From: Endozoicomonas elysicola
GTDB taxonomy: Bacteria; Pseudomonadota; Gammaproteobacteria; Pseudomonadales; Endozoicomonadaceae
Assembly: GCF_000710775.1 (NCBI RefSeq)
Contig: NZ_JOJP01000001.1
Coordinates: 4,488,141-4,552,140 of the forward strand
Length of the DNA stretch: 64,000 bases
Reading direction: 5' to 3'
The position numbers were made by a program, and so were the translations under genes. This document shows, piece by piece, positions 1 to 64,000 of the stretch (the first letter of the stretch is position 1; every line of letters starts with the position of its first letter). The notes beneath the pieces are model-generated. The model saw only the letters and a list, made by a program, of their open reading frames with translations. It was not told where the DNA came from and did no database searches.

Positions 1-181
1 GAATAAAGATAATTCGGTAACTATTACCCTGAAGGTAATCCGGAGGTGTGAATGCCAGCCCCCAGACAAGCGAGACCAATATCAACGCGAAGGATGACAC
101 CTGAAGCCAGGGTAGCCATTTCCCGCTGATATCATAAAACCACTTGGGAGAACCCAACTTATGAAAAAACGTCCAGTTCAT
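1..181 (-). CDS. ccmC: Cytochrome c maturation protein CcmC (heme export), N-terminal part, truncated by window edge
   Basis: The 60 codons visible on the minus strand start at an ATG at 179-181 and run off the left edge. The N-terminus (MNWTFFHKLGSP) is followed by a first membrane segment and a PPDYLQGNSYRII stretch, which matches the start of CcmC proteins (E. coli has PADYQQGNSYRII). CcmC is an inner-membrane protein that presents heme to the chaperone CcmE during c-type cytochrome biogenesis. It follows ccmA and ccmB on the same strand, as in standard ccm operons. The 135-bp gap to ccmB is longer than usual, since these genes commonly abut; no gene is visible in the gap. The tryptophan-rich heme-handling motif lies outside the window. 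Confidence 0.9.
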   Translation of the reverse strand, partial: MNWTFFHKLGSPKWFYDISGKWLPWLQVSSFALILVSLVWGLAFTPPDYLQGNSYRIIFI

Positions 182-316
182 AATCTTGTTCTACTTACTG
201 AGGCCGCTACCAATGCGACCTGATTTTGCAGGGACACAATGCTGGAAATCTCTTCACTTTTCAAGAAATTGCCCGAATAAAGAGCAACCTCTTTACCATA
301 TCCTGAAGAAAATTCA

Positions 317-1015
317 TTACTCATTAATCACCCTTAATGCCCCCGCAATAGCCAGTGGCGAAAGACAGATCCCAAGTATCAGAAAAACAGACAACCAGAG
401 AATGTGGCCTGTGTATGGCATGTTTTGAACTGCTGCATTCACTGCCCCGGTAGCAAAAATCAGTACCGGTATATAAAGCGGTAGAGCCAGCAAAGTCAGC
501 AATACACCTCCTCGCTGAACTCGTACGGTTAACGCAGCACCAATGGCACCCGCCAAACTCAGTACTGGAGTTCCCAGTAGAAGGGTTATCATAAGAGCAG
601 GAAATGCTTCCGATGGGAGGTGCAGCATCACAGCCAGCAGAGGCGCCATCAGTGTTAAGCAAAAACCACTGGTCAACCAGTGGCTGAACACTTTTGCTAA
701 TACTAATATGGGAAGCGGATGTGGCGACATTAATAATTGATCCAAAGCCCCATCGTCCTGGTCACTTTTGAATAACGAGTCCAGAGAAAGCAATACGGCT
801 AATAAAGCACCAATCCAGATAACTCCAGCCGCCAGTTCTGACAACACTTCCCTATCGGGAGCAATGCCAAGAGGAAATAGAGTGGCCACCATCAGAAAGA
901 ATGCCATGGGGTTGATGGCCTGACCGGGAGAACGAAAAGTCAGCGTAAGATCCCGTCGAATCAGAGCGGCACAAGCAGAAAGGCCATTCATCGACGTTTT
1001 TTCAAAACTGGCCAT
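317..1015 (-). CDS. ccmB: Heme exporter membrane subunit CcmB
   Basis: CcmB is the membrane subunit that works with the ATPase CcmA in the ABC module releasing heme-loaded CcmE from CcmC. The protein of about 232 residues has six hydrophobic segments. Family stretches visible are NPMAFFLMVATLFPL, AAGVIWIGALLAVLLSLD, LDQLLMSPHPLP and VQRGGVLLTLLALPLYIPVLIFA. The ATG at 1013-1015 is chosen because a GGGAG ribosome site lies 8 bases upstream and the next residues match the family. An in-frame ATG at 1069 would add 18 poorly conserved residues and deepen the overlap with ccmA. With the chosen start the overlap with ccmA is 14 bp, consistent with translational coupling. Confidence 0.93.
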   Translation of the reverse strand: MASFEKTSMNGLSACAALIRRDLTLTFRSPGQAINPMAFFLMVATLFPLGIAPDREVLSELAAGVIWIGALLAVLLSLDSLFKSDQDDGALDQLLMSPHPLPILVLAKVFSHWLTSGFCLTLMAPLLAVMLHLPSEAFPALMITLLLGTPVLSLAGAIGAALTVRVQRGGVLLTLLALPLYIPVLIFATGAVNAAVQNMPYTGHILWLSVFLILGICLSPLAIAGALRVINE

Positions 1016-1685
1016 TGTCTGCTCCCTGCTTTTCGAAAACAGCTTCTTCGATATACGCCTCTGCTGCAAAAGTTTCTAACCGAAGCTTGCGCAGATTCCC
1101 TTTTAAATTGCTTAAAGACTGATGGCTTGTAACTAAAACCATTCCTCCTTGACTGGCATGTTCATCAAATAACCCTTCAAGCCAGGCAACGCCCTCTGCA
1201 TCAATTGCAGTGAAAGGTTCATCAAGGATCCAGAGGCTGGCTTGACTGGCAACTAAACCAGCAAAAGCAACACGCCTGAGCTGCCCGGCGGACAAGTGAC
1301 TGCAGGGAATATCTTCATAGCCCGCCAGATGAACACGATGAAGCGCTGCCAATAAGCCTTCACGGCTTACCGTTGTATTAGCAAGCCGGGATCGCCAGGC
1401 AAGATTCTCGAGGGGGGTTAAATCCAATTTCAAACCAGGCTTATGGCCAAGAAAGAAGCAGTCCAGGCGGAAGTCAGCATAAACCTTTGGCATCGGCTGG
1501 CTGTTCCATAAAACATCACCGGTATAGCTTGATGACAGACCAGCAATTATGCGGAGTAATGAGGTTTTTCCGGCACCGTTTCGCCCTTCAATCTGGATCA
1601 TCTCTCCAGGGGAGAGCACAAAGGACAAGTTACTGAAAAGCAACCTGTCGTCTCGCTCACAACTCAACTGAACCACACTCAGCAA
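1002..1685 (-). CDS. ccmA: Heme exporter ATP-binding subunit CcmA
   Basis: This ABC-type ATPase of 227 residues has a Walker A motif GRNGAGKT (about residues 34-41), the signature LSAGQ (about 131-135), a Walker B stretch LWILDEP and a switch histidine in VTSHQS. CcmA hydrolyses ATP at the cytoplasmic face of CcmB to drive release of holo-CcmE during cytochrome c maturation. It is the first gene of the minus-strand ccmA-ccmB-ccmC cluster. The C-terminus runs past the usual end of the ABC fold and overlaps the start of ccmB. The length is slightly above the typical 205-215 residues, mostly because of this tail. Confidence 0.93.
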   Translation of the reverse strand: MLSVVQLSCERDDRLLFSNLSFVLSPGEMIQIEGRNGAGKTSLLRIIAGLSSSYTGDVLWNSQPMPKVYADFRLDCFFLGHKPGLKLDLTPLENLAWRSRLANTTVSREGLLAALHRVHLAGYEDIPCSHLSAGQLRRVAFAGLVASQASLWILDEPFTAIDAEGVAWLEGLFDEHASQGGMVLVTSHQSLSNLKGNLRKLRLETFAAEAYIEEAVFEKQGADNGQF

Positions 1686-2041
1686 AGAGAACTCCCGAAT
1701 TTCTTATCATCTACGATAAATTTGATGCACATATCGGGATCCAGCATGAAAGAGACAAAGCCTTGTCTTTACCAGACCTCTTTTAAGGAGCATCGGCTCG
1801 CGATTATATCAGGAATCTTTGGCAACTGCGGAGCTAAATACTATTTAGAGATATGTATGGAGTTAGCTGAAATTATAACCAAATCCCCCACAACAAAATC
1901 GAAAGCAAAGTGGGCAAGGATATCTGTGGTTATAAGCTTTACGAAACAAGAAAAAATCAAACCTTAACAATTTGAGAAATCAGATTGTATCTTTCATGTT
2001 AAGGCTTGCTGTGAGAAGCAGGATTGACAAAGCTTACCTGA
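1686..2041. other. Non-coding stretch upstream of ccmA
   Basis: These 356 bases separate the ccmA start from the stop of the rhodanese-like gene; both are on the minus strand. The stretch should hold the ccm promoter. A small open frame on the plus strand (about 1722-1967) has no recognisable sequence and no ribosome site, so it is not called. No strong hairpin terminator was seen. Confidence 0.4.
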
Positions 2042-2500
2042 TCAATCCATGACTCGCGTGGTATAAGATTCATCCACTGGGTCCGACTTCAATGTAACCG
2101 GGTAATCCAGAGCCAGCCATGAGAAATATCCATCGCGAAGAAAAAATACCCGCTCATAGCCCCATAGCGCTGCAAGGTAACTGCCTATAGCTCCACGCAT
2201 GTGGTAAGTACTGTTACCATAAATAACTATCGGTGCTTCTTTCTCCAGCACTCCCGGTACCAGCAGTTGACGAAACCCTCCTCTAAGATCAAGACTGTGA
2301 GAACCATCTACGTGCCCGAACTGCCACTGCTGGTATGGCCGCACATCTATAAAAAGTGCTCCAATATCATGAAGTCGCTTAGCTTGGTGGGTATTAATGG
2401 TAATTACACCATTTATTTGCTCTGGTGCTTCTTCTTGAGCCGGAAGAATAAAAGAGAAAGCTGACAGCAAAAGTGCAGCTGGAATAGAAATCCATTTCAT
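2042..2500 (-). CDS. Exported rhodanese-like protein lacking the catalytic cysteine
   Basis: The 152-residue protein begins with a signal peptide (MKWISIPAALLLSAFSFILPAQ), so it should act in the periplasm. A single rhodanese domain follows: FIDVRPYQQWQFGHVDGSHSL is the usual substrate-loop region, and IVIYGNSTYHMRG occupies the active-site loop. Active rhodaneses carry Cys where this protein has Gly95, so sulfurtransferase activity by the normal persulfide route is not expected. Inactive rhodanese domains often serve as binding modules, which is the most that can be inferred here. It lies downstream of fliA on the same strand with a 242-bp gap, so co-transcription is doubtful. No clear Shine-Dalgarno precedes the ATG. 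Confidence 0.8.
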   Translation of the reverse strand: MKWISIPAALLLSAFSFILPAQEEAPEQINGVITINTHQAKRLHDIGALFIDVRPYQQWQFGHVDGSHSLDLRGGFRQLLVPGVLEKEAPIVIYGNSTYHMRGAIGSYLAALWGYERVFFLRDGYFSWLALDYPVTLKSDPVDESYTTRVMD

Positions 2501-2730
2501 ATGATGCAGGTCCGTTATTAAACAACTCTAACCAAAAAGTATATGGAGCCAAGACCCAGCTACTTGGAATAATAAGAAGCTAAAAAATAATTTTTCAAAC
2601 CAATAGAGCATATAACCGGACTATTTTTCTAAAACCGCACCAATTCAACTGAACTCTGTCAATATAAAAAAATTAAACCATCCATTCACAGCCCCCGACA
2701 AAAACCCGTCAATAAATAATTCAAGAGTGG

Positions 2731-2755
2731 CTGGCTGAGAGCTTAGCTCAGCCAG
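2731..2755 (-). terminator. Hairpin overlapping the fliA stop codon
   Basis: A perfect 9-bp stem (CTGGCTGAG / CTCAGCCAG) has a 7-base loop that contains most of the fliA stop codon region (2743-2745). It is followed on the minus strand by a T-rich but interrupted run. It probably ends the flhG-fliA transcript. The last codons of fliA form one arm. Confidence 0.5.
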
Positions 2756-3465
2756 TTTTGAAGCCGTGATCTCAAACGCAATGCAGCCTGCGAATGAATT
2801 TGACTAACCCTTGATTCACTAACACCCAATATCTTACCGATTTCTTTCAAATTCATTTCTTCATCGTAATAAAGCATCAACACGAGCTTTTCTCTTTCGG
2901 GCAGCTTATCGATAGCTTCGATCAACGCTGTTTTGAATTTGTCTTCCTGAATATCTGCTGATGGTCCTCTATCCCCAGAGCGGGCCTGCATTCTAGACTC
3001 TTCACTATCAAACAATTCTTCATAACTGAAAAGACGACAACCTCTGAGGTCACTGAGAATGGTATAGTATTCATCAATTTTCACATCAAGCTCTTTTGCC
3101 ACCTCAGTATCCCGGGCATCTCTCCCCAGCTTTGCTTCAACCACCTGAACAGCTTCTGTAATACGACGACTGTTTCGATAGACTGATCTTGGACCCCAGT
3201 CGCCTTTTCGAATTTCATCCAGCATTGCACCCCGAATCCGAATACCCGCAAAGGTTTCAAAACTTGCTCCCTTGGTCGCATCATACTTTGACGCAGCTTC
3301 CAGTAAACCAATCATGCCAGATTGAACCAGATCATCAATCTGAACACTGGCTGGCATTCTCGCCGCAAGATGATTTGCAATTCTTTTTACCAATGATCGA
3401 TGCTTAACAACCATTTCTTCCATGGTTGGTTTCTTTGTTTGCACTTCCTGTGCAGTCGCTGTCAT
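2743..3465 (-). CDS. fliA: Flagellar sigma factor FliA (sigma-28)
   Basis: The 240-residue protein has the region 2 signature of sigma-28 (HLAARMPASVQIDDLVQSGM, then ASKYDATKGASFETFAGIRIRGAMLDEIRKGDW), region 3 and a C-terminal region 4 with KLPEREKLVLMLYYDEEMNLKEIGKILGVSESRVSQIHSQA. FliA directs RNA polymerase to late flagellar and chemotaxis promoters. It starts 2 bp after the flhG stop, so both are almost certainly one transcript. In polar flagellates fliA usually sits after flhA-flhF-flhG and before the cheYZAB genes. Here nothing flagellar follows: the next gene is a rhodanese-like protein. Whether this bacterium is flagellated cannot be told from the window. Confidence 0.95.
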   Translation of the reverse strand: MTATAQEVQTKKPTMEEMVVKHRSLVKRIANHLAARMPASVQIDDLVQSGMIGLLEAASKYDATKGASFETFAGIRIRGAMLDEIRKGDWGPRSVYRNSRRITEAVQVVEAKLGRDARDTEVAKELDVKIDEYYTILSDLRGCRLFSYEELFDSEESRMQARSGDRGPSADIQEDKFKTALIEAIDKLPEREKLVLMLYYDEEMNLKEIGKILGVSESRVSQIHSQAALRLRSRLQNWLS

Positions 3466-3467
3466 GA

Positions 3468-4310
3468 TTAGATCCTCTCCTTGATCCTACCAGGCAAAAA
3501 GAATTCGATACGACCTTTTGGCTCAGGTACCGGTAATTTAGATAACTGATGTCCAATTCTGTGAAAAGCTCGCGCGGCTCTACAGTCATTATTTACAGAT
3601 AATAATGCTGACTGCTTGAATGCTGCTTCACTTACAGCCTTGTCATATGGAATTGCTCCCAGATAGCTTAAAACTATCTGCTTATCGTCTTTCAGGTATT
3701 GCTGTAGCTTCTCAAACTGCTTTGCACCGCCTCTTCGACTACTGACCAAATTAACGACTATGTAGAACTGATGTACATTAAACACTTGATACAAAAGTCG
3801 AATTTGTCGGACAGCATCAACTACAGAAACATCCTCCTGGTTAATAACAACCATTACTTCTGTCGCTGCCTGAATGAGCGTTACATTATCCGGGGCTAGC
3901 CCCGGAGCAGTATCAATAATCAACGTATCCAGATCTGATGCAAGATCATCCATGCCCTGAATCAGTTCAACCGCTTTGATAATCTGAATATTGTCCTGCC
4001 ACTCCCCGTCAGCATCAGGAGTATAAACCCTCACTCCTGAAGGTCCCTCCAACAGGACTTTCTGCTGACTACTTATCTCTTCTTGTGAAAATCCGGAAAA
4101 AACAAATTCAGACGACAACTGATCTCTTTTAACCTCTTCATCCAACCCAAGGGTGAACTCAACATCAGGTACCGAGAGATTACCATCCATCAAAACGACA
4201 CGCTGACTCAGCTTTGTTAAAGCCAGAGCAAGATTAACCGCAACCACAGTTTTACCAACACCTCCTTTACATCCCGAAACCGCAATCACTCTTTTCTTTA
4301 CTTGTGTCAT
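3468..4310 (-). CDS. flhG: MinD-like ATPase FlhG/FleN with an altered switch residue
   Basis: FlhG/FleN controls flagellar number by antagonising FleQ and stimulating FlhF. The 280-residue protein has a deviant Walker A motif GCKGGVGKT (residues 13-21), IIDTAPGL as Walker B, and the C-terminal pattern LGAIPYDKAVSEA seen in FleN (YVGAVPYDESVRKA). The start at 4310 is taken because the ATPase fold begins directly after it; an upstream in-frame start would add 47 non-conserved, hydrophobic residues encoded by the AT-rich leader. Most family members have D-A-D-L-G in switch I; this one reads D42-G-N44-L-S, so the position equivalent to MinD Asp40 is Asn. The sequence is otherwise quite divergent from Pseudomonas FleN. 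No flhF lies upstream. Confidence 0.88.
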   Translation of the reverse strand: MTQVKKRVIAVSGCKGGVGKTVVAVNLALALTKLSQRVVLMDGNLSVPDVEFTLGLDEEVKRDQLSSEFVFSGFSQEEISSQQKVLLEGPSGVRVYTPDADGEWQDNIQIIKAVELIQGMDDLASDLDTLIIDTAPGLAPDNVTLIQAATEVMVVINQEDVSVVDAVRQIRLLYQVFNVHQFYIVVNLVSSRRGGAKQFEKLQQYLKDDKQIVLSYLGAIPYDKAVSEAAFKQSALLSVNNDCRAARAFHRIGHQLSKLPVPEPKGRIEFFLPGRIKERI

Positions 4311-4600
4311 TGTTCTCACTTTGTTTTTCCCATTGCTCAAGAAGTGCATATAGAAAAACGACAAACTATATACATCAATGAACATGCCAACTTTTTTAAA
4401 AAAAATGAAAACATCAATACAGCCCAAAAATATCAAAACCAAAAAAACCATAAAAGCAAAAAAATCATAACCATCTGTTTTTATTGTTATTTTTACATTC
4501 TGATTATTTGTAATTCGTTATTTTTTTGACATAGATTAATTTTCGGTCATTCCAGAAAATTCTTGAACGCTTTTTTGAATTATTGAAAAAGGTAATTATT

Positions 4601-4635
4601 TGACAGTGTCACTTTATAGTGACACGAAACTGTCA
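4601..4635. promoter_or_regulatory. Cluster of TGACA/TGTCA half-sites, candidate operator upstream of flhG
   Basis: Four half-sites occur in 35 bases: TGACA (4601), TGTCA (4607), TGACA (4620) and TGTCA (4631). Two palindromes result: TGACA-G-TGTCA at 4601-4611 and GTGTCACT-TTAT-AGTGACAC at 4606-4625. The spacing looks like an operator for a dimeric regulator of flhG-fliA. The half-sites loosely recall the GTCA/TGAC ends of Pseudomonas FleQ boxes, but the internal spacing differs, so the regulator is unknown. Confidence 0.45.
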
Positions 4636-4941
4636 CTCTTCATTAGAGAATCAAAGGATAAAAATCGTAGAATTTTGCCAAACCTGGAAGTATCAGGATG
4701 CGCACTCATAAAAATCACTTCGTAAGAAACATAAATTTAAAACCATGAGCTCACTTACCCCCCCCTTCTCTTAAAAAAAATACTCCAACCTTTTTTCATC
4801 GAACAGCCATCCCGTAAATTTTATTTCGAAAAAATCATGAGATCTTTAACCTGAAATATAAAAAATAAAAACCAGAGAATAAACAGCAAGCCCTAAATAA
4901 TCCGGAAATTTTAAAATAAATCCGAACCCGAAATTTTACAC

Positions 4942-4973
4942 AAAAAAAAGCTGCAAGTAATTGCAGCTTTTTT
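4942..4973 (-). terminator. Rho-independent terminator after fleQ
   Basis: AAAAAAGCTGCAA-GTAA-TTGCAGCTTTTTT forms a strong stem with A and T tails on the two sides, so it can work in both directions. It lies about 20 bases past the fleQ stop on the minus strand. Confidence 0.85.
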
Positions 4974-4992
4974 AGGTTCGCAGAGCTTTATA

Positions 4993-6456
4993 TCAAGTTT
5001 TTATGGTCTCTTCATATCGTTGAAGCCCATATTTGCGCATTTTCTCAACCAATGTTGTTCTTCGAATTTGCAGTTTATCAGCAGCCCTGGCAACCACACT
5101 ATTGCAGTCACTCAGCGCCTGCTGGATTAAGCTTTTCTCGAGGCGAGTAAGATACTCTTTAAGATTCAGCCCTCCCACAGGTAAAACAGCAAGATCCTCT
5201 GACGTTGCATTTCCCGCTGGCTGAATACTGTCCGGGAATAAATCAGCAACACCATCATCCTCCTGACTGATCAAATCCAAATGACAGAAGCTATCCGGTA
5301 AATCCTGAACCCCAATAACACCATAGGGATACATGATGGCTAAGCGTTCAAGTAAATTAGCCATTTCCCTCACATTCCCGGGCCAGTCATGCCGACAGAG
5401 TGATAAAATTGCCGCAGAGCTGAGCCGAATTGAGCCCCGCCCCTGTTTCTCCATATTGTGAGTCAACTCATTAATCATGAGTGGAATATCTTCAGGGCGC
5501 TCTTTAAGAGAAGGCATCTCAATGGGGAATACATTCAATCGATAATAAAGATCTTCCCTGAAGCTTCCCTCTGCAATCATACCCTCAAGATTCTTATGGG
5601 TTGCGGCAATAATTCTGACATCCACTTCAACCTGCTCTGTCCCACCGACCCGCTCAAATGTTCTTTCTTGAAGAACCCGGAGCAGCTTCACTTGCATATG
5701 TAAAGGCATATCGCCTATTTCATCAAGAAACAGGGTACCTCCCTGGGCAAGCTCAAACCGTCCTTTCCGACTCGTCACCGCCCCCGTAAATGCGCCCTTT
5801 TCATGACCAAATAATTCACTTTCCAGTAAATCAGTCGGGATAGCGCCACAGTTAACAGGTACAAAAGGAGCACTTCTACGATAAGAATGTTCATGGAGGT
5901 TGCGAGCAACCACTTCTTTACCCGTACCGGACTCACCAGTGATCAAAACATTGACGTCCCGATCGGCAACCTGAGCCATCGCTGCCCGAACTTTTCGAAT
6001 TCGTTCACTCTTGCCAACCAATCCACGGAACAGCTGCACTTGCTGGTTATAGCCAGTCTGATGAGCCTGACGCCACTGCTCGCGATAGACCTGGCCATAA
6101 TGAAGGCTCGATAGAAGTTGGGGCTTACTGCATGGCCAGTCCACTCGGGCAATAATCTGCCTTGCAAGTGCAATGGGCAAATTGCTTGGCAATGCTTCCG
6201 AAATTCGGACTACCGGCACACCGCCGCACCAGCTCTGGACTCTGGAAAGCATTCCCTGAAGGGAACTTTCTGCCTGGAGAAAATCACCAAGGAATAAGGC
6301 ACTGAAGGTTTCGGGAGGAAAAGCACTGACGGCGTCTTCCCAGTAGACTGCTCCTATAGCTACTGTTTGATACCCCATAAACTGCAAAATAGTGCTGAAG
6401 TCATGACGACGCTGCTCTGCGTCTTCAATGATGAGTACTTGCTCAGCTGTTTCCAT
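4993..6456 (-). CDS. fleQ: Sigma-54-dependent flagellar master regulator FleQ/FlrA
   Basis: The 487-residue protein has an N-terminal receiver-like domain without a clear phospho-acceptor, a central AAA+ domain and a C-terminal Fis-type helix-turn-helix ([21 protein letters not shown]). Walker A is GESGTGKE (174-181), the sigma-54 contact loop is GAFTGA, and LFLDEIGD is Walker B. FleQ switches on class II flagellar genes and, in Pseudomonas, responds to c-di-GMP. The c-di-GMP residues of P. aeruginosa FleQ (LFRS 142-145, R185, N186) are present here at the same positions as LFRG, R185 and N186, so nucleotide sensing is probably kept. It is transcribed alone, upstream of flhG-fliA. Confidence 0.9.
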
Positions 6457-6689
6457 AAGACGACGATCCCTGTCATCCGATTAATAAATACAGCAAAGAT
6501 ACAAATATTCGAAATTAAACTACCTCTTATTATTTCAGTAAAGAACCAAAAAGTGGGTTCGTCAAATTTTTGTTTGTTTTTTATTTCGAAAAAACATAAA
6601 AGAAAAATATTTAGCATATAAAGATGCAGAAGGCTCCGATTAAATCTCAGGGTCTGAAGACCAGGATATCAATCAGAACAGGCTCTGGA

Positions 6690-6978
6690 TTCTCCCCCCC
6701 CCTTATCATCAGCGTTAGCCACACCTTCAATATCCACATGATTCACCAGCTGACCTGCCACATCATTCAGGCTGCTACGAATATTAGCCCTCTGGAAGTA
6801 ATTAACACCTGTTTTCTGTATAACTGGAAGCTTCTACACCTTTACCATTAATACCTTTTAATACTGCACTCTGTGTATCAACAGTCGTCGCAGTATAACG
6901 GACAAAGGCCTACCACTTAACACCCTTTGGCTTGCCGAAGTTTCCTTTCTTGTAAGATCGCTTACCAACATCGAGCAT
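6690..6978 (-). pseudogene. Remnant of a decayed coding region, family unknown
   Basis: Read on the minus strand from an ATG at 6978, the frame gives a basic stretch (VGKRSYKKGNFGKPKGVKW), a stop, and then in the same frame a further coding-like run ending in VEASSYTENR before another stop. A third coding-like piece (SLNDVAGQLVNHVDIEGVANADDKG) follows in a different frame. In-frame stops, a frame change and a C9 run at 6694-6702 point to a gene that has broken down. The family is not recognised. The rest of 6457-7271 shows no gene. Confidence 0.35.
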
Positions 6979-7151
6979 TTAGGAAATCCCCCATAATAAC
7001 CATTCAGGTTCATACTCAATTACTTCCACTTGATGTTTATTTTGCCCTGAAATGCCAACACGATTAGGATAAGCTCAATCCTATTCAGAAGAACTGACAT
7101 CCTTCCTATTTCCCCGGGCATTTTTAATTACCGAGGGAGGTATTCTGGAGG

Positions 7152-7184
7152 CAGCTCAGCTCAGCTCAGCTCAGCTCAGCTCAG
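7152..7184. repeat. Pentanucleotide tandem repeat (CAGCT)6.6
   Basis: CAGCT is repeated head to tail six full times plus three bases, without a mismatch. It lies in the decayed intergenic region, about 90 bases beyond the hrpA stop. No reading frame or promoter can be tied to it. Confidence 0.95.
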
Positions 7185-7215
7185 ATTCATTAATGTTCGA
7201 CAAAGCTTTTATGTC

Positions 7216-7265
7216 AATAAAAATTGATATTCCCTCCATGACGTCTGATTCATAGAGGGAATATC
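7216..7265 (-). terminator. Rho-independent terminator of hrpA
   Basis: GATATTCCCTC (7226-7236) pairs perfectly with GAGGGAATATC (7255-7265). On the minus strand the hairpin is followed by AATTTTTATTG. It begins 7 bases after the hrpA stop. Confidence 0.85.
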
Positions 7266-7271
7266 ATTTAC

Positions 7272-10200
7272 TTAAATATCTTCAACCTCTTCCCATAATT
7301 TGCGAAGACGTTTGTCCGATACAGGGAAACGCGTCCCTAATTGTTGAGCGAAAAGAGAAACCCGATACTCTTCGATCATCCAGTAAAACTGCTGAAGATT
7401 TGGATCCACAATCTTGTGCTGAGTATGAGCTTCCTGTCGCTTCTCATATTTCTGCTGGAGCACTGTCAGCTCTTCTGTCCAGGCCCGGTCCCGATTAACC
7501 TGCGCAGGTAGTTTCTCAAGCCTGACCTCGATTGCTTTGAAATAACGGGGATAGTGGCTCAGCCACTCCATTCCAGCATCCATCATGAACCCAGGGCGTA
7601 AAAGTCTTTGCAAATGCTGCTTGATATCTGCCAGCGCCAGTGCTCTATCGAAGGTAATCTTACCTTTGAGCTGACGACTCACGCCCTGGGCGATACGAAA
7701 AACCTCATTAATGATGGGGTCGAGCTTTTCAGCACAAGGCACTATGTGGCCTTTATGGCTTTCAAGCAACGCCATAAATGACTCTCGATTTCTTGGCACA
7801 TCCTGACTTTCAGTCAAATAGACACCACTAATGATCAGATTTTGCAGATCATCCTCCAGCTGATTCTGGTTAATCAGGTTAGTCGCCAGCAATTTGCTCT
7901 CTTTTAGCTTCACCATTTTACTTAAGGCAAACTTCAGCTGAGTTGAAAGCCTGATTCTCAAAAGTCGAGTGAGCCCTCGCCGATTTTCAAAGTCGGCCAT
8001 CGCCCGGCTTTCAAACAGCTGAACGGCCACAGAGTCTCGCTGATCAACCAGCGCCGGATAAGACTTGAGCAGCAGACCACCAGCCTTGCGAGTGATTTCG
8101 TATGGGAGCTCGTCACAAGACCAATCCAAAAGGCCTTCCTGCTCAAGGTGGCTTTTTGCCAGCTTACGAATCGTATCCTGCACATGATCTGAAAACTGCT
8201 GTCTCAGCTGATTTAAATCACGCCCCTCTCCAATGACGCCCCCCTCTTCATTAATCACCCGAATATTCATCAATAAATGAGCATCCAGACTGTCAGAACT
8301 CCAGTGTTCTTCGAGAATACGCACTCCAGACATTCGGGTTAACTGTCGCCCGAGCATTTCAGTAAGCGGCTCATCACAGGCTGCAAGTGACTCCAGGGCA
8401 CCTGTTACATAATCTGGAACAGGAACGAAATTCTTGCGTACAGGCTTGGGCATAGACCGGACCAGCGCTACACATTTATCAAACAACATGCCCGGAACCA
8501 GCCACTCCAAACGATTTTTTGGTAACAGCCTCAACGCCTCTACCGGCACGGTCAGCGTTACACCGTCATCAAGTTCACCCGGTGCAAAATGATAGCTGAG
8601 AGGAAGCTCAAGCCCTTCCCAACGAAGTCGATCGGGATACCGGTTAGCCGTCACCTGTTCGGCATCATGCTTCATCAGATAATCTTTGGTAAGGTGGAGC
8701 AAATCAGGCCGCTGTCGCTCGGCGCCCTTGCGCCACTTCTCAAAGCCCGCACCATTACAGATCTCTGCAGGAATCAGCTCATCGTAGAAATAATAGAGAG
8801 TGTCGCTATCCACCAGAATATCCCGGCGACGGGATTTTGCTTCCAGTTCATCCACTTCATCAATCAACGCCAGATTATGCTTCTGGAATTCACCCTTGGA
8901 CTCAAAGTGCCCCTCTACCAGCGCTTCACGGATAAAGATCTCTCTGGCAACCACCGGGTCAATCGCTCCATAGTTAATCCGGCGACGACCAACAACAATC
9001 AGCCCATATAAGGTCACCTGCTCAAATGCCACAACCTGCGCCCGTTTTTTCTCCCAATGCGGCTCAAAATAATTCCGCTTCACCAGATGTGAGGCTAGAG
9101 GCTCGATCCATTGAGGCTCAAGTTTTGCGCTCGTTCGGGCAAAAAGCCTGGATGTTTCCACCAGTTCAGCGGCCATAACCCACTTTGGTTTGCGCTTGTA
9201 GAGCGTTGACCCGGGAAAGAGATAGAAGCGTCGATTTCTGGCTCCCATGTAATCCGCTTCATCGTCTTTACTGCCTAACTGCGATAAAAGGCCAGACAAA
9301 AGTGCTTTATGGACATCACCATAACTGGCTGGGCTATCGTTGAGTCGGAACTCTAAATCTTTACAGGCCAACGTCAGCTGTCGATGAAGATCCCGCCACT
9401 CTCTCATCCGCATAAAAGACAGGAACTGTGTATTACAATATTTACGCAACTGATTCTGTGACAGAGCCTGGCGCTGCTCCTCGTATGCTTCCCAGAGATT
9501 CACATAGGTCAGAAAGTCCGAGTCATCATGATAAAACTCACGATGCCGTTGATCCGCAGCCTGCTTCTTGTCCTGTGGACGCTCCCTTGGATCCTGAACA
9601 GCCAGAGCACTCACAATGATCAGTACTTCATGCAACGCATTATTCTTATGTGCTTCTATCAGCATGCGACCCAGACGAGGGTCGACCGGCAACTGCCCAA
9701 GTTGTCGGCCAACTGGTGTAATACGACGATCCTGACCCACAGCCACCAGCTCCTGAAGAAGCTTGAAACCATCATTAATTGCTTTACTATCCGGCGGATC
9801 CACAAATGGGAACGCAGCTATATCCCCCAATCCCATACGAAGCATCTGCAAAATAACCGCGGCAAGATTGGTTCTGAGAATTTCAGGATCCGTAAACTCA
9901 GGGCGGGAAAGGAAATCCTCCTCTGAATAAAGGCGGATACAGATACCTTCAGCAACACGACCACAACGACCTTGACGCTGATTAGCCGATGCTTGGGATA
10001 CAGCCTCTACCGGCAATCGCTGAACTTTGGAACGGACACTGTATCGACTGATGCGAGCCGTACCCGGGTCAATAACATAGCGTATACCCGGAACCGTCAG
10101 GGACGTCTCTGCAACATTGGTCGACAGTATTACACGACGGCCTGAGTGCTCCTTAAAGATTCGATTTTGCTCAGCCGCGGAAAGTCGGGCATAAAGGGGT

Positions 10201-11168
10201 AAGATCTCGGTGTGAGGCAGCTTTGCATCCCGAAGGAACTGGTGAGTTTCCCGGATATCCCGCTCACCACTGAGAAAGACCAGCACGTCACCCAGCCGCT
10301 TGCCCTTTCCTGAACGTTCAATGCCATCAATTTCTTCCAGTGCAGCCAGAATACCCTGTTGCAGCCGCTGGTCTGCATCCCGGCCTTCAAGCTCAAGATC
10401 TTCAAGGGGTCGATATAACGTCTCAACCGGATAGGTTCTACCGGATACTTCAATCACTGGCGCATTCTCGAAGTGTTTCGAGAAGCGTTCAACATCAATA
10501 GTGGCAGAAGTAATAATAACTTTCAGATCAGGGCGCTTAGGCAGAATCAGCTTGATGTACCCCAGAAGAAAATCAATATTCAGACTGCGCTCATGGGCTT
10601 CATCAATGATCAGGGTGTCATAACGATTAAGAAAGCGATCATTCTGGATCTCTGCCAACAAAATACCGTCAGTCATCAGCTTTATCAGCGTCGTTTCACA
10701 GGAATGATCCGTAAAACGCACCTGATAACCAACCTGCTCTCCCAGCGTTCCCCTTAACTCTTCAGCAATTCGATTAGCGACAGAACGAGCTGCCAGACGG
10801 CGTGGTTGAGTATGTGCGATAGTTCCAAAGATACCTCGCCCGGCCTCAAGGCAGATCTTGGGCAACTGGGTCGTCTTACCCGAGCCCGTCTCTCCGGCAA
10901 TGACAACCACCTGGTTCTCCCGGATAGCCCTGGCAATATCAGTTTTCCGATCAGTAACCGGGAGATCAAGGTCATAGCGAACCTCTGGCAGAGCAGCCTG
11001 CCTTTGCTCTACCAAAGACTGGGATGACTCGATTCTCTTCCGGATCCGGTCCAGGCCAGCAGCATCATCCTGCTTAAGCCGACGCAATTGACCGCGTAAG
11101 CGATAGCGGTCACGAATCATGCACTTATTGATGGACTGACGCAGTTGCTTGTCGGAAAAACCGGACAC
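7272..11168 (-). CDS. hrpA: ATP-dependent RNA helicase HrpA
   Basis: The protein of 1298 residues has the full length of gammaproteobacterial HrpA (about 1300). It is a DEAH-box helicase: Walker A GETGSGKT (92-99), DEAH (189-192), SAT motif in IITSATIDVERFS, and motif VI in QRQGRCGRVAEG. The helicase-associated and OB-fold domains follow, and the long HrpA-specific C-terminal region is complete. HrpA unwinds RNA and helps rescue stalled ribosomes. It stands alone with its own terminator. The start at 11168 gives the usual N-terminal helical segment. Base composition and reading frame look normal. Confidence 0.97.
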   Translation of the reverse strand: MSGFSDKQLRQSINKCMIRDRYRLRGQLRRLKQDDAAGLDRIRKRIESSQSLVEQRQAALPEVRYDLDLPVTDRKTDIARAIRENQVVVIAGETGSGKTTQLPKICLEAGRGIFGTIAHTQPRRLAARSVANRIAEELRGTLGEQVGYQVRFTDHSCETTLIKLMTDGILLAEIQNDRFLNRYDTLIIDEAHERSLNIDFLLGYIKLILPKRPDLKVIITSATIDVERFSKHFENAPVIEVSGRTYPVETLYRPLEDLELEGRDADQRLQQGILAALEEIDGIERSGKGKRLGDVLVFLSGERDIRETHQFLRDAKLPHTEILPLYARLSAAEQNRIFKEHSGRRVILSTNVAETSLTVPGIRYVIDPGTARISRYSVRSKVQRLPVEAVSQASANQRQGRCGRVAEGICIRLYSEEDFLSRPEFTDPEILRTNLAAVILQMLRMGLGDIAAFPFVDPPDSKAINDGFKLLQELVAVGQDRRITPVGRQLGQLPVDPRLGRMLIEAHKNNALHEVLIIVSALAVQDPRERPQDKKQAADQRHREFYHDDSDFLTYVNLWEAYEEQRQALSQNQLRKYCNTQFLSFMRMREWRDLHRQLTLACKDLEFRLNDSPASYGDVHKALLSGLLSQLGSKDDEADYMGARNRRFYLFPGSTLYKRKPKWVMAAELVETSRLFARTSAKLEPQWIEPLASHLVKRNYFEPHWEKKRAQVVAFEQVTLYGLIVVGRRRINYGAIDPVVAREIFIREALVEGHFESKGEFQKHNLALIDEVDELEAKSRRRDILVDSDTLYYFYDELIPAEICNGAGFEKWRKGAERQRPDLLHLTKDYLMKHDAEQVTANRYPDRLRWEGLELPLSYHFAPGELDDGVTLTVPVEALRLLPKNRLEWLVPGMLFDKCVALVRSMPKPVRKNFVPVPDYVTGALESLAACDEPLTEMLGRQLTRMSGVRILEEHWSSDSLDAHLLMNIRVINEEGGVIGEGRDLNQLRQQFSDHVQDTIRKLAKSHLEQEGLLDWSCDELPYEITRKAGGLLLKSYPALVDQRDSVAVQLFESRAMADFENRRGLTRLLRIRLSTQLKFALSKMVKLKESKLLATNLINQNQLEDDLQNLIISGVYLTESQDVPRNRESFMALLESHKGHIVPCAEKLDPIINEVFRIAQGVSRQLKGKITFDRALALADIKQHLQRLLRPGFMMDAGMEWLSHYPRYFKAIEVRLEKLPAQVNRDRAWTEELTVLQQKYEKRQEAHTQHKIVDPNLQQFYWMIEEYRVSLFAQQLGTRFPVSDKRLRKLWEEVEDI

Positions 11169-11215
11169 CCAGATACTCCCGTTTTGATGGAATCAGTGGT
11201 TGATTATACAAGTTT

Positions 11216-11238
11216 GGAAAAGCGGCCAGAATGGCCGC
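11216..11238 (-). terminator. Rho-independent terminator of fadD
   Basis: GCGGCCA-GAA-TGGCCGC (11222-11238) is a perfect 7-bp GC-rich stem. On the minus strand it is followed by TTTTCC. It sits just beyond the fadD stop. Confidence 0.75.
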
Positions 11239-11250
11239 CTGGCAGGAATT

Positions 11251-12933
11251 CTACCCGTTGTGCCGAGCAGCAAGTTCTTCATCACGCAAATGTCGACGAA
11301 GGATCTTACCCACATTGGTCATGGGCAGTTCATCTCTGAACTCAACCAATTTTGGTACTTTATAGCCAGTCAGGTTCTGCCGGAAAAAGTGAATGACTTC
11401 TTCTTTGGTCAACCCAGGGTTATTAGAAACCACAAACACCTTGATTGCCTCACCGGAACGCTTATCTGGCACACCAATGACTGCACACTGGGCAACATCC
11501 GGATGAGCAGAGAGAACATCTTCAAGCTCATTAGGATACACATTAAAACCGGAAATGCAGATCATATCTTTTTTACGATCCACAATAGTGACATAGCCTT
11601 CTTCATCGATACGGGCAATATCACCGGTTCTCAGCCAGCCATCCAGCATAGCCTCTTCAGTGGCCTGCTCACTCTGCCAGTACCCCTTCATCACTTGAGG
11701 GCCTTTTATACAGAGCTCACCAGCCTCCCCAATCGGCAGATCCTTATCGTCACTGTCGACGACTTTCAACTCACAGGAAGGCACCGGCAAACCAATGGTT
11801 CCCAGCTTGATTTTACCCAATGGGTTGATGGTTACCACCGGTGAGGTTTCCGTCATACCATACCCTTCACAGATACGACTGCCTGTCAGGTTTTCCCAGC
11901 GCTCTGCTGTATCCAGTTGCAACGCCATACCACCAGAAATGGTGTTTTTCAGATAGGAAAAATCAAGACGACGGAAGGCTTCCTGATTCATCAGACCAAC
12001 AAACAGGGTATTCAGGCCAATAAACATGCTGAAGGGCTTACCAGTCAGATCCTTAATAAACGATTTCATATCCCGTGGGTTGGTAATGAGCATATTGTGC
12101 TCACCCAGCAAGATGGCGACCATGCAATGCACGGTAAAGGCAAAAATATGATAAAGCGGCAGAGGTGCAATAATCAGCTCCTCACCTTCCCGAAGATTAC
12201 CTCCAACAAGCGCCTTTACCTGGAACATATTGCTGAGAATATTACGGTGAGTCAGCATAGCACCTTTCGCGACACCGGTTGTTCCACCAGTGTATTGAAG
12301 GATGGCAACATCGTCATTCTCCCTGCGGACATCCGCGCAATGGTGCAGGGCTCCTCGACTGAGAACGGTAGTAAACGACACGGCTGATGGCAGCGAATAG
12401 TCAGGCACCATCTTCTTGACGTGTTTAACGACAAGATTTACCAGTGTGCGTTTGAATGTCGGCAGCATATCACCAACCTGAGTCACCACAACATGCTTGA
12501 TCGCTGTTTTGGGGATGACCTTCTCAGCCATATTAGCCATGTTGGCCAGCACAACGAGTGCCTTGGCGCCGGAATCACGAAACTGATGCTCCATCTCACG
12601 CTCGGTATAGAGCGGATTGGTGTTCACAACAATCAACCCAGCACGCAATGCACCAAAAACCGCCACAGGAAACTGCATGACGTTGGGCAACATAATCGCT
12701 ATGCGATCGCCAGGACGTAAATCGGTGTGATTCTGCAGATAGCTGCAGAAATGGCCGCTGAGCTCATAAAGACGAGAATAACTCAGCTCATGCCCCATGT
12801 TGCTGAATGCTGGCTTACTGGCAAACTTGCGGGTACTGTATTCCAGTACATCAATAATCGAGCGATACTGCCCAACATCAATCGTTGCAGGAATGCCTTC
12901 CGGGTACTTGTCTTTCCAGAAACCGGTGGTCAT
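11251..12933 (-). CDS. fadD: Long-chain fatty acid-CoA ligase FadD
   Basis: FadD activates exogenous long-chain fatty acids to acyl-CoA using ATP, at the inner membrane, as the entry step to beta-oxidation. The protein of 560 residues has the AMP-binding signature YTGGTTGVAKGAMLTH, the motif GYGMTETSP and the C-terminal GWLRTGDIARIDEEGY, with the catalytic lysine in NVGKILRRHLR. The N-terminus aligns with E. coli FadD. The ATG at 12931-12933 is chosen because GGGAGG lies 8-9 bases upstream; an ATG 18 bases earlier overlaps that ribosome site. It is divergent from the lysophospholipase gene across a 334-bp region. Confidence 0.95.
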   Translation of the reverse strand: MTTGFWKDKYPEGIPATIDVGQYRSIIDVLEYSTRKFASKPAFSNMGHELSYSRLYELSGHFCSYLQNHTDLRPGDRIAIMLPNVMQFPVAVFGALRAGLIVVNTNPLYTEREMEHQFRDSGAKALVVLANMANMAEKVIPKTAIKHVVVTQVGDMLPTFKRTLVNLVVKHVKKMVPDYSLPSAVSFTTVLSRGALHHCADVRRENDDVAILQYTGGTTGVAKGAMLTHRNILSNMFQVKALVGGNLREGEELIIAPLPLYHIFAFTVHCMVAILLGEHNMLITNPRDMKSFIKDLTGKPFSMFIGLNTLFVGLMNQEAFRRLDFSYLKNTISGGMALQLDTAERWENLTGSRICEGYGMTETSPVVTINPLGKIKLGTIGLPVPSCELKVVDSDDKDLPIGEAGELCIKGPQVMKGYWQSEQATEEAMLDGWLRTGDIARIDEEGYVTIVDRKKDMICISGFNVYPNELEDVLSAHPDVAQCAVIGVPDKRSGEAIKVFVVSNNPGLTKEEVIHFFRQNLTGYKVPKLVEFRDELPMTNVGKILRRHLRDEELAARHNG

Positions 12934-13050
12934 GGGGTAAGCCTCCCGCATCCATGATGAAGCTGTATAGAATAAAAACTGGCTCGCAAACTGTTCAACC
13001 TGTCTTGCAAACTAAGGATCTTGCCGAACGTCGCAGCAGATAGTCTTGAA

Positions 13051-13077
13051 CGGCATAACACCGCAGTGGTGTTGCCG
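13051..13077. promoter_or_regulatory. Dyad in the fadD/lysophospholipase divergent region
   Basis: AACACC-GCAGT-GGTGTT (13057-13073) is flanked by CGGC and GCCG, giving a 27-base near-palindrome. Its place between two divergently transcribed lipid-related genes suggests an operator or a 5' leader hairpin. The rest of 12934-13267 shows no gene. Confidence 0.35.
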
Positions 13078-13267
13078 CACTGGTCTGAACCAATAACGTT
13101 GGGCCTTATAGCCTCAGATAGCATCATGGTTAACAGAAGACAGAATGCTGCTTTTTATCGCATTGAAAAATTTTTTGAGATTATCAGTTTTCCTCTGTTC
13201 CTGATAGACGACTTACGGAAAATACCTTCATAACAAAATACATCAGGGTGACTTTAAGGACAGCCAT

Positions 13268-14206
13268 ATGCCGTACCCAAAACCTACATTTTTTCTGGAA
13301 AACCACATAGATAAGCACAGCATACCCATATACCACTGGGAGCCAGTAGAAGCAGCAAAAGCCATCATACACATCAGTCATGGTATGGCAGAACACGGAG
13401 CTCGCTATCACGAACTGGCTGAACAGCTGACAGCACAGGGTTATATTGTCTATTCCCATGACCACCGTGGACACGGGGCAACAATAAAAGATTCAGAAAA
13501 CCATTCGATTCAAGGACACTTTGCGGATCAGGGTGGATGGAACAGTGTTGTTCAGGATCTGAAAATGGTTGCTAACCATATCCATGCCCAACACGCTTCA
13601 CTGCCCTGCTTTCTCCTGGGCCATAGCATGGGGAGCTATATACTCCAAAGCTATCTGAGCAGATATAACCCAACGATATCTGGCGCCATTCTTTCAGGAT
13701 CAAACTATGTTGCAAAGCCATTGCTGATACTGGGAAGGCTAGTGGCCAAAATTGAAACCCTGCGTCAGGGACGCATAGGATACAGCCCAGTCATCCACCA
13801 GCTGACGTTTGCTGGTTACAACAATAATTTTAAGCCCAATACGACCGAGTTTGACTGGCTAAGCCGCAACCCTGAATCAGTGAATCGTTACGTAACAGAC
13901 CCACTTTGTGGTTTTCGCTGCAGCAACCAGCTCTGGTATGACCTTTTTTGTGGTCTGCAGGAAATATGTTCTGAAAACAGGTTAGAGAAGATTAGTGGCC
14001 AGCTGCCAGTATTGATTTTGGGGGGAGACCAAGATCCTGTCAGTGCACCAAATGGTTTAGAGAGACTGCATAAGGCATTTATCCGTTCTGGCCATAGCAA
14101 CACAACATTAATGCTATACCCAGATGCAAGGCACGAATTATTTCATGAAACAAACAGTTCGGAAGTTATTAATCAACTTTGCACCTGGCTTAAGAAACAC
14201 AGTTAA
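13268..14206 (+). CDS. Lysophospholipase/monoacylglycerol lipase-type alpha/beta hydrolase
   Basis: The protein has 312 residues and belongs to the serine aminopeptidase S33/PldB-like hydrolases. It shows HGMAEHG (38-44) as oxyanion region, GHSMGS with nucleophile Ser120, an acid residue in GGDQDPVSAPNG, and the catalytic His in DARHELFHE. No signal peptide is seen, so it is probably cytoplasmic and acts on monoacylglycerols or lysophospholipids. AAGGA precedes the ATG at a good distance. It is divergent from fadD, which fits a role in using host lipids; the exact substrate cannot be told. Confidence 0.85.
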   Translation: MPYPKPTFFLENHIDKHSIPIYHWEPVEAAKAIIHISHGMAEHGARYHELAEQLTAQGYIVYSHDHRGHGATIKDSENHSIQGHFADQGGWNSVVQDLKMVANHIHAQHASLPCFLLGHSMGSYILQSYLSRYNPTISGAILSGSNYVAKPLLILGRLVAKIETLRQGRIGYSPVIHQLTFAGYNNNFKPNTTEFDWLSRNPESVNRYVTDPLCGFRCSNQLWYDLFCGLQEICSENRLEKISGQLPVLILGGDQDPVSAPNGLERLHKAFIRSGHSNTTLMLYPDARHELFHETNSSEVINQLCTWLKKHS

Positions 14207-14219
14207 AGCAATATAAAAC

Positions 14220-14255
14220 TGCACATTCACCAAAAATATAATTGGTCATTGTGCA
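14220..14255 (+). terminator. Imperfect hairpin after the lysophospholipase gene
   Basis: TGCACATTCACCAA pairs with TTGGTCATTGTGCA with two mismatches; TTTCCCC follows. It lies 14 bases after the stop. The remainder of 14256-14505 has no gene and should hold the promoter of the barrel gene. Confidence 0.5.
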
Positions 14256-14505
14256 TTTCCCCTATACCAGCAGTTAACTCTACCACTGTTTTCAAAAAGC
14301 GCTCAACGGTTAAGAATTCATTAAGGTTCACTGTGCATAATGGCATCACCAATAGGGACAGAGTGAATTGAAAACAATTGAGCAATCGATGTTTATTAAA
14401 CATCACTGTTTTTACTTCCACTCTGAACAACCCGAATAATCAATTAACTTTCTGTTCGCTAACAGTATTCGAATCAGCACAGACTTATCTTCAAGGTAGT
14501 AAAGA

Positions 14506-15135
14506 ATGTTAAAGCATATCGCATCTGCAGCCATCGCCGCTTCTGTATTAATGAGTTCTTCAGCCGTTATGGCTAATGACTGGTTTGTGGGTGCAACCGT
14601 CGGTAGCGCCAATCATGGGTTCAAAGCAGATGAAGATGGCGATAAGCCAGCATTCAAAGATACTTACACTGGCCTGAGAGCAGGGACCTTTATTAATGAT
14701 AATATCCGTGTGTATGCAAACTTGGGACAGGTGAAAGGAACTGATAAAGAAAGCATCGGTCCGGTTAGTCTGACTGGTAAGATCAAAAATCAGGAATTGA
14801 GCGTCTCTGCAGATTATGTAGACAACCTTCTGCAACTTGAAAACACCAAATACTTTGTTGGTGGTACGCTTGGCTACAACCGTATGAAGCTGGATCTTGA
14901 TATCGAAGAAGGAAACAACAAGCTGAGTGCATCAGGTAAAGACAATGCGGCATTATATGGCGTGCAATTTGGTCTAATTCAGGAATTTACACCAAGTATT
15001 TCTGCAGAGTTGGGCTACCGCTATTCACGCATGAACAACAAGGTCAATCTGAACAATCCTGATTTTGATGAGCCAGTTGAATTCAAACAGAAAGATCAGA
15101 AACTGGCATATATTAACGTCTCTTACCGCTTCTAA
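14506..15135 (+). CDS. Small outer-membrane beta-barrel protein (porin/OmpW/OmpA-barrel type)
   Basis: The 209-residue protein starts with a clear signal peptide (MLKHIASAAIAASVLMSSSAVMA, cleaved before ND). The mature part alternates polar and aromatic residues in strands (NDWFVGATVGSANHGF, YTGLRAGTFINDNIRVYANLG, KYFVGGTLGYNRMKLDLDI, ISAELGYRYSRMN) and ends in AYINVSYRF, a terminal aromatic as needed for BamA-mediated insertion. This fits an eight-stranded barrel of the OM_b-brl class. Function is unknown. It has its own terminator, and a PhoPQ-like system lies just downstream. Confidence 0.8.
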   Translation: MLKHIASAAIAASVLMSSSAVMANDWFVGATVGSANHGFKADEDGDKPAFKDTYTGLRAGTFINDNIRVYANLGQVKGTDKESIGPVSLTGKIKNQELSVSADYVDNLLQLENTKYFVGGTLGYNRMKLDLDIEEGNNKLSASGKDNAALYGVQFGLIQEFTPSISAELGYRYSRMNNKVNLNNPDFDEPVEFKQKDQKLAYINVSYRF

Positions 15136-15165
15136 ATTTTTAAACAGGCATAAGTACTATAATCA

Positions 15166-15201
15166 GCAACATGTCAGATTTATCCGGCATGTTGCTTTTT
15201 T
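15166..15201 (+). terminator. Rho-independent terminator after the barrel gene
   Basis: GCAACATG (15166-15173) pairs with CATGTTGC (15188-15195), followed by TTTTTT. It separates the barrel gene from the lipoprotein-phoPQ cluster. Confidence 0.9.
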
Positions 15202-15226
15202 ATTAACTCACCCACAGGCAGCATCA

Positions 15227-15604
15227 ATGAAAAAAGTCACCTGTTTTCTTCTATTCTTCGCATTTCTGTCCGGCTGTTCTCAAATGACCACCACCACCCG
15301 CCAAACGGAGAGTGGGAAAGAGATAGCCATCGGTCAGTTCGCCCCAAAAGCAGAATCAGGGTGTACAATGGTTCATAATGAAGAACTGACCCAAAGCCTG
15401 CTTCAACGTTACACCGATGAAGGTGCACTGCTGGGCTTTTATGCTGATTCAGAAAAAACACTTTCAATCGCTGAAGCCAAATCAGCCAACTATGTCCATA
15501 TTTACCTCCCCCCAAAAAAGATGCTGTTTGGTATTGTCGATCTGAATTACAACGACAAACCAAGAGCCACTTATTACCAATGCAAGCACATTCCTTTCCA
15601 GTAA
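15227..15604 (+). CDS. Small lipoprotein upstream of phoP
   Basis: A 125-residue protein with a lipoprotein signal peptide (MKKVTCFLLFFAFLSGC; lipobox LSGC). The mature part contains two cysteines (SGCTMVHNEE and YYQCKHIPF) that could form a disulfide. An in-frame ATG 162 bases upstream lies before the preceding terminator, so the ATG at 15227 is chosen. It is 15 bp from phoP and likely shares its transcript. The family is not recognised; a link to envelope sensing is only suggested by position. Confidence 0.7.
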   Translation: MKKVTCFLLFFAFLSGCSQMTTTTRQTESGKEIAIGQFAPKAESGCTMVHNEELTQSLLQRYTDEGALLGFYADSEKTLSIAEAKSANYVHIYLPPKKMLFGIVDLNYNDKPRATYYQCKHIPFQ

Positions 15605-15619
15605 GGGAGAAAAAAGTCA

Positions 15620-16297
15620 ATGAACGTTCTTCTGGTAGAAGACGAAGCGCTTTTACTCCACCACCTGAGTTACCAGCTTGAGGAGGCAGGACATAAAACC
15701 CTGGAAGCCTCTGACGGAAAAAAAGGATGGGCATTCTTTCAAAACTATACACCTGATATTGCTATCATTGATCTTGGACTACCTGACTTTGATGGGCTTG
15801 AGTTAATCAGAAAGGCTCGACATGAAGGCATTGCCACCCCCATCCTGGTTTTAACCGCCAGAGACAACTGGCGCGATAAGGTAAACAGCTTGAACGCAGG
15901 TGCGGATGACTACCTTGTCAAACCCTTCGAGCTTGAAGAACTCAAGGCCCGCCTGAATGCACTCCTGCGCCGCAGCGTTGGATATGCACAGCCAGCCATG
16001 AGTTGCGGTCCCTTTACCCTGGATAGCATCACAGGGAAATTTACCATTAACGATGAGCCGGTTGTTCTTACCAGTTATGAAAGCACCGTAATGGAATCAT
16101 TTCTGAGAAACTACAGTAAGGTTCTTTCCCGCTCACTGCTTGAAGATCAATTATACGGCAGCAATCATAGTCCAGACAGCAATGTGCTTGAGGTATTGAT
16201 CAACCGTCTGCGGAAAAAACTGAAAAAACACAGTGGGCTTAACCCTATTGCTACTGTACGTGGTCGTGGCTATCGGTTTGAGTTGCCGTGCAGCTGA
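15620..16297 (+). CDS. phoP: Response regulator of PhoP type
   Basis: The 225-residue OmpR-family regulator closely follows PhoP: MNVLLVEDEALLLHHL at the start, phospho-acceptor Asp51 in DIAIIDLGLPD, VLTARDNWRDKV, Lys in LVKPFELEEL, and a winged-helix DNA-binding domain with VLINRLRKKLKK and ATVRGRGYRFELP. PhoP controls envelope and virulence genes in response to low Mg2+, acid or antimicrobial peptides in enterics; which signal applies here is unknown. GGGAG precedes the ATG. The gene overlaps the sensor gene by 10 bp. Confidence 0.88.
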   Translation: MNVLLVEDEALLLHHLSYQLEEAGHKTLEASDGKKGWAFFQNYTPDIAIIDLGLPDFDGLELIRKARHEGIATPILVLTARDNWRDKVNSLNAGADDYLVKPFELEELKARLNALLRRSVGYAQPAMSCGPFTLDSITGKFTINDEPVVLTSYESTVMESFLRNYSKVLSRSLLEDQLYGSNHSPDSNVLEVLINRLRKKLKKHSGLNPIATVRGRGYRFELPCS

Positions 16298-17676
16298 TAC
16301 GCTCTCTTAAAGGCAGGGTAACGACGGCAGTTGCTATTGTCCTCACCCTGACGTTCAGTCTGGTGCTTATCTCTGTCCTGAGTTCATTCAATGATACCGT
16401 CGAGCAGGCAGCCCGTGAGCAGATGGCATCCAATGCCAACACCATGCTTGCTGCTGCTGCCAAAGAGGAAAATGGGGCACTTGTTATGCCTGATACTCTG
16501 GCGGACCGACGCTTTAATACGCCAGGGGAAAGTACGCTTCGCGGTTATATATTTGATGCCACTGGAAAACTGATCTGGCAATCCATTTCGACAGATAATA
16601 AACCCATCGCTTATACACCCAATTTTGATCTCGAGCAGCGGGTCACGTTGAGTATTCTTGAGCTGGAAGGAAAGTCTTTTCTGGCGTACGAGGTGGACGC
16701 ATTATTAAACAGACACTCCCCCGGTTACAGTTTTGTCACCATTGTGCCCGCAAAACGCTATCTGGATATTATCAATGTCTTTATCAATAACCTGTACATA
16801 TCCATCAGTCTTATCTCCATCCTGATATTGGGATTTTTCTGGCTGGCTCTCTGGTGGACCCTAAAACCTTTCAGGCAGGTATCCAGACAACTGAATGAAA
16901 TTGAGTCAGGTCAGCGGAGCTATCTTGAAGGTTCCTTTCCCAGTGAAGTACAGCGATTAACCGACAGCATCAATACTCTATTGCATTCCGAGCAGAAACA
17001 GCGGGAAAAATACCGCACCACCATGGATGACCTGACTCACAGTCTGAAAACGCCCCTCGTGGTACTGCAAAGCTTCAGCAACACACTCAAGATTCAAAGT
17101 GAAACACCAGATAAAGGCGTAATTCTTGACTTGTGCAGTAACCTGAATACCCAGATAAACAAGATGAATCAAATCATTGGTTATCATTTGCACAAATCAA
17201 TTACTGGTCAGCACGGCCTGACCCGCCAGATCATTTCTGTTCAACCAATCATTGAAGACCTTCGAGATACACTGAATAAAGTGTATCTCGAAAAGCAGGT
17301 CTCCATGAGGATTGAGCTTGACCCCTCCTGCCTTTTTCACGGTGATGAAGGGGACTTTCTGGAGATGATGGGCAACTTACTGGAAAATGCATTCAAGTTC
17401 TGCGAGCGAGAAGTTTTACTGACAGGGTTTATCCAGGCAGAAAACCGAAAGCAGGCCAGCGAACTTATTCTTATCATCGAAGATGATGGTCCAGGCATAG
17501 CTGCAGATGAACGGGACCTGGTTTTCCAAAGAGGTGCAAGGGCTGACTGCCAGAAGCCCGGGCAGGGCATTGGACTGGCTATTGTCCGGGATCTGGTAGA
17601 AGGCTATCAGGGCAGCATCACAATTGAAACATCCGACCTTGGCGGGGCCAGAATTGTCATTAGCCTGCCCTGTTAA
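16288..17676 (+). CDS. phoQ: Sensor histidine kinase of PhoQ type
   Basis: The 462-residue inner-membrane kinase has TM1 (about 13-33), a periplasmic sensor domain (about 34-167), TM2 (168-190), a HAMP-like linker, and the H-box DLTHSLKTPLVVLQS with His251, identical in core to PhoQ. N-box NLLENAFKFC, G1 DDGPGI and G2 GQGIGLAIV complete the ATPase domain. The start is a GTG at 16288 inside the end of phoP. Acidic clusters like those of enteric PhoQ sensors are not obvious in the periplasmic part, so the signal may differ. It converges with the DUF924 gene, 8 bp away. Confidence 0.87.
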   Translation: MQLIRSLKGRVTTAVAIVLTLTFSLVLISVLSSFNDTVEQAAREQMASNANTMLAAAAKEENGALVMPDTLADRRFNTPGESTLRGYIFDATGKLIWQSISTDNKPIAYTPNFDLEQRVTLSILELEGKSFLAYEVDALLNRHSPGYSFVTIVPAKRYLDIINVFINNLYISISLISILILGFFWLALWWTLKPFRQVSRQLNEIESGQRSYLEGSFPSEVQRLTDSINTLLHSEQKQREKYRTTMDDLTHSLKTPLVVLQSFSNTLKIQSETPDKGVILDLCSNLNTQINKMNQIIGYHLHKSITGQHGLTRQIISVQPIIEDLRDTLNKVYLEKQVSMRIELDPSCLFHGDEGDFLEMMGNLLENAFKFCEREVLLTGFIQAENRKQASELILIIEDDGPGIAADERDLVFQRGARADCQKPGQGIGLAIVRDLVEGYQGSITIETSDLGGARIVISLPC

Positions 17677-17684
17677 CCCAAAGT

Positions 17685-18224
17685 TCAAAACGATGAACCA
17701 GGCTGTTTCAAAAACTCGAGTTCTTCTGCCGTGGAAGTCCGGCCAAGAATGTCATTTCGATGAGGGTAGCGACCAAACCGATCGATAATCTCTTTATGCT
17801 TTTGTTCCCAATGCAGGTCTAAACCATATTGCTTACGCAACCTGACAGCCTCTCCATGCACAATCCTGGACTCACTGTGCATATAAGGCATTAAGATCAG
17901 GTTTTGCTGAAACTCTCCTAGATGATCCAGTGATCCAGCCCTGACAGCTTCCTGGGCCAGCACCAGAGCAATACCATCATAAGCAAAAGACTCAGGCGAA
18001 TCACGAAACATGTTCCTACTGAACTGGTCAAGAATGATCAATTCAGCCACACGACCCTCCGGAGTCGCACGCCAGTGAAACAGCTCACCAGCAACAGCCA
18101 TTGCGTGTAGATCACCAAAACGTTCAACAATCTGCTGATCCAACGCAGGGCTTTTTTCATACCACTGAGCAGGCTTCAACTCTTTAAACCAGAAGTCCAG
18201 AACAGCCTGAGGTTCTTTCATCAT
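17685..18224 (-). CDS. DUF924 family protein
   Basis: The 179-residue protein has the DUF924 pattern: VLDFWFKELKPAQWYEKSPALD at the start, ATPEGRVAELIILDQFSRNMFRD in the middle, MPYMHSESRIVHGEAVRL, and the end FGRYPHRNDILGRTSTAEEL. Members are all-alpha, TPR-like proteins without an assigned biochemical role. The ATG at 18224 is preceded by a G-rich ribosome site (GGGGTGAG); a second ATG directly follows. An upstream in-frame ATG would add 25 residues with no family match. Confidence 0.9.
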   Translation of the reverse strand: MMKEPQAVLDFWFKELKPAQWYEKSPALDQQIVERFGDLHAMAVAGELFHWRATPEGRVAELIILDQFSRNMFRDSPESFAYDGIALVLAQEAVRAGSLDHLGEFQQNLILMPYMHSESRIVHGEAVRLRKQYGLDLHWEQKHKEIIDRFGRYPHRNDILGRTSTAEELEFLKQPGSSF

Positions 18225-18394
18225 TCGCTCACCCCCCTTTAAATACACACTTAGCGTTAACGCAATTGATAGTAAAATCAAGCGGTAACAAACAGTCATA
18301 TAGGCTCTCCCAATAATGTAATGAAGTTCGCAGGCAACATAACCTCTCAGTGTCTGGCTGTTAACTATGCTGGAAAGCCGCCGATTTCTGCAAT

Positions 18395-20236
18395 ATGGAT
18401 GGATCTTCAGGAGTTGGCGGCCCTGGGCAGAGTCACTATATTTCCACTCTCGGCTCCTCTAGTGCCTCAAACAGCAAACAAACCACAGCACAAACTCGGG
18501 GTTTGAGAGCTACCCCTGAGAAAGCGCCTCCCCAAAAAGGACTTCATGAGCGCTCAATAGTACCAAAAGAGCCAACCTCCTATCTTGGCTGGCTAACCAC
18601 CCCAGCCAAAGAGGTTGCCCGAGCTGCAGCTTTATTTTCTTACGACCTTGCCAACACCACCTACCAAACCCTCACCGAGGGCTGGTCATCCATTGGCCAG
18701 GGGGTATCCGAAGTTTCAAAATTTGGTCTTGGAACACTTGGTCTGGCCGCCTCTTTGGCCCAGGCAGGACTTGCCGCTGCTGGAGAACTGGCAGATACAA
18801 AGGGTATGGCTATAGACGACAGCAGAGTTGATATGGTTGGCTGGGCTCTTGCCAAAGCTGGAATTAAAACGGTTGGAGTACCAAAGTCAGAATTGCGCCA
18901 GCTCGGCATGTCACTGGCCAGGCTCCATGTTGGCCTACAACAGGATATTCATATTACGCAGGGAAAGCTCGAGTTAACCTCCAGCGGTGATAGCTCAGGA
19001 GGACTGAAATGGGCCAGAAGCTATACTTCAAATGACCATACCCATCGCCCCCTTCATACTCAACCCATTGAAACGTCAACGCAAAAGAAACCAGATGGTG
19101 ATAACCCTGTCGTCAGGATCAGCAATATTCATCTCGAAGGGATACAGCCTGCTACAGTAAACACGCAGGGCGTTGATGCCAGTAGGAACCCCATGGAAAG
19201 ACTGACAATCAGGGCCGATAAGCTGGCTTTTGAAGTTGAGTATTCATCACCTGACACCATGAGAGAAAACCAACCCTCCCCCGTTACGCTTTCTATTGAG
19301 ATTAACCAACCGGAACTCGTTGGAGAAAGTAACTTACTGTCTCTGGTTGCGATGTCCATCAATCGCTATTGCTCAGAACTCAGGCATCACCTTCCAAGTG
19401 CCATTATCCAGAAAAGTGATGATACGCTACCAAAGCCTTCTCTCTGGGGTCAGGAAGAAACTGGCGCTCAACTCACGTCGCAGACTGCACATATTAAGGT
19501 TAGAAATATTAAAAACCTAGCTCCCGACTACTCAGATTACATTCCTGAAGTAACAAACCTTTCACTAATTGATTTAAGAGCGGGGTTACATCAAGGTCTA
19601 ATAGGTGGACAAACATCTAAGCCTCATATCTTTTTCGAAAACCTTGGGTTCAGTGGCAACAATGCAGGCCCATTCCATATACGAACAGGCCAAATGAAAC
19701 TGGATGAAGACATGAGTGGCTCGCTTGATATTATGATTCAAACTCCTTTTTCCAAACTCGAGGAGTTTATGCAACATCTTCCCGATACAGTCAGAGCTCT
19801 GGCAAAGAAAAAAATCACTGGGAATGAAGCAGGTAATAACCAGCTGGGCATTATGATTCATCTGGACATTATTCATGGTGATATTGACTTAAACACTCTT
19901 ACTGCACTGGGAGTGAGTGAAAAGAAATTACCTATGCTGCAGAAACAAATTGAGAAAGCCGCACTTCGAACATTAAGATCTGAACACACAAGGTTCCGAG
20001 ACTTACCGTCGGGCAACAAAGAATTCAAACTCGATTCCCTTGCCATTTCGGGCAAAGCTCCTGAGTTTTTCAAAAAGAAACTCCATGGTGCAGCGACAAA
20101 GAAAACATCAAGCTATTTCGATGTTGGTGACAAATCCTATATTAAAACAGGCAAAAAAAGCAGAGGAATGATTTCTCTGCCCGAACTATTACAACTGGAG
20201 ATAAGTTCAGATTTCAAGCCTACGAAACCATCCTGA
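18395..20236 (+). CDS. Large protein of unknown function with Ser/Gly/Gln-rich N-terminus, candidate secreted factor
   Basis: The protein has 613 residues and no signal peptide. Residues 1-60 are rich in Ser, Thr, Gly, Gln and Pro and look disordered. Residues 62-160 form an amphipathic to hydrophobic helical segment (ARAAALFSYDLANTTYQTL, GLAASLAQAGLAAAGELAD). The rest is a long series of beta-like stretches with the pattern of a lipid-transfer or AsmA-type repeat (VRISNIHLEGIQP, LTIRADKLAFEVEY, FHIRTGQMKLDEDMSG, HLDIIHGDIDLNTL). A disordered polar N-terminus is common in type III secretion substrates, but that is an inference. No strong ribosome site precedes the ATG; no other in-frame start exists after the upstream stop at 18362. 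Confidence 0.65.
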   Translation: MDGSSGVGGPGQSHYISTLGSSSASNSKQTTAQTRGLRATPEKAPPQKGLHERSIVPKEPTSYLGWLTTPAKEVARAAALFSYDLANTTYQTLTEGWSSIGQGVSEVSKFGLGTLGLAASLAQAGLAAAGELADTKGMAIDDSRVDMVGWALAKAGIKTVGVPKSELRQLGMSLARLHVGLQQDIHITQGKLELTSSGDSSGGLKWARSYTSNDHTHRPLHTQPIETSTQKKPDGDNPVVRISNIHLEGIQPATVNTQGVDASRNPMERLTIRADKLAFEVEYSSPDTMRENQPSPVTLSIEINQPELVGESNLLSLVAMSINRYCSELRHHLPSAIIQKSDDTLPKPSLWGQEETGAQLTSQTAHIKVRNIKNLAPDYSDYIPEVTNLSLIDLRAGLHQGLIGGQTSKPHIFFENLGFSGNNAGPFHIRTGQMKLDEDMSGSLDIMIQTPFSKLEEFMQHLPDTVRALAKKKITGNEAGNNQLGIMIHLDIIHGDIDLNTLTALGVSEKKLPMLQKQIEKAALRTLRSEHTRFRDLPSGNKEFKLDSLAISGKAPEFFKKKLHGAATKKTSSYFDVGDKSYIKTGKKSRGMISLPELLQLEISSDFKPTKPS

Positions 20237-20456
20237 ACAATCGCCCTGCCAACTTCTGATTCAGTAACTTCAGCCAAAGTGTTAACCTTCCATCAAGCAA
20301 CAAAGAGTGGTCGATAAAAACCATTACGGCAGACCCTGGTACCCCACAATAGGTACGATAATTATTCCCGATGAAAATATACTGCCACTAACCGTAAACC
20401 AGACCACTCTGAAAAACGGTTACTCATACCCTAACAACGCAATAGAGCCATACCTT

Positions 20457-20939
20457 ATGCGCAAGCTGGAAAACATCCCATTCGAAGAGTTAACCATTGG
20501 CACCAAGGCCAGTCTGACACGCACATTGACAGAAGAAGACCTTCTGCTATTTGCCAAAGTATCCGGCGATACCAACCCCGTTCATCTGGATGAGGAGTTT
20601 GCCGCAACCACACAGTTTGAAGGCCGCATTGCCCACGGCATGTGGACGGCTTCAATTATCTCATGTGCCCTGGCAACAAAACTGCCAGGACCCGGTGGTA
20701 TCTACCTGGGCCAGGAGCTAAAATTCATGCGTCCTGTCAAAGTCGGTGATACGGTAACCGTTGAGCTGGAGATTCTGGAAATCAACGAACAGCGAAAACG
20801 TGCGACAGTCTCAACGAATGTTGTAAACCAGCACGGTAAAGCCGTAGTGAAAGGCAAGGCAGAAATCATGCCTTCTTCTGGTAAAGTCGTTGTTGATGAA
20901 TACCCTCTGCCTGAGGTGGTATTAAAGCCAGCCGACTGA
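20457..20939 (+). CDS. MaoC-like (R)-specific enoyl-CoA hydratase
   Basis: The 160-residue protein has the hot-dog hydratase 2 motif: DTNPVHLDEEFAATTQFEGRIAHGM with the catalytic Asp and His. LGQELKFMRPVKVGDTVTVELEI is the family's C-terminal strand pattern. Such enzymes (PhaJ class) hydrate trans-2-enoyl-CoA to (R)-3-hydroxyacyl-CoA, linking beta-oxidation to polyhydroxyalkanoate or other lipid pathways. The ATG at 20457 is chosen because the family match starts there. An in-frame GTG at 20307 would add 50 residues without a match. No phaC is near. Confidence 0.85.
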   Translation: MRKLENIPFEELTIGTKASLTRTLTEEDLLLFAKVSGDTNPVHLDEEFAATTQFEGRIAHGMWTASIISCALATKLPGPGGIYLGQELKFMRPVKVGDTVTVELEILEINEQRKRATVSTNVVNQHGKAVVKGKAEIMPSSGKVVVDEYPLPEVVLKPAD

Positions 20940-21052
20940 AAGACAGTTCTTGCCTGACTGCGCTTCTGCTGTCAGGCTTCACTACAATAATAGACCGGCA
21001 TTCGCTCTACCCGTAAGTAGCCGTGCCCATAAGTGGAGAAGAACAGGCAGTT

Positions 21053-22231
21053 ATGACAATCACCTCTTTTCACCCCCCACAACGCACTCTGATGGGACCC
21101 GGCCCTTCTGATGTTCACCCAAGAATCACCGAAGCCCTGGCCCGACCGACCATTGGGCACCTTGATCCTGAGTTCATCCGAATGATGGACGAACTGAAAT
21201 CACTGATCCAATACGCTTTCAAGACCAGCAACCGGCTGACGCTGCCCATTTCTGCGCCCGGGTCAGCAGGAATGGAAGCCTGTTTTGCCAACCTGGTGGA
21301 AGAAGGCGACAAGGTCATCGTTTGCATAAACGGTGTCTTTGGCGGTCGGATGAAAGAAAATGTCATACGCATGGGTGGCACCGCCATTACCGTTGAATCA
21401 GACTGGGGACGTGCAGTAGACCCAAAAGCTGTTGAAGAAACACTGAACACTCACCCGGATGCAAAAATTCTGGCCTTTGTTCATGCAGAGACTTCAACCG
21501 GTGCACGCTCCGATGCAAAAACACTGTGTGAGTTGGCAAGAAAACATAACTGCCTGACGATTGTCGACACCGTAACCTCTCTGGCTGGCTCTGAGCTAGA
21601 AGTTGATGAGTGGGGAATCGATGCCATTTATTCAGGCTCACAGAAATGCCTGTCCTGTGTGCCAGGCCTTTCGCCTGTTAGCTTTAGTGAAGCTGCCATT
21701 GAGAAAATTCAGGCCAGAAAAACGCCGGTACGGAGCTGGTTTCTCGATATGAACCTGATCATGGGCTACTGGGGAGGCGATGGAAAAAGAGCCTACCATC
21801 ATACAGCACCGGTCAATCAGCTTTATGCTTTACATGAGTCTCTTTGCCTCTTGCAGGAAGAGGGCCTGGAAAATAGCTGGGAACGACACAAGTTACACCA
21901 TCAGGCCTTGGTTGCAGGACTTGCGGCCATGGGACTGGAAATGCTGGTACCTGAAGAAGAGCGACTTGCTCAATTGAATGCAGTGGTAATACCAGAAGGG
22001 GTTAATGATGGGGCAGTAAGGCAACAATTACTGGCTGAATACAACCTGGAGATTGGTGCTGGTCTTGGCGCGTTTGCTGGAAAAGTCTGGCGGATTGGCT
22101 TGATGGGCTATGCCGCTAATCAAACCAATGTGTTGAACTGTCTCTCCGCACTTGAGTCTGCACTGCTGAGACAAGGCCATACGTTCACACCCGGCGAGGC
22201 GGTAAAAGCAGCCATTTCAATTTATCAATAG
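21053..22231 (+). CDS. Alanine/serine-glyoxylate aminotransferase (class V)
   Basis: The 392-residue PLP enzyme starts with LMGPGPSDVHPRITEALARPTIGHLDPEF, typical of AGXT-type class V aminotransferases. The PLP lysine is in YSGSQKCLS. HHTAPVNQLYALHE and the C-terminal WRIGLMGYAA also match. It should transfer the amino group of alanine or serine to glyoxylate or a similar oxo-acid in the cytoplasm. The ATG at 21053 is preferred over one 30 bases upstream since family similarity begins there. A strong terminator follows. Confidence 0.88.
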   Translation: MTITSFHPPQRTLMGPGPSDVHPRITEALARPTIGHLDPEFIRMMDELKSLIQYAFKTSNRLTLPISAPGSAGMEACFANLVEEGDKVIVCINGVFGGRMKENVIRMGGTAITVESDWGRAVDPKAVEETLNTHPDAKILAFVHAETSTGARSDAKTLCELARKHNCLTIVDTVTSLAGSELEVDEWGIDAIYSGSQKCLSCVPGLSPVSFSEAAIEKIQARKTPVRSWFLDMNLIMGYWGGDGKRAYHHTAPVNQLYALHESLCLLQEEGLENSWERHKLHHQALVAGLAAMGLEMLVPEEERLAQLNAVVIPEGVNDGAVRQQLLAEYNLEIGAGLGAFAGKVWRIGLMGYAANQTNVLNCLSALESALLRQGHTFTPGEAVKAAISIYQ

Positions 22232-22235
22232 TAAT

Positions 22236-22267
22236 AAAGGCTCAAAGGGTAAACCCTTTGAGCCTTT
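22236..22267. terminator. Bidirectional terminator between convergent genes
   Basis: AAAGGCTCAAAGGGT (22236-22250) pairs perfectly with ACCCTTTGAGCCTTT (22253-22267), a 15-bp stem with a 2-base gap. It serves the aminotransferase gene and the convergent acyl-CoA ligase gene. Confidence 0.85.
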
Positions 22268-22289
22268 CGTAAGCGACGATGACTATCAA

Positions 22290-23996
22290 CTACGAAGCCA
22301 GCTCATCAATGTACTGGTCACGAACCTCCTGCTTAACTACCTTCTGCATGGCATTTCTTGGCAGCGGCTGTTCCGCAAAAACAACATGTGTCGGTACTTT
22401 GAATTTAGCCAGTGATGCCGCCACGTAATCCTGCAGTTCGGCATCAGACAATTCTTCTCCTGGCTGAAGATGAATCGCAACCGCCAGCTCTTCACCCCAT
22501 CTATTGTGAGGAACACCGAAAGCAGCGCTCTCCACAACAGCCGGATGCTCATTGATGAGTGCTTCTACCTCGGCACAATAAATATTTTCGCCCCCACGGA
22601 TCACCATATCTTTCTTTCGATCGCAGACGAAGAGCAAGCCCTTCTCGTCCAAATACCCCACATCACCAGAACGATACCAGCCTTCCTTCAATACCTTGGC
22701 GGTCTCTTCCTCTTTGCCCCAGTAGCCTTCCACCATGGCTGGACTTTTAATACAGATTTCACCCACCTCTCCAACAGACAGCTCGTCACCACCTTCATCG
22801 ATCACTTTAATTTCTGACACAGGGAAAGGAAGGCCAACACTGTCTTTGTTTTCCAGATACATAGGCCCCATATTAATGGAGGCATACATGTTACATTCCG
22901 TCATTCCATAACCAGTGCCCAGAAAGTTTAGAGGGAATTCATCAAGAATGTCTTTCAACAATGCTTCAGGCTGGGCAGCGCCAACACCGGTCAGGTTCAG
23001 AATACTCTCAGTGTCATACTGATCAAACTCAGGGTGCTCAAGGAAATCCCAGATCATTTTTGCGGCACCGGAGAAGGTAGCAACTTTTTCACGCTCTACC
23101 AATTCTAATGCTTTTTTAGCATCCCACTTTGACTGAATAACCACTTTCGTACCCTGTCGCAGAGCGGAAAGCACTACAGTATGCAGGCCGCTACCATGAA
23201 ATAGTGGTAATGCCAGTAACACCGCAGGGGCATGCCCTCGTTTCATCGCTGCCTGAACAGATTCAGGGTGCTGGGTAGCCATGGTCATGCCCGCAACAGA
23301 ACCACTGGTAAGGGCCTGCCCAATGGACCAATGCGAAGAAAGCGCCCCCTTTGGTCTGCCTGTTGTGCCTGAAGTATAGAGAATGAAAGCGGGATCTTTG
23401 CCATCAATACCCACATCTGGCATTTCAATTGCTGGACCACTTACCAGTGTCTGCCATGTGGTTACACGGTCATTCTGTGAAGCCGCTTCATCATCAACCA
23501 CAATGGCCCGAACATCCATCTCGGCCAGGTCAGCAACAATATGATTCAATCTACGAGCATCGGTGAAAACTAACTTTGCTCCAGAATCCTCAATGCCATA
23601 TTCCAACTCATCCCGCCCCCCCCAGCTATTAAGCGGAACAGCAATCGCGCCAGCAGAAGTAATCCCCATAAAAGCAAGGATCCACTCAGGCAGATTACGC
23701 ATGGCAATAGCAACACGGTCACCCTTTTTAATGTCAAACTGATCAATCAGCTGTGATGCCACCTTACTGGCTAGAGAGTAAGCTTCCTTAAAGGTATAGC
23801 GCTTGTCCTCATAAACAAGAAATGGCTGCTCGCCAAAAGCCAGGCTTTCCCGATAGATCTGTGGCAGCGTGGCTGGTGCATTTTTATAGGAACGGTAGGT
23901 GATGCCCTGGATGGTCGTCTCTTCAAGTTCAAACTGCGCGCCGGGACGAGTTAAACCTGCAAATACGGTCTTTACCGCATCAATAGCATTGGACAT
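22290..23996 (-). CDS. AMP-forming acyl-CoA ligase (class I adenylate-forming)
   Basis: The 568-residue enzyme carries the AMP-binding signature ILYTSGTTGRPKGALSSH, the motif GTGYGMTECN, GWYRSGDVGYLDEKG and DRKKDMVIRGGENIYCAEVE, and the catalytic lysine in PRNAMQKVVK. It activates a carboxylic acid to its CoA thioester; the acid is unknown. The sequence differs clearly from the FadD at 11251-12933, so it is not a recent copy. A medium-chain, cyclic or aryl acid is possible. The start lies before a 409-bp divergent region shared with a lipoprotein gene. Confidence 0.88.
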   Translation of the reverse strand: MSNAIDAVKTVFAGLTRPGAQFELEETTIQGITYRSYKNAPATLPQIYRESLAFGEQPFLVYEDKRYTFKEAYSLASKVASQLIDQFDIKKGDRVAIAMRNLPEWILAFMGITSAGAIAVPLNSWGGRDELEYGIEDSGAKLVFTDARRLNHIVADLAEMDVRAIVVDDEAASQNDRVTTWQTLVSGPAIEMPDVGIDGKDPAFILYTSGTTGRPKGALSSHWSIGQALTSGSVAGMTMATQHPESVQAAMKRGHAPAVLLALPLFHGSGLHTVVLSALRQGTKVVIQSKWDAKKALELVEREKVATFSGAAKMIWDFLEHPEFDQYDTESILNLTGVGAAQPEALLKDILDEFPLNFLGTGYGMTECNMYASINMGPMYLENKDSVGLPFPVSEIKVIDEGGDELSVGEVGEICIKSPAMVEGYWGKEEETAKVLKEGWYRSGDVGYLDEKGLLFVCDRKKDMVIRGGENIYCAEVEALINEHPAVVESAAFGVPHNRWGEELAVAIHLQPGEELSDAELQDYVAASLAKFKVPTHVVFAEQPLPRNAMQKVVKQEVRDQYIDELAS

Positions 23997-24313
23997 ATTT
24001 TTTTATCCTTATTGTTATTAAGAGCATGGTGAAAGCTGACTCAATTTCACACATCCTCTGGCCCCTACAAACCAGCTACACAGTTACCGGCCAAAATGGC
24101 TGTATTCTGCGAACTCACAAAAGAGGCATAAACCAGTGCAAGAAATAACTTTTTGTATCATCGCCAAACTGACAGCGGGAACAATGACAAAAACAGGCCA
24201 ATCTGCAATGGCAATTTTTTAAATCTCAATCATTCTGACCAGAGGCTTAAAAAACCAATGTCGTTTATTGTAGTAAAACGGCCACAAGCACATCAATAGA
24301 AATCACAAAAACA

Positions 24314-24334
24314 CAACAAACAACAAACAACAAA
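24314..24334. repeat. Short tandem repeat (CAACAAA)3
   Basis: Three perfect 7-base copies lie in the AT-rich divergent region 23997-24405, which otherwise holds only the promoter described next. It may have arisen by slippage. Confidence 0.8.
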
Positions 24335-24339
24335 AACAC

Positions 24340-24378
24340 TTGATCTCCCAATCATTTTATTTATAGTGACGCTATAAA
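24340..24378 (+). promoter_or_regulatory. Promoter with overlapping dyad before the lipoprotein-tetR operon
   Basis: TTGATC (24340-24345) and TATAGT (24362-24367) are spaced by 16 bases and could form a sigma-70 promoter. TTTATAG-TGACG-CTATAAA (24360-24378) is a perfect 7-bp dyad over the -10 element, a typical site for repression. The TetR-family gene in the same operon is the obvious candidate regulator. Confidence 0.45.
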
Positions 24379-24405
24379 AACAAAATAAAACAGGGAATCT
24401 ATTCC

Positions 24406-25998
24406 ATGAAACATCACTTTTTTGCTCTGCTATCAGCCGTACTACTGGCAGGCTGCAGCCCTTCTAAAGAGCCTGAACCTCTGAAAAGCTCAGCATTAAC
24501 TGCTCCCGAATTTATTGGCCAGTCAGCAACCGCCAAGCCCTTTCAGGGGAGCAATATTACCCACCCTTTTATGGCTAAAGCGGGTAAAAGTACTATTCAT
24601 GGCGATGGTTTTAATTCCGATGTCCATCTGATATCAGGCCCCCTGGGCATTAACCCGCAGATACAAACCCGTGATGGGTCCAATATGCCTGGAGGCATGT
24701 GCGCAACGGTCACCATCACAACTAAAGACCAGCTTATTGCACTGTGTGCATCTATTGCCGGGTTTGAAATCCACATGCTGAAGCCCAGATCACTTGAACT
24801 GTTGGCGCGCTTCAAATTACCAAACCGTCCAAGCTCGTTTCAGGCTCTGGTGAAACGTGACCCAACCATTGTTATGACGGATACTTCTGGCGGTGCCTAC
24901 TACTACCTTGATGATCAAGATCGAGTTGTGCTGGCTGACAGCACACAGCGAATTATCAGGCTTGCCAATCGCCAGACTGAAACCGGTGAATGGGAGTTCT
25001 ATTTGGATGGCAGCTGGGATCTCAGCCATGAAGTACCTAACGACTGTATGAATTGGAACAACTGGTTCCCTGATGGGGAATGCGACCCAATCACTGCCGT
25101 ATTACCTGATCACAAAGGCTTGATATGGTGGGTTACCCGTTATGGCCGGGTCGGCACCCTTAACCCTGAAACCGGCAGAGTAAAAAGCACACAATTTAAG
25201 GGAGAAGAGATCCAGAACAGCTTCGCAATGGATGAAAATGCGGCCTACGTTGTCACAGATCATGCAACCTATGCCATGAATACCGATGCCAGGGGAAAGC
25301 CCACTGTTCTCTGGCAGGAAGCATACGACCGTGGATCTGCACGTAAAGTGGGTTCTATCAATCAGGGATCTGGCACTACCCCGACGCTGCTGGGTGATCG
25401 GTATATCACGGTTACTGACAATGCAGACGAAAGGATCAACCTTCTGGTATACCGCCGTCAGCCAGACTTTAACGGCCAGCGGTTAATTTGTACGGTTCCC
25501 CTGTTTGAAAACCAGCAGTCGGCTACAGAAAACTCAATGGTAGGCTGGGGACGCACAATCATTATCGAAAATAATTTTGGCTACAGCAGTGCCGTCCAAC
25601 AGAAAGAGTGGGATGTTATTCCCGGCGGTATCACCCGGATTGATATCCGTAAAGATGAATCCGGTTGTGATGTTGTCTGGAATTCTCCTGAAAAAGCACC
25701 TTCCGTTGTACCAAAACTATCAGCCGATAATGGTCTTGTGTATTTCTACACCTTTGAACAACAGAAAAATGCAGAGGATGTCGCATGGTACCTGATGGCT
25801 CTGGATGCAAACAGTGGTAAAACAGCCTTTAAAATTCGCACTGGTGCAGGCATGGCGTTTGACAATAACTGGGCTCCCATTACCATCGGCACTGATGGCA
25901 CGGCTTATGTAGGCACCATCAAGGGCATCATTGCTATCTGGGATGAGCCGCAACCAGCCTTGAGCCAATCAACAGAGCATGGGGCAAACCAGGGATAA
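24406..25998 (+). CDS. Beta-propeller-like lipoprotein
   Basis: The 530-residue protein has a lipoprotein signal (MKHHFFALLSAVLLAGC; lipobox LAGC). The mature part shows repeated blade-like motifs (GLIWWVTRYGRVGTLNPETGRV, NAAYVVTDHATYAMN, VAWYLMALDANSGKTAFKIRTG, DGTAYVGTIKGIIAIWD) similar to PQQ/YVTN-type propellers. Several cysteines and two WNNW-like segments (NWNNWFPDGE, FDNNWAP) occur. It is likely anchored in the periplasm or on the outer membrane and may bind a small ligand or protein. It is 6 bp from a TetR gene. Confidence 0.75.
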   Translation: MKHHFFALLSAVLLAGCSPSKEPEPLKSSALTAPEFIGQSATAKPFQGSNITHPFMAKAGKSTIHGDGFNSDVHLISGPLGINPQIQTRDGSNMPGGMCATVTITTKDQLIALCASIAGFEIHMLKPRSLELLARFKLPNRPSSFQALVKRDPTIVMTDTSGGAYYYLDDQDRVVLADSTQRIIRLANRQTETGEWEFYLDGSWDLSHEVPNDCMNWNNWFPDGECDPITAVLPDHKGLIWWVTRYGRVGTLNPETGRVKSTQFKGEEIQNSFAMDENAAYVVTDHATYAMNTDARGKPTVLWQEAYDRGSARKVGSINQGSGTTPTLLGDRYITVTDNADERINLLVYRRQPDFNGQRLICTVPLFENQQSATENSMVGWGRTIIIENNFGYSSAVQQKEWDVIPGGITRIDIRKDESGCDVVWNSPEKAPSVVPKLSADNGLVYFYTFEQQKNAEDVAWYLMALDANSGKTAFKIRTGAGMAFDNNWAPITIGTDGTAYVGTIKGIIAIWDEPQPALSQSTEHGANQG

Positions 25999-26004
25999 TA
26001 AATT

Positions 26005-26568
26005 ATGGGTAGACCCCGCGTGCGTAACCGTATTCTGGAAGCCGCCAGGAACCTTCTGGAAACGGAGGGCCTCACAGGGCTCACAACCAAAGCTGTTGCA
26101 ATGCATGCCGGGGTTACCGAAGCCAGCCTTTTCAATAACTTTGGTGATAAAACAGGGCTACTGCAGGCTTTGATTAATGAAGCCCTGCCTGAACAAGCAG
26201 CGCTTATGACACATATTACCGAAGACATTGAGCCAATAGACTTGTGGCTTCATAACGTGTTTGAAGCTGCTATAGCCTACTTTGAACGCGTTCTTCCAAT
26301 CGCAGCGTCCTCTCTAACAATGGGTCAGGCTTCTATTCCTAAAGGTCGGGTAAAAGGATTCTATACTCCCCGTCAAATGCTTTCTGACAGACTGAAAGAG
26401 TTGAAAGAAAACAACCGGATTAAAAGAGAGATTACACCAGAACTCACTGCCGTCATGTTGATGGGAACTGCCATGCATACCGCAATGACCCGGCTGTCAT
26501 TAGGTGACAGTGAGTTCTCACACCATTTCACCGCTCAACAGCTTGCTGAATCTCTCGGTATCGCATAG
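26005..26568 (+). CDS. TetR/AcrR family transcriptional regulator
   Basis: The 187-residue protein begins with a TetR DNA-binding domain: RNRILEAARNLLETEGLTGLTTKAVAMHAGVTEASLFNNFGDKTGLLQALINEAL. The C-terminal ligand-binding part is diverse, as is normal for the family. It starts 6 bp after the lipoprotein stop, so both are one transcript. This pairing suggests that the regulator controls the lipoprotein, possibly through the dyad at 24360-24378. The ligand is unknown. Confidence 0.9.
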   Translation: MGRPRVRNRILEAARNLLETEGLTGLTTKAVAMHAGVTEASLFNNFGDKTGLLQALINEALPEQAALMTHITEDIEPIDLWLHNVFEAAIAYFERVLPIAASSLTMGQASIPKGRVKGFYTPRQMLSDRLKELKENNRIKREITPELTAVMLMGTAMHTAMTRLSLGDSEFSHHFTAQQLAESLGIA

Positions 26569-26624
26569 TCCATAACAACCATGAGCATCATAAGGGCTGA
26601 GATACAATGGACACTTGCCATCAC

Positions 26625-26672
26625 AACCTGTTCACAATTCACTACTATTCTGTTAAATATTATGAACAGGTT
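26625..26672. repeat. Inverted repeat between tetR and mmsA
   Basis: AACCTGTTCA (26625-26634) and TGAACAGGTT (26663-26672) are perfect 10-base inverted repeats separated by 28 AT-rich bases. It could be a terminator-like loop or a binding site upstream of mmsA. No T-run follows. Confidence 0.5.
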
Positions 26673-26777
26673 ATCCTTGATAATTAATGAGCTTAGTTAT
26701 CGTAACCAATATTGCCGTGCTAGCATGAAGGCCGCATAGAACAGCACGCTTAATAATAAAATAAGACAGGTAGTCCC

Positions 26778-28283
26778 ATGCCCAATAGAATTCCTCTGTT
26801 TATCGATGGCGAGTTCACTGCCAGTGAAAGCTCGCAGTATATCCCTGTCACAAATCCTGCGACTCAGGAGCTGCTGGCGGAACTGCCTTTTGCGACTGAA
26901 GCCGAAATGGAAAAAGCCATTGAAAGCGCTAAGTCGGCCTTTAAAAAGTGGAGAGATGTCCCTGTTTCTGACCGTGCCCGCTTGATGATGCGTTATGTTG
27001 CCCTGCTAAAAGAAAATCATGATGCACTGGGCGAACTGGTTTCTAAGGATACCGGTAAAACTTTTGCTGACGCCAAGGGGGATGTATGGCGTGGTATTGA
27101 AGTGGTAGAACAGGCAGCTAACATCCCATCTTCCATGATGGGTGAAACGGTTGAAAATGTTGCCAATAACATCGACACCTACAGTTACACGCAACCACTT
27201 GGGGTTTGTGTTGGCATCACCCCTTTCAATTTCCCGGCCATGATTCCATTGTGGATGTACCCCCTGGCCATTGCCGCTGGTAACACATTTATTCTCAAGC
27301 CCTCTGAGCAAGTTCCCCTGACGGTCATGCGCCTGATTGAGTTGTTTGTGGAAGCCGGTGCTCCTAAAGGTGTATTACAAGCTGTTCACGGTGGAAAAGA
27401 GCAGGTTGACTACCTGTTGAACCACCCTGATACCAAGGCTGTGTCGTTTGTAGGATCCGTACCTGTTGGTAAATACATCTACAAAACGGCCACTGAAAAC
27501 ATGAAACGGGCACAGTGCATGGCTGGTGCAAAAAACCACATGGTCATCATGCCTGATGCGGACAAAGACCGCGTATTGAATGGCCTTGTTGGCGCATCCG
27601 TTGGTGCTGCAGGCCAGCGCTGCATGGCCATCAGTGTCGCGGTCTTTGTCGGCGATAGCAAGAACTGGATTAATGAGCTGAAAGAGCAACTTTCAGTCGT
27701 TAAGCCTGGCGCGTGGGACGATCCCAAAGCCGGTTATGGCCCGATTATTTCCAAGGCGGCTACAGAGCGTGTACTGGGATTAATTGCCAAAGGTAAGGAA
27801 GAAGGGGCTACCTGTCTTCTGGATGGCAGTGATTGCACCGTTGAAGGGCTACCGGATGGTAACTGGGTTGGACCAACCCTGTTTACCGATGTAACCACTG
27901 ATATGGCCATCTATCAGGAAGAGATCTTCGGCCCGGTTCTCTGCTGCATCACCGTCGACACTCTGGCTGAAGCGATCGAACTGATCAATGCCAGCCCATA
28001 CGGCAATGGCACATCAATTTTCACCGGCTCTGGTGCCGCTGCCCGTAAATACCAGCGTGAAATTGAAGTTGGTCAGGTAGGTATTAATATTCCTATTCCT
28101 GTACCGCTCCCCTTCTTCTCCTTTACCGGCTGGAAAGGCTCGTTTATGGGTGATCTTCATGCCTATGGGAAGCAGGCAGTGCGTTTCTATACAGAAACCA
28201 AAACCGTCACTTCCCGCTGGAACTATGATGAAGAAGCCTTCAAACAGAGTGATCAGCCAAACCTGACGATCAACCTGAAGTAA
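26778..28283 (+). CDS. mmsA: Methylmalonate-semialdehyde dehydrogenase (CoA-acylating)
   Basis: The 501-residue enzyme has the MmsA type of aldehyde dehydrogenase fold: [36 protein letters not shown], and the catalytic Cys282 in [42 protein letters not shown] is the characteristic C-terminus. It oxidises methylmalonate semialdehyde to propionyl-CoA at the end of valine degradation, and also acts on malonate semialdehyde. It stands alone here, with other valine genes outside the window. It fits with the leucine operon at 34-43 kb. Confidence 0.95.
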
Positions 28284-28290
28284 ACTTCCA

Positions 28291-28312
28291 AAGGCTGGCT
28301 TTTGCCAGCCTT
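28291..28312. terminator. Hairpin between convergent mmsA and esterase genes
   Basis: AAGGCTGGC-TTTT-GCCAGCCTT is a perfect 9-bp stem placed 8 bases after the mmsA stop. There is no strong T-run on either side, so its strength is uncertain. Confidence 0.55.
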
Positions 28313-28330
28313 GCCTCACCTCCTCCGACC

Positions 28331-29416
28331 TCAATGCATATGCCTTAACAAAAAGTCATTCAACTCGGCATACACCTGTCTGGACTCAGGAGTATCCGCT
28401 GCATACAGGTAATCAGCATGTGACATGCCCTCATAAACATTCAACTCTGCAACGACAGAAGCCTGTCGTAGTTTTCGATGAACCCTGACCGTATCACTTA
28501 ACAACAAATCCCGAGTACCAGTAACAAGATACGTTGGTGGAAAACTCCCGTATTGTCCATACACCGGGGAGATTAAAGGCATTAGCAGATCATGATTACC
28601 GGCATAAAGCGCTGCAGATTGAGACAATAATCCCTCATTCCCCACCAGTAACCGGTCAAGTCCTTCATTGGTATATTGTGTATCCCCTGTTTTCGTCAGA
28701 TCAGACCATGGCGTTCCCAGGTAGAGCGCTCCGGGAAAAGCAATCCCAAGCTCTCTGAATTTCAATAACGATGCCAGCGCCAGGTTCCCCCCAGCCGACG
28801 TCCCCCCCAGAATCATTGATTTTGCATGTCTCTCCCTCAGCAGTCCCTGGTACACGATGACAACATCATCCAGAGGAGCCGGAAACGGATGCTCTGGCAA
28901 TGTACGATAGTCAATGGACACAACCGGGATCTTTAGACGAGTAGCAATATACATTGACTCTTGAATGGAGCCATCTCCCTCGTTAAGTAAAAATGCACCA
29001 CCATGGATATCCACAAAAAGGTGATCTTTATGCCTTTCATCCACGTCATGGGGGGTTACATAGCGGACTGTTACGCCATTAATTTTTGAAAGGGTGATAT
29101 TTACAGGAAGCTGTTTCATTAACTCTTGAGTCTTAACGATACGCTTACTGTTCACGCTGTTCTTTTTCTCTTTCCACTCGGCCCCGCTCTCAGGCTTGAA
29201 CTGGCTGGCTGCTTTTACATCGGGCTGCAGGTTGCTCGTAATATAGTCGCGTAGACCAATGCTGATATCTTCAGGTACCGGAACAGTGCGTTCAGCAATC
29301 ATCCAGCTTACTTTACCGTCCTTCGGGATTATCTCTTTCTGCCAGACACAACCGGAAACCAATAATAAGCATAGGATTAGTTTCCCGAGTAGCAGTTTTT
29401 TATTCAGAATAATCAT
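28331..29416 (-). CDS. Lipoprotein esterase/lipase of the hormone-sensitive lipase family
   Basis: The 361-residue protein has a lipoprotein signal with lipobox LVSGC (Cys23). The alpha/beta hydrolase domain shows the HSL-family oxyanion motif HGGA (138-141), GGTSAGG with nucleophile Ser207, an acid residue in VTGTRDLLLSD, and His in GMSHADY. It is expected to hydrolyse acyl esters in the periplasm or at the outer membrane. About 100 residues separate the lipid anchor from the catalytic domain. It converges with mmsA. Confidence 0.87.
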   Translation of the reverse strand: MIILNKKLLLGKLILCLLLVSGCVWQKEIIPKDGKVSWMIAERTVPVPEDISIGLRDYITSNLQPDVKAASQFKPESGAEWKEKKNSVNSKRIVKTQELMKQLPVNITLSKINGVTVRYVTPHDVDERHKDHLFVDIHGGAFLLNEGDGSIQESMYIATRLKIPVVSIDYRTLPEHPFPAPLDDVVIVYQGLLRERHAKSMILGGTSAGGNLALASLLKFRELGIAFPGALYLGTPWSDLTKTGDTQYTNEGLDRLLVGNEGLLSQSAALYAGNHDLLMPLISPVYGQYGSFPPTYLVTGTRDLLLSDTVRVHRKLRQASVVAELNVYEGMSHADYLYAADTPESRQVYAELNDFLLRHMH

Positions 29417-29621
29417 TAAAAATAAAACCTAATATTTTTAAAGTTTGAGCATAGAACCAGGTTGAAAAATCATGAAATCAACATCTTAAATACTTATATA
29501 TCAACAAGATATAAGATCGAATCCATTTGACATCCAAACATTTAAATCCTATTAAAACAACAAGCCACTCTATTTTTATTGAGCGTTAGTTTCAAATTAA
29601 ATTCAAGTAAAGAGATCTGTC

Positions 29622-30797
29622 ATGGTTAGAAAAATCTATCTATACCTGCTTATCCATTCCATTTTTAGCCTTTGCACCCTTCCATCAGCAGTATCAGCAA
29701 AGGAGTTTAATTGTATTCAGTTTTTAAATCAGCCAGTAGAACAGCAACGCGAAAAATTTACGGCCGCAAGAGATCAACTTATTGAGCACTTCAGTAAAAG
29801 TGATAGTTATGGATTTTCTACCTCAGACTTAGCCAGCCTGCTTCGTAAAAAAAAATTCGATCCAGACATTGGCAATGGAGTATACTTGGTTCACCTTCCT
29901 AATTTTATTTTCGAAACTAATCAGCACATTAATGCTGATTTTGTCAAAGATTTATATTTCAAAATCAATAATCTTGAAACGATTGGAAAATGCTTCCATT
30001 ATCAGGCTCAGGAAACTTCACCGCAGCCTCTTATGGCATTAAAGCTATACACCCCGGAAGACAGCAACCCCTTTGATGCAAGCAATCAAGTCTTTATGGG
30101 CTACACAACAGTATCTACATTGAATGGAAAGCCAGCGAAGCAGGCAAGAGTTACATCCCCCCAAGAGTGTGCAACACACCAGTGCATATTTACAAATACA
30201 CCTTTAGAACAAGCCAGAGAGTTATTAAAAACAAACACCGTAATTAGACTAATTCATAATCCAAAAGAGCTGGCAAAAGTTGTTTATGTGGCTCCAGATC
30301 AGCCTGATGAAAACCATCTTCCTTTACAAACCTGGCTAACTGAAGTAACCCTTTTTAAAACAGGAGAGATCTTCACTCGTCCCGAAATTTATATGACCAT
30401 TGCCTATTACTCAGAAGAGCAATTAATCAGTAAAGTCGCTCGCCCTCTTCCGTGGGTGAACAAAAAAGGAATTAACACAGGATCTTCATTGTTGCTGGAA
30501 TGGCCAACAGGAAGTGACAGAGCAAAACTGACCGTAATGGAGAGTGATATGGATATTCCTTACCGTTCAATAGCCAATATTATTCTTGGCATTTTCCAAC
30601 ATTTCATCAGTGATTCATACGCATCCCCGGCCATAACCTCAATTGCTGAGCACATGCAGGACCAGCCTAAGTCTGCAACAAGCTGGGGTGACGATGACTA
30701 TATTGGCAAAGTCACTGTACACAGAAGAGGCGCCCTCACTGATATTATGACCGATGAAGGAACTGCAACATTAAAGCTTCAACACAAATATAAATAA
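29622..30797 (+). CDS. Exported protein of unknown function
   Basis: A 391-residue protein with a signal peptide (MVRKIYLYLLIHSIFSLCTLPSAVSA). The mature part has no motif I recognise. It shows cysteine pairs (FNCIQF, IGKCFHYQ, SPQECATHQCIF), and a C-terminal section beginning WGDDDYIGKVTVHRRG. The upstream 205-bp region is very AT-rich, unlike the flanking metabolic genes, and the gene uses many A/T-ending codons. This suggests an accessory gene. A secreted or surface factor is possible but not shown. Confidence 0.6.
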   Translation: MVRKIYLYLLIHSIFSLCTLPSAVSAKEFNCIQFLNQPVEQQREKFTAARDQLIEHFSKSDSYGFSTSDLASLLRKKKFDPDIGNGVYLVHLPNFIFETNQHINADFVKDLYFKINNLETIGKCFHYQAQETSPQPLMALKLYTPEDSNPFDASNQVFMGYTTVSTLNGKPAKQARVTSPQECATHQCIFTNTPLEQARELLKTNTVIRLIHNPKELAKVVYVAPDQPDENHLPLQTWLTEVTLFKTGEIFTRPEIYMTIAYYSEEQLISKVARPLPWVNKKGINTGSSLLLEWPTGSDRAKLTVMESDMDIPYRSIANIILGIFQHFISDSYASPAITSIAEHMQDQPKSATSWGDDDYIGKVTVHRRGALTDIMTDEGTATLKLQHKYK

Positions 30798-30801
30798 TGC
30801 T

Positions 30802-30875
30802 CCAGGAGCCTGTCGGACTTAGCGTAGCGAGAAAAAGTCCTAATGCAGTCAGTGGTAAGTCAAGCAGGCTCCTGG
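30802..30875. repeat. 74-bp palindromic element (miniature repeat)
   Basis: CCAGGAGCCTG (30802-30812) pairs with CAGGCTCCTGG (30865-30875); after a 3-base internal loop GACTTA (30816-30821) pairs with TAAGTC (30856-30861). A competing inner pair GGACTT/AAGTCC (30815-30820 with 30835-30840) is also possible. It starts 5 bases after the exported-protein stop. It may act as a terminator, but its size and nested stems look like a mobile REP or MITE-type element, with ends similar to insertion-sequence inverted repeats. Confidence 0.65.
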
Positions 30876-30959
30876 CGTCCTATTATTTAGCAACCAAACT
30901 CACCACCCACAACGGCATTTGTGAATGGTTCCCAGGGGGCCTCCAACACGCGGCCTTGA

Positions 30960-32465
30960 TTAATTCAGCCTCCACCGTGAAGCAAACTCAAGAAAGTTGG
31001 CCATAATTGGTCCCGACTGGTTATAAGGAACAACAGCTGCCGGATGGAACTGGGTTGAGTAGACTGGACGATTCACATTATGCATGGCCTGGATATAGGA
31101 AGATCTGGCCATCACAGCGAAATCCTGGTGTTCCTTGATAAACTCATCACTCACTGACCAGCTGTGTATCTCAACCGCCTGAAAAGGGTTTGGGACATTG
31201 TCAAAAATCGGGTTACTGGTGAACGGTGGCTGAATAGTCACTTTATCGACTGGCAACCCCTGGTTTTTCCTGAATATTGTGTCATCAAACCATTCCATCC
31301 AGTGTGCGAATGAGATGCCATACGCCATGGCAAAAAATTCATTGCCTGCGCACATGCCCATCATGGGAATATCGCGGACTTCCCTCATCACTTGATATTC
31401 ACCATAGTATTCAAACATAGGCAGATACTGCCAGTCTGCATTGTTTCCACTGAACATAATGGCCATTGGTTTATGTTTCAGTTTCTTCAGCACATCCAGT
31501 GAGAATTCGTAATGCGGAACCAATACCGTTTTAAACCCTTTACTCTTTACAAAATCACTAAGCTGCGTATATGTAAAACCATTCATCTGGTTACCAACAA
31601 GAAGTACATATTTCCCTTCAGGCACATCTGGAATTGAAGGAGAGCCTTTGGTGTAAGGAATGATGGTGTTGATCTGAGCCTGGAGAGCATTCTGCTTATT
31701 GATCAGTAAACGGAAATAGCGAGCTGTGACCGGTTTAAAATCAATAATATTACGATAAGTATCATTACCCACCACTTTGGCATCTCTAATGTCTTTCCAG
31801 CTGACTCGATCATCACTGTACTGCCATTGGAAGTCCACCAGCCACCCGGCAGCGGCCGTTATACTGCGGGTTGACAGCATCCAGAAACGACTTAGAGCTG
31901 TCTTTTTCCCAAGATCCAGTACTACCCAGCTATTTTTTTCCCCTATCCCCAGGGGTGAATTGTTCCAGAAAGTCAGCTGTCCCTGATCGTCCCAGTCAAT
32001 GATGTTTTTCGGGTTCTCTCCAGAAGACACTTCGATGGATTTAACCGGTACTCTTAGATGCCCACTGAATGTTCTGGATCCCTGGTAATCCATAACAAAA
32101 CGACTGACCGCCCATGGACTGACTGCCTTTTTATTAAGGGTACGAACCCGCCAGTAATAACGACCATCTTTCAATCTATTTTCCGGCTTAACACGCACCT
32201 GAGCAAAATACGGATTTAGTTGCCTGATATTTTTATAGTGGGCAACCACATTCCTGAACGTCTCATCACTGGCAATTTGCAGTTCATAATGCCACTTGGG
32301 GTCATGACCACTGACAGAGAACGTCATCACCGGCCTGGGGTTAGTTAATACCATGTCCCACTGCGGGTTATTGTTTTGCCTGGGTGATGGCAGTTCGCTG
32401 ATGGATAGCGCAATTACAGGCATGAGCAGTAGCCAAAGTGCAAGAAAAGGACGCAGAAGAAGCAT
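30960..32465 (-). CDS. Exported FN3-like / F5/8 type C / class I amidotransferase-like fusion
   Basis: The 501-residue protein has a signal peptide (MLLLRPFLALWLLLMPVIALS). Residues about 40-130 resemble a fibronectin III-like fold (DPKWHYELQIASDETF, GRYYWRVRTLNKKAVSPWA). Residues about 140-270 look like a discoidin/F5/8C domain (SWVVLDLGKKTALSRFWM, DFQWQYSDDRVSWKDI, TARYFRLLI). Residues 285-500 form a class I glutamine amidotransferase-like domain with nucleophile Cys372 in GMCAGNEF and His474 in QFHPA. The usual Glu after HP is Ala, so glutaminase activity may be altered or lost. Export is unusual for this enzyme class. It lies 135 bp downstream of the ATP/ADP translocase on the same strand. 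Confidence 0.75.
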   Translation of the reverse strand: MLLLRPFLALWLLLMPVIALSISELPSPRQNNNPQWDMVLTNPRPVMTFSVSGHDPKWHYELQIASDETFRNVVAHYKNIRQLNPYFAQVRVKPENRLKDGRYYWRVRTLNKKAVSPWAVSRFVMDYQGSRTFSGHLRVPVKSIEVSSGENPKNIIDWDDQGQLTFWNNSPLGIGEKNSWVVLDLGKKTALSRFWMLSTRSITAAAGWLVDFQWQYSDDRVSWKDIRDAKVVGNDTYRNIIDFKPVTARYFRLLINKQNALQAQINTIIPYTKGSPSIPDVPEGKYVLLVGNQMNGFTYTQLSDFVKSKGFKTVLVPHYEFSLDVLKKLKHKPMAIMFSGNNADWQYLPMFEYYGEYQVMREVRDIPMMGMCAGNEFFAMAYGISFAHWMEWFDDTIFRKNQGLPVDKVTIQPPFTSNPIFDNVPNPFQAVEIHSWSVSDEFIKEHQDFAVMARSSYIQAMHNVNRPVYSTQFHPAAVVPYNQSGPIMANFLEFASRWRLN

Positions 32466-32579
32466 AATGAGACTCTTGGGAAAGGAAGCATGAAGGAATG
32501 CAGAGAGAAGGGATGATCATTTCGGTCTGAAATCAGTTAGAAGTTAGCATATATTGCTGCGCCCACAAGTTCAGGTTTC

Positions 32580-32597
32580 GCAACGGCAAGCCGCTGC
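32580..32597. terminator. Hairpin directly after the ntt stop codon
   Basis: GCAACGGC-AA-GCCGCTGC forms an 8-bp stem with one mismatch. A T-run (TTTTTATT) lies on the plus-strand side only. For the ntt transcript on the minus strand it may act as a weak terminator or 3' stabiliser. Confidence 0.4.
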
Positions 32598-32600
32598 TTT

Positions 32601-34109
32601 TTATTCGACATCACTGTGTTGTTTTGCCAGGTGCCTGAACCGCGTACCTAGCGATTTAGCCGATGTTATCCAGACAATAAAGAAACCCAGAACAATAACA
32701 GCCACATAAGGTGTTATGGCTGAAAGAGAGCCAAAGATAACCAGCAAGACCTGTTGAATCAGCGAGCCGGTAGACTTGCCCAAAGGGTTACCAATAACGT
32801 CTACGGCTGCCTTGCCTTTCACTTTCTTCTCAGGGTCCAGAGGGATATAACTCATCTCTTTGGTGGGGTCGAATAAAGAATACTTGGTGGATTTACTGAG
32901 AATATTTTGCAGCGCTCCTATAACAACAGTCATCATTAAGGGCGACATTCCCAAGATAAACCAGCCATTGGGTACGCTATCCCGGAACAGAACAAAGCTG
33001 AAAAACAAACAGCCCGTGGTTAAAAGCACAGCCGGTGTACAGAGTGCCGCCACGGTCCAGCCAAATCGTCGAATGACATTATTAGTCACGAAAAGCATCA
33101 TGAAGATAGTAAAAATCCCGGTACAGGTAGAAAACAGACCCATAAACTGATTGTATTCATTCGGTGATGGGTACTGCATTCGCAACTGATTCTTCCAGGT
33201 TACCTCCACCATATTGATACAAACTCCATAACAGATAACCAGCATCGCTATACAAAGCAAGTACCTTGAGCTGAGAATCAGATGCAGACTGTCTTTTATG
33301 GAAAGGCTCAACTTTTCCAGCTTTGACTCTGCGGTATTATCCGCCTGATAAAGCTTGGGGTCGGTTACAACAAAGCGGTTAATCCACCAGTACACCAGCA
33401 TAATTAGCAGACCGGCAATGGTTATTACTCCGGTCATGATATTGAGGGAGTACCCCCAGGAGTCAGTTCCTTCAGGTAATGTTTCCCGTGCCTGAGAGGC
33501 GTAATAGACAAAAAAACCAGCGGTTGGTAACGCCAGGTTTCCCATCATTCCAAAGAGTGCATAAAACCGTTTTGACTCGGATATCTGGGTAATATGATTG
33601 GCAAACCCCCAGAATAGGAGTGAGAGGCAAACACTTCCCCAAAGCTCAGACATCACATAGAAAAGGGAGAAGGTCCAGTTACGCAGAACGGCGATAAACC
33701 CTTTAAACCCCAGAGGCAGAACGGTTTCCAGATAGTCAGCCAGCTGATCGGCATGAAGAACATCCCGACAGGGGTACAAAACAAAAGAAAACAGGCAGAA
33801 AAAAAGGATGAACCCCGAAATGATAAAATAGAAAAGCATATTGCGACGAAGCACGTTGCTCAACTTTGCGTAGGAAATAGTAAAAAGAATGGCAAAAGGG
33901 ACATTCACCCATAACTTCAGAAACGGGATAATTTCTGCTCCCGAACCATGACCGGTAATCACCAGTGTATCTTTAGTATCCCTGAGAATGGTGTAAACAA
34001 ACAAAACCAGATAAAACATCAGGATCATGGGAATCACCTTTTTCAACTCATAGCCATGAACAGGCCAGAGTCTGGCTCTCCACACACTGAACGGATGATT
34101 ATCTTGCAT
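32601..34109 (-). CDS. ATP/ADP (nucleotide) translocase, NTT/Tlc family
   Basis: The 502-residue protein has about twelve hydrophobic segments and matches the TLC ATP/ADP transporter family. Diagnostic stretches are ILRDTKDTLVITGHGSGAEI, IPFLKLWVNVPFAILFTISY, SELWGSVCLSLLFWGFAN, CINMVEVTWKNQLRMQYPS and VKGKAAVDVIGNPLGKS. The four charged residues needed for transport in plant and bacterial NTTs seem present: Lys46, Glu155, Glu302 and Lys431/433. Family members exchange host ATP for bacterial ADP (energy parasitism) or import nucleotides. They are typical of Chlamydiae, Rickettsiales and plastids and rare in gammaproteobacteria. It is divergent from liuR. Substrate class (ATP/ADP exchange or net import) cannot be fixed from sequence alone. 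Confidence 0.93.
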   Translation of the reverse strand: MQDNHPFSVWRARLWPVHGYELKKVIPMILMFYLVLFVYTILRDTKDTLVITGHGSGAEIIPFLKLWVNVPFAILFTISYAKLSNVLRRNMLFYFIISGFILFFCLFSFVLYPCRDVLHADQLADYLETVLPLGFKGFIAVLRNWTFSLFYVMSELWGSVCLSLLFWGFANHITQISESKRFYALFGMMGNLALPTAGFFVYYASQARETLPEGTDSWGYSLNIMTGVITIAGLLIMLVYWWINRFVVTDPKLYQADNTAESKLEKLSLSIKDSLHLILSSRYLLCIAMLVICYGVCINMVEVTWKNQLRMQYPSPNEYNQFMGLFSTCTGIFTIFMMLFVTNNVIRRFGWTVAALCTPAVLLTTGCLFFSFVLFRDSVPNGWFILGMSPLMMTVVIGALQNILSKSTKYSLFDPTKEMSYIPLDPEKKVKGKAAVDVIGNPLGKSTGSLIQQVLLVIFGSLSAITPYVAVIVLGFFIVWITSAKSLGTRFRHLAKQHSDVE

Positions 34110-34198
34110 GGGCTTCCCATTGGGACGAGTGATTCATGATTCTGCTTATAGATAGCCAGTAAACCGGTAAAGTTCCATGCGGTGAGCTCTTTGAGCCG

Positions 34199-34228
34199 CT
34201 TTACGTTTACGTAAAGGGAATCTATACT
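34199..34228 (+). promoter_or_regulatory. liu promoter with MerR-type dyad
   Basis: TTTACG (34200-34205) and TATACT (34223-34228) are spaced by 17 bases. CTTTACG-TTTA-CGTAAAG (34199-34216) is a perfect dyad covering the -35 element and spacer, where MerR-family regulators bind. LiuR, encoded just downstream, is the likely ligand-responsive regulator. The dyad is about 90 bases upstream of the divergent ntt start. Confidence 0.65.
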
Positions 34229-34288
34229 CAAGTCATAATAAGAAAATGAAGCGTCTACAAACGCGCTTTAAATAAAGAGCACAGAACA

Positions 34289-34672
34289 ATGTCCGAGACC
34301 ACGTTCACAATTTCAGAACTCGCCCGGGAGTTCGACCTCACCCCCAGGGCGATACGCTTTTATGAAGACCAGGGGCTACTCAGCCCCAGCCGCAATGGCC
34401 TGCAGCGCATTTACTCCAAGAAGGACCGCGTACACCTCAAGCTCATTGTCCGGGGCAAGCGTCTTGGCTTAAGTCTTGCTGAATCCAGAGATCTGATTGA
34501 GCTGTATGACCCGACTTCCCGAAATAAAAAGCAGCTCCAGGCAATGCTGGATGCCATTGACACGTCCAGTACGCGTCTTGAGCAACAGCTCAAAGACATT
34601 CAAATGATGCGGGATGAACTTTTCGAAGCCAGAACGCGTTGCCTTAAAGCCTTGCAGGAAAACGAGAGTTAA
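34289..34672 (+). CDS. liuR: MerR-family regulator LiuR
   Basis: The 127-residue protein has a MerR helix-turn-helix (FTISELAREFDLTPRAIRFYEDQGLLSPSR) and a C-terminal coiled coil (AMLDAIDTSSTRLEQQLKDIQMM). No metal-binding cysteine pattern is seen; its one C-terminal Cys is isolated. LiuR represses or activates the leucine and isovalerate utilisation genes in gammaproteobacteria. It is the first gene of the liu cluster, 59 bp before liuA, and probably controls its own promoter through the dyad at 34199-34216. Confidence 0.9.
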   Translation: MSETTFTISELAREFDLTPRAIRFYEDQGLLSPSRNGLQRIYSKKDRVHLKLIVRGKRLGLSLAESRDLIELYDPTSRNKKQLQAMLDAIDTSSTRLEQQLKDIQMMRDELFEARTRCLKALQENES

Positions 34673-34731
34673 ATCGTCTCTTTTACATAAAACTCATACG
34701 GTAATAAGAATAAAAAAGTGAGGAAGCACCA

Positions 34732-35901
34732 ATGAGTCAATACTCAGAGCTGAATTTCAACCTTGGAGAGACCAACGACATGCTCAGAGAGCAGGTCAGG
34801 CAATTTGCTGAAAAAGAGATTGCGCCAAGGGCAATGGAGATCGACCAGACTAACCAGTTCCCTATGGATCTCTGGCAGAAAATGGGTGATATGGGCTTAT
34901 TGGGTATCACCGTATCGGAACAGTACGGCGGCTCAGAAATGGGATACCTCGCCCATGTCATCGCCATGGAAGAAATCAGTCGGGCTTCTGCTTCCGTTGG
35001 ACTCAGCTACGGTGCCCACTCCAACCTTTGTGTAAACCAGATTTTCCGGATGGGCACCGATGCTCAGAAAGAAAAATACCTGCCTGACCTTATCAGTGGT
35101 CAGGCCGTTGGCGCGCTGGCCATGAGTGAACCGGGAGCGGGCTCAGATGTGGTCAGCATGAAGCTTAAAGCCGAAAAGAAAAGCGATCGCTATATCCTGA
35201 ACGGAAACAAAATGTGGATCACAAATGGCCCTGATGCATCCACCTACGTTATCTATGCCAAGACGGAGCCTGAAAAAAAATCCCGCGGCATAACCGCATT
35301 TATTGTTGAAAGGGATTTCCCGGGATTCTCCAGAGCTCAAAAGCTGGACAAACTGGGAATGCGGGGTTCAAACACCTGCGAACTGGTCTTTGAGGACTGT
35401 GAAGTACCGGCAGAGAACATTCTGGGCAACCTGAATGGCGGTGTTGAAGTTCTGATGAGTGGACTGGACTACGAGCGTGTGGTTCTTTCAGGAGGCCCTA
35501 CCGGCATCATGCAGGCCTGTCTGGATGTGGTTCTGCCCTACATTCACGACCGCAAGCAGTTTGGTCAGTCCATCGGTGAGTTTCAGCTGATTCAGGGTAA
35601 AGTTGCCGACATGTACACCCAGATGAATGCCTGCAAAGCATACCTCTATGCCGTTGCAGCAGCCTGTGACCGTGGTGAAACAACCCGTAAGGATGCAGCA
35701 GGCGTCATCCTCTACTGCGCCGAAAGAGCGACCACTCTGGCACTGGATGCCATTCAGATACTCGGCGGCAATGGCTATATCAATGACTACCCAACCGGAC
35801 GCCTGCTAAGAGACGCAAAACTGTATGAGATTGGTGCCGGCACATCTGAAATCCGTCGTATGCTGATCGGTCGTGAGCTGTTTCAGGAAACAGGACATTA
35901 A
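34732..35901 (+). CDS. liuA: Isovaleryl-CoA dehydrogenase LiuA
   Basis: The 389-residue acyl-CoA dehydrogenase has the FAD-binding and substrate motifs [21 protein letters not shown] and [19 protein letters not shown], and the C-terminal [32 protein letters not shown]. The catalytic Glu of isovaleryl-CoA dehydrogenases lies in the [13 protein letters not shown] stretch, as in human IVD. It oxidises isovaleryl-CoA to 3-methylcrotonyl-CoA, passing electrons to ETF. A good ribosome site (GAGGAAG) precedes the ATG. It is the first catabolic gene of the operon. Confidence 0.95.
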
Positions 35902-35918
35902 ACTAAGGGGAGCTGGTC

Positions 35919-37538
35919 ATGGTTGCACTTACCACAACAATAGCCATAGACAGTGCAGAATTTAATGACAACCGTCGTCAAATGCAGGCACTGGTTGATG
36001 AGCTGCAGCAGAAGTCTGATCACCTGAAACAGGGAGGCCCTGAAAAAGCCCGCGAAAAGCACATCGGCAAAGGGAAGCTTCTGGCCAGAGATAGAATTGC
36101 CATGTTGCTGGATCCTGGCTCCCCCTTTCTGGAAGTCGGACTGTTTGCCGCAGACAAGGTCTATAACGAAGAAGTGCCCTGTGCAGGCGTAGTTGCCGGC
36201 GTTGGTCAGGTTTCAGGTCGCGAGTGCATGATTGTCGCTAACGATGCCACAGTGAAAGGTGGCAGCTACTTTCCACTCACCGTTAAAAAACATTTAAGAG
36301 CCCAGACCATCGCAGAGCAGAATCAACTTCCCTGCATCTACCTGGTGGACTCCGGTGGCGCCAACCTGCCCAGGCAGGATGAAGTGTTTCCTGATCGGGA
36401 GCACTTTGGCCGAATTTTCTTTAACCAGGCCAATATGTCCGCCAGGGGCATTCCACAGATTGCTGCGGTGATGGGTTCCTGCACCGCCGGCGGCGCTTAT
36501 GTCCCTGCCATGGCCGATGAAAGCATTATTGTCCGCCGTCAGGGCACCATTTTTCTTGCCGGCCCTCCCCTGGTTAAAGCGGCCACTGGTGAAGAGATTA
36601 CCGCGGAAGCTCTGGGCGGTGCGGACGTTCATTGTCGTAAGTCCGGCGTGGCAGACCATTATGCCAATGATGATGCCCATGCCATCAGCCTGATTCGTCA
36701 ATCGGTATCCCGACTCAACTCGGTTAAGCTCTCTATTGAAAAGCGCCAATACGACCTTCAGCCAGGTGTTGAGCCACTGTATGACATCAGAGAGCTCTAT
36801 GGGGTTGTCCCTTCCGACTTGAGACAACCCTATGATGTAAGGGAAGTGATAGCCCGCATTGTTGATGGTTCCGATTTTGATGAGTTCAAGGCACTGTTTG
36901 GTGAGACGCTGGTGTGTGGTTTTGCCCGTATTCATGGACACCCGGTCGGGATTCTTGCCAACAATGGCATTCTCTTTTCCGAATCTGCCCAGAAAGGTGC
37001 TCACTTCATTGAACTGTGCTGTCAGCGCAAAATACCACTGGTATTCCTCCAGAATACCACCGGTTATATGGTGGGATCTCAGGCAGAGTCAGGGGGAATA
37101 GCCCGTCATGGCGCCAAAATGGTCAACGCCGTTGCCTGTGCCAGAGTTCCCAAGTTCACGGTGATTATTGGCGGCAGTTTTGGTGCCGGTAATTATGGCA
37201 TGTGCGGAAGAGCTTATGATCCCCGGTTTCTCTGGAGCTGGCCCAATGCACGTATTTCCGTGATGGGTGCAGAACAGGCTGCCAACGTACTGGTTCAGGT
37301 CAAACGTGACGCTATGGAAAAGCAGGGTCAGGCATTAAGTGAAGAGGAAGCCCAGGCCATTCGTCAGCCCATTCTTGAGAACTACGACCATCAGGGCAAC
37401 CCTTACTATGCCAGTGCACGACTCTGGGATGATGGTGTGATTGACCCTGCTGATACCCGTAACGTCCTTGGGCTTGGTCTTTCCGCAGCAATGAATGCGC
37501 CCATTGAAGACACCCGCTTTGGCATATTCAGGATGTAA
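35919..37538 (+). CDS. liuB: Methylcrotonyl-CoA carboxylase beta subunit LiuB
   Basis: The 539-residue carboxyltransferase subunit shows the crotonase-like carboxyltransferase fold with [72 protein letters not shown] and [33 protein letters not shown]. With LiuD it carboxylates 3-methylcrotonyl-CoA to 3-methylglutaconyl-CoA using biotin. It starts 17 bp after liuA, with AAGGGGAG as ribosome site. Length and motifs are normal. Confidence 0.95.
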
Positions 37539-37559
37539 GTCTGAAGAGTACTCATCACA

Positions 37560-38423
37560 ATGAACTACAAAAACCTGATACTCGATATAGAAACACTCAG
37601 TGGGCAGTCCAGCAAGATCGCTACGCTCTGCCTTAACCGCCCTGAAACCGGTAATGCGCTGAATGAAGCACTGATTGCAGAAATGCATCAGGCTTTTGAT
37701 CAGATTGAGCAGACGCCCACACGCCTTCTGATACTCAAGGCCAATGGGAAACATTTCTGTACCGGTGCTGACCTCAACTGGATGAAACAGTCAAAAGCAC
37801 TGAGCAAAGAAGAAAATCATCAGGATGCCCGGCAACTGGCCGGATTGATTCAACGGCTGGACCAGTTTCCTGCCCCCACCATAGCCGTGATTCAGGGAGC
37901 TGCGTTTGGTGGTGCCCTGGGATTGATCTCCGCCTGTGATATTGCCATCGCCAGTAAATCCGCAAAGTTCTGCCTGAGCGAAGTCAAACTTGGGCTCATT
38001 CCCGCTGTAATAAGTCCTTACGTGGTTCGAGCCATTGGAGCCCGCCAGGCAAGACGCTATTTTCTCAGTGCCGAAACCATCTCATCCAAACAGGCACTTC
38101 GCCTGAACCTGATTCATGAGCGGTGTAAAGAGCAGGATTTATCGTCAACGGTCGAGACGCTTTGCCATCAAATCCTCCAGAACGCACCGGTTGCGATGGC
38201 AGAGGCCAAACAACTAATCGATGACGTCAGTAATCAGCCAATTGATGAAAACCTGATTGACCTGACCTGCGACCGAATCGCCAGCATTCGCACGTCACCG
38301 GAAGGTCAGGAAGGTTTGAGCGCCTTTCTGGAAAAGCGGACTCCTGGATGGAGAGAGCCATCAGCGGATAAAAAGCCGTCAGCAAATAGAAAGCCATCAA
38401 CAGGGGAGCAACACCATGATTAA
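37560..38423 (+). CDS. liuC: Methylglutaconyl-CoA hydratase LiuC
   Basis: The 287-residue crotonase-fold enzyme has ILKANGKHFCTGADLNWMKQ (oxyanion hole and active-site loop) and IQGAAFGGALGLISACDIAIAS, then FCLSEVKLGLIPAVISPYVV. It hydrates 3-methylglutaconyl-CoA to HMG-CoA. The last about 22 residues extend beyond the usual end and hold an imperfect hexapeptide repeat (PSADKK-PSANRK-PSTGEQ), probably from local DNA duplication. It overlaps liuD by 8 bp. Confidence 0.92.
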   Translation: MNYKNLILDIETLSGQSSKIATLCLNRPETGNALNEALIAEMHQAFDQIEQTPTRLLILKANGKHFCTGADLNWMKQSKALSKEENHQDARQLAGLIQRLDQFPAPTIAVIQGAAFGGALGLISACDIAIASKSAKFCLSEVKLGLIPAVISPYVVRAIGARQARRYFLSAETISSKQALRLNLIHERCKEQDLSSTVETLCHQILQNAPVAMAEAKQLIDDVSNQPIDENLIDLTCDRIASIRTSPEGQEGLSAFLEKRTPGWREPSADKKPSANRKPSTGEQHHD

Positions 38424-40413
38424 ACGCCTGCTGATTGCCAACCGTGGGGAAATCGCCTGCCGAATTATCAAAACAGCCCATACCATGGGCTTTGAAACCA
38501 TTGCCCTCTACTCCGATGCAGACCATCGGGCCCTCCATACGACGATGGCCACGAAAGCTGTCTATGCGGGCCCTAGCCCTGCTCTGGAAAGTTATCTGGA
38601 TATTGAAAACATATTATCCATCGCGGAACATGAAAAGGTGGATGCCATTCACCCGGGCTATGGCTTCCTGTCAGAAAATGCCGGCTTTGCCAAAGCCTGT
38701 CAGCAAAAGGGCATTATCTTCGTAGGCCCTCCTGCTTCGGCCATCGATGCCATGGGGTCGAAAAGTGAAGCCAAAAAAATCATGGCAGAGGCTGGGGTAC
38801 CTCTGGTTCCCGGATACCACGGCGATAACCAGAGTAACGAAAGTCTGATGGCTGAAGCCGAGCACATTGGTTATCCCCTGCTGATCAAGGCTGCTTTTGG
38901 TGGTGGCGGTAAAGGGATGCGTGTTGTCGACAGTTCAGAGAACTTGAAACAACAACTGGAGTCCGCAAGGCGTGAAGCAGAAAAAGCCTTTGGCAATGAC
39001 AAACTGCTCCTTGAACGTTTTGTTACGAAAGCACGGCATGTCGAAGTTCAGATTTTCTTTGATCAACTGGGTCATGGTGTTTTTCTGTTTGACAGAGACT
39101 GCTCTCTGCAGCGCCGACATCAAAAAGTGATCGAAGAGGCGCCCGCTCCCGGACTGACTCCCGAACTGCGCGAAGCCATGGGTAATGCTGCAGTAGCCGC
39201 TGGAAAAGCCATCGGTTATCAAGGGGCTGGTACCGTAGAGTTTCTGCTGGATGGTGATCAATTCTACTTTATGGAGATGAACACCAGACTCCAGGTTGAG
39301 CACCCGGTAACAGAGATGGTCACTGATCTTGATCTGGTTGAATGGCAGTTAAAAGTAGCGTCTGGAGAGCCTCTCCCATCGGACCAGGAGTCGTTACACT
39401 GCCATGGCCATGCGATTGAAGCCCGGTTGTATGCAGAAAATCCAAGGCAGGATTTTCTGCCCACCTCTGGACGTATTCTTGCCCTGGAATGGCCAGAAAC
39501 CCACGGTAACCTGCGTATTGATACCGGAATTCAGGCCGGTGACAGCATCACCGCCTGGTATGATCCCATGATGGCAAAAATTATTGCCAGAGGCTCCAGT
39601 CGAAAAGCAGCAATAGAACAGCTTCAGACGGCGCTGGCCCAGTATTATCAGGCGGGGATCTGCGATAACCGGGATTTTCTGGCCCATCTGCTGGCAACTC
39701 CTGAGTTTATTGAAGCAAAACTCAGCACAGACTTTATTGATCATCACCCATTCCCTCCTGTATCAGTGGAGCAACAACACCAGCTGTTAGCGGTTGCAGC
39801 TATATATCAGTTTGAAACCCGGGCAGCCCAAAAACCGGTTAGCGATGCTTTATTTCAGCAGTCACCTGGCTCGAACTTATCTGTAGAGTCCCTGATACAG
39901 CTCTACCTTGATGATCAAAGCTGGCAAGTTCGAGTTAGCAGGCAAAAGGCTGGCTACCAGCTCTCGTTTGCTGGACAAGACTTGTTTGTCACCGCAGATT
40001 GGCAGGAAGAGCCACAGGGCATGTCCTGCTCACTGGGAATCAGCGTTACTGATCACACTAAAAACAGTTCGCCTTCTGATAATCCGCTGAGTTGCAGAGT
40101 GATTCCTCTCCCTGGAGAAAGACTGAAAATCATTCTTCCGGATGTCAGCCATGAAGTTGCACTTCCTGGCCATCCCATGGAACATGAAGAAGATCAGGAT
40201 AATGTTCCTCTTGCCCCCATGAGCGGCTCAATCACCTGCGTGATGGTAAACGAGGGTCAGTCTGTGGAACAGGGAACCCCTCTTCTCATGATGGAAGCCA
40301 TGAAGATGGAACACTGCATCACAGCAAAAGAGCCCGGAACCGTTGAGCGGATACTTTATAAGGAAGGTGACCAGGTTGCCGCAGGTTCTCCATTACTGAC
40401 GTTCATCGAATAA
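38416..40413 (+). CDS. liuD: Methylcrotonyl-CoA carboxylase alpha subunit LiuD (biotin-containing)
   Basis: The 665-residue protein has a biotin carboxylase domain (KRLLIANRGEIACRIIKTAHTMG; PGYGFLSENAGFA; AAFGGGGKGMRVV; EMNTRLQVEHPVTEMVTDLDLVEWQ), a linker domain, and a C-terminal biotinyl domain with the biotinylated Lys630 in EAMKMEH. It carries the ATP-dependent carboxylation of biotin for LiuB. AGGGGAG is located upstream of the ATG inside the end of liuC, which suggests coupled translation. Confidence 0.95.
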   Translation: MIKRLLIANRGEIACRIIKTAHTMGFETIALYSDADHRALHTTMATKAVYAGPSPALESYLDIENILSIAEHEKVDAIHPGYGFLSENAGFAKACQQKGIIFVGPPASAIDAMGSKSEAKKIMAEAGVPLVPGYHGDNQSNESLMAEAEHIGYPLLIKAAFGGGGKGMRVVDSSENLKQQLESARREAEKAFGNDKLLLERFVTKARHVEVQIFFDQLGHGVFLFDRDCSLQRRHQKVIEEAPAPGLTPELREAMGNAAVAAGKAIGYQGAGTVEFLLDGDQFYFMEMNTRLQVEHPVTEMVTDLDLVEWQLKVASGEPLPSDQESLHCHGHAIEARLYAENPRQDFLPTSGRILALEWPETHGNLRIDTGIQAGDSITAWYDPMMAKIIARGSSRKAAIEQLQTALAQYYQAGICDNRDFLAHLLATPEFIEAKLSTDFIDHHPFPPVSVEQQHQLLAVAAIYQFETRAAQKPVSDALFQQSPGSNLSVESLIQLYLDDQSWQVRVSRQKAGYQLSFAGQDLFVTADWQEEPQGMSCSLGISVTDHTKNSSPSDNPLSCRVIPLPGERLKIILPDVSHEVALPGHPMEHEEDQDNVPLAPMSGSITCVMVNEGQSVEQGTPLLMMEAMKMEHCITAKEPGTVERILYKEGDQVAAGSPLLTFIE

Positions 40414-40444
40414 GCTATAAAAACAAGAAAAGTGGAGCAAAAGG

Positions 40445-41383
40445 ATGTCCAGTGACACAGCCAATTCACAGCGACTGCCAGACAGGGTCACGCTCGTTGA
40501 GATGGGGGCCAGAGACGGGCTGCAGAATCAGCCAGAGATACTCTCTGCTGAGATTCGCTCAGAGCTGATCAACCATCTTGCCAGAACCGGCCTGCAGCGT
40601 ATTGAAGCGGGTAGCTTTGTGTCGCCCAACGCGGTTCCTCAAATGGCAGAGTCCCATAAAGTCTTCAGCCTGCTTCATCGACAACCAGGAGTCACCTATG
40701 GTGCCCTGACCCCAAACCTTAAAGGTTTTGAGGCGGCTCTGACCGCTGGCGCTGATGAAGTGGCCGTATTTGCTTCCGCCTCAGAAGGGTTCAGTCAGAA
40801 AAACATCAACTGCTCAATCGCCGAAAGCCTGCAGCGTTTTTATCCTGTCATGGAAGCCGCAGAAAAACACGGTTTGAAAGTCAGAGGCTATGTCTCCTGT
40901 GTCATGGGCTGTCCCTATGATGGTGATATCCACCCTGCCGCTGTTGCAGAGGTTGCCGGGCAACTCTGGCAGATGGGCTGTTATGAAATTTCCCTTGGAG
41001 ACACCATCGGTGTCGGTACGCCCCTCAAAGCCAAAAAGGTTCTGGAACACACTTCCAGAACGATTCCCATCTCATCACTGGCTGCCCACTTTCACAATAC
41101 CTATGGACAGGCGCTTGCCAATGTTTTTGCACTGCTCGAAGAAGGGCTTGCAGTCATTGATAGCTCTGTTGCCGGCCTGGGAGGATGCCCTTATGCCCCC
41201 GGAGCATCAGGCAACCTGGCCACAGAAGATGTGGTCTATATGCTGCATGGGATGGGAATAAAAACCGGGGTAAATATGGAGGAACTGCTAAAAGCAGCTA
41301 CATTCATTTGTGACCAATTGGGCATACCCTCAAGATCAAACGCCGGGTTTGCATTAAGCAGTTTGATTCATCCTTCGGGGTGA
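40445..41383 (+). CDS. liuE: Hydroxymethylglutaryl-CoA lyase LiuE
   Basis: The 312-residue TIM-barrel lyase begins VTLVEMGARDGLQNQPEILSAEIRSELI and has the signature VAGLGGCPYAPGASGNLATEDVVYML with the catalytic cysteine. RGYVSCVMGCPYDGDI also matches. It splits HMG-CoA into acetyl-CoA and acetoacetate, the last step specific to leucine. It lies 31 bp after liuD and is followed by the gene for acetoacetate activation, completing the route. Confidence 0.95.
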   Translation: MSSDTANSQRLPDRVTLVEMGARDGLQNQPEILSAEIRSELINHLARTGLQRIEAGSFVSPNAVPQMAESHKVFSLLHRQPGVTYGALTPNLKGFEAALTAGADEVAVFASASEGFSQKNINCSIAESLQRFYPVMEAAEKHGLKVRGYVSCVMGCPYDGDIHPAAVAEVAGQLWQMGCYEISLGDTIGVGTPLKAKKVLEHTSRTIPISSLAAHFHNTYGQALANVFALLEEGLAVIDSSVAGLGGCPYAPGASGNLATEDVVYMLHGMGIKTGVNMEELLKAATFICDQLGIPSRSNAGFALSSLIHPSG

Positions 41384-41440
41384 GTCAGAAAATCACTAAT
41401 CAATAAGGCTCTCCATTAGAGCATCCAGAAGAGAAGGCTT

Positions 41441-43384
41441 ATGTCAGCACTGTGGATACCGGATCAAAAAACAATAACATCATCCAATCTTCAGGCATTC
41501 ATCAACCGCGTTAAAGAAGTCACAGGTTTGCCGCTGGAGGATTATTCAGATCTTTATCACTGGAGTCTCCAAGACCGTCAGGAATTCTGGCAGTTATTAA
41601 TAGAATTCTATCCGATAAAATTTCACACCCAGCCCTCCTCCACTTTAATAAACGACAGCATGCCGGGAGCTCAATGGTTTCCGGACTCAACGCTAAACTA
41701 CGCAGAACACCTCCTGAAAAGAAGAGACAATAAAACAGCCCTTATTTTCAAAAGTGAGAATGGCAGTCGGAGAACCCTGAGTTATCAGGAACTGTATCAG
41801 TCGGTTGCTGCAGTCCAGCAGGGATTGATTCAAGCGGGCATCAAAAAAGGTGATCGTGTAGCCGCTTTTATGCCCAATTGCCCGGAAACCATTATTCTGA
41901 TGCTGGCCACGACAGCGCTTGGGGCAATCTGGTCATCCTGCTCTCCAGATTTTGGTATTCAGGGCGTTCTGGACCGTTTCGGACAGATTGAACCCAGACT
42001 ACTGCTCACCGTAGACGGTTACTTTTACGGTGGTAAAACCATCAACTGCATGGAAAAAATAGAGCGGATTCAGCAAAAAATCCCCTCTCTGGAAACGACC
42101 GTCGTTGTGCCTTTTGCCAACCTTGAACCGAATATCGAGCCGCTCAACAATGCGGTGCTCTGGCCTGATTTCTGCCAACCATCGAATGACCCGTTGAGCA
42201 TCGTTCCTGTCGAGTTTAATCATCCGTTGTTCATTATGTACTCTTCAGGTACAACAGGCGTTCCCAAATGCATCGTACATGGTCACGGTGGCACTCTGCT
42301 GCAACACCTCAAAGAGCTTGGCCTGCATACAGACCTGAAAGAGCAGGACACAATTTTCTACTTTACGACCTGTGGCTGGATGATGTGGAACTGGCTCGTT
42401 TCGTCACTGGCCATTGGGGCTACCGTGGTTTTATTCGACGGTTCTCCTTTTTATCCGGAACCATCAACTCTGATGGATATGGCAGAGGAGGAAAAGGTTT
42501 CAATATTTGGCACCAGTGCTAAATACATTGCCGCCCTTCAGAAAGCCGGTGTAAAACCAGCCACCAGCCATAACCTGAAACACCTCAAAGCCATTTTATC
42601 AACAGGCTCCCCCCTGCTTCATGAAAGTTACGATTATGTCTTTCAGGATGTAAAGCCAGATGTTCGCCTTTCGTCCATCTCTGGAGGAACCGATATCATC
42701 TCCTGCTTTGCCTTAGGCTGCCCCATCCTTCCGGTATACCGGGGTGAGCTGCAATGTCGTGGGCTGGGTATGGATGTTCATTTTGTGGATACTGCAGGTA
42801 CGTCACTGATCGAAGAAAAGGGTGAGCTGGTCTGCCAATCCAGTTTCCCATCAATGCCTGTTGGCTTCTGGAATGACCCGGATGGCAATAAGTATCACAA
42901 TGCCTACTTTAATGAATTTGATGGCATCTGGGCTCATGGAGACTACGGTGAACTGACTCGACACGATGGGGTTATTATCCATGGTCGTGCAGATGCCGTA
43001 CTGAATCCCGGAGGGGTACGCATTGGCACAGCAGAAATTTACCGCCAAGTTGAAAAAGTCGAAGAGGTTCTTGAAAGTATTGCTGTGGGGCAAGAGTGGG
43101 AGGACGACACACGCATTGTATTGTTTGTTCAACTACGGGACGGGATTACTCTCAATGATGGACTGATCGAGAAAATCAGCCACATCATTCGCAGCAATAC
43201 AACGCCCCGGCATGTTCCGGCCAAAATTCTGCAGGTAACCGATATCCCAAGAACCATCAGCGGAAAGATTGTAGAATTAGCCGTTCGTGAAGTTATCCAC
43301 AACCGTCCTGTGAAAAATACCGACGCTCTCGCTAACCCCAATGCTCTGCAGCTCTACAAAAACCGTCAGGAGCTGTCTTCCTGA
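41441..43384 (+). CDS. aacS: Acetoacetyl-CoA synthetase
   Basis: The 647-residue AMP-forming ligase has MYSSGTTGVPKCIVHGHGGTLLQHLKE, FYFTTCGWMMWNWLVSSLA, LSSISGGTDIISCFALGCPILPVYRGELQ and the catalytic lysine in IPRTISGKIVELAVRE, all typical of acetoacetate-CoA ligases. It activates the acetoacetate made by LiuE so that it can be split to two acetyl-CoA. It ends the liu operon. Its stop directly abuts that of the convergent GST-like gene (no base between). Confidence 0.95.
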   Translation: MSALWIPDQKTITSSNLQAFINRVKEVTGLPLEDYSDLYHWSLQDRQEFWQLLIEFYPIKFHTQPSSTLINDSMPGAQWFPDSTLNYAEHLLKRRDNKTALIFKSENGSRRTLSYQELYQSVAAVQQGLIQAGIKKGDRVAAFMPNCPETIILMLATTALGAIWSSCSPDFGIQGVLDRFGQIEPRLLLTVDGYFYGGKTINCMEKIERIQQKIPSLETTVVVPFANLEPNIEPLNNAVLWPDFCQPSNDPLSIVPVEFNHPLFIMYSSGTTGVPKCIVHGHGGTLLQHLKELGLHTDLKEQDTIFYFTTCGWMMWNWLVSSLAIGATVVLFDGSPFYPEPSTLMDMAEEEKVSIFGTSAKYIAALQKAGVKPATSHNLKHLKAILSTGSPLLHESYDYVFQDVKPDVRLSSISGGTDIISCFALGCPILPVYRGELQCRGLGMDVHFVDTAGTSLIEEKGELVCQSSFPSMPVGFWNDPDGNKYHNAYFNEFDGIWAHGDYGELTRHDGVIIHGRADAVLNPGGVRIGTAEIYRQVEKVEEVLESIAVGQEWEDDTRIVLFVQLRDGITLNDGLIEKISHIIRSNTTPRHVPAKILQVTDIPRTISGKIVELAVREVIHNRPVKNTDALANPNALQLYKNRQELSS

Positions 43385-44098
43385 TTACAGTACCTCCGGG
43401 CTCAATTGATCCGCACGAGGAGCCTTTCCTGCCAGATGATTGAATAGTGCCAACATTCTCTGGCACCACATCTGGACAGGATCATCCTCTGCCAACAGCT
43501 GGAGTGCCGAGGTGCAATTCGCCCATTGGAATGTTCCAAACAGCAGGTAGTCTGCACCGCCAGGCTGATCTCCCCCCATGTAAGGCTGCCATTCAAGGGT
43601 CTTACGTATAGGCTCCAGCAACTCCCGAAAAGCCTGAATAGCTTCATCGGATGAATCTGAAAATGACTCGAGGGTCATGCCAAGACGCTGTTCTCTGGAA
43701 GTACGGAACCAGTCCTTATCTTTTTCATGGATACAGTTGAAGATATCCATAATCAGAATTTTAAATAAAGGCACGTGAACTGTTTTCTCCACCCAGAGCT
43801 TCAGGCTATAGGCAGACTCCTTTGCGGCTTCATTGATAAACAACGGTGGTTTGTCACTGTATGCTGTATCCAGGTAATTTAGTATGGTCCAGGAGTCATG
43901 AATAACCTGATCACCATCCACCAACACCGGTACTTTCTTTTGATTGCTGAAAGCAATCTGATCTTTTTCTGTAAACCTCCAGGGTTTGCAATCAACAATA
44001 AGCCCCTTATGGGCTAACGCCATCTTTACCCGCCAGCAGTATGGGCTAAAGCGCAACGCATCATTCTGACCAGCCAGATCGTATAAAGTCATCATCAT
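43385..44098 (-). CDS. Glutathione S-transferase family protein (LigE/F-like)
   Basis: The 237-residue protein has an N-terminal thioredoxin-like GST domain (MTLYDLAGQNDALRFSPYCWRVKMALAHKGL, KKVPVLVDGDQVIHDSWTILNYLD) and an all-alpha C-terminal domain. The SPYCWR motif resembles bacterial beta-etherase-like GSTs, with Ser/Cys near the glutathione thiol. The substrate is unknown. Three ATG codons in a row leave the exact start open by two residues. Confidence 0.85.
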   Translation of the reverse strand: MMMTLYDLAGQNDALRFSPYCWRVKMALAHKGLIVDCKPWRFTEKDQIAFSNQKKVPVLVDGDQVIHDSWTILNYLDTAYSDKPPLFINEAAKESAYSLKLWVEKTVHVPLFKILIMDIFNCIHEKDKDWFRTSREQRLGMTLESFSDSSDEAIQAFRELLEPIRKTLEWQPYMGGDQPGGADYLLFGTFQWANCTSALQLLAEDDPVQMWCQRMLALFNHLAGKAPRADQLSPEVL

Positions 44099-44180
44099 TG
44101 TTATTCTTCTGGTTTAATGGAAAGGCAATACACTGACTACGTCAAGGGTGCCAGCATGCATTATAAGGGAATACCAGTAT

Positions 44181-45929
44181 TCAGTCCCCCATGACGGCAC
44201 CTTCCCGCCGTGGGTCCGCAGCACCTTCCAAACCTGACTTGTTAATAACAATGGCATGCAGACCGCTGTTCAGGTCACGGATAGAAACCTTATACCCCAT
44301 ATCTTTAAGTGGCTTTGCCAACGCTTCAGCATCTGTTCCAGCTTCAAGTTCATAATAGCCATTCATATTTATTCGGTGAGATAAATTAATGGCTTCATTC
44401 ACAGGCAACTGCCAGTCAAGATGGGCAATTATCGTCTTGGCAACATGAACAATTATACGACTGCCACCCGCTGACCCGAGAACCATATAGGGTTCACCAT
44501 CACGTAAAACAATGGTTGGTGACATAGAGGACAGTGGCCGCTTCCCTGGCTCTATGCGATTAGCAACCAGTTTTCCATCGATTGACGGACGCAGCGAAAA
44601 ATCCGTCATTGAATTATTCAATAGAAAACCACGAACCATCAGGCGTGAGCCAAAAGCATTCTCAACGCTGGATGTCATTGCTACAACATTGCCTTCGCTG
44701 TCTACGATACTGATATGCGTGGTTGCAGGGAGTTCCAGTGCTTCACTGGGTGCCAGGGTTATTTTTTCTGCTCCGGATGGCAAGCCTGGTGACACTTCAT
44801 TCAGGGGGCTTCCAGTTTCAAGTAGCTTCCTTCGCTCAAGAAGATATGATTCATCCAGCAAACCCTCTGGCACTTCGACAAAGTCCGGGTCAGCGATATA
44901 CAGTCCACGATCCGCAAAGGCCAAACGAGTGGCATCTCCGATCAATCGCCAGCTCTGGGGGTTATCTTTACCCATTTCGGCCAGCTCAAAATGATCCAGC
45001 TGCCCAAGAATCTGTCCTATGGTTAACCCACCTGAACTCGGTGGCCCCATACCGCAAATCAAATCATTCCGGTAATCCATACAAACCGGGGCACGCTCGC
45101 GAACTTCATAACCTCTCAGGTCCTCCATACTCAAGAGACCCGGGTTATCTTTCACTGAGCTCACAGCCGCCACGATATCACGACCAATCTCTCCCTCATA
45201 GAAAGGACTGACCCCACGGCTGGCAATCAGAGATAGAGTATTTGCAAATGGAAGATTCTTCAGGAGATCTCCTTCCTGAACAGGGCTCCCTTCGGGATAA
45301 AAGTAGTTATTAGTGTTTTCATACCGGCTCAAACGTTTCCGGTCCATGGCAACAAGTCTGGCAAGTCTTGGAGAAACTATGAACCCTTCTTGAGCTAGTT
45401 TAATAGCGGGCTTGAATAATGCTTCCCAGTCAAGTTTCCCATGTTTTTGATGCACTTCGTACATTAATTTGAGAAGACCCGGAGTTGCTACAGAGTGTCC
45501 ACCGACAACAGCATCATAAAAAGCCAGAGGCTCTCCGCTCTCATCAAGAAAGTGGTCAGGCCTTGCTAGCCCGGGTGCAGTCTCACGCCCTTCCCAAGTC
45601 GATAGCATTTTGGCGTTATTATCAAAATAAACGACTAATCCCACCCCTCCGATACCTGAAGACTGAGGCTCTACCAAATTCAGTACAAGCTGGGTGGTTA
45701 TGACGGCATCAATAGCAGTGCCGCCCATTTTGAGAATTTCATAGCCAGCATTAGCAGCATAAGGATTTGCTGCTGCCACCATATAACTGGAGGCCCTGAC
45801 CAACTCCTGCTCTGTATTTCCGGTGCCGGGCTCCGGAGCGACCTCTCCCGGAGGCGCTGTTTCAGCCAGTACGCAACTCGCCTGTAGCCAGAAGATACCT
45901 GTAACAATCCATGTTATTGGTTTTCTCAC
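44181..45929 (-). CDS. ggt: Gamma-glutamyltransferase
   Basis: The 582-residue periplasmic proenzyme has a signal peptide (MRKPITWIVTGIFWLQASCVLA). It self-cleaves to yield a small subunit starting at the nucleophile Thr403 in PATTHISIVDSEGNVVAMTSS. The glycine-rich PSSGIGGVGLVV and the active-site PLSSMSPTIVLRDGEP are present, and MGPPSSGGLTIGQIL matches the family. It hydrolyses glutathione and gamma-glutamyl peptides, giving glutamate and Cys-Gly. In host-associated bacteria this supports use of host glutathione. The usual Gln before the cleavage Thr is Ala here. Confidence 0.94.
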   Translation of the reverse strand: MRKPITWIVTGIFWLQASCVLAETAPPGEVAPEPGTGNTEQELVRASSYMVAAANPYAANAGYEILKMGGTAIDAVITTQLVLNLVEPQSSGIGGVGLVVYFDNNAKMLSTWEGRETAPGLARPDHFLDESGEPLAFYDAVVGGHSVATPGLLKLMYEVHQKHGKLDWEALFKPAIKLAQEGFIVSPRLARLVAMDRKRLSRYENTNNYFYPEGSPVQEGDLLKNLPFANTLSLIASRGVSPFYEGEIGRDIVAAVSSVKDNPGLLSMEDLRGYEVRERAPVCMDYRNDLICGMGPPSSGGLTIGQILGQLDHFELAEMGKDNPQSWRLIGDATRLAFADRGLYIADPDFVEVPEGLLDESYLLERRKLLETGSPLNEVSPGLPSGAEKITLAPSEALELPATTHISIVDSEGNVVAMTSSVENAFGSRLMVRGFLLNNSMTDFSLRPSIDGKLVANRIEPGKRPLSSMSPTIVLRDGEPYMVLGSAGGSRIIVHVAKTIIAHLDWQLPVNEAINLSHRINMNGYYELEAGTDAEALAKPLKDMGYKVSIRDLNSGLHAIVINKSGLEGAADPRREGAVMGD

Positions 45930-46345
45930 GCCCCATCCTCTTTATCACTTCTCAAGTTTCAAAATAAAACGTTGCAGACAGTGAAATAAAAATCAGACTG
46001 AAGCTTATACAATTACCACTTTATGGCCATGAGAGCGAATAAGTTATGTTACGCGGCATATAGTTAACAGAGATGGAGAAGAAGATAAAAGCCTGTGACC
46101 AGAGGGCGTTATCAATTAGCAATGAAGCCAGTTGATCACACAAGCGCTCAGTCAAGATGAATGACCCAGGATCCACAAGGCCTAAAGGCATGTGGCTCCA
46201 TGTTCATGTCGCTCGCTAAAGGCTGTATGAGTGCTTTTGTGACCAGCCTCCCATGTCATGGCAAGTAACTTCAACACAGGTTAGCTATCACTATTCCAAA
46301 CGCCCAATAGTTGGAATGCAGCAATGGAATTTAATAACAAAAAAA
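45930..46345. other. Non-coding stretch upstream of ggt
   Basis: About 416 bases between the ggt start and the end of the hemerythrin gene, both on the minus strand. It should contain the ggt promoter. No gene, strong hairpin or repeat was found. Confidence 0.4.
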
Positions 46346-46924
46346 TCAAACTACCGGCTCAAGGGTACTTTCCCGCTCAACCACATACTGGTAAAGGTCT
46401 TCATACGCCTCCCACAAATGGGAGCCAAAGAGGGGGTCAGACATCTGTTTGAGGTCATTATCAACCAGCACAAGATCATCCGTGGTTAATAATGACTGCA
46501 TTGCCGGAATCATAAACTTGTTTTCCAAATCCATATGTTCCCGCTGCAGCTCACTGTATAGAGTATATTCAGCCAACAGTAGATTAATCGGCACCACGCG
46601 ATCCGAGGCAACGGTGTTAAATGACTCAACCAGCTTCTGGGTCATTGCCGTAATCTGCTTATGTTGCTCCTCAATCATGTCAAACTGGAGACGTTCTTCT
46701 TTATTACCAAGACGTGGCCTCAGCCTGGCCATCAACCTTGATTCCAGGGGATGATGAAAGGCATCTGGATAGTTATGCATGTAGTCAAGGGCTTCAATAA
46801 TGATATTAAGCTGAGGAGCGTGCTCACTACCCTCCCGATAGCCAGTTACCTCATAATCCAGATAGTCCAGAAGACGTGCCATATGCTGATGGTCTTTGAT
46901 GATCCGGTCAATCACTGTCGTCAT
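46346..46924 (-). CDS. Hemerythrin-like (HHE) domain protein
   Basis: The 192-residue protein has the HHE pattern: IIKDHQHMARLLDYLDYEV, DYMHNYPDAFHHPLESRLMARL, MIEEQHKQITAMTQKL and LQREHMDLENKFMIPAM. The histidines and glutamates could bind a di-iron centre. Such proteins sense or store oxygen or nitric oxide or handle iron stress in the cytoplasm. GGGGA precedes the chosen ATG at 46922-46924; an in-frame ATG 66 bases upstream lacks family similarity. Confidence 0.88.
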   Translation of the reverse strand: MTTVIDRIIKDHQHMARLLDYLDYEVTGYREGSEHAPQLNIIIEALDYMHNYPDAFHHPLESRLMARLRPRLGNKEERLQFDMIEEQHKQITAMTQKLVESFNTVASDRVVPINLLLAEYTLYSELQREHMDLENKFMIPAMQSLLTTDDLVLVDNDLKQMSDPLFGSHLWEAYEDLYQYVVERESTLEPVV

Positions 46925-47273
46925 ATCGCATTCCCCTTGGCTATTATTCTTCAAATACTCTTTTTTATAAGGCCTGTTGCTTTCGAGCATTGATATGAGT
47001 CAATTTTACAACTATTAACCCTGTAAACACTACTCAGGCATCATCCATATGCATCCTTGTCTCAAATAAAAACAGGTTTTCTGATTACAACGTCAAAGAG
47101 CATACAATGAACTTTTTTTTTCCAAATTGATAGACGACAAATGTAATCATCTATTTACATTTATTTTCAAAACAGTTTCATATCAAGCCATTCATTTCAT
47201 GTCCTGCATCAACAAAAATGGCCACTCTGAAAGGTAAGCTACCGCGCAAGTTGTAACTGGTTTGGAGGTTATT
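46925..47273. other. AT-rich divergent region
   Basis: About 350 bases between the divergent hemerythrin and the small-protein gene. It contains A- and T-rich tracts but no gene, clear dyad or repeat that I can support. Confidence 0.4.
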
Positions 47274-47462
47274 ATGCCTAACCCCCTGTACATGCTTGAA
47301 TACCTGGAATATGCTGGAATTGATATCAAGCCTCTCATCGATGAAAAAGCCATTAAGAAAGAGTATCTTCGACAGATCTACCGTGTAGATTCCCGGGAAA
47401 AAATACTCGACAGCAAAGGAAAGGTGATTGGAAAATCAAGCAGCCCAAGAAACCTTCATTGA
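47274..47462 (+). CDS. Small conserved-looking protein, unknown function
   Basis: A 62-residue basic protein (MPNPLYMLEYLEYAGIDIKP at the start, ending in KGKVIGKSSSPRNLH). It has a strong GGAGG ribosome site 5 bases before the ATG, which supports real translation. The ATG at 47274 is chosen over an upstream in-frame TTG inside that region. It is soluble, with a helical first half. The family is not recognised. Confidence 0.6.
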   Translation: MPNPLYMLEYLEYAGIDIKPLIDEKAIKKEYLRQIYRVDSREKILDSKGKVIGKSSSPRNLH

Positions 47463-47550
47463 TGACTCAACTCCCCTCTTATAAGTGTTGAGCTGTGTTT
47501 CATATCACGGCTCTCTTTATTACCAGCAATAATCAATTTAAAATGCAAAA

Positions 47551-47964
47551 ATGGATGTTTTACTCTGGCTGACACTGCTTTTTATCCTCCTCTATTACTG
47601 GTTTGATACAGCCAACGCAAAAGAGGCGGCAGTTGCCCACGGCAAAAAGGCTTGCCGAGATATGAACGTGCAATTTCTGGATGATTCTGTGATTCGTTAC
47701 AGAAGCAGAATAGCCCGTGGTATTTCAGGCCAAATGGTTATTGAACGCTCTTTTCGGTTTGAATTCACTGTTGATGGACAGACGCGAGAAAATGGCTTCA
47801 TACGGCTATCCGGGCAGCGACTCCTGGTGCTTGAACTGGACTACCCGGACCTAAGCAACTCTGACCAGAGCAACCATCACTCCAATCGTATTTATATGCA
47901 TACCAGCTATTCCGAGGAATCCGATGCCTTACGCTCGAGAACTGAAAAAAGGTCAGATTGTTGA
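47551..47964 (+). CDS. DUF3301 family membrane-anchored protein
   Basis: The 137-residue protein has one N-terminal membrane segment (VLLWLTLLFILLYYWFDTA), followed by AKEAAVAHGKKACRDMNVQFLDDSVI and a beta-rich part (RSFRFEFTVDGQTRENGFIRLSG), the DUF3301 pattern. Its function is unknown. It overlaps yeiP by 41 bp in another frame, which is longer than usual; the ribosome site of yeiP lies inside it. Confidence 0.85.
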   Translation: MDVLLWLTLLFILLYYWFDTANAKEAAVAHGKKACRDMNVQFLDDSVIRYRSRIARGISGQMVIERSFRFEFTVDGQTRENGFIRLSGQRLLVLELDYPDLSNSDQSNHHSNRIYMHTSYSEESDALRSRTEKRSDC

Positions 47965-48490
47965 AATTGAAGGCCAGTACTATCAAGTTCGTCAGGTTGA
48001 GGCCAAAAGCCCATCAGCCCGAGGTGCTCAGACATTATATAAGATTCGTTTCAACTCGGTACCCGGTGGTCAGAAGTTGGAACAGACATTGACCGGAGAT
48101 ATCCTTCTGGCCAATGTTGATATGCAAAGACGGGCAGTAACCCTGCTATACAGGGAAGGTGATGAATGCACCTTCATGGATACTGAGGACTACACCCAAT
48201 ACCTCGTCAATGTCAGCACTATTGAGGAACAGCTTCTTTATATTGCCGATAATATGGAAGGCCTGACTGCTCTGCTTGTTGATGGTCAGCTACTGGCAAT
48301 TGATCTGCCCTCATCCGTTGCTCTGGAAATTGTCGATACAACACCTGGTATTAAAGGCGCCTCTGCGGCGGCCAGAACCAAGCCAGCCAGACTGAGCACA
48401 GGCTTGGAGGTTCAGGTTCCAGAATATCTCAGTAATGGCGAAATCATTAAAATCAATACAGAAACTGGAAAGTTCATGTCCCGAGCCTGA
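47924..48490 (+). CDS. yeiP: Elongation factor P-like protein YeiP (EfpL)
   Basis: The 188-residue protein has the three-domain EF-P fold. SPSARGAQTLYKIRF is the tip loop with the arginine that replaces the modified lysine of EF-P. MDTEDYTQY and the C-terminal PGIKGASAAARTKPARLSTGLEVQVPEYLSNGEIIKI match YeiP closely. EfpL helps ribosomes at polyproline and other stalling motifs. GAGGA precedes the ATG. The gene overlaps the DUF3301 gene. Confidence 0.95.
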   Translation: MPYARELKKGQIVEIEGQYYQVRQVEAKSPSARGAQTLYKIRFNSVPGGQKLEQTLTGDILLANVDMQRRAVTLLYREGDECTFMDTEDYTQYLVNVSTIEEQLLYIADNMEGLTALLVDGQLLAIDLPSSVALEIVDTTPGIKGASAAARTKPARLSTGLEVQVPEYLSNGEIIKINTETGKFMSRA

Positions 48491-48495
48491 TTTTA

Positions 48496-48528
48496 AATGG
48501 TTTCTGGAGAACATCTCCGGAAACCATT
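48496..48528. terminator. Hairpin after yeiP
   Basis: AATGGTTTCTGGAGA pairs with TCTCCGGAAACCATT with one mismatch, starting 6 bases after the yeiP stop. The tail is not T-rich. The rest of 48529-48804 is AT-rich, with no gene seen. Confidence 0.6.
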
Positions 48529-48804
48529 CTTGAAATAAAAAAATCTATTTTAATTCTATAAAAGCAGTAATACCTGCGAAACAAATATAACAAATCGAAA
48601 TATAATACCTTTGTTCAAGTTATTTACCCTAATTAAGATCCTAAAATACTGATATACCTTTCAAAAAAACGGTATCTGAAAATAAAATTCTAGATTTAGT
48701 AATTGGAACTAAATAGCCATTTATTCAATCTAACTTGTAAAACATTTCTCTTGCGGAGATAGAAATGACCAAAACATAAACGACACACCTCAAGGAAGAA
48801 GGCC

Positions 48805-49329
48805 ATGAATATAAAAAATATTGCTCAATACATTATTAGAACAATTTATTTATCTCTGGCCATGGGCTATGCCTCATATTCGTCTGCAGACCAATACATT
48901 ACTACTGGATATAGCACACCTTATTCAAGAGATGTTGCTTCCCTTGAATATTATTCTTATCAAGAACCAGCATATCAGAGTGAAGAAAAAATCCCTGACT
49001 TATATTTTAAAGGAAAAAATAAAACGAATGAAGATCGTGTAGGGTCATTCTTTTATAAAACCATTAATGATCCAGACAAAGTTCGAAACCAGGTTGCTGG
49101 CACAGCCATACTTTATGGACTGGATGGCATCGGACTTGGTGATTCTGTTAGAGAAGGCATCTACTTTATTAAAAAGAACACTCGCTACTCTTTCGGAGAC
49201 TGTGGAAATGTACAATTAAAAACCGGCAAGATTACTGCAGGAAGCTGTTTATCCGACGGCGGCTCTGTAGAGCTAAACTCAAGCTACAATTTCAACTCGG
49301 TTCAACTGCAATTTAAATGGTCATTATAA
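48805..49329 (+). CDS. Exported protein of unknown function
   Basis: The 174-residue protein has a signal peptide (IIRTIYLSLAMGYASYSSA). The first half of the mature part is tyrosine-rich (YITTGYSTPYSRD, LEYYSYQEPAYQSE). The second half has alternating strands with two cysteines (GDCGNVQL, TAGSCLSDGG) and ends SVQLQFKWSL, which could be an outer-membrane C-terminus. The gene and its upstream region are markedly AT-rich, suggesting an acquired gene. Function is unknown. Confidence 0.6.
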   Translation: MNIKNIAQYIIRTIYLSLAMGYASYSSADQYITTGYSTPYSRDVASLEYYSYQEPAYQSEEKIPDLYFKGKNKTNEDRVGSFFYKTINDPDKVRNQVAGTAILYGLDGIGLGDSVREGIYFIKKNTRYSFGDCGNVQLKTGKITAGSCLSDGGSVELNSSYNFNSVQLQFKWSL

Positions 49330-49404
49330 ATGACTTAGAGGTGATGCCGCTGAAATCAAGAACTGCTAGAATGCCAGCGGCATTAATCCTAATGGTAATC
49401 ATCA

Positions 49405-50013
49405 TTGAACACCCGCAAGTTGTACACTCAGTATTATCGTCAAATCGAATCACTCTCTTCCTGGCAACTGACAGCTCTCGCTACTGCGACCACTGAACAA
49501 GCCTGGCCAAACTTCGCCCTGTTTTCAGAGCTGACAGAGTTTGGAGAGCCAAATGAAGTAAGGCACTGCCTTAACATGCTTTGGGATTATACAGCCGGAC
49601 TTCAATCATCAAAAAATTTCGAACGCCTGCTTGAACGACTGGATGAAAATACTCCAGCCCTTGAAGAGTTTGATATGTTTGGTGTTCAGCCAGCACTGGA
49701 TTTTTCGGTTAGTCTCCACTGTGCGATTAACTGTGCCATGAAAGCATCGGTAGATGACGCTGCCAGTGCATTGACCCTGTCGCTCAGTACCATTGGAAAA
49801 TTTATAAAATACACAGAAGCTGCTGAACTGAAAGGGACTGAGTTAACTCAGTATATTGAAGAGCATGAGCTGTTTGAGGTTCAACTGAACTTCATGAGTG
49901 AACTGATTAGCATGGTCTGTCAGCAAAAAAAACAGACGAAAGAATTTACCAGGGAAGTCCGGATGTTTTCTGCCAATGATGGTATCAGTCAGCTGGGAAT
50001 CAGCCTTGACTAG
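49405..50013 (+). CDS. YjaG family protein (DUF416)
   Basis: The 202-residue protein matches YjaG/DUF416: LSSWQLTALATATTEQAWPNFALFSE, VRHCLNMLWDYTAGLQ, DMFGVQPALDFSVSLHCAIN and FEVQLNFMSELISMV. It is all-helical and of unknown role. The start is TTG at 49405, as the family match begins there and the nearby ATG at 49392 is in another frame. A strong terminator follows. Confidence 0.88.
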   Translation: MNTRKLYTQYYRQIESLSSWQLTALATATTEQAWPNFALFSELTEFGEPNEVRHCLNMLWDYTAGLQSSKNFERLLERLDENTPALEEFDMFGVQPALDFSVSLHCAINCAMKASVDDAASALTLSLSTIGKFIKYTEAAELKGTELTQYIEEHELFEVQLNFMSELISMVCQQKKQTKEFTREVRMFSANDGISQLGISLD

Positions 50014-50024
50014 CTGGAACTCTG

Positions 50025-50066
50025 TTAACCGGCATTACTGCGCAAAACAAATGCCGGTTAATTTTA
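50025..50066. terminator. Rho-independent terminator after the DUF416 gene
   Basis: TTAACCGGCATT (50025-50036) pairs perfectly with AATGCCGGTTAA (50050-50061), followed by TTTTAT. It lies between convergent genes and can serve both. Confidence 0.88.
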
Positions 50067-50073
50067 TAAAGCA

Positions 50074-51192
50074 TTACTTCACGTTAGAAATGATATCCTT
50101 AAGCAGTGAGTAGATCTTCTGCTGAGCGTTAGACATGGCTTCATAGTTTTGGTTATACGTCTGCATCGCCCTTTGCAGCTGAACGGTCTGTAGCTGATTA
50201 TTTCCGTTGAGATTATCCCTTGCATTTATGAGATCCTGCTTTAAATCCTTCCATTCCTGCTGGGTAAGACTCCCTGTACCACTAGCATCAACATACGAAA
50301 TTCTCAGTTCCTCCGTTAAAAGATCTATCTCCTTCTGTGTCATAAACGGGATTGAACCGGTGAACTCGTTAGCAAGATCCTGTTCAAAAGCCAACTTCCG
50401 AGCAAAATAGCCAGTGACCTGATCATTGGCATCATTGGGGTTAGTCTGGGTAATACTGCCGGTCCCTGAGCCATTAAATTCCCAGGCATGCATACCACCA
50501 GCTTCAAGCAGGATATAACCATCATTGTCGTTGGCATCGAGTGTGATGCCATTCAGGTTTGGCGCTCCTACGGTGGGTGTAGCAGTATCAACCCCCGTGA
50601 TTGTCAGTCCCTGGTTACCACGGGTAATCGTGACAGTGGTAATATCTGCAAGCCCCCCGGAGAAATCTGTCGAATTGAAGGCAGTATCCGGCGTACCTGC
50701 TTCAAAAGTAATTTCCGTTCCGTCATCAAGAATAAAAGTCATATCGCTCATCACAGGAATACCCACTTCCAGGGCATCAACTGTTGTCCCGACGGGAACA
50801 GGAACCAGTGTCTGATTCTGATAAATTAACTGGTTTCCCTCAGCATCCAGAATGGTGAACGTGGTTCCGCCATTACCATCAGGCTGAAAGTTCAGCCCGT
50901 AACCATTATCCAGAACAACATTGCTGTTATTGGCAGTTGTACTGGTACTCCAGGTAGTGGCCGCGTAATTCGTCGTTCCAAATTCAGCGACATTGGCTTT
51001 ACCAATCAGCGTATTGATCGTATCTACATACTGATTACTGGTATCCATTTCACCAATGATTCGACGAACTTCTGAATCCAGCATCTCACCACGTTCAAGA
51101 TAAACGGCAGCGATAAAATCCTGCTGGCTCATTTCCGCAGGATTTAGCGTGGTTACTCCATTATTCGTGTTAACGCCATTAACGTTATTCAT
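50074..51192 (-). CDS. DUF1521-like protein with helical ends, candidate type III secretion substrate
   Basis: The 372-residue protein has no signal peptide. Residues 1-75 and 260-372 are helical; the C-terminal part (LQRAMQTYNQNYEAMSNAQQKIYSLLKDI) resembles EspA/SseB-type secreted filament or translocon proteins. The centre (about 80-245) is beta-rich: NGYGLNFQPDGNGGTTFTILD, MTFILDDGTEITFEAG and TTVTITRGNQGLTITGV resemble the DUF1521 (NopE-like) domain. That domain normally has a GDPHVD self-cleavage site; at the matching place this protein reads GIPVMSD (144-150), so calcium-triggered cleavage would be absent. Assignment rests on pattern memory and is not certain. The gene follows a small basic helical protein on the same strand. 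Confidence 0.55.
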   Translation of the reverse strand: MNNVNGVNTNNGVTTLNPAEMSQQDFIAAVYLERGEMLDSEVRRIIGEMDTSNQYVDTINTLIGKANVAEFGTTNYAATTWSTSTTANNSNVVLDNGYGLNFQPDGNGGTTFTILDAEGNQLIYQNQTLVPVPVGTTVDALEVGIPVMSDMTFILDDGTEITFEAGTPDTAFNSTDFSGGLADITTVTITRGNQGLTITGVDTATPTVGAPNLNGITLDANDNDGYILLEAGGMHAWEFNGSGTGSITQTNPNDANDQVTGYFARKLAFEQDLANEFTGSIPFMTQKEIDLLTEELRISYVDASGTGSLTQQEWKDLKQDLINARDNLNGNNQLQTVQLQRAMQTYNQNYEAMSNAQQKIYSLLKDIISNVK

Positions 51193-51247
51193 GCTGTTCT
51201 CATCCCTGAAAAGCAGTAACTATTTTTTACGCTGATCCGTTTATGGG

Positions 51248-51610
51248 TTATACATACCCGGAACGCTTTTTGGCTGAAGTTGTTTTGTTCACCTTGCGCT
51301 GACTGAGCAGACGACTGGCACTTCTCAACTCTTTCCGTTTAGCTGAAGCCTCATTAGCCATATTGCTTTTAAATTCATTATGAAAATTCAGCAGTTCTTC
51401 CCTGGCTTTCTGCTTTTGTCGGGATGTCCAGTAGTCACTGTTAATAAAAGCACGCAGCTTTTGCCGGTCCATGCCCCCGTTTTTCATAAATTCTTCCTGC
51501 TTATCCAACAGCACCTTTGCCTCACGTATGGCAGACTTTGATACTTCAGATGCCAGATAGTTGGATTTCTGCAACTTGGTAATATCTACCAGCTTGAGTT
51601 TGACCGCCAT
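51248..51610 (-). CDS. Small basic helical protein upstream of the DUF1521-like gene
   Basis: A 120-residue, lysine/arginine-rich, mostly helical protein (SAIREAKVLLDKQEEFMK, RQKQKAREELLNFHNEFKSNMANEASAKRKELRSASRLL) with a basic, likely disordered tail. It is 55 bp upstream of the DUF1521-like gene and probably in its operon. Type III chaperones are usually acidic, so it is not called one. It could be a secreted partner or a DNA-binding accessory. The family is not recognised. Confidence 0.5.
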   Translation of the reverse strand: MAVKLKLVDITKLQKSNYLASEVSKSAIREAKVLLDKQEEFMKNGGMDRQKLRAFINSDYWTSRQKQKAREELLNFHNEFKSNMANEASAKRKELRSASRLLSQRKVNKTTSAKKRSGYV

Positions 51611-51840
51611 GACATCCCCCAGATAGCCTTTTTAAATCAGGTCGTATTGAAACTCTCTGGATACCTATATCGGTCTTAATCCGAAACTATGTAGAACAAT
51701 GACCATTTTTATCACCGTGTCCGGCTCTGTTGCTTGAACAGTACTTCTTATATGGTGATTTGTCTGAAAACATTCAGCAGCCAAAATTGGCGAGCCAGAC
51801 GTAAAATGCCTACAATGTCGCCAAAATAATGGGAGGTTCT

Positions 51841-52038
51841 ATGGACGTTGCTGAATTCGAAGCCTTAATGATGCAGGTTCTAATCGGCGGACTGGTTTTA
51901 TTCATGGCCTTTATCGTTTATGACCTGGCCAAAAAATCCAATGCGGGAAAGTGGGGAACCTTCGTACTTTTTGGAGCACTGGGCCTTGGTGTCCTAGGCT
52001 TTCTAATCAAAACGTTTATTGTTGAAATCATTCTTTAG
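51841..52038 (+). CDS. DUF2788 small membrane protein
   Basis: A 65-residue protein with two membrane segments (VLIGGLVLFMAFIVYDLAKKS and GTFVLFGALGLGVLGFLIKTFIVEI), the DUF2788 pattern. GGGAGG directly before the ATG at 51841 sets the start; an in-frame ATG 12 bases upstream overlaps that ribosome site. Function is unknown. Confidence 0.85.
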   Translation: MDVAEFEALMMQVLIGGLVLFMAFIVYDLAKKSNAGKWGTFVLFGALGLGVLGFLIKTFIVEIIL

Positions 52039-52179
52039 GGGTCGGCTACAAATATGTATGCAAAAAAACCAACAGGTATGGGGCTGTAGACAAGGGCGTT
52101 TAGATAAATATCTTCCAAGAAAAAGTAATCTGCTATTTAAAGAAAAACAGATTTTTAGTGGGACCTTGCCCAAAAGTGA

Positions 52180-53628
52180 TTAAGAATAGCCAAGCCAGGA
52201 CATCCAGACACTACCTAAACCAAGCCAGACCACCAGGTATACCGGACTCATTATCAGCCCTACCTTCCACCAGGTTAAAAGAGGTACATATCCGGCACCA
52301 TAAAGAATCGGGGCAGGCCCATTCCCGTAGTGAGTGACAACAGCACAAATATTACTCATATAAGCCAGCATCAGTGCTCCTCCCAGTGGAGGCACGCCGG
52401 CACTAAGCATAATCAGTAGAAAACTCGCATACATGGCACTGATCTGCGCTGTTGATGCAGCAAAGAAGTAATGAAAGAAATAGTAAAGTGCACAAATAGA
52501 GATCATTGTCAGCCAGGCAGGTAAACCACTAAACAGAACGCCAACCTGCTCACTGACATAATTCACAACCCCATAGGCACTGAGATAATGAGCCATGGTA
52601 ATAAATGCCCCGAACCAGATCATGGTGTCCCAGGCTCCTTTATTGCCACGAACATCATCCCAGTTCAGCACACCACTTAACAGCAGAATACAGACCCCTA
52701 CCATAGCAACCAGTGTTGCTGAAAAGCCAAGCTGGTGACCAAATATCCAAAGAACAAGCAGAGTCAGGAATGTACCAGCCATAATCCATTCATCCCTTGT
52801 CAGAGAACCCAGACGATGGAGTTCATTCTGGGCCACCTTGACGGCCATGGGGGTTTCTTTCAATTCTGGCGAGACAATGCGGTACAGACAAAGTGGCATT
52901 AAGATAAGGCTGACAATACCGGGCAGCAATGCTCCCAATGCCCACATAGCCCAGCTCAACTCAATACCCTGAGTGCCTGCAAGCTTGACCACCAGTGGAT
53001 TACCTGCCATTGCTGTCAGGAACATGGTGCTGGTAATAGCATTGGCATGGAAGACAATCATGACCAGAAAGGATCCCATCCTGACGGCGGTCACTCCCGG
53101 TTTACTGTCATAGACAGTGGCAATGGATTGCATAATCGGATACACCACAGCGCCTGCACGAGCGGTAGTACTTGGCATTGCTGGAGCAAGCAGCATATCC
53201 GTCAGGGTCAGACCATAACCCAAAGTCAGGGTTTTCTTCCCCATGATACGCATGAAGCAGTAGGCGATTCTGAGCCCAAGCCCGGTTTTTATAAACCCGT
53301 GAGAGATGAAAAACGCCAGAACCACCAGCCAGGTAACAGGGTCACCATAACCCGCCAGTGCCTGCTTGAGTGTCAATGTTTCGGTCAACCCCAGGGCTGT
53401 AACCCCCATCAGGGTGATTGCTGACATCGTCATTGGAGTGACCATTACCCCCATCAGGGTGCTGAAAAAAATAATCAGCATATGCCAGCCCTGCAGATCC
53501 AGACCTTCCGGAGTCGGAAGTACCCATAAAGCCGCCCCCAGTAGCAATGGAGCTAAAAAACGGATAACTAATTTCAAGTCAATCGCCCGCTGCCGAATGT
53601 GCTCATTGCTTACTGGTGGTGTGCTCAC
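52180..53628 (-). CDS. DASS family dicarboxylate transporter
   Basis: The 482-residue membrane protein has about 12 hydrophobic segments and the pattern of divalent anion:Na+ symporters or 2-oxoglutarate/malate translocators (SLC13/CitT-like): TLMGVMVTPMTMSAITLMG, APAMPSTTARAGAVVYPIMQ, FLTAMAGNPLVVKLAG and THYGNGPAPILYGAGYVPLL. It should move C4/C5 dicarboxylates across the inner membrane. The start is a GTG at 53626-53628, preceded by AAGGGG; an ATG 60 bases upstream would add residues without similarity. Confidence 0.88.
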   Translation of the reverse strand: MSTPPVSNEHIRQRAIDLKLVIRFLAPLLLGAALWVLPTPEGLDLQGWHMLIIFFSTLMGVMVTPMTMSAITLMGVTALGLTETLTLKQALAGYGDPVTWLVVLAFFISHGFIKTGLGLRIAYCFMRIMGKKTLTLGYGLTLTDMLLAPAMPSTTARAGAVVYPIMQSIATVYDSKPGVTAVRMGSFLVMIVFHANAITSTMFLTAMAGNPLVVKLAGTQGIELSWAMWALGALLPGIVSLILMPLCLYRIVSPELKETPMAVKVAQNELHRLGSLTRDEWIMAGTFLTLLVLWIFGHQLGFSATLVAMVGVCILLLSGVLNWDDVRGNKGAWDTMIWFGAFITMAHYLSAYGVVNYVSEQVGVLFSGLPAWLTMISICALYYFFHYFFAASTAQISAMYASFLLIMLSAGVPPLGGALMLAYMSNICAVVTHYGNGPAPILYGAGYVPLLTWWKVGLIMSPVYLVVWLGLGSVWMSWLGYS

Positions 53629-53723
53629 AACAAACCCCTTTAAAAATTGTGGTTTTTGCCACAGTCTAGTCGTCAGGACCTCCTGCATTTATAATTCTGA
53701 CTTTATTCCATCAGTGATCACCC

Positions 53724-54380
53724 ATGCAGGCTTCTGTCATACGCTCTACTTCAAAAAACCGATTACTCCTCTTCAATAAACCTTACGGTGTTCTCACTCA
53801 GTTCACTGACCAGGAAGGTCGGCAAACTCTGAAGGATTTCATCAACATTCCCGGCATTTACCCTGCAGGCAGGCTGGACCGAGACAGTGAAGGGTTATTG
53901 CTGCTGACCAACAATGGTCAGTTACAAAACCTTATTGCCTCACCAAAACACAAGATGCCCAAAACGTACTGGGTTCAGGTTGAGGGAATCCCCGATGCCC
54001 AAGCTTTAGACCATCTTTGTACTGGAGTAGTTCTAAATGATGGCCCCACTCTTCCAGCGCAGGCAGAACTCATTGATTCGCCTGAAGTTTGGGACAGAAG
54101 CCCCCCCATACGAGAAAGAAAGTCGGTACCGGATTGCTGGATTCAATTAACCATTCAGGAGGGTAGAAACCGTCAAGTCAGAAGAATGACTGCCGCTATT
54201 GGTCATCCAACGCTCAGGCTGATTCGCTGCCAGATTGGACCATGGAAAATTGACGGTCTACAGCCAGGACATTGGCGTGAGTTGGAAATCCCTGCTTCAC
54301 TGAAAGACAAACTCATTAACAATAAATCCAACAGTGTGAAGTGGAAAACATCAGGAAAACGCCCTCGCTGGAAGCGATAA
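53724..54380 (+). CDS. rluE: 23S rRNA pseudouridine synthase RluE
   Basis: The 218-residue protein has the RsuA/RluE fold: [16 protein letters not shown], the catalytic-motif [17 protein letters not shown] with the essential Asp, KTYWVQVEG, and [23 protein letters not shown]. RluE makes a pseudouridine in domain V of 23S rRNA (U2457 in E. coli). It lacks an S4 domain, as RluE does. The C-terminus is basic. It overlaps the next gene by 40 bp. Confidence 0.92.
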
Positions 54381-54820
54381 TTCTTCAGCACTATTTGCCA
54401 GTCAGCAAAGCGGCATTAGCGATAACCCTTACGACGATCACCATTTTGTCTCTATTGCCTGTAGACAACATTAAAGGCATTGATCTGACATTCTGGAATC
54501 TGCCGGTCGCTGCTGACAAAATAGCTCATTTTATTGCTTTTCTAGTTATCTCAGGGCTTATTGATAGCTTCTGTTATCAAGATGCGTTTAACCTTAAAAA
54601 AGCAGCAATCGCGGCCATTTATGGTATTTGGATCGAAAGCCTACAATCCCTTACGGATTATCGACACCCCTCTTTTTGGGATATCGTCGCTAACTGTGTT
54701 GGCATACTTATGTATTGGATGCTCATTCCTTTATTTAAAATAACTCCCATTTTAAGAGTTCGATGGCAATATAAAGAAACAACTCACCTTGAGACAACCT
54801 CAGAGCATGTTGATAAATAA
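54341..54820 (+). CDS. VanZ-like membrane protein
   Basis: The 159-residue protein has four hydrophobic segments and the VanZ-like pattern [53 protein letters not shown]. The conserved His, the ESLQ motif and [11 protein letters not shown] match the family. Its role is unknown; relatives occur near cell-envelope genes and in glycopeptide resistance. Its start is a GTG inside rluE. It converges with the next gene, 10 bp away. Confidence 0.82.
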
Positions 54821-54830
54821 TGTAGCTCAC

Positions 54831-55685
54831 TTATGCATCGCTACTACCAAGAAAATGACTGTAAGGTATAACCGAGCTTTCAAATAGCACAACAGGAACG
54901 TTTTCTCCTCCTGAGTTTTTTACTACCTTCAGATTACCTTTGGTCTCATTATCAGGAACAACAACCATCTTCGGCGTATATCCATCCTTAATCTGACTTA
55001 TTAAAGTATCCGGATCAGAAAAAACTTTTACCTTAATTCCATCTTTTGCGAGCGTACGCCTGAACAGGTTCTGCTCCTCAGTGGAAAGTCCTATTAGTGC
55101 GATAGAAGGGGTAACCGGAGGGATCACAATGCTACCAAACAAAAATAAAAGGTTACTCCCTGCAACAGGAATCAAACCAGCATTTCTGGGCGTGTAGGCA
55201 AGATTGACACTCATGCCTCGTCCATCTTCATCCCGGTAGCGAATTGAAGGATAGGCATAGGGTTGAATGGCTCCTGAATCAAAACCAGATAACCATTGGA
55301 AAGTTCCCATAATTGAAAGGGCAAGATTCAGATCAATACTCCAGCGTTCGGATATATGAAAGGAAAAGCGAAGAATAGGACCAGTGAAGATCATCGGCAA
55401 AAAGCGGCAATCAAACATGCCCCCAAACTGCCAGAGTAAATCAACATCTCCCCATTCATTTTCATAGCCCGTTAAGACAACTTTTCCAGCAATTCCTGGA
55501 TTTAGAACAAAGCGACCATCACCATCCAGTAAAATACCAGAATTCTGCTGCTGAAAGCCTCTGTCGATATGAGCCGATAAGCCCGTAATATCTATTTCAA
55601 ACCCACTTACCCTGAACCCAAATAAAAGCAGGAAAATGCATATGGAAAGCTGAAGTTTTTTGATTAAACTGAAAGCCCTTGGCAT
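54831..55685 (-). CDS. Exported beta-barrel-like protein with C-terminal receiver-like domain
   Basis: The 284-residue protein has an N-terminal signal or anchor (LQLSICIFLLLFGFRVSG). Residues about 30-195 are strand-rich with amphipathic patterns, somewhat like PagP/acyloxyacyl hydrolase-type small barrels (SIDLNLALSIMGTFQWLSG, YAYPSIRYRDEDGRGMSVNLAYTPRN). Residues about 203-275 resemble a receiver fold (SIALIGLSTEEQNLFRRTLAKDGIKVKVFSDPDTLISQIKDGYTPKMVVVPDN) but without the acidic pair of true receivers. A receiver-like domain on an exported protein is odd. Function is unknown. Confidence 0.55.
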   Translation of the reverse strand: MPRAFSLIKKLQLSICIFLLLFGFRVSGFEIDITGLSAHIDRGFQQQNSGILLDGDGRFVLNPGIAGKVVLTGYENEWGDVDLLWQFGGMFDCRFLPMIFTGPILRFSFHISERWSIDLNLALSIMGTFQWLSGFDSGAIQPYAYPSIRYRDEDGRGMSVNLAYTPRNAGLIPVAGSNLLFLFGSIVIPPVTPSIALIGLSTEEQNLFRRTLAKDGIKVKVFSDPDTLISQIKDGYTPKMVVVPDNETKGNLKVVKNSGGENVPVVLFESSVIPYSHFLGSSDA

Positions 55686-55903
55686 AGCAAATAAACCCCA
55701 CCCCCTAACCCATTGACTAATCAGGCAACCAAGAGATGGACAAAAACATAAGCAAATAGTTCAAGAACAAACGAATGCCATACTTATACGTATCAGGAAG
55801 GCCAGAAACAGTACATCTCTCCCCTTCCATAGTTACCAGAAAACTCAAAACTATAATGTTGGAAGGGAGTATTTAATAATCCAAAGACTATGGTCATCTA
55901 TAG

Positions 55904-57253
55904 CTACTGCCAGCTTACTATAGGCCTGGGTGCAGTGATTAAAGGCTGGTGAGCATTCGTCGAACAGGCAACGCCATGATTATTCAAAAGATTGCAGGCA
56001 TACTGCGCAATCTCATAATGAGTATGGGCAGTCGGATGAACCGTATCGAAAAAGAAGTGTTCATCAGGATTGGAACAGACTGGAACCTCTTCCCCAGCAG
56101 CAGAGTGAGATGCAACCTGTGCTGCATCAGCAAGGGATGGGTTATTCATGATGTGCTCAACAAGCCCTGCTCCATACTTTTCCTTGTGAGCATCAATGTT
56201 TGGAAGTCCCGCAGTTATCCCCAGACAAGGTTTATCCGTGATAATGCCATGCTGTGCTGCTCCAGAGATCAACTGATTCATCATGGTTGCTGCATCCAAC
56301 TCAATAATCACCGTTTCCTTATAGCGCTCACGAACAGCTTGCAGAGCGGCTTTCAACTCGCTGTTGTTTTCCTGAACAGCATTGGCCATCCAGGCTCGAA
56401 CAGGTTCCGGTGCCAGCTGATATCGAGGCGTTAAATTAATGTCCGGAAGGTTTATAACCACTACATGCCTGGCACCCAGACGAATCAAGCGCGTAATATC
56501 AGACACATATTTATTCACCACCTCTTTGGAATCAGGCCAACCATTCAAATAGTCATTTGCACTGTTAAAGAACATCACCAGTGTCTTTGACCCATCAAAT
56601 GAGAGGTTTTCCTGTGACCAGGCACTAATAATCAAACCTTCACATGGGGGAACAAGACTGCCGGAAACGAAATCTTCCGCAAGGCTCTCAACCCCGTGAG
56701 CAATGTGAATAAGGTTACCAGGATGCTCCATTTTTTGAGGTGCACATAATGTCCAGCTACCAGCCATAGCCCGATTATCAAGGCTTGCCCCCAGCATATG
56801 ATGGAGATAATCAGGCCAAACTCCCTTAAATTCGATACCACCTGTGAACATGCCTTTCAAATAGTATTTAGGGTCAGGCAAAATCGGGATAGGCAGATGT
56901 TTAGTAAAATCCAGAAGTGCAGTTAAAGACTCTTTTTCGATGTGCAATAGCCGGGTGCGAATCCAGTGCAAATGAGAAACCGCAGCATACCCAGGCACAT
57001 CCTGCATCAGTGAATTATTCAGAAATGGCAGCAGGTTCAGCATAGGTTTGCCATCAACCATATTACCTTTCAGGGTGTTCAGCAGCTTCCAGGTTGAGAA
57101 TGGGCCATTACCATCTGAAACACTGTCCCCGAAAACAAGCACATTCTCGATGCGTATCAGATCCGAGGAATCATCTGAAACTGAGTACTCTGGCAAGACA
57201 GAGCAGCAAGAAACAACAACGAGAAAGCACAAACCCTTCAGAAAAGGTCTCAT
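55904..57253 (-). CDS. SGNH/GDSL lipase-esterase, probable lipoprotein
   Basis: The 449-residue protein has block I FGDSVSDGNG (nucleophile Ser44), block III-like FFNSANDYLNGW, and block V DTVHPTAHTH with the catalytic Asp/His. A signal peptide with possible lipobox VVSC (Cys16) precedes. It likely hydrolyses lipids or esters at the cell surface or after secretion, as in GDSL effectors of pathogens. The start at 57251-57253 is chosen so that the signal peptide is N-terminal; an upstream ATG would add 15 polar residues before it. Confidence 0.85.
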   Translation of the reverse strand: MRPFLKGLCFLVVVSCCSVLPEYSVSDDSSDLIRIENVLVFGDSVSDGNGPFSTWKLLNTLKGNMVDGKPMLNLLPFLNNSLMQDVPGYAAVSHLHWIRTRLLHIEKESLTALLDFTKHLPIPILPDPKYYLKGMFTGGIEFKGVWPDYLHHMLGASLDNRAMAGSWTLCAPQKMEHPGNLIHIAHGVESLAEDFVSGSLVPPCEGLIISAWSQENLSFDGSKTLVMFFNSANDYLNGWPDSKEVVNKYVSDITRLIRLGARHVVVINLPDINLTPRYQLAPEPVRAWMANAVQENNSELKAALQAVRERYKETVIIELDAATMMNQLISGAAQHGIITDKPCLGITAGLPNIDAHKEKYGAGLVEHIMNNPSLADAAQVASHSAAGEEVPVCSNPDEHFFFDTVHPTAHTHYEIAQYACNLLNNHGVACSTNAHQPLITAPRPIVSWQ

Positions 57254-57374
57254 GATAGCAACCTTGGAATCGTCTGATACTGGAATGAAAGTAGCCACAT
57301 ATCAGGATTGCTACCAATGAAACTTCGGTTGATATTTATGGGTTAATATAAACGACGATCATAATAAGACAGTA

Positions 57375-58118
57375 TTAAATTACTTGACTTAAAAAAACCT
57401 TTAAACGATCACTTTCCGGAGCATCAAAAAAGGCACTTGGTTCACAGTCAACCAATAACTCTCCTCCATCCATAAACAGCACCCGATCAGCAACTTCCCG
57501 GGCAAACCCCATCTCATGGGTAACGACTACCATCGTCATACCTTCTCTGGCCAGCTGCTTCATGACATCCAGAACTTCACCCACCATTTCCGGGTCAAGC
57601 GCGCTGGTTGGCTCATCAAACAGCATAATACGTGGTTGCATAGCCAAAGCTCGAGCTATGGCTACCCGCTGCTGCTGACCACCCGAGAGTTGTGGAGGAA
57701 AGCTGACGGCTTTATCCGCCAGACCTACTTTTAACAGCAGGTCTTTTGCTCTCTCTTCCGCTTCAACCCGACCAATCCCCCGAACCTTCATCGGTGCCAG
57801 ACAGATATTGTCCATCACGGATAAATGGGGAAACAGATTAAATGACTGGAAAACCATTCCCACTTCTTCCCTGAGCTTATTCACATCTCCAGGAGTCGTC
57901 AGTGAAATGCCATCAACAACAATCTCACCATCATTAATGGTTTCCAGCTGATTCAATGTTCTCAGGAAAGTCGACTTGCCGGAGCCACTGGGGCCGATAA
58001 CAACAACAACCTCCCCTTCCTGTACATTCTGATGAATATTCCTGAGTGCATGAACCCCATTGGGATAGATCTTTTCAACGCCTTTTACCTGAATAATGGC
58101 TTCAGTCTCTGACGGCAT
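57375..58118 (-). CDS. Polar amino acid ABC transporter ATPase (GlnQ/ArtP class)
   Basis: The 247-residue ATPase has Walker [10 protein letters not shown], signature [19 protein letters not shown], Walker [14 protein letters not shown] and switch His in [22 protein letters not shown]. It drives uptake of a polar amino acid with the permease and binding protein upstream. It overlaps the permease gene by 17 bp, in the order binding protein, permease, ATPase. The substrate may be glutamine, arginine, histidine or another polar amino acid. Confidence 0.93.
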
Positions 58119-59094
58119 ATCTCACCTCCAAACGACGAACCAGCAAGGAAAGAGAAGCTGTCAGAATCAGATACAAAAATGCAACGCTGAACCATACTTC
58201 GAATGGACTGAATGTCACACTCACCACTTCCCGCCCGGCCTTGGTCAGATCCGTCAGAGAAATCACGGATACCAGTGAGGAATCCTTGATCAGATTGATA
58301 AACTGTCCCGCCAGGGGAGGAAGTACTCGTTTAAAGGCCTGAGGAAGAATGACATAACGCATGGTTTTACCACGACTCATCCCGAGGCTTCTTCCCGCTT
58401 CCATCTGTCCCCGGCTGATGGACTCAATACCCGCCCGAATAATTTCTGCAACATAGGCTCCTGTGAATACAGACAACGCCACCACGCCAGCAGTGAATCG
58501 CTCCAGATCCAGAACCGTGCCAAGAAAGAAATAGACAATGAAGATTTGAACCAGCAGAGGGGTTCCGCGAACCAGCTCAACGTAGAGAGTAGCAAAATGT
58601 CGCAATGCTGGATTCGGGGATATTCGAGCCAAACCTGCCAGGGATCCCAGAAGAATGGCAAAAACAATGGAAACCAGCGATAGCTTAATGGTCATCCAGA
58701 GACCGGTGGCTATTGGCCCTGACTGCCATTGATAATTTACAGCCAGTAAATCTCCTTCAAAGATGAGGTCACCCTCAGCGATGACAAACTCCTGATAATT
58801 GACAATAACAGCACGTTCACTGTCGTCAATATCATTAACAAGGATTAACTGCCCCTTATCGTTACTTTCAATGGTGCCATCAAACTCAGCGCGGAGTTCA
58901 TCGCGGGCTTGATAAACGATGTACTGAGGAATACGATCCCAGCGCCAGATATAGTCAATCGCTTGACTGGACTTATAGATACCCAGACCCAACAGCAGCA
59001 ATATTGCAGCGAAAACCAGATTCCAGAGAACCTGGTTTGGCTGCTTCTCCATTTGCAAAGGCTGGCCTTTCACGGGTTTACTCTGCAGCATCAA
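58102..59094 (-). CDS. Polar amino acid ABC transporter permease (HisM/GltK class)
   Basis: The 330-residue membrane protein has an N-terminal TM, a periplasmic insert of about 80 residues (about 50-130) and then the permease core with [49 protein letters not shown] and the EAA loop [38 protein letters not shown]. The insert before the core is found in some GltK-like permeases. It starts 3 bp after the binding-protein gene; the exact start (59094 or an ATG 42 bases later) is not certain. Confidence 0.9.
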
Positions 59095-59097
59095 CCG

Positions 59098-59907
59098 TTA
59101 CTTAAGGGTCTTGTGCCATTCGGAACTTTCGAACCATTTGGCATAGATCTTATCGTAGGTACCATCACCCTGAATCTGACGCATGAAGTTATTCAACCAG
59201 TTCAAGAAATCCGGGTCACCTTTACGAACACCCCAGGCCAGTGGCTCATAGGTAAATGGAGTATCCAGGTGAACCAGTTTTCCTGGGTTCTGGCTGGAGT
59301 AAACCGCGTTGAATGGCAGGTCATAGATAAATGCATCTGCTTTGCCATTCACCACCTCAATAGCACCTTCTGACTCAGTTTCAAACAGTCTGAGTTTGGC
59401 CTTGCTCAAATAGCGCTTGGCAGCAATATCACCTGTAGTACCCAATTTAGAAACCACAGTGTATTTAGAGTCATTAAGATCTTTATAAGACTGAACTTCA
59501 TCTTCGAGACCATTTCTGACCATGATACTCTGGCCAATAACAATATAAGGGTCCGCAAAGTTGATTTGCAGGTTACGCTCGGCGGTCAGTGTCATACCTG
59601 ACATGATGATATCGAACTTATCAGTCACCAGGGCTGGAATGATGCCATCCCAGGCAGTGTTCACAATCTCAAGCTTTACCCCCATGGCCTTGGCCATTTG
59701 ACGGGCAATATCCACATCAAAGCCAACAATTTTGCCTTGCTTGTTGGTCATCTCAAACGGCATATAGCCAGCATCCAGACCAACACGGAGCACTTTACGT
59801 TCCATAATCTGATTGAGTGTGGATTTTTCCCAAAGGTCGTTATCAGAGGCAAACAACGATGTACTGAATGCGAGCAGAAATGCCAGCATGGCGGTAATTT
59901 TTTTCAT
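59098..59907 (-). CDS. Polar amino acid ABC transporter substrate-binding protein
   Basis: The 269-residue periplasmic protein has a signal peptide (MKKITAMLAFLLAFSTSLFA) and the SBP family 3 signature: VLRVGLDAGYMPFEMTNKQGKIVGFDVDIARQMAKAMGVK, WDGIIPALVTDKFDIIMSGMTLTAERNLQINFADPY. It delivers a polar amino acid to the permease. The ATG at 59905-59907 has AGGAG at good distance. It is the first gene of the operon. Confidence 0.93.
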   Translation of the reverse strand: MKKITAMLAFLLAFSTSLFASDNDLWEKSTLNQIMERKVLRVGLDAGYMPFEMTNKQGKIVGFDVDIARQMAKAMGVKLEIVNTAWDGIIPALVTDKFDIIMSGMTLTAERNLQINFADPYIVIGQSIMVRNGLEDEVQSYKDLNDSKYTVVSKLGTTGDIAAKRYLSKAKLRLFETESEGAIEVVNGKADAFIYDLPFNAVYSSQNPGKLVHLDTPFTYEPLAWGVRKGDPDFLNWLNNFMRQIQGDGTYDKIYAKWFESSEWHKTLK

Positions 59908-60084
59908 TATAACTCCTGTCCGCAACCAGAAATCCTATGAATCTGGAGCCAGAACTTTTTTTATCATTATGTACGGCTAATCGCTGACCGCTTTACCCTC
60001 GAATTCAAACCAGTTACACGAGGAAACATTCTGCATTGTACATACCCTGTCGTTTTTGACCAGAGCCTGAATCAAAAACCACAC

Positions 60085-60114
60085 ATAAAAAAACTGCCGG
60101 TATAACCGGCAGTT
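60085..60114 (-). terminator. Rho-independent terminator after the V-ATPase A gene
   Basis: AACTGCCGGT-ATA-ACCGGCAGTT (60092-60114) is a perfect 10-bp stem. On the minus strand TTTTTT follows. It ends the V-ATPase transcript about 30 bases after the subunit A stop. Confidence 0.92.
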
Positions 60115-60143
60115 CTGGGTTAAAGCTATTTAACAATGAAGCA

Positions 60144-62003
60144 TCATGCAGCCAGAGCACCCATTGCGTGCTGGCTGCGAAGCTCCTGAATACGGTTCAT
60201 GTAGTTGTTGTACTCAGGGGATCCATGATGCGCATAGTGCATGTTCTTGAACAGGCCTGTCAGCTTGATGAAGTAATCACGCACTTCTTCTTTGTCACTG
60301 AAGCTGTACTGCTGACGAATCAGACTGACCACCAGGTCAAAGTTTTCCTGCTGACGATTGATTGGGCAGGAAGCGTCCACATCGTCAAAAGCGTCCTGTT
60401 GTAGGTACACCATGTCCAGCATGAAGGACTTCTGGAACGTCACGTAGTCTTCCAGGGTGATACCCTCTTCACCGGTTACCTGCATCATCTGGTTGATGCT
60501 GTCACCACGAACCAGCAGCTCCTGCATCTCCTTAACGTTACTGACCCACTCTGGTGACAGATTCTTGGAGTACCAGTCTTCCAGCTGATCCAGGTAACGA
60601 GACCAGGAGATCAATGGATCAATCGCTGGGTAGAAGCGCTTATAAGCACGGTCATAAGACAGACCAAGGAACGCTTTTACCGTACTCAGGGTTGCCTGGG
60701 TCACTGGCTCTTCAAAGTTACCACCGGCAGGTGATACAGAACCAATCATGGTCAGGGAGCCTTCGTCACCGTCTTCATTGCGAACCACACCACAACGCTC
60801 GTAAACACCCTTGATGGCAGAGTCCATATAGGCAGGGAAGCCTTCTTCACCCGGAATCTCTTCCAGACGGTTAGAGGTTTCACGCATTGCCTGAGCCCAG
60901 CGGGAAGTAGAGTCCGCCAAGGCCAGAACATTGTAACCCATCTGGCGATAGTACTCACCCAGTGTCAGACCGGTGTAGATAGAGGCCTCACGGGCAGCTA
61001 CCGGCATGGACGACGTATTACAGATGATTACGGTACGGTCGATCAGGGCACCACCAGTCTTAGGATCCTGCAGATGCGGGAACTCTTCGATGGTTTCTAC
61101 TACCTCACCGGCACGCTCACCACAGGCAGTGACAATTACAATATCCGCATCACAGTACCGGGAGAAGCCGTGCTGCAGTACGGTCTTACCGGAACCGAAA
61201 GGTCCTGGGATACAGCCGGTACCACCACGAGCAATCGGGAAGAAGGTATCGACGATTCGGGTGGTTGTGATCAGTGGCTGGTTAGGATAGAGACGCTCGG
61301 TCTTTCCTTTCGCAGCGAGTGTTTCAGAAATCGACTTACGCACCGGCCAGCGCTGGTACATGGTCAGAGGAATTTCTTCCCCCTTCTGGTTCTTAACCCG
61401 AGCCACCACAGTGTCAACAGAGAAGTTACCTTCCTGAATCCAAACCACTTCCACTTCGCCCACAGTATCAAATGGAATCATGATCTTATGAGTAAAGCGA
61501 CCTTCCGGCACCGTACCAAAGGTTTGGCCAGCATGAAGTCGATCGCCAATTTTGGCAACGGCGGTAAAGGCCCAGTTTTGGGTTCGATCCAGGGACTCAA
61601 CCTGAACACCTCGCTGCAAAAAACGGCCATGTAGATTCGCCAGACGTTCCAGTGGGTTCTGCAGACCGTCGTAAATCATACTGAGAATACCAGGCCCCAG
61701 ATCCACAGACAGCATGTGCCCGGTCTGAATGATCATGTCTCCTACAGCGACACCACGGGTTTCTTCAAACACCTGGATGTCAGCAGTATTACCACGAACA
61801 CGGAGAATTTCAGCCATCAGCTGTTCTTCTACCGCCTCATTGGCGCGACGGCTTGGCAGTACATAAACCACCTCGTTCTTAACCAGAGGCTTTCTCTCAC
61901 CATCCTGGCCAGTGATGCTTTCGATGGTAATGATATCACCCATCACCGCTACCACCCGGGCAGAGGCCTGTTGCATCAAATCTGTATTTGTCTCTTCAGT
62001 CAT
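60144..62003 (-). CDS. atpA: V-type ATPase catalytic subunit A
   Basis: The 619-residue protein has the A-subunit pattern: the non-homologous region (about 115-200), Walker A GPFGSGKT (267-274), Walker B-type IVIVTACGERAGEV, and ALADSTSRWAQAMRETSNRLEEIPGEEGFPAYMDS. It hydrolyses ATP to pump ions, or makes ATP, as the catalytic part of the V1 head. It is the last gene of the K-E-DUF2764-A run and is followed by a terminator, so B, D and I are not downstream as they are in Chlamydia. They may lie beyond the right edge. Confidence 0.95.
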   Translation of the reverse strand: MTEETNTDLMQQASARVVAVMGDIITIESITGQDGERKPLVKNEVVYVLPSRRANEAVEEQLMAEILRVRGNTADIQVFEETRGVAVGDMIIQTGHMLSVDLGPGILSMIYDGLQNPLERLANLHGRFLQRGVQVESLDRTQNWAFTAVAKIGDRLHAGQTFGTVPEGRFTHKIMIPFDTVGEVEVVWIQEGNFSVDTVVARVKNQKGEEIPLTMYQRWPVRKSISETLAAKGKTERLYPNQPLITTTRIVDTFFPIARGGTGCIPGPFGSGKTVLQHGFSRYCDADIVIVTACGERAGEVVETIEEFPHLQDPKTGGALIDRTVIICNTSSMPVAAREASIYTGLTLGEYYRQMGYNVLALADSTSRWAQAMRETSNRLEEIPGEEGFPAYMDSAIKGVYERCGVVRNEDGDEGSLTMIGSVSPAGGNFEEPVTQATLSTVKAFLGLSYDRAYKRFYPAIDPLISWSRYLDQLEDWYSKNLSPEWVSNVKEMQELLVRGDSINQMMQVTGEEGITLEDYVTFQKSFMLDMVYLQQDAFDDVDASCPINRQQENFDLVVSLIRQQYSFSDKEEVRDYFIKLTGLFKNMHYAHHGSPEYNNYMNRIQELRSQHAMGALAA

Positions 62004-62078
62004 GTGTATAACCGTTGTCGTAAATCGTCAGCTATATGTCGTTGTAGACACTTCTGTCATAGTCGACACTGTTGACGT

Positions 62079-62768
62079 TTAATCTGGGGAACCCGGCAAT
62101 TGGTGGGCAAATTCGCCCAATGCCTGCTGGGTCAGCTCATTAAACCGAACCACTGCCTCTTCGCCATTGTAGGCCGTCCAGCGCGCCACCAGGTTCCAGC
62201 GAAGCAGATAGATCACCACGGCTTCAAAGTCGAAACGATGTCTGGCACCAAGCTCATTCAGCTTGTTCCATACCGCTTCCATCACTGTTTTTTCCAGCGT
62301 GAGGTAGTCTTTTTTGCTCAGGCATTCAACAGCCACCGGTATCCACGGGAATGCATTCTGCAAACCGAGTGTTGGATGATTCCAGTTGCGGCGGATGTAT
62401 GCGTAGCGGCTACCGTAACTCCATTTCGCCGACGTCGGAGCCTGTATACCATTGGCCTTTCGTCTCAAGGCAGCAGCAATGGTTCGCATATCCAGACGCC
62501 AGTTCACCAGCTCTTTCAGATCAGGGCTGTCCAACTCCTGTAACAGGCGCTCTGCCAGGTTGATCAAATACTCTTCTTTGATCTCTTCGCCCAGGTGGCT
62601 CCAGTGAACCAGCTGCTCGACCTTAACCAGGGTTTCACGATCTTCCGTGGACAGCATGGCCAGACGACGATCCAGCTGAATTCGGGAGATAGGCGTAATC
62701 TTGCTGTTAAACAGTGAGTCAATATGCGGCAGCGATGTCAGCAGGGTATAGTAGGCATTGTCTGCCAT
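62079..62768 (-). CDS. DUF2764 protein, bacterial V-ATPase-associated subunit
   Basis: The 229-residue protein (YYTLLTSLPHIDSLFNSKITPISRIQLDRRL at the start; GSRYAYIRRNWNHPTLGLQNAFPWIP in the middle; FDFEAVVIYLLRWNLVARW near the end) matches DUF2764. This family occurs in V-ATPase operons of Chlamydiae, spirochetes and Bacteroidetes between subunits E and A and may replace subunit C. Here it has the same neighbours. The start at 62768 has GAGGAGAATGAG upstream. Confidence 0.88.
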   Translation of the reverse strand: MADNAYYTLLTSLPHIDSLFNSKITPISRIQLDRRLAMLSTEDRETLVKVEQLVHWSHLGEEIKEEYLINLAERLLQELDSPDLKELVNWRLDMRTIAAALRRKANGIQAPTSAKWSYGSRYAYIRRNWNHPTLGLQNAFPWIPVAVECLSKKDYLTLEKTVMEAVWNKLNELGARHRFDFEAVVIYLLRWNLVARWTAYNGEEAVVRFNELTQQALGEFAHQLPGSPD

Positions 62769-62874
62769 CTCATTCTCCTCTATTTCAGGACAAGCATCAG
62801 GACACAAGTCCTCAGGATGAGAAACCGGATCAGACGGCAGCCGTAAACCCGGCTACCGATGATCTGACATCACT

Positions 62875-63567
62875 TTATTTAATAATGCCTTCAAGCAGGG
62901 CACGGAAACGTGGCTGCAGGTGCTTCAGCAGAACCGCAGCAACCGCTTCGTCTGTCAACTCTACCTGGATATCCTTATCTTTCAGACGGAACGCAATGCC
63001 ACTCTGGCCGGCACCACCAACGGTGAACGTCACGCCATCCTGAAGCATCTCACTGGCACGCTTCATGGCAAACTCCAGCAGGCCACCCGCCTTGAGAAGT
63101 TCAGGGTTATCGCGCAGTTCATCCACACCAATCACTTTTCTTGGCAGGATCACTTCGATGTTGTTTTCGCCACGGAGGTTGTTCTGGCCAGCAACTTCAA
63201 GAATCATCTCTTCCAGCAGTTTGTCACCTTCCATGGAATGGCTGACGACCGCACGTATCTGGTCAGAGAATTTTTCCAGCAGATAATCTTTCAGCTCAAG
63301 GATGGCATTACGCTCAGCCAGCTGCAGTGCTTCTTTACCCGCTTTGGTAATAAAATCAGCTTCTTCACGGGCCTTGCCAACAATGGCACTGGCACGCTTT
63401 TCGGCATCCGCGATCATCTCAGCGGCTTTGGCTTCAGCATCAGAAATAATCTTGCCCGCTTCCTGGCGGCCACTGTCGACGCCCTGGTTACGCAGCTTTT
63501 CGATTAGTTCCTGAACACCGACGGAAACGGTTTTCCCGGTTTGTTTTTCAGGAGTTGCAGTACTCAT
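62875..63567 (-). CDS. atpE: V-type ATPase subunit E (peripheral stalk)
   Basis: The 230-residue protein has a long N-terminal coiled coil (EAGKIISDAEAKAAEMIADAEKRASAIVGKAREEADFI) and a globular C-terminal domain (AGGLLEFAMKRASEMLQDGVTFTVGG; AAVLLKHLQPRFRALLEG). This is the layout of V/A-ATPase subunit E, which with another subunit forms the peripheral stalk. It lies between K and DUF2764, as in related operons. Confidence 0.85.
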   Translation of the reverse strand: MSTATPEKQTGKTVSVGVQELIEKLRNQGVDSGRQEAGKIISDAEAKAAEMIADAEKRASAIVGKAREEADFITKAGKEALQLAERNAILELKDYLLEKFSDQIRAVVSHSMEGDKLLEEMILEVAGQNNLRGENNIEVILPRKVIGVDELRDNPELLKAGGLLEFAMKRASEMLQDGVTFTVGGAGQSGIAFRLKDKDIQVELTDEAVAAVLLKHLQPRFRALLEGIIK

Positions 63568-63608
63568 TATCTAATCCTGTATTTGCTAATGGGTCAGTAA
63601 GTTTTTGT

Positions 63609-63675
63609 CACCACAAAGACACGAAGGCACAGAGAAATGATTTTTTAAACGCTGTGTCTTAGTGACTTTGTGGTG
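63609..63675. repeat. 24-bp inverted repeat between atpE and atpK
   Basis: The arm at 63609-63632 (begins CACCACAAAG, ends GGCACAG) pairs with 63652-63675 (ends CTTTGTGGTG) with three mismatches, around a 19-base loop. It lies inside the operon, so it forms a stem-loop in the mRNA. It could tune the ratio of K to downstream subunits. The arm also resembles a CTTTGTGGTG-type repeat I recall from many bacterial intergenic regions, so it may be mobile. Confidence 0.75.
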
Positions 63676-63694
63676 CCAATCATTCACCACATCA

Positions 63695-64000
63695 TCAGGC
63701 AGCGATGCCCTGACCCATCACCAGTGCGAATACGAAAGCAAATACCGCAAAGCCTTCTACGATCGCAGCAGGTGCGATAGAGAGACCAAACACTTCCGGC
63801 TTGTTCTTGGAAGCATTGATTGCAGCCGCTACCGCCTGTCCCTGGTAAACAGCAGAGTACATCAGAGCAATACCAGTCAGCAGACCAATACCAAACAGAC
63901 CAGGAGCGCTGGCCAGAGTGACGCCGATGCCACTCAGGGTAAACATGATTACAATGCCGTAAATAACCTGGGAAGATGGCATGGCCGAGAGACCGACGAA
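63695..64000 (-). CDS. atpK: V-type ATPase proteolipid subunit K, C-terminal part, truncated by window edge
   Basis: The visible 101 codons hold membrane segments with the ion-binding pattern of K subunits: FVGLSAMPSSQVIYGIVIMFTL (chlamydial K reads similarly), GLLTGIALMYSAVYQGQAVAAAI and IAPAAIVEGFAVFAFVFALVMGQ with the conserved Glu. The frame stays open to the right edge, so the start and the first helices lie outside. K subunits form the membrane ring that carries H+ or Na+. The Gln residues near VYQGQ suggest that Na+ coupling is possible but not certain. Confidence 0.9.
   Translation of the reverse strand, partial: FVGLSAMPSSQVIYGIVIMFTLSGIGVTLASAPGLFGIGLLTGIALMYSAVYQGQAVAAAINASKNKPEVFGLSIAPAAIVEGFAVFAFVFALVMGQGIAA

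What the first reader, a model, noticed from the sequence alone, without database searches (positions are those of the whole stretch)
32601..34109. ATP/ADP translocase (NTT) in a gammaproteobacterial chromosome
The protein carries the diagnostic NTT stretches and all four charged residues linked to transport (Lys46, Glu155, Glu302, Lys431/433). NTTs are hallmarks of energy parasites such as Chlamydiae and Rickettsiales. Here one sits beside an ordinary liu operon in a genome with normal metabolism. This suggests a bacterium that can draw ATP or nucleotides from a host cell at some stage of life. The gene may come by horizontal transfer.
Basis: partly seen in the sequence, partly recalled or inferred. 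Interest (0 to 1): 0.85.

Follow-up and report, generated by a model that had tools for sequence, protein, structure and literature searches.

The report
ATP/ADP translocase gene in Endozoicomonas elysicola
A culturable marine animal symbiont with a large genome and its own energy metabolism carries two genes of the transporter family that chlamydiae use to take ATP from their host cells, which makes it a testable case of an energy-exchange gene present without genome shrinkage.

Summary
The ORF at 32601-34109 (-) encodes an intact 502-aa TLC/NTT protein (688 bits, cut-off 21), about 54% and 53% identical to two solved ADP,ATP carriers. The genome has a second NTT (33% identity), atpD, purH and a type III secretion export gate. 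Full-type NTTs occur in 28 of 37 genomes of the family but 8 of 368 others of the class, 7 of those 8 of 1.9 Mb or less. Here the gene lies in a ~5.9-kb insertion ending just before the liu promoter. Six of 11 other genus genomes carry a 72-73% identical allele elsewhere, beside an unknown ~1000-aa protein and an HD-domain protein. Selection is purifying (dN/dS 0.08-0.09). Most likely it exchanges ADP+Pi for host ATP during tissue-associated growth; substrate and direction are inferred. A new member of a known family in an unusual owner; none of the papers I opened reports it there.

The parts
32601..34109 (-). NTT (TLC family, PF03219) gene, 502 aa, the finding itself
   Evidence: ORF; Pfam 688.4 bits; TIGR00769 660.4 bits; PDB 9j3n/9j3j; trees
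33915..33917 (-). codon of K65, equivalent of AtNTT1 K155 (ADP binding in AtNTT1 mutants, PMC3306366 passages)
   Evidence: alignment mapping; codon position by arithmetic from the ORF
33645..33647 (-). codon of E155, equivalent of AtNTT1 E245 (translocation step in AtNTT1)
   Evidence: alignment mapping; codon position by arithmetic from the ORF
33204..33206 (-). codon of E302, equivalent of AtNTT1 E385
   Evidence: alignment mapping; codon position by arithmetic from the ORF
32775..32777 (-). codon of K445, equivalent of AtNTT1 K527 (ATP binding in AtNTT1)
   Evidence: alignment mapping; codon position by arithmetic from the ORF
28284..34199 (.). segment carrying the NTT (lipase-like ORF, ORF 29622, GATase/F5-8C ORF, NTT) that is absent between mmsA and liuR in same-genus genome G007
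   Evidence: in G007 mmsA is next to liuR with about 255 bp between the homologous blocks; DNA homology with G003, G009, G010 starts at 34200, with G007 at 34199, with G005 at 34160; with G004 and G011 at 34289 plus a 30-base match at 34200-34229
34200..34228 (+). right edge of the insertion: promoter-like site (TTTACG-17-TATACT) in front of liuR, with a LiuR-operator-like palindrome (motif recalled)
   Evidence: sequence; promoter scan (10 found against 11.0 expected, so weak alone); homology edge
30960..32465 (-). downstream co-directional ORF: class I glutamine amidotransferase plus F5/8 type C domain, beside the NTT in G000 and G008 but not in G002
34289..34672 (+). MerR-family regulator (liuR by position), divergent from the NTT; flanking context, not part of the NTT system
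26778..28283 (+). mmsA (methylmalonate-semialdehyde dehydrogenase), left flank of the insertion
   Evidence: TIGR01722 782.4 bits; adjacent to liuR in G007

Best explanation
It is a canonical, single-domain NTT of the NTT1-like kind, most likely an ATP/ADP antiporter of the inner membrane. Shown: an intact gene, the full-length family match, conservation of all four functionally tested charged residues, closer relationship to the ATP/ADP carriers CpNTT1 and AtNTT1 than to its own paralogue and to the rickettsial (Megaera) row, purifying selection, and insertion at this chromosomal site. Inferred: when the bacterium is in animal tissue or a host cell and host ATP reaches its periplasm, the protein imports ATP in exchange for ADP plus phosphate. 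The exchange is driven by the concentration gradients, so it supplements the bacterium's own ATP synthase and purine synthesis rather than replacing them. It would then be a facultative, stage-specific energy exchanger.
For: Family. Residues K65/E155/E302/K445. Identity 53.8% to CpNTT1, 52.9% to AtNTT1, 33.1% to its own paralogue. Tree path 1.22 to CpNTT1, 1.50 to AtNTT1, 2.22 to the G748 row, 3.21 to Megaera, 3.90 to the paralogue (on the tree). dN/dS 0.076-0.090 over five pairs, two of them with the gene of G008, taken to be Ca. E. cretensis, whose genome is described as decaying (PMC4671022, passages). Counter-exchange of ATP against ADP+Pi as the NTT1 mode: PMC3306366, passages. Host-associated context: SctV-type export gate, 944.8 bits; reports of Endozoicomonas observed intracellularly in some hosts (PMC4132622, part 1 of 2) and in fish epitheliocystis (PMC4671022, passages). 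NTTs in 28 of 37 family genomes.
Against: The substrate range of an NTT cannot be predicted from primary sequence (PMC4256464, passage). The four charged residues are also conserved in the diverged paralogue and in 58 of 61 rows. The organism has its own atpD and purH, so it need not depend on host ATP. Whether the E. cretensis cysts are intracellular could not be determined by their describers (PMC4671022, passage). Ca. Endonucleobacter, an intranuclear parasite of the same family, is reported to lack TLC genes (PMC11521996, passage); 9 of 37 family genomes have no full-type NTT, and 3 of 11 other genus genomes (G004, G007, G011) lack the window type. No chlamydial NTT2/NTT3-type sequence was available for comparison, and the deep forks of the trees are unresolved. 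No expression data were seen.
Confidence: 0.6

Rival explanations
1. It is a nucleotide-acquisition transporter rather than an energy exchanger: it takes up host or environmental nucleotides (ATP, other NTPs or dNTPs) as a source of purine, phosphate and nitrogen.
For: Characterised family members have diverse substrates and transport modes (PMC5381601). In relatives the same NTT clade sits beside an OprD-type porin (5 of 5 NTT-A loci of genus g6) and an HD protein whose profile matches SAMHD1-type dNTP triphosphohydrolases, which would fit a pathway from outer membrane through periplasm to inner membrane.
Against: F1 and F2 were not found in the window genome; an OprD partner was not searched there. 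The two characterised proteins in my trees nearest to it are ATP/ADP carriers. F2 is below Pfam's HD cut-off (21.6 against 22), lies away from the NTT in G799, and its export is only guessed from a hydrophobic N-terminus. The OprD substrate is unknown.
Confidence: 0.22
2. It works in reverse: the bacterium exports ATP to the host or into a host compartment, as a mutualistic service or a signal, in the way proposed for Ca. Azoamicus ciliaticola.
For: An antiporter follows gradients, and the cell has its own ATP synthase gene. An NTT is thought to exchange ATP and ADP with the host in a respiring endosymbiont (PMC7969357, passages).
Against: Host cytosol normally has a high ATP/ADP ratio (general knowledge). 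No sign of the genome reduction seen in Azoamicus. Fish disease associations (PMC4671022, passages) are not obviously mutualistic.
Confidence: 0.1
3. It serves free-living life, for example scavenging extracellular ATP or nucleotides in seawater and sediment, and has no host role.
For: Major et al. 2017 found NTTs widely in free-living bacteria (PMC5381601, parts 1-2 of 4).
Against: NTTs of 370 bits or more are in 8 of 368 other genomes of the class sample, 7 of those 8 of 1.9 Mb or less, and in 3 of 397 of the phylum sample, all 1.2-1.4 Mb. The matches of the remaining genomes in these calls score about 18-64 bits.
Confidence: 0.08

Closest known systems
ADP,ATP carrier protein 1 of PDB 9j3n/9j3o (taken to be Chlamydia pneumoniae NTT1; species recalled)
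   Same: Full-length alignment (query 4-491 to chain 6-494), 53.8% identity, all four charged residues
   Different: That owner is an obligate intracellular parasite with a reduced genome (general knowledge); this one has a 5.6-Mb genome with atpD and purH
Chloroplastic ADP,ATP carrier protein 1, PDB 9j3j/9j3l/9j3m (Arabidopsis NTT1)
   Same: 52.9% identity, same four residues; ATP/ADP counter-exchange reported for AtNTT1 (PMC3306366 passages)
   Different: Plastid envelope protein in a plant, not a bacterial inner-membrane protein
Second NTT of the same genome (NTT-B, G000:C1:697388-698743)
   Same: TLC family, 392 bits; same four residues
   Different: 33.1% identity, 489 aa; below the TIGR00769 cut-off (350.7 against 387.2); neighbours are an ArsR-type methyltransferase in 8 of 8 and tkt in 7 of 8 other genus genomes examined
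TlcA of Ca. Azoamicus ciliaticola (PMC7969357, passages only)
   Same: Single-domain NTT of a gammaproteobacterial endosymbiont with the AtNTT1 residues conserved, as reported
   Different: Highly reduced endosymbiont that cannot make nucleotides de novo; its sequence was not compared here
NTT-HEAT / NTT-HEAT-cNBD fusions (PMC5381601)
   Same: Contain a TLC domain
   Different: The window protein is a single domain with no HEAT or cNBD part

Membership tests
NTT / TLC family (PF03219, TIGR00769) | Profile match above the curated cut-off over the whole domain | tested here: met
   688.4 bits (cut-off 21), profile 4-491 of 491; TIGR00769 660.4 (cut-off 387.2)
NTT / TLC family (PF03219, TIGR00769) | Four charged residues K155/E245/E385/K527 (AtNTT1 numbering) | tested here: met
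   K65/E155/E302/K445
NTT / TLC family (PF03219, TIGR00769) | About 12 transmembrane helices, MFS-like fold | tested here: inconclusive
   Crude hydropathy gives 10 peaks; structure prediction could not be queued; full-length alignment to solved NTTs supports the fold indirectly
NTT / TLC family (PF03219, TIGR00769) | Transports nucleotides | not testable with these tools
   Needs an uptake assay
NTT1-type ATP/ADP antiporter | Groups with characterised ATP/ADP exchangers rather than with other NTT subtypes | tested here: inconclusive
   Near CpNTT1 and AtNTT1, but deep forks are unresolved and no chlamydial NTT2/NTT3 was available
NTT1-type ATP/ADP antiporter | 1:1 exchange of ATP against ADP (+Pi) | not testable with these tools
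   Needs reconstitution or E. coli uptake assay
Other MFS transporter | Better match to an MFS family than to TLC | tested here: not met
   TLC is the only Pfam family at E 0.001
NTT-HEAT fusion | C-terminal HEAT repeats | tested here: not met
   502 aa, no HEAT domain at E 0.001
Gene set of an obligate energy parasite | Loss of own ATP or nucleotide synthesis, reduced genome | tested here: not met
   atpD 850.4 bits, purH 802.3 bits, 5,606,375-bp genome; only these two marker genes were tested, not whole pathways

The most novel reading that the evidence does not exclude
Members of this family keep a facultative nucleotide-exchange system built round NTT-A. In 10 of the 17 genomes in which I found NTT-A the carrier sits beside a large unknown protein (F1); in 9 it also has a SAMHD1-like HD protein with a hydrophobic N-terminus (F2) beside it, and in all 5 of genus g6 an OprD porin. 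In the E. elysicola group the carrier sits without F1 and F2 beside the liu operon. If these parts work together, host ATP or nucleotides enter through the porin, are edited or hydrolysed in the envelope and are exchanged at the inner membrane, in bacteria that never lost their own energy metabolism.
Probability: 0.25. Interest if true: 0.75.

Novelty: new member of a known kind. Interest (0 to 1): 0.5.

Why it matters
[quoted passage not shown] Endozoicomonas is a dominant associate of corals, sponges and molluscs and is implicated in fish disease (PMC4132622, part 1 of 2); several species have been cultured (PMC4671022, passage). It therefore offers a direct test of whether ATP exchange comes before genome reduction, whether it serves parasitism or mutualism, and why an intranuclear parasite of the same family (Ca. 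Endonucleobacter, PMC11521996) is reported to lack the gene family that 28 of 37 family genomes here carry.

Tried and rejected
Other MFS family: rejected. Plasmid- or phage-borne: no phage record matched; among plasmids only Ca. Megaera pPCS201 (34.7% identity) and a partial Cupriavidus match (25.1%); no viral contig (only two peptide patterns were used, so a weak test). Transposon or repeat ends of the insertion: the repeat finder gave only short two-copy repeats, which the tool warns are often chance. Odd composition as a sign of transfer: NTT GC 0.447 and GC3 0.515, window 0.467, not clearly atypical, though below the liu genes (0.48-0.53). Rfam: no match in the window at the gathering thresholds.

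A first thought that the window allele falls outside its genus on the NTT tree was tested and not upheld: holding the genus together gave a better likelihood (p-AU 0.643). The case for separate histories rests on distances, position and neighbours. A single origin of the 24 canonical family rows is not rejected (p-AU 0.32), nor is grouping of the G013/G014/G019 type with CpNTT1 (p-AU 0.188); joining that type with the window clade alone is nearly rejected (p-AU 0.0578).

F2 always next to NTT-A: rejected; 9 of 10 F2 carriers have it there, G799 does not. F1 identity: no Pfam or NCBIfam family above its cut-off and only E about 0.4 in the PDB.

Full report
WHAT IS THERE. The ORF at 32601-34109 on the minus strand is intact, ATG-initiated and 502 aa long. 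It is a single-domain TLC/NTT protein: Pfam PF03219 688.4 bits over residues 3-491 and no other Pfam family at E 0.001; TIGR00769 660.4 bits against a cut-off of 387.2. phmmer against the PDB gives two distinct sequences, 9j3n (ADP,ATP carrier protein 1, E 8.7e-179) and 9j3j (ADP,ATP carrier protein 1, chloroplastic, E 3.9e-156). I take 9j3n to be C. pneumoniae NTT1 and 9j3j Arabidopsis NTT1; the species names are recalled, and two searches did not find the structure paper in the library.

THE FUNCTIONAL RESIDUES. AtNTT1 mutants point to K155, E245, E385 and K527 (PMC3306366, PMC4256464, PMC10654386; passages). One constant offset, which I worked out, puts all four on K, E, E, K in the 9j3j chain, and through the alignment they are window K65, E155, E302 and K445. 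The four positions read KEEK in 58 of 61 aligned rows (exceptions L039, L104, L106), the diverged paralogue included, so they support function but do not tell subtypes apart.

WHOSE GENOME. The window lies at G000:C1:4488141-4552140 of a genome of 5,606,375 bases in two contigs; C1 has 5,569,560 bases. E. elysicola DSM 22380 is reported with a 5,569,560-bp largest scaffold and two scaffolds (PMC5240137, passages) and 5.61 Mb (PMC4132622, part 1 of 2). I therefore treat the genome as that strain, and the family code f1 as Endozoicomonadaceae; both are inference. The three named relatives found are Ca. E. cretensis (97%), Endozoicomonas sp. SESOKO1 (92%) and sp. ISHI1 (75%). The genome holds atpD (850.4 bits), purH (802.3 bits) and an SctV-type export gate (944.8 bits); these are single marker genes, not whole-pathway checks.

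TWO NTTs. A second TLC gene, 'NTT-B', lies at C1:697388-698743 (392.2 bits). It is 33.1% identical to the window protein and scores below the TIGR00769 cut-off (350.7). In the eight other genus genomes whose NTT-B stretch I had (each about 4.4-4.5 kb), the ArsR-type methyltransferase lies beside it in 8 of 8 and tkt in 7 of 8. NTT-B thus sits in one place in the genus; the window type (NTT-A) does not.

HOW COMMON. Scoring a full-type NTT as 370 bits or more: 26 of 35 family genomes (12 of 12 in the genus, 14 of 23 others) plus 2 of 2, that is 28 of the 37 family genomes listed. The window type, NTT-A, is in 17 of these 37 (15 rows, two more by comparison). None of 21 other genomes of the order reached 370 bits; one, G037, had weak matches. 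In the class sample it was 8 of 368 other genomes, sized 1.0, 1.0, 1.1, 1.3, 1.4, 1.5, 1.9 and 3.1 Mb. In the phylum sample it was 3 of 397, sized 1.2-1.4 Mb; the two samples overlap. At E 0.001 and without a score limit, 68 of 369 and 37 of 398 genomes (own included) have some match; those that I did not count score about 18-64 bits and mostly cover part of the profile (G276, 63.8 bits, covers nearly all of it). Major et al. 2017 (PMC5381601, parts 1-2 of 4 and passages) already show NTTs across free-living bacteria, with 45 gammaproteobacterial sequences; Endozoicomonas is not named in its main text, and its supplement was not readable here.

TREE. A 61-row tree puts the window protein in a 15-row clade of this family alone (100/100), in an unresolved fork with CpNTT1, AtNTT1 and other lineages of the family and of the class. 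NTT-B is a separate 14-row clade on a branch of 1.74. Left out before the tree: L028 (weak match), a cut copy of a row that was kept, a cut piece of a third G738 gene, the G001 and G075:C731 fragments, L042 (no phmmer hit) and all weak matches; G799 and G800 came later. The tool warns of long branches that meet, so deep joins are unsafe. Paths from the window protein: CpNTT1 1.22, AtNTT1 1.50, G748 2.22, Megaera 3.21, NTT-B 3.90. A 32-row tree without many of the long rows leaves the deep order open: one origin for the 24 canonical family rows is not rejected (p-AU 0.32); joining the G013/G014/G019 type with the window clade alone is nearly rejected (p-AU 0.0578); joining that type, up to 65.1% identical to CpNTT1, with CpNTT1 is not rejected (p-AU 0.188). 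A donor cannot be named: one chlamydial sequence was at hand.

HOW IT GOT HERE. In same-genus genome G007, which lacks NTT-A, mmsA is the neighbour of liuR; in the window the two are separated by 28284-34199, which holds a lipase-like ORF, ORF 29622, a GATase/F5-8C ORF and the NTT (whether the other three ORFs lie elsewhere in G007 was not searched). DNA homology with G003, G009 and G010 starts at 34200, with G007 at 34199 and with G005 at 34160, at or next to the promoter-like site before liuR. In G003 a 275-aa methyltransferase-like ORF lies upstream of liuR with no NTT, but about 1.3 kb of other sequence, with a doubtful ORF, lies between, so it is not a clean empty site. In G002 an ORF that looks nearly the same by eye is followed by an acetyltransferase-like ORF, the NTT and liuR (both names recalled). 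So the NTT was most likely inserted beside liuR in the E. elysicola / cretensis / SESOKO1 group. Six same-genus genomes (G001, G003, G005, G006, G009, G010) carry another NTT-A allele elsewhere, 72-73% identical, while liuA is 95-97% identical in the four of these six where one search found it (G001 and G006 gave no match at its strict limit). Across the eight cross-group pairs examined the NTT-A path is 0.616-0.625, but the NTT-B path for the same genome pairs is 0.155-0.219; in the seven within-group pairs NTT-A is about equal to or below NTT-B (0.032 and 0.033 for G000-G008). This suggests separate histories of the two alleles. Against it, a genus-wide clade is not rejected on the tree and even scored better, so faster change after relocation remains possible. 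Composition is not clearly unusual.

SELECTION. dN/dS is 0.086 (window-G008), 0.090 (window-G002), 0.078 (G008-G002), 0.078 (G003-G009) and 0.076 (G025-G028); dS was saturated for window-G003. The gene is kept, also in G008, which I take to be Ca. E. cretensis, whose genome is described as decaying (PMC4671022, passages).

NEIGHBOURS IN RELATIVES. In the six same-genus genomes and three genomes of genus g6 (G021, G025, G028) NTT-A lies between F1, a 925-1059-aa protein read divergently, and F2, a 376-406-aa protein read towards it. F1 has no family or PDB match of weight. F2 is just below Pfam's HD cut-off (21.6 against 22); its profile matches HD phosphohydrolases including SAMHD1 (2hek 2.6e-7; SAMHD1 5.1e-7), and H98, H122, D123 and D196 are invariant in the five aligned; their catalytic role is recalled. 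Both start with hydrophobic stretches that look like export signals by eye. In g6 an OprD porin follows the NTT in 5 of 5 NTT-A loci. F1 was absent from 13 of 13 other genomes tested. F1 is beside NTT-A in 10 of 17 NTT-A genomes; it was searched for and not found in G000, G002 and G008, not seen in the 20 kb around the G015 gene or the stretch of G800, and the NTT-A neighbours in G014 and G019 were not examined. F2 was in 10 of 37 family genomes, beside the NTT in nine; in G799 it lies elsewhere, and G800 has NTT-OprD without F2. F1 and F2 were not found in the window genome; OprD was not searched there.

HOW IT MOST LIKELY WORKS. NTT1-type carriers exchange ATP for ADP plus phosphate (PMC3306366, passages). 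By position, identity and residues the window protein most likely does the same in the inner membrane. Direction follows gradients; in host tissue import of host ATP is the likeliest, as a supplement to the cell's own metabolism. Substrate, direction, expression and the route across the outer membrane are inferred. Rivals are net nucleotide uptake, export to the host, and a free-living use.

WHAT IS IN PRINT. I searched the held library for Endozoicomonas with 'ADP translocase' (1 paper), 'nucleotide transport' (9), 'ATP, ADP, transporter, intracellular, genome' (7), 'NTT' (1), 'ADP carrier' (0) and a mixed set (133, 20 listed). Of these I looked at passages of PMC11521996 (Ca. Endonucleobacter lacks the TLC family), PMC11809670 (ATP/ADP translocases named for Simkania), PMC4943182, PMC11317633, PMC12491435 and PMC8755941, made a term search of PMC13286007 that found none of its terms, and besides them saw passages of PMC4671022 and PMC5240137 and part 1 of PMC4132622. 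None of what I saw reports an NTT in Endozoicomonas; the word 'translocase' is absent from the main texts of PMC4671022, PMC5240137, PMC12491435, PMC8755941 and PMC13286007. Most other listed papers were not opened, supplements were not readable, and most subscription journals are not held, so priority is not established; database annotation as an NTT very likely exists.

VERDICT. A real and well-preserved member of a known family in an unusual owner. Interest is moderate: the family is known, but the combination of own energy metabolism, two NTT types, a relocated allele and a variable set of partners makes the origin and use of ATP exchange testable.

Noticed in passing
L115:6483-12361, L121:5711-13323 (relatives, not the window): NTT-A lies beside an unknown ~1000-aa protein (F1), a SAMHD1-like HD protein (F2) and, in genus g6, an OprD porin; F2 is beside the NTT in 9 of 10 carriers.
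   Followed up: partly
G000:C1:697388-698743 (L002, L109:9367-10836): Second, deeply diverged NTT in the same genome, in the tkt / ArsR-type methyltransferase / metK neighbourhood.
   Followed up: partly
G014 and G019 (L003, L004, L029, L030, L092-L095): Two family members with smaller genomes (2.8 and 3.2 Mb) carry five and three NTTs of at least two canonical types; L003 is 65.1% identical to the chlamydial NTT1: a possible step towards dependence.
   Followed up: no
window 22290-26568: A second difference from G007: an AMP-binding enzyme, a lipoprotein-like ORF and a TetR regulator lie between the aminotransferase ORF and mmsA, which are neighbours in G007.
   Followed up: no
window 29622-30797: 391-aa ORF with no Pfam or NCBIfam match and low GC (0.399) inside the inserted segment.
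   Followed up: no
window 30960-32465: F5/8 type C domain fused to a class I glutamine amidotransferase domain, with a signal-peptide-like start by eye, downstream of the NTT.
   Followed up: no
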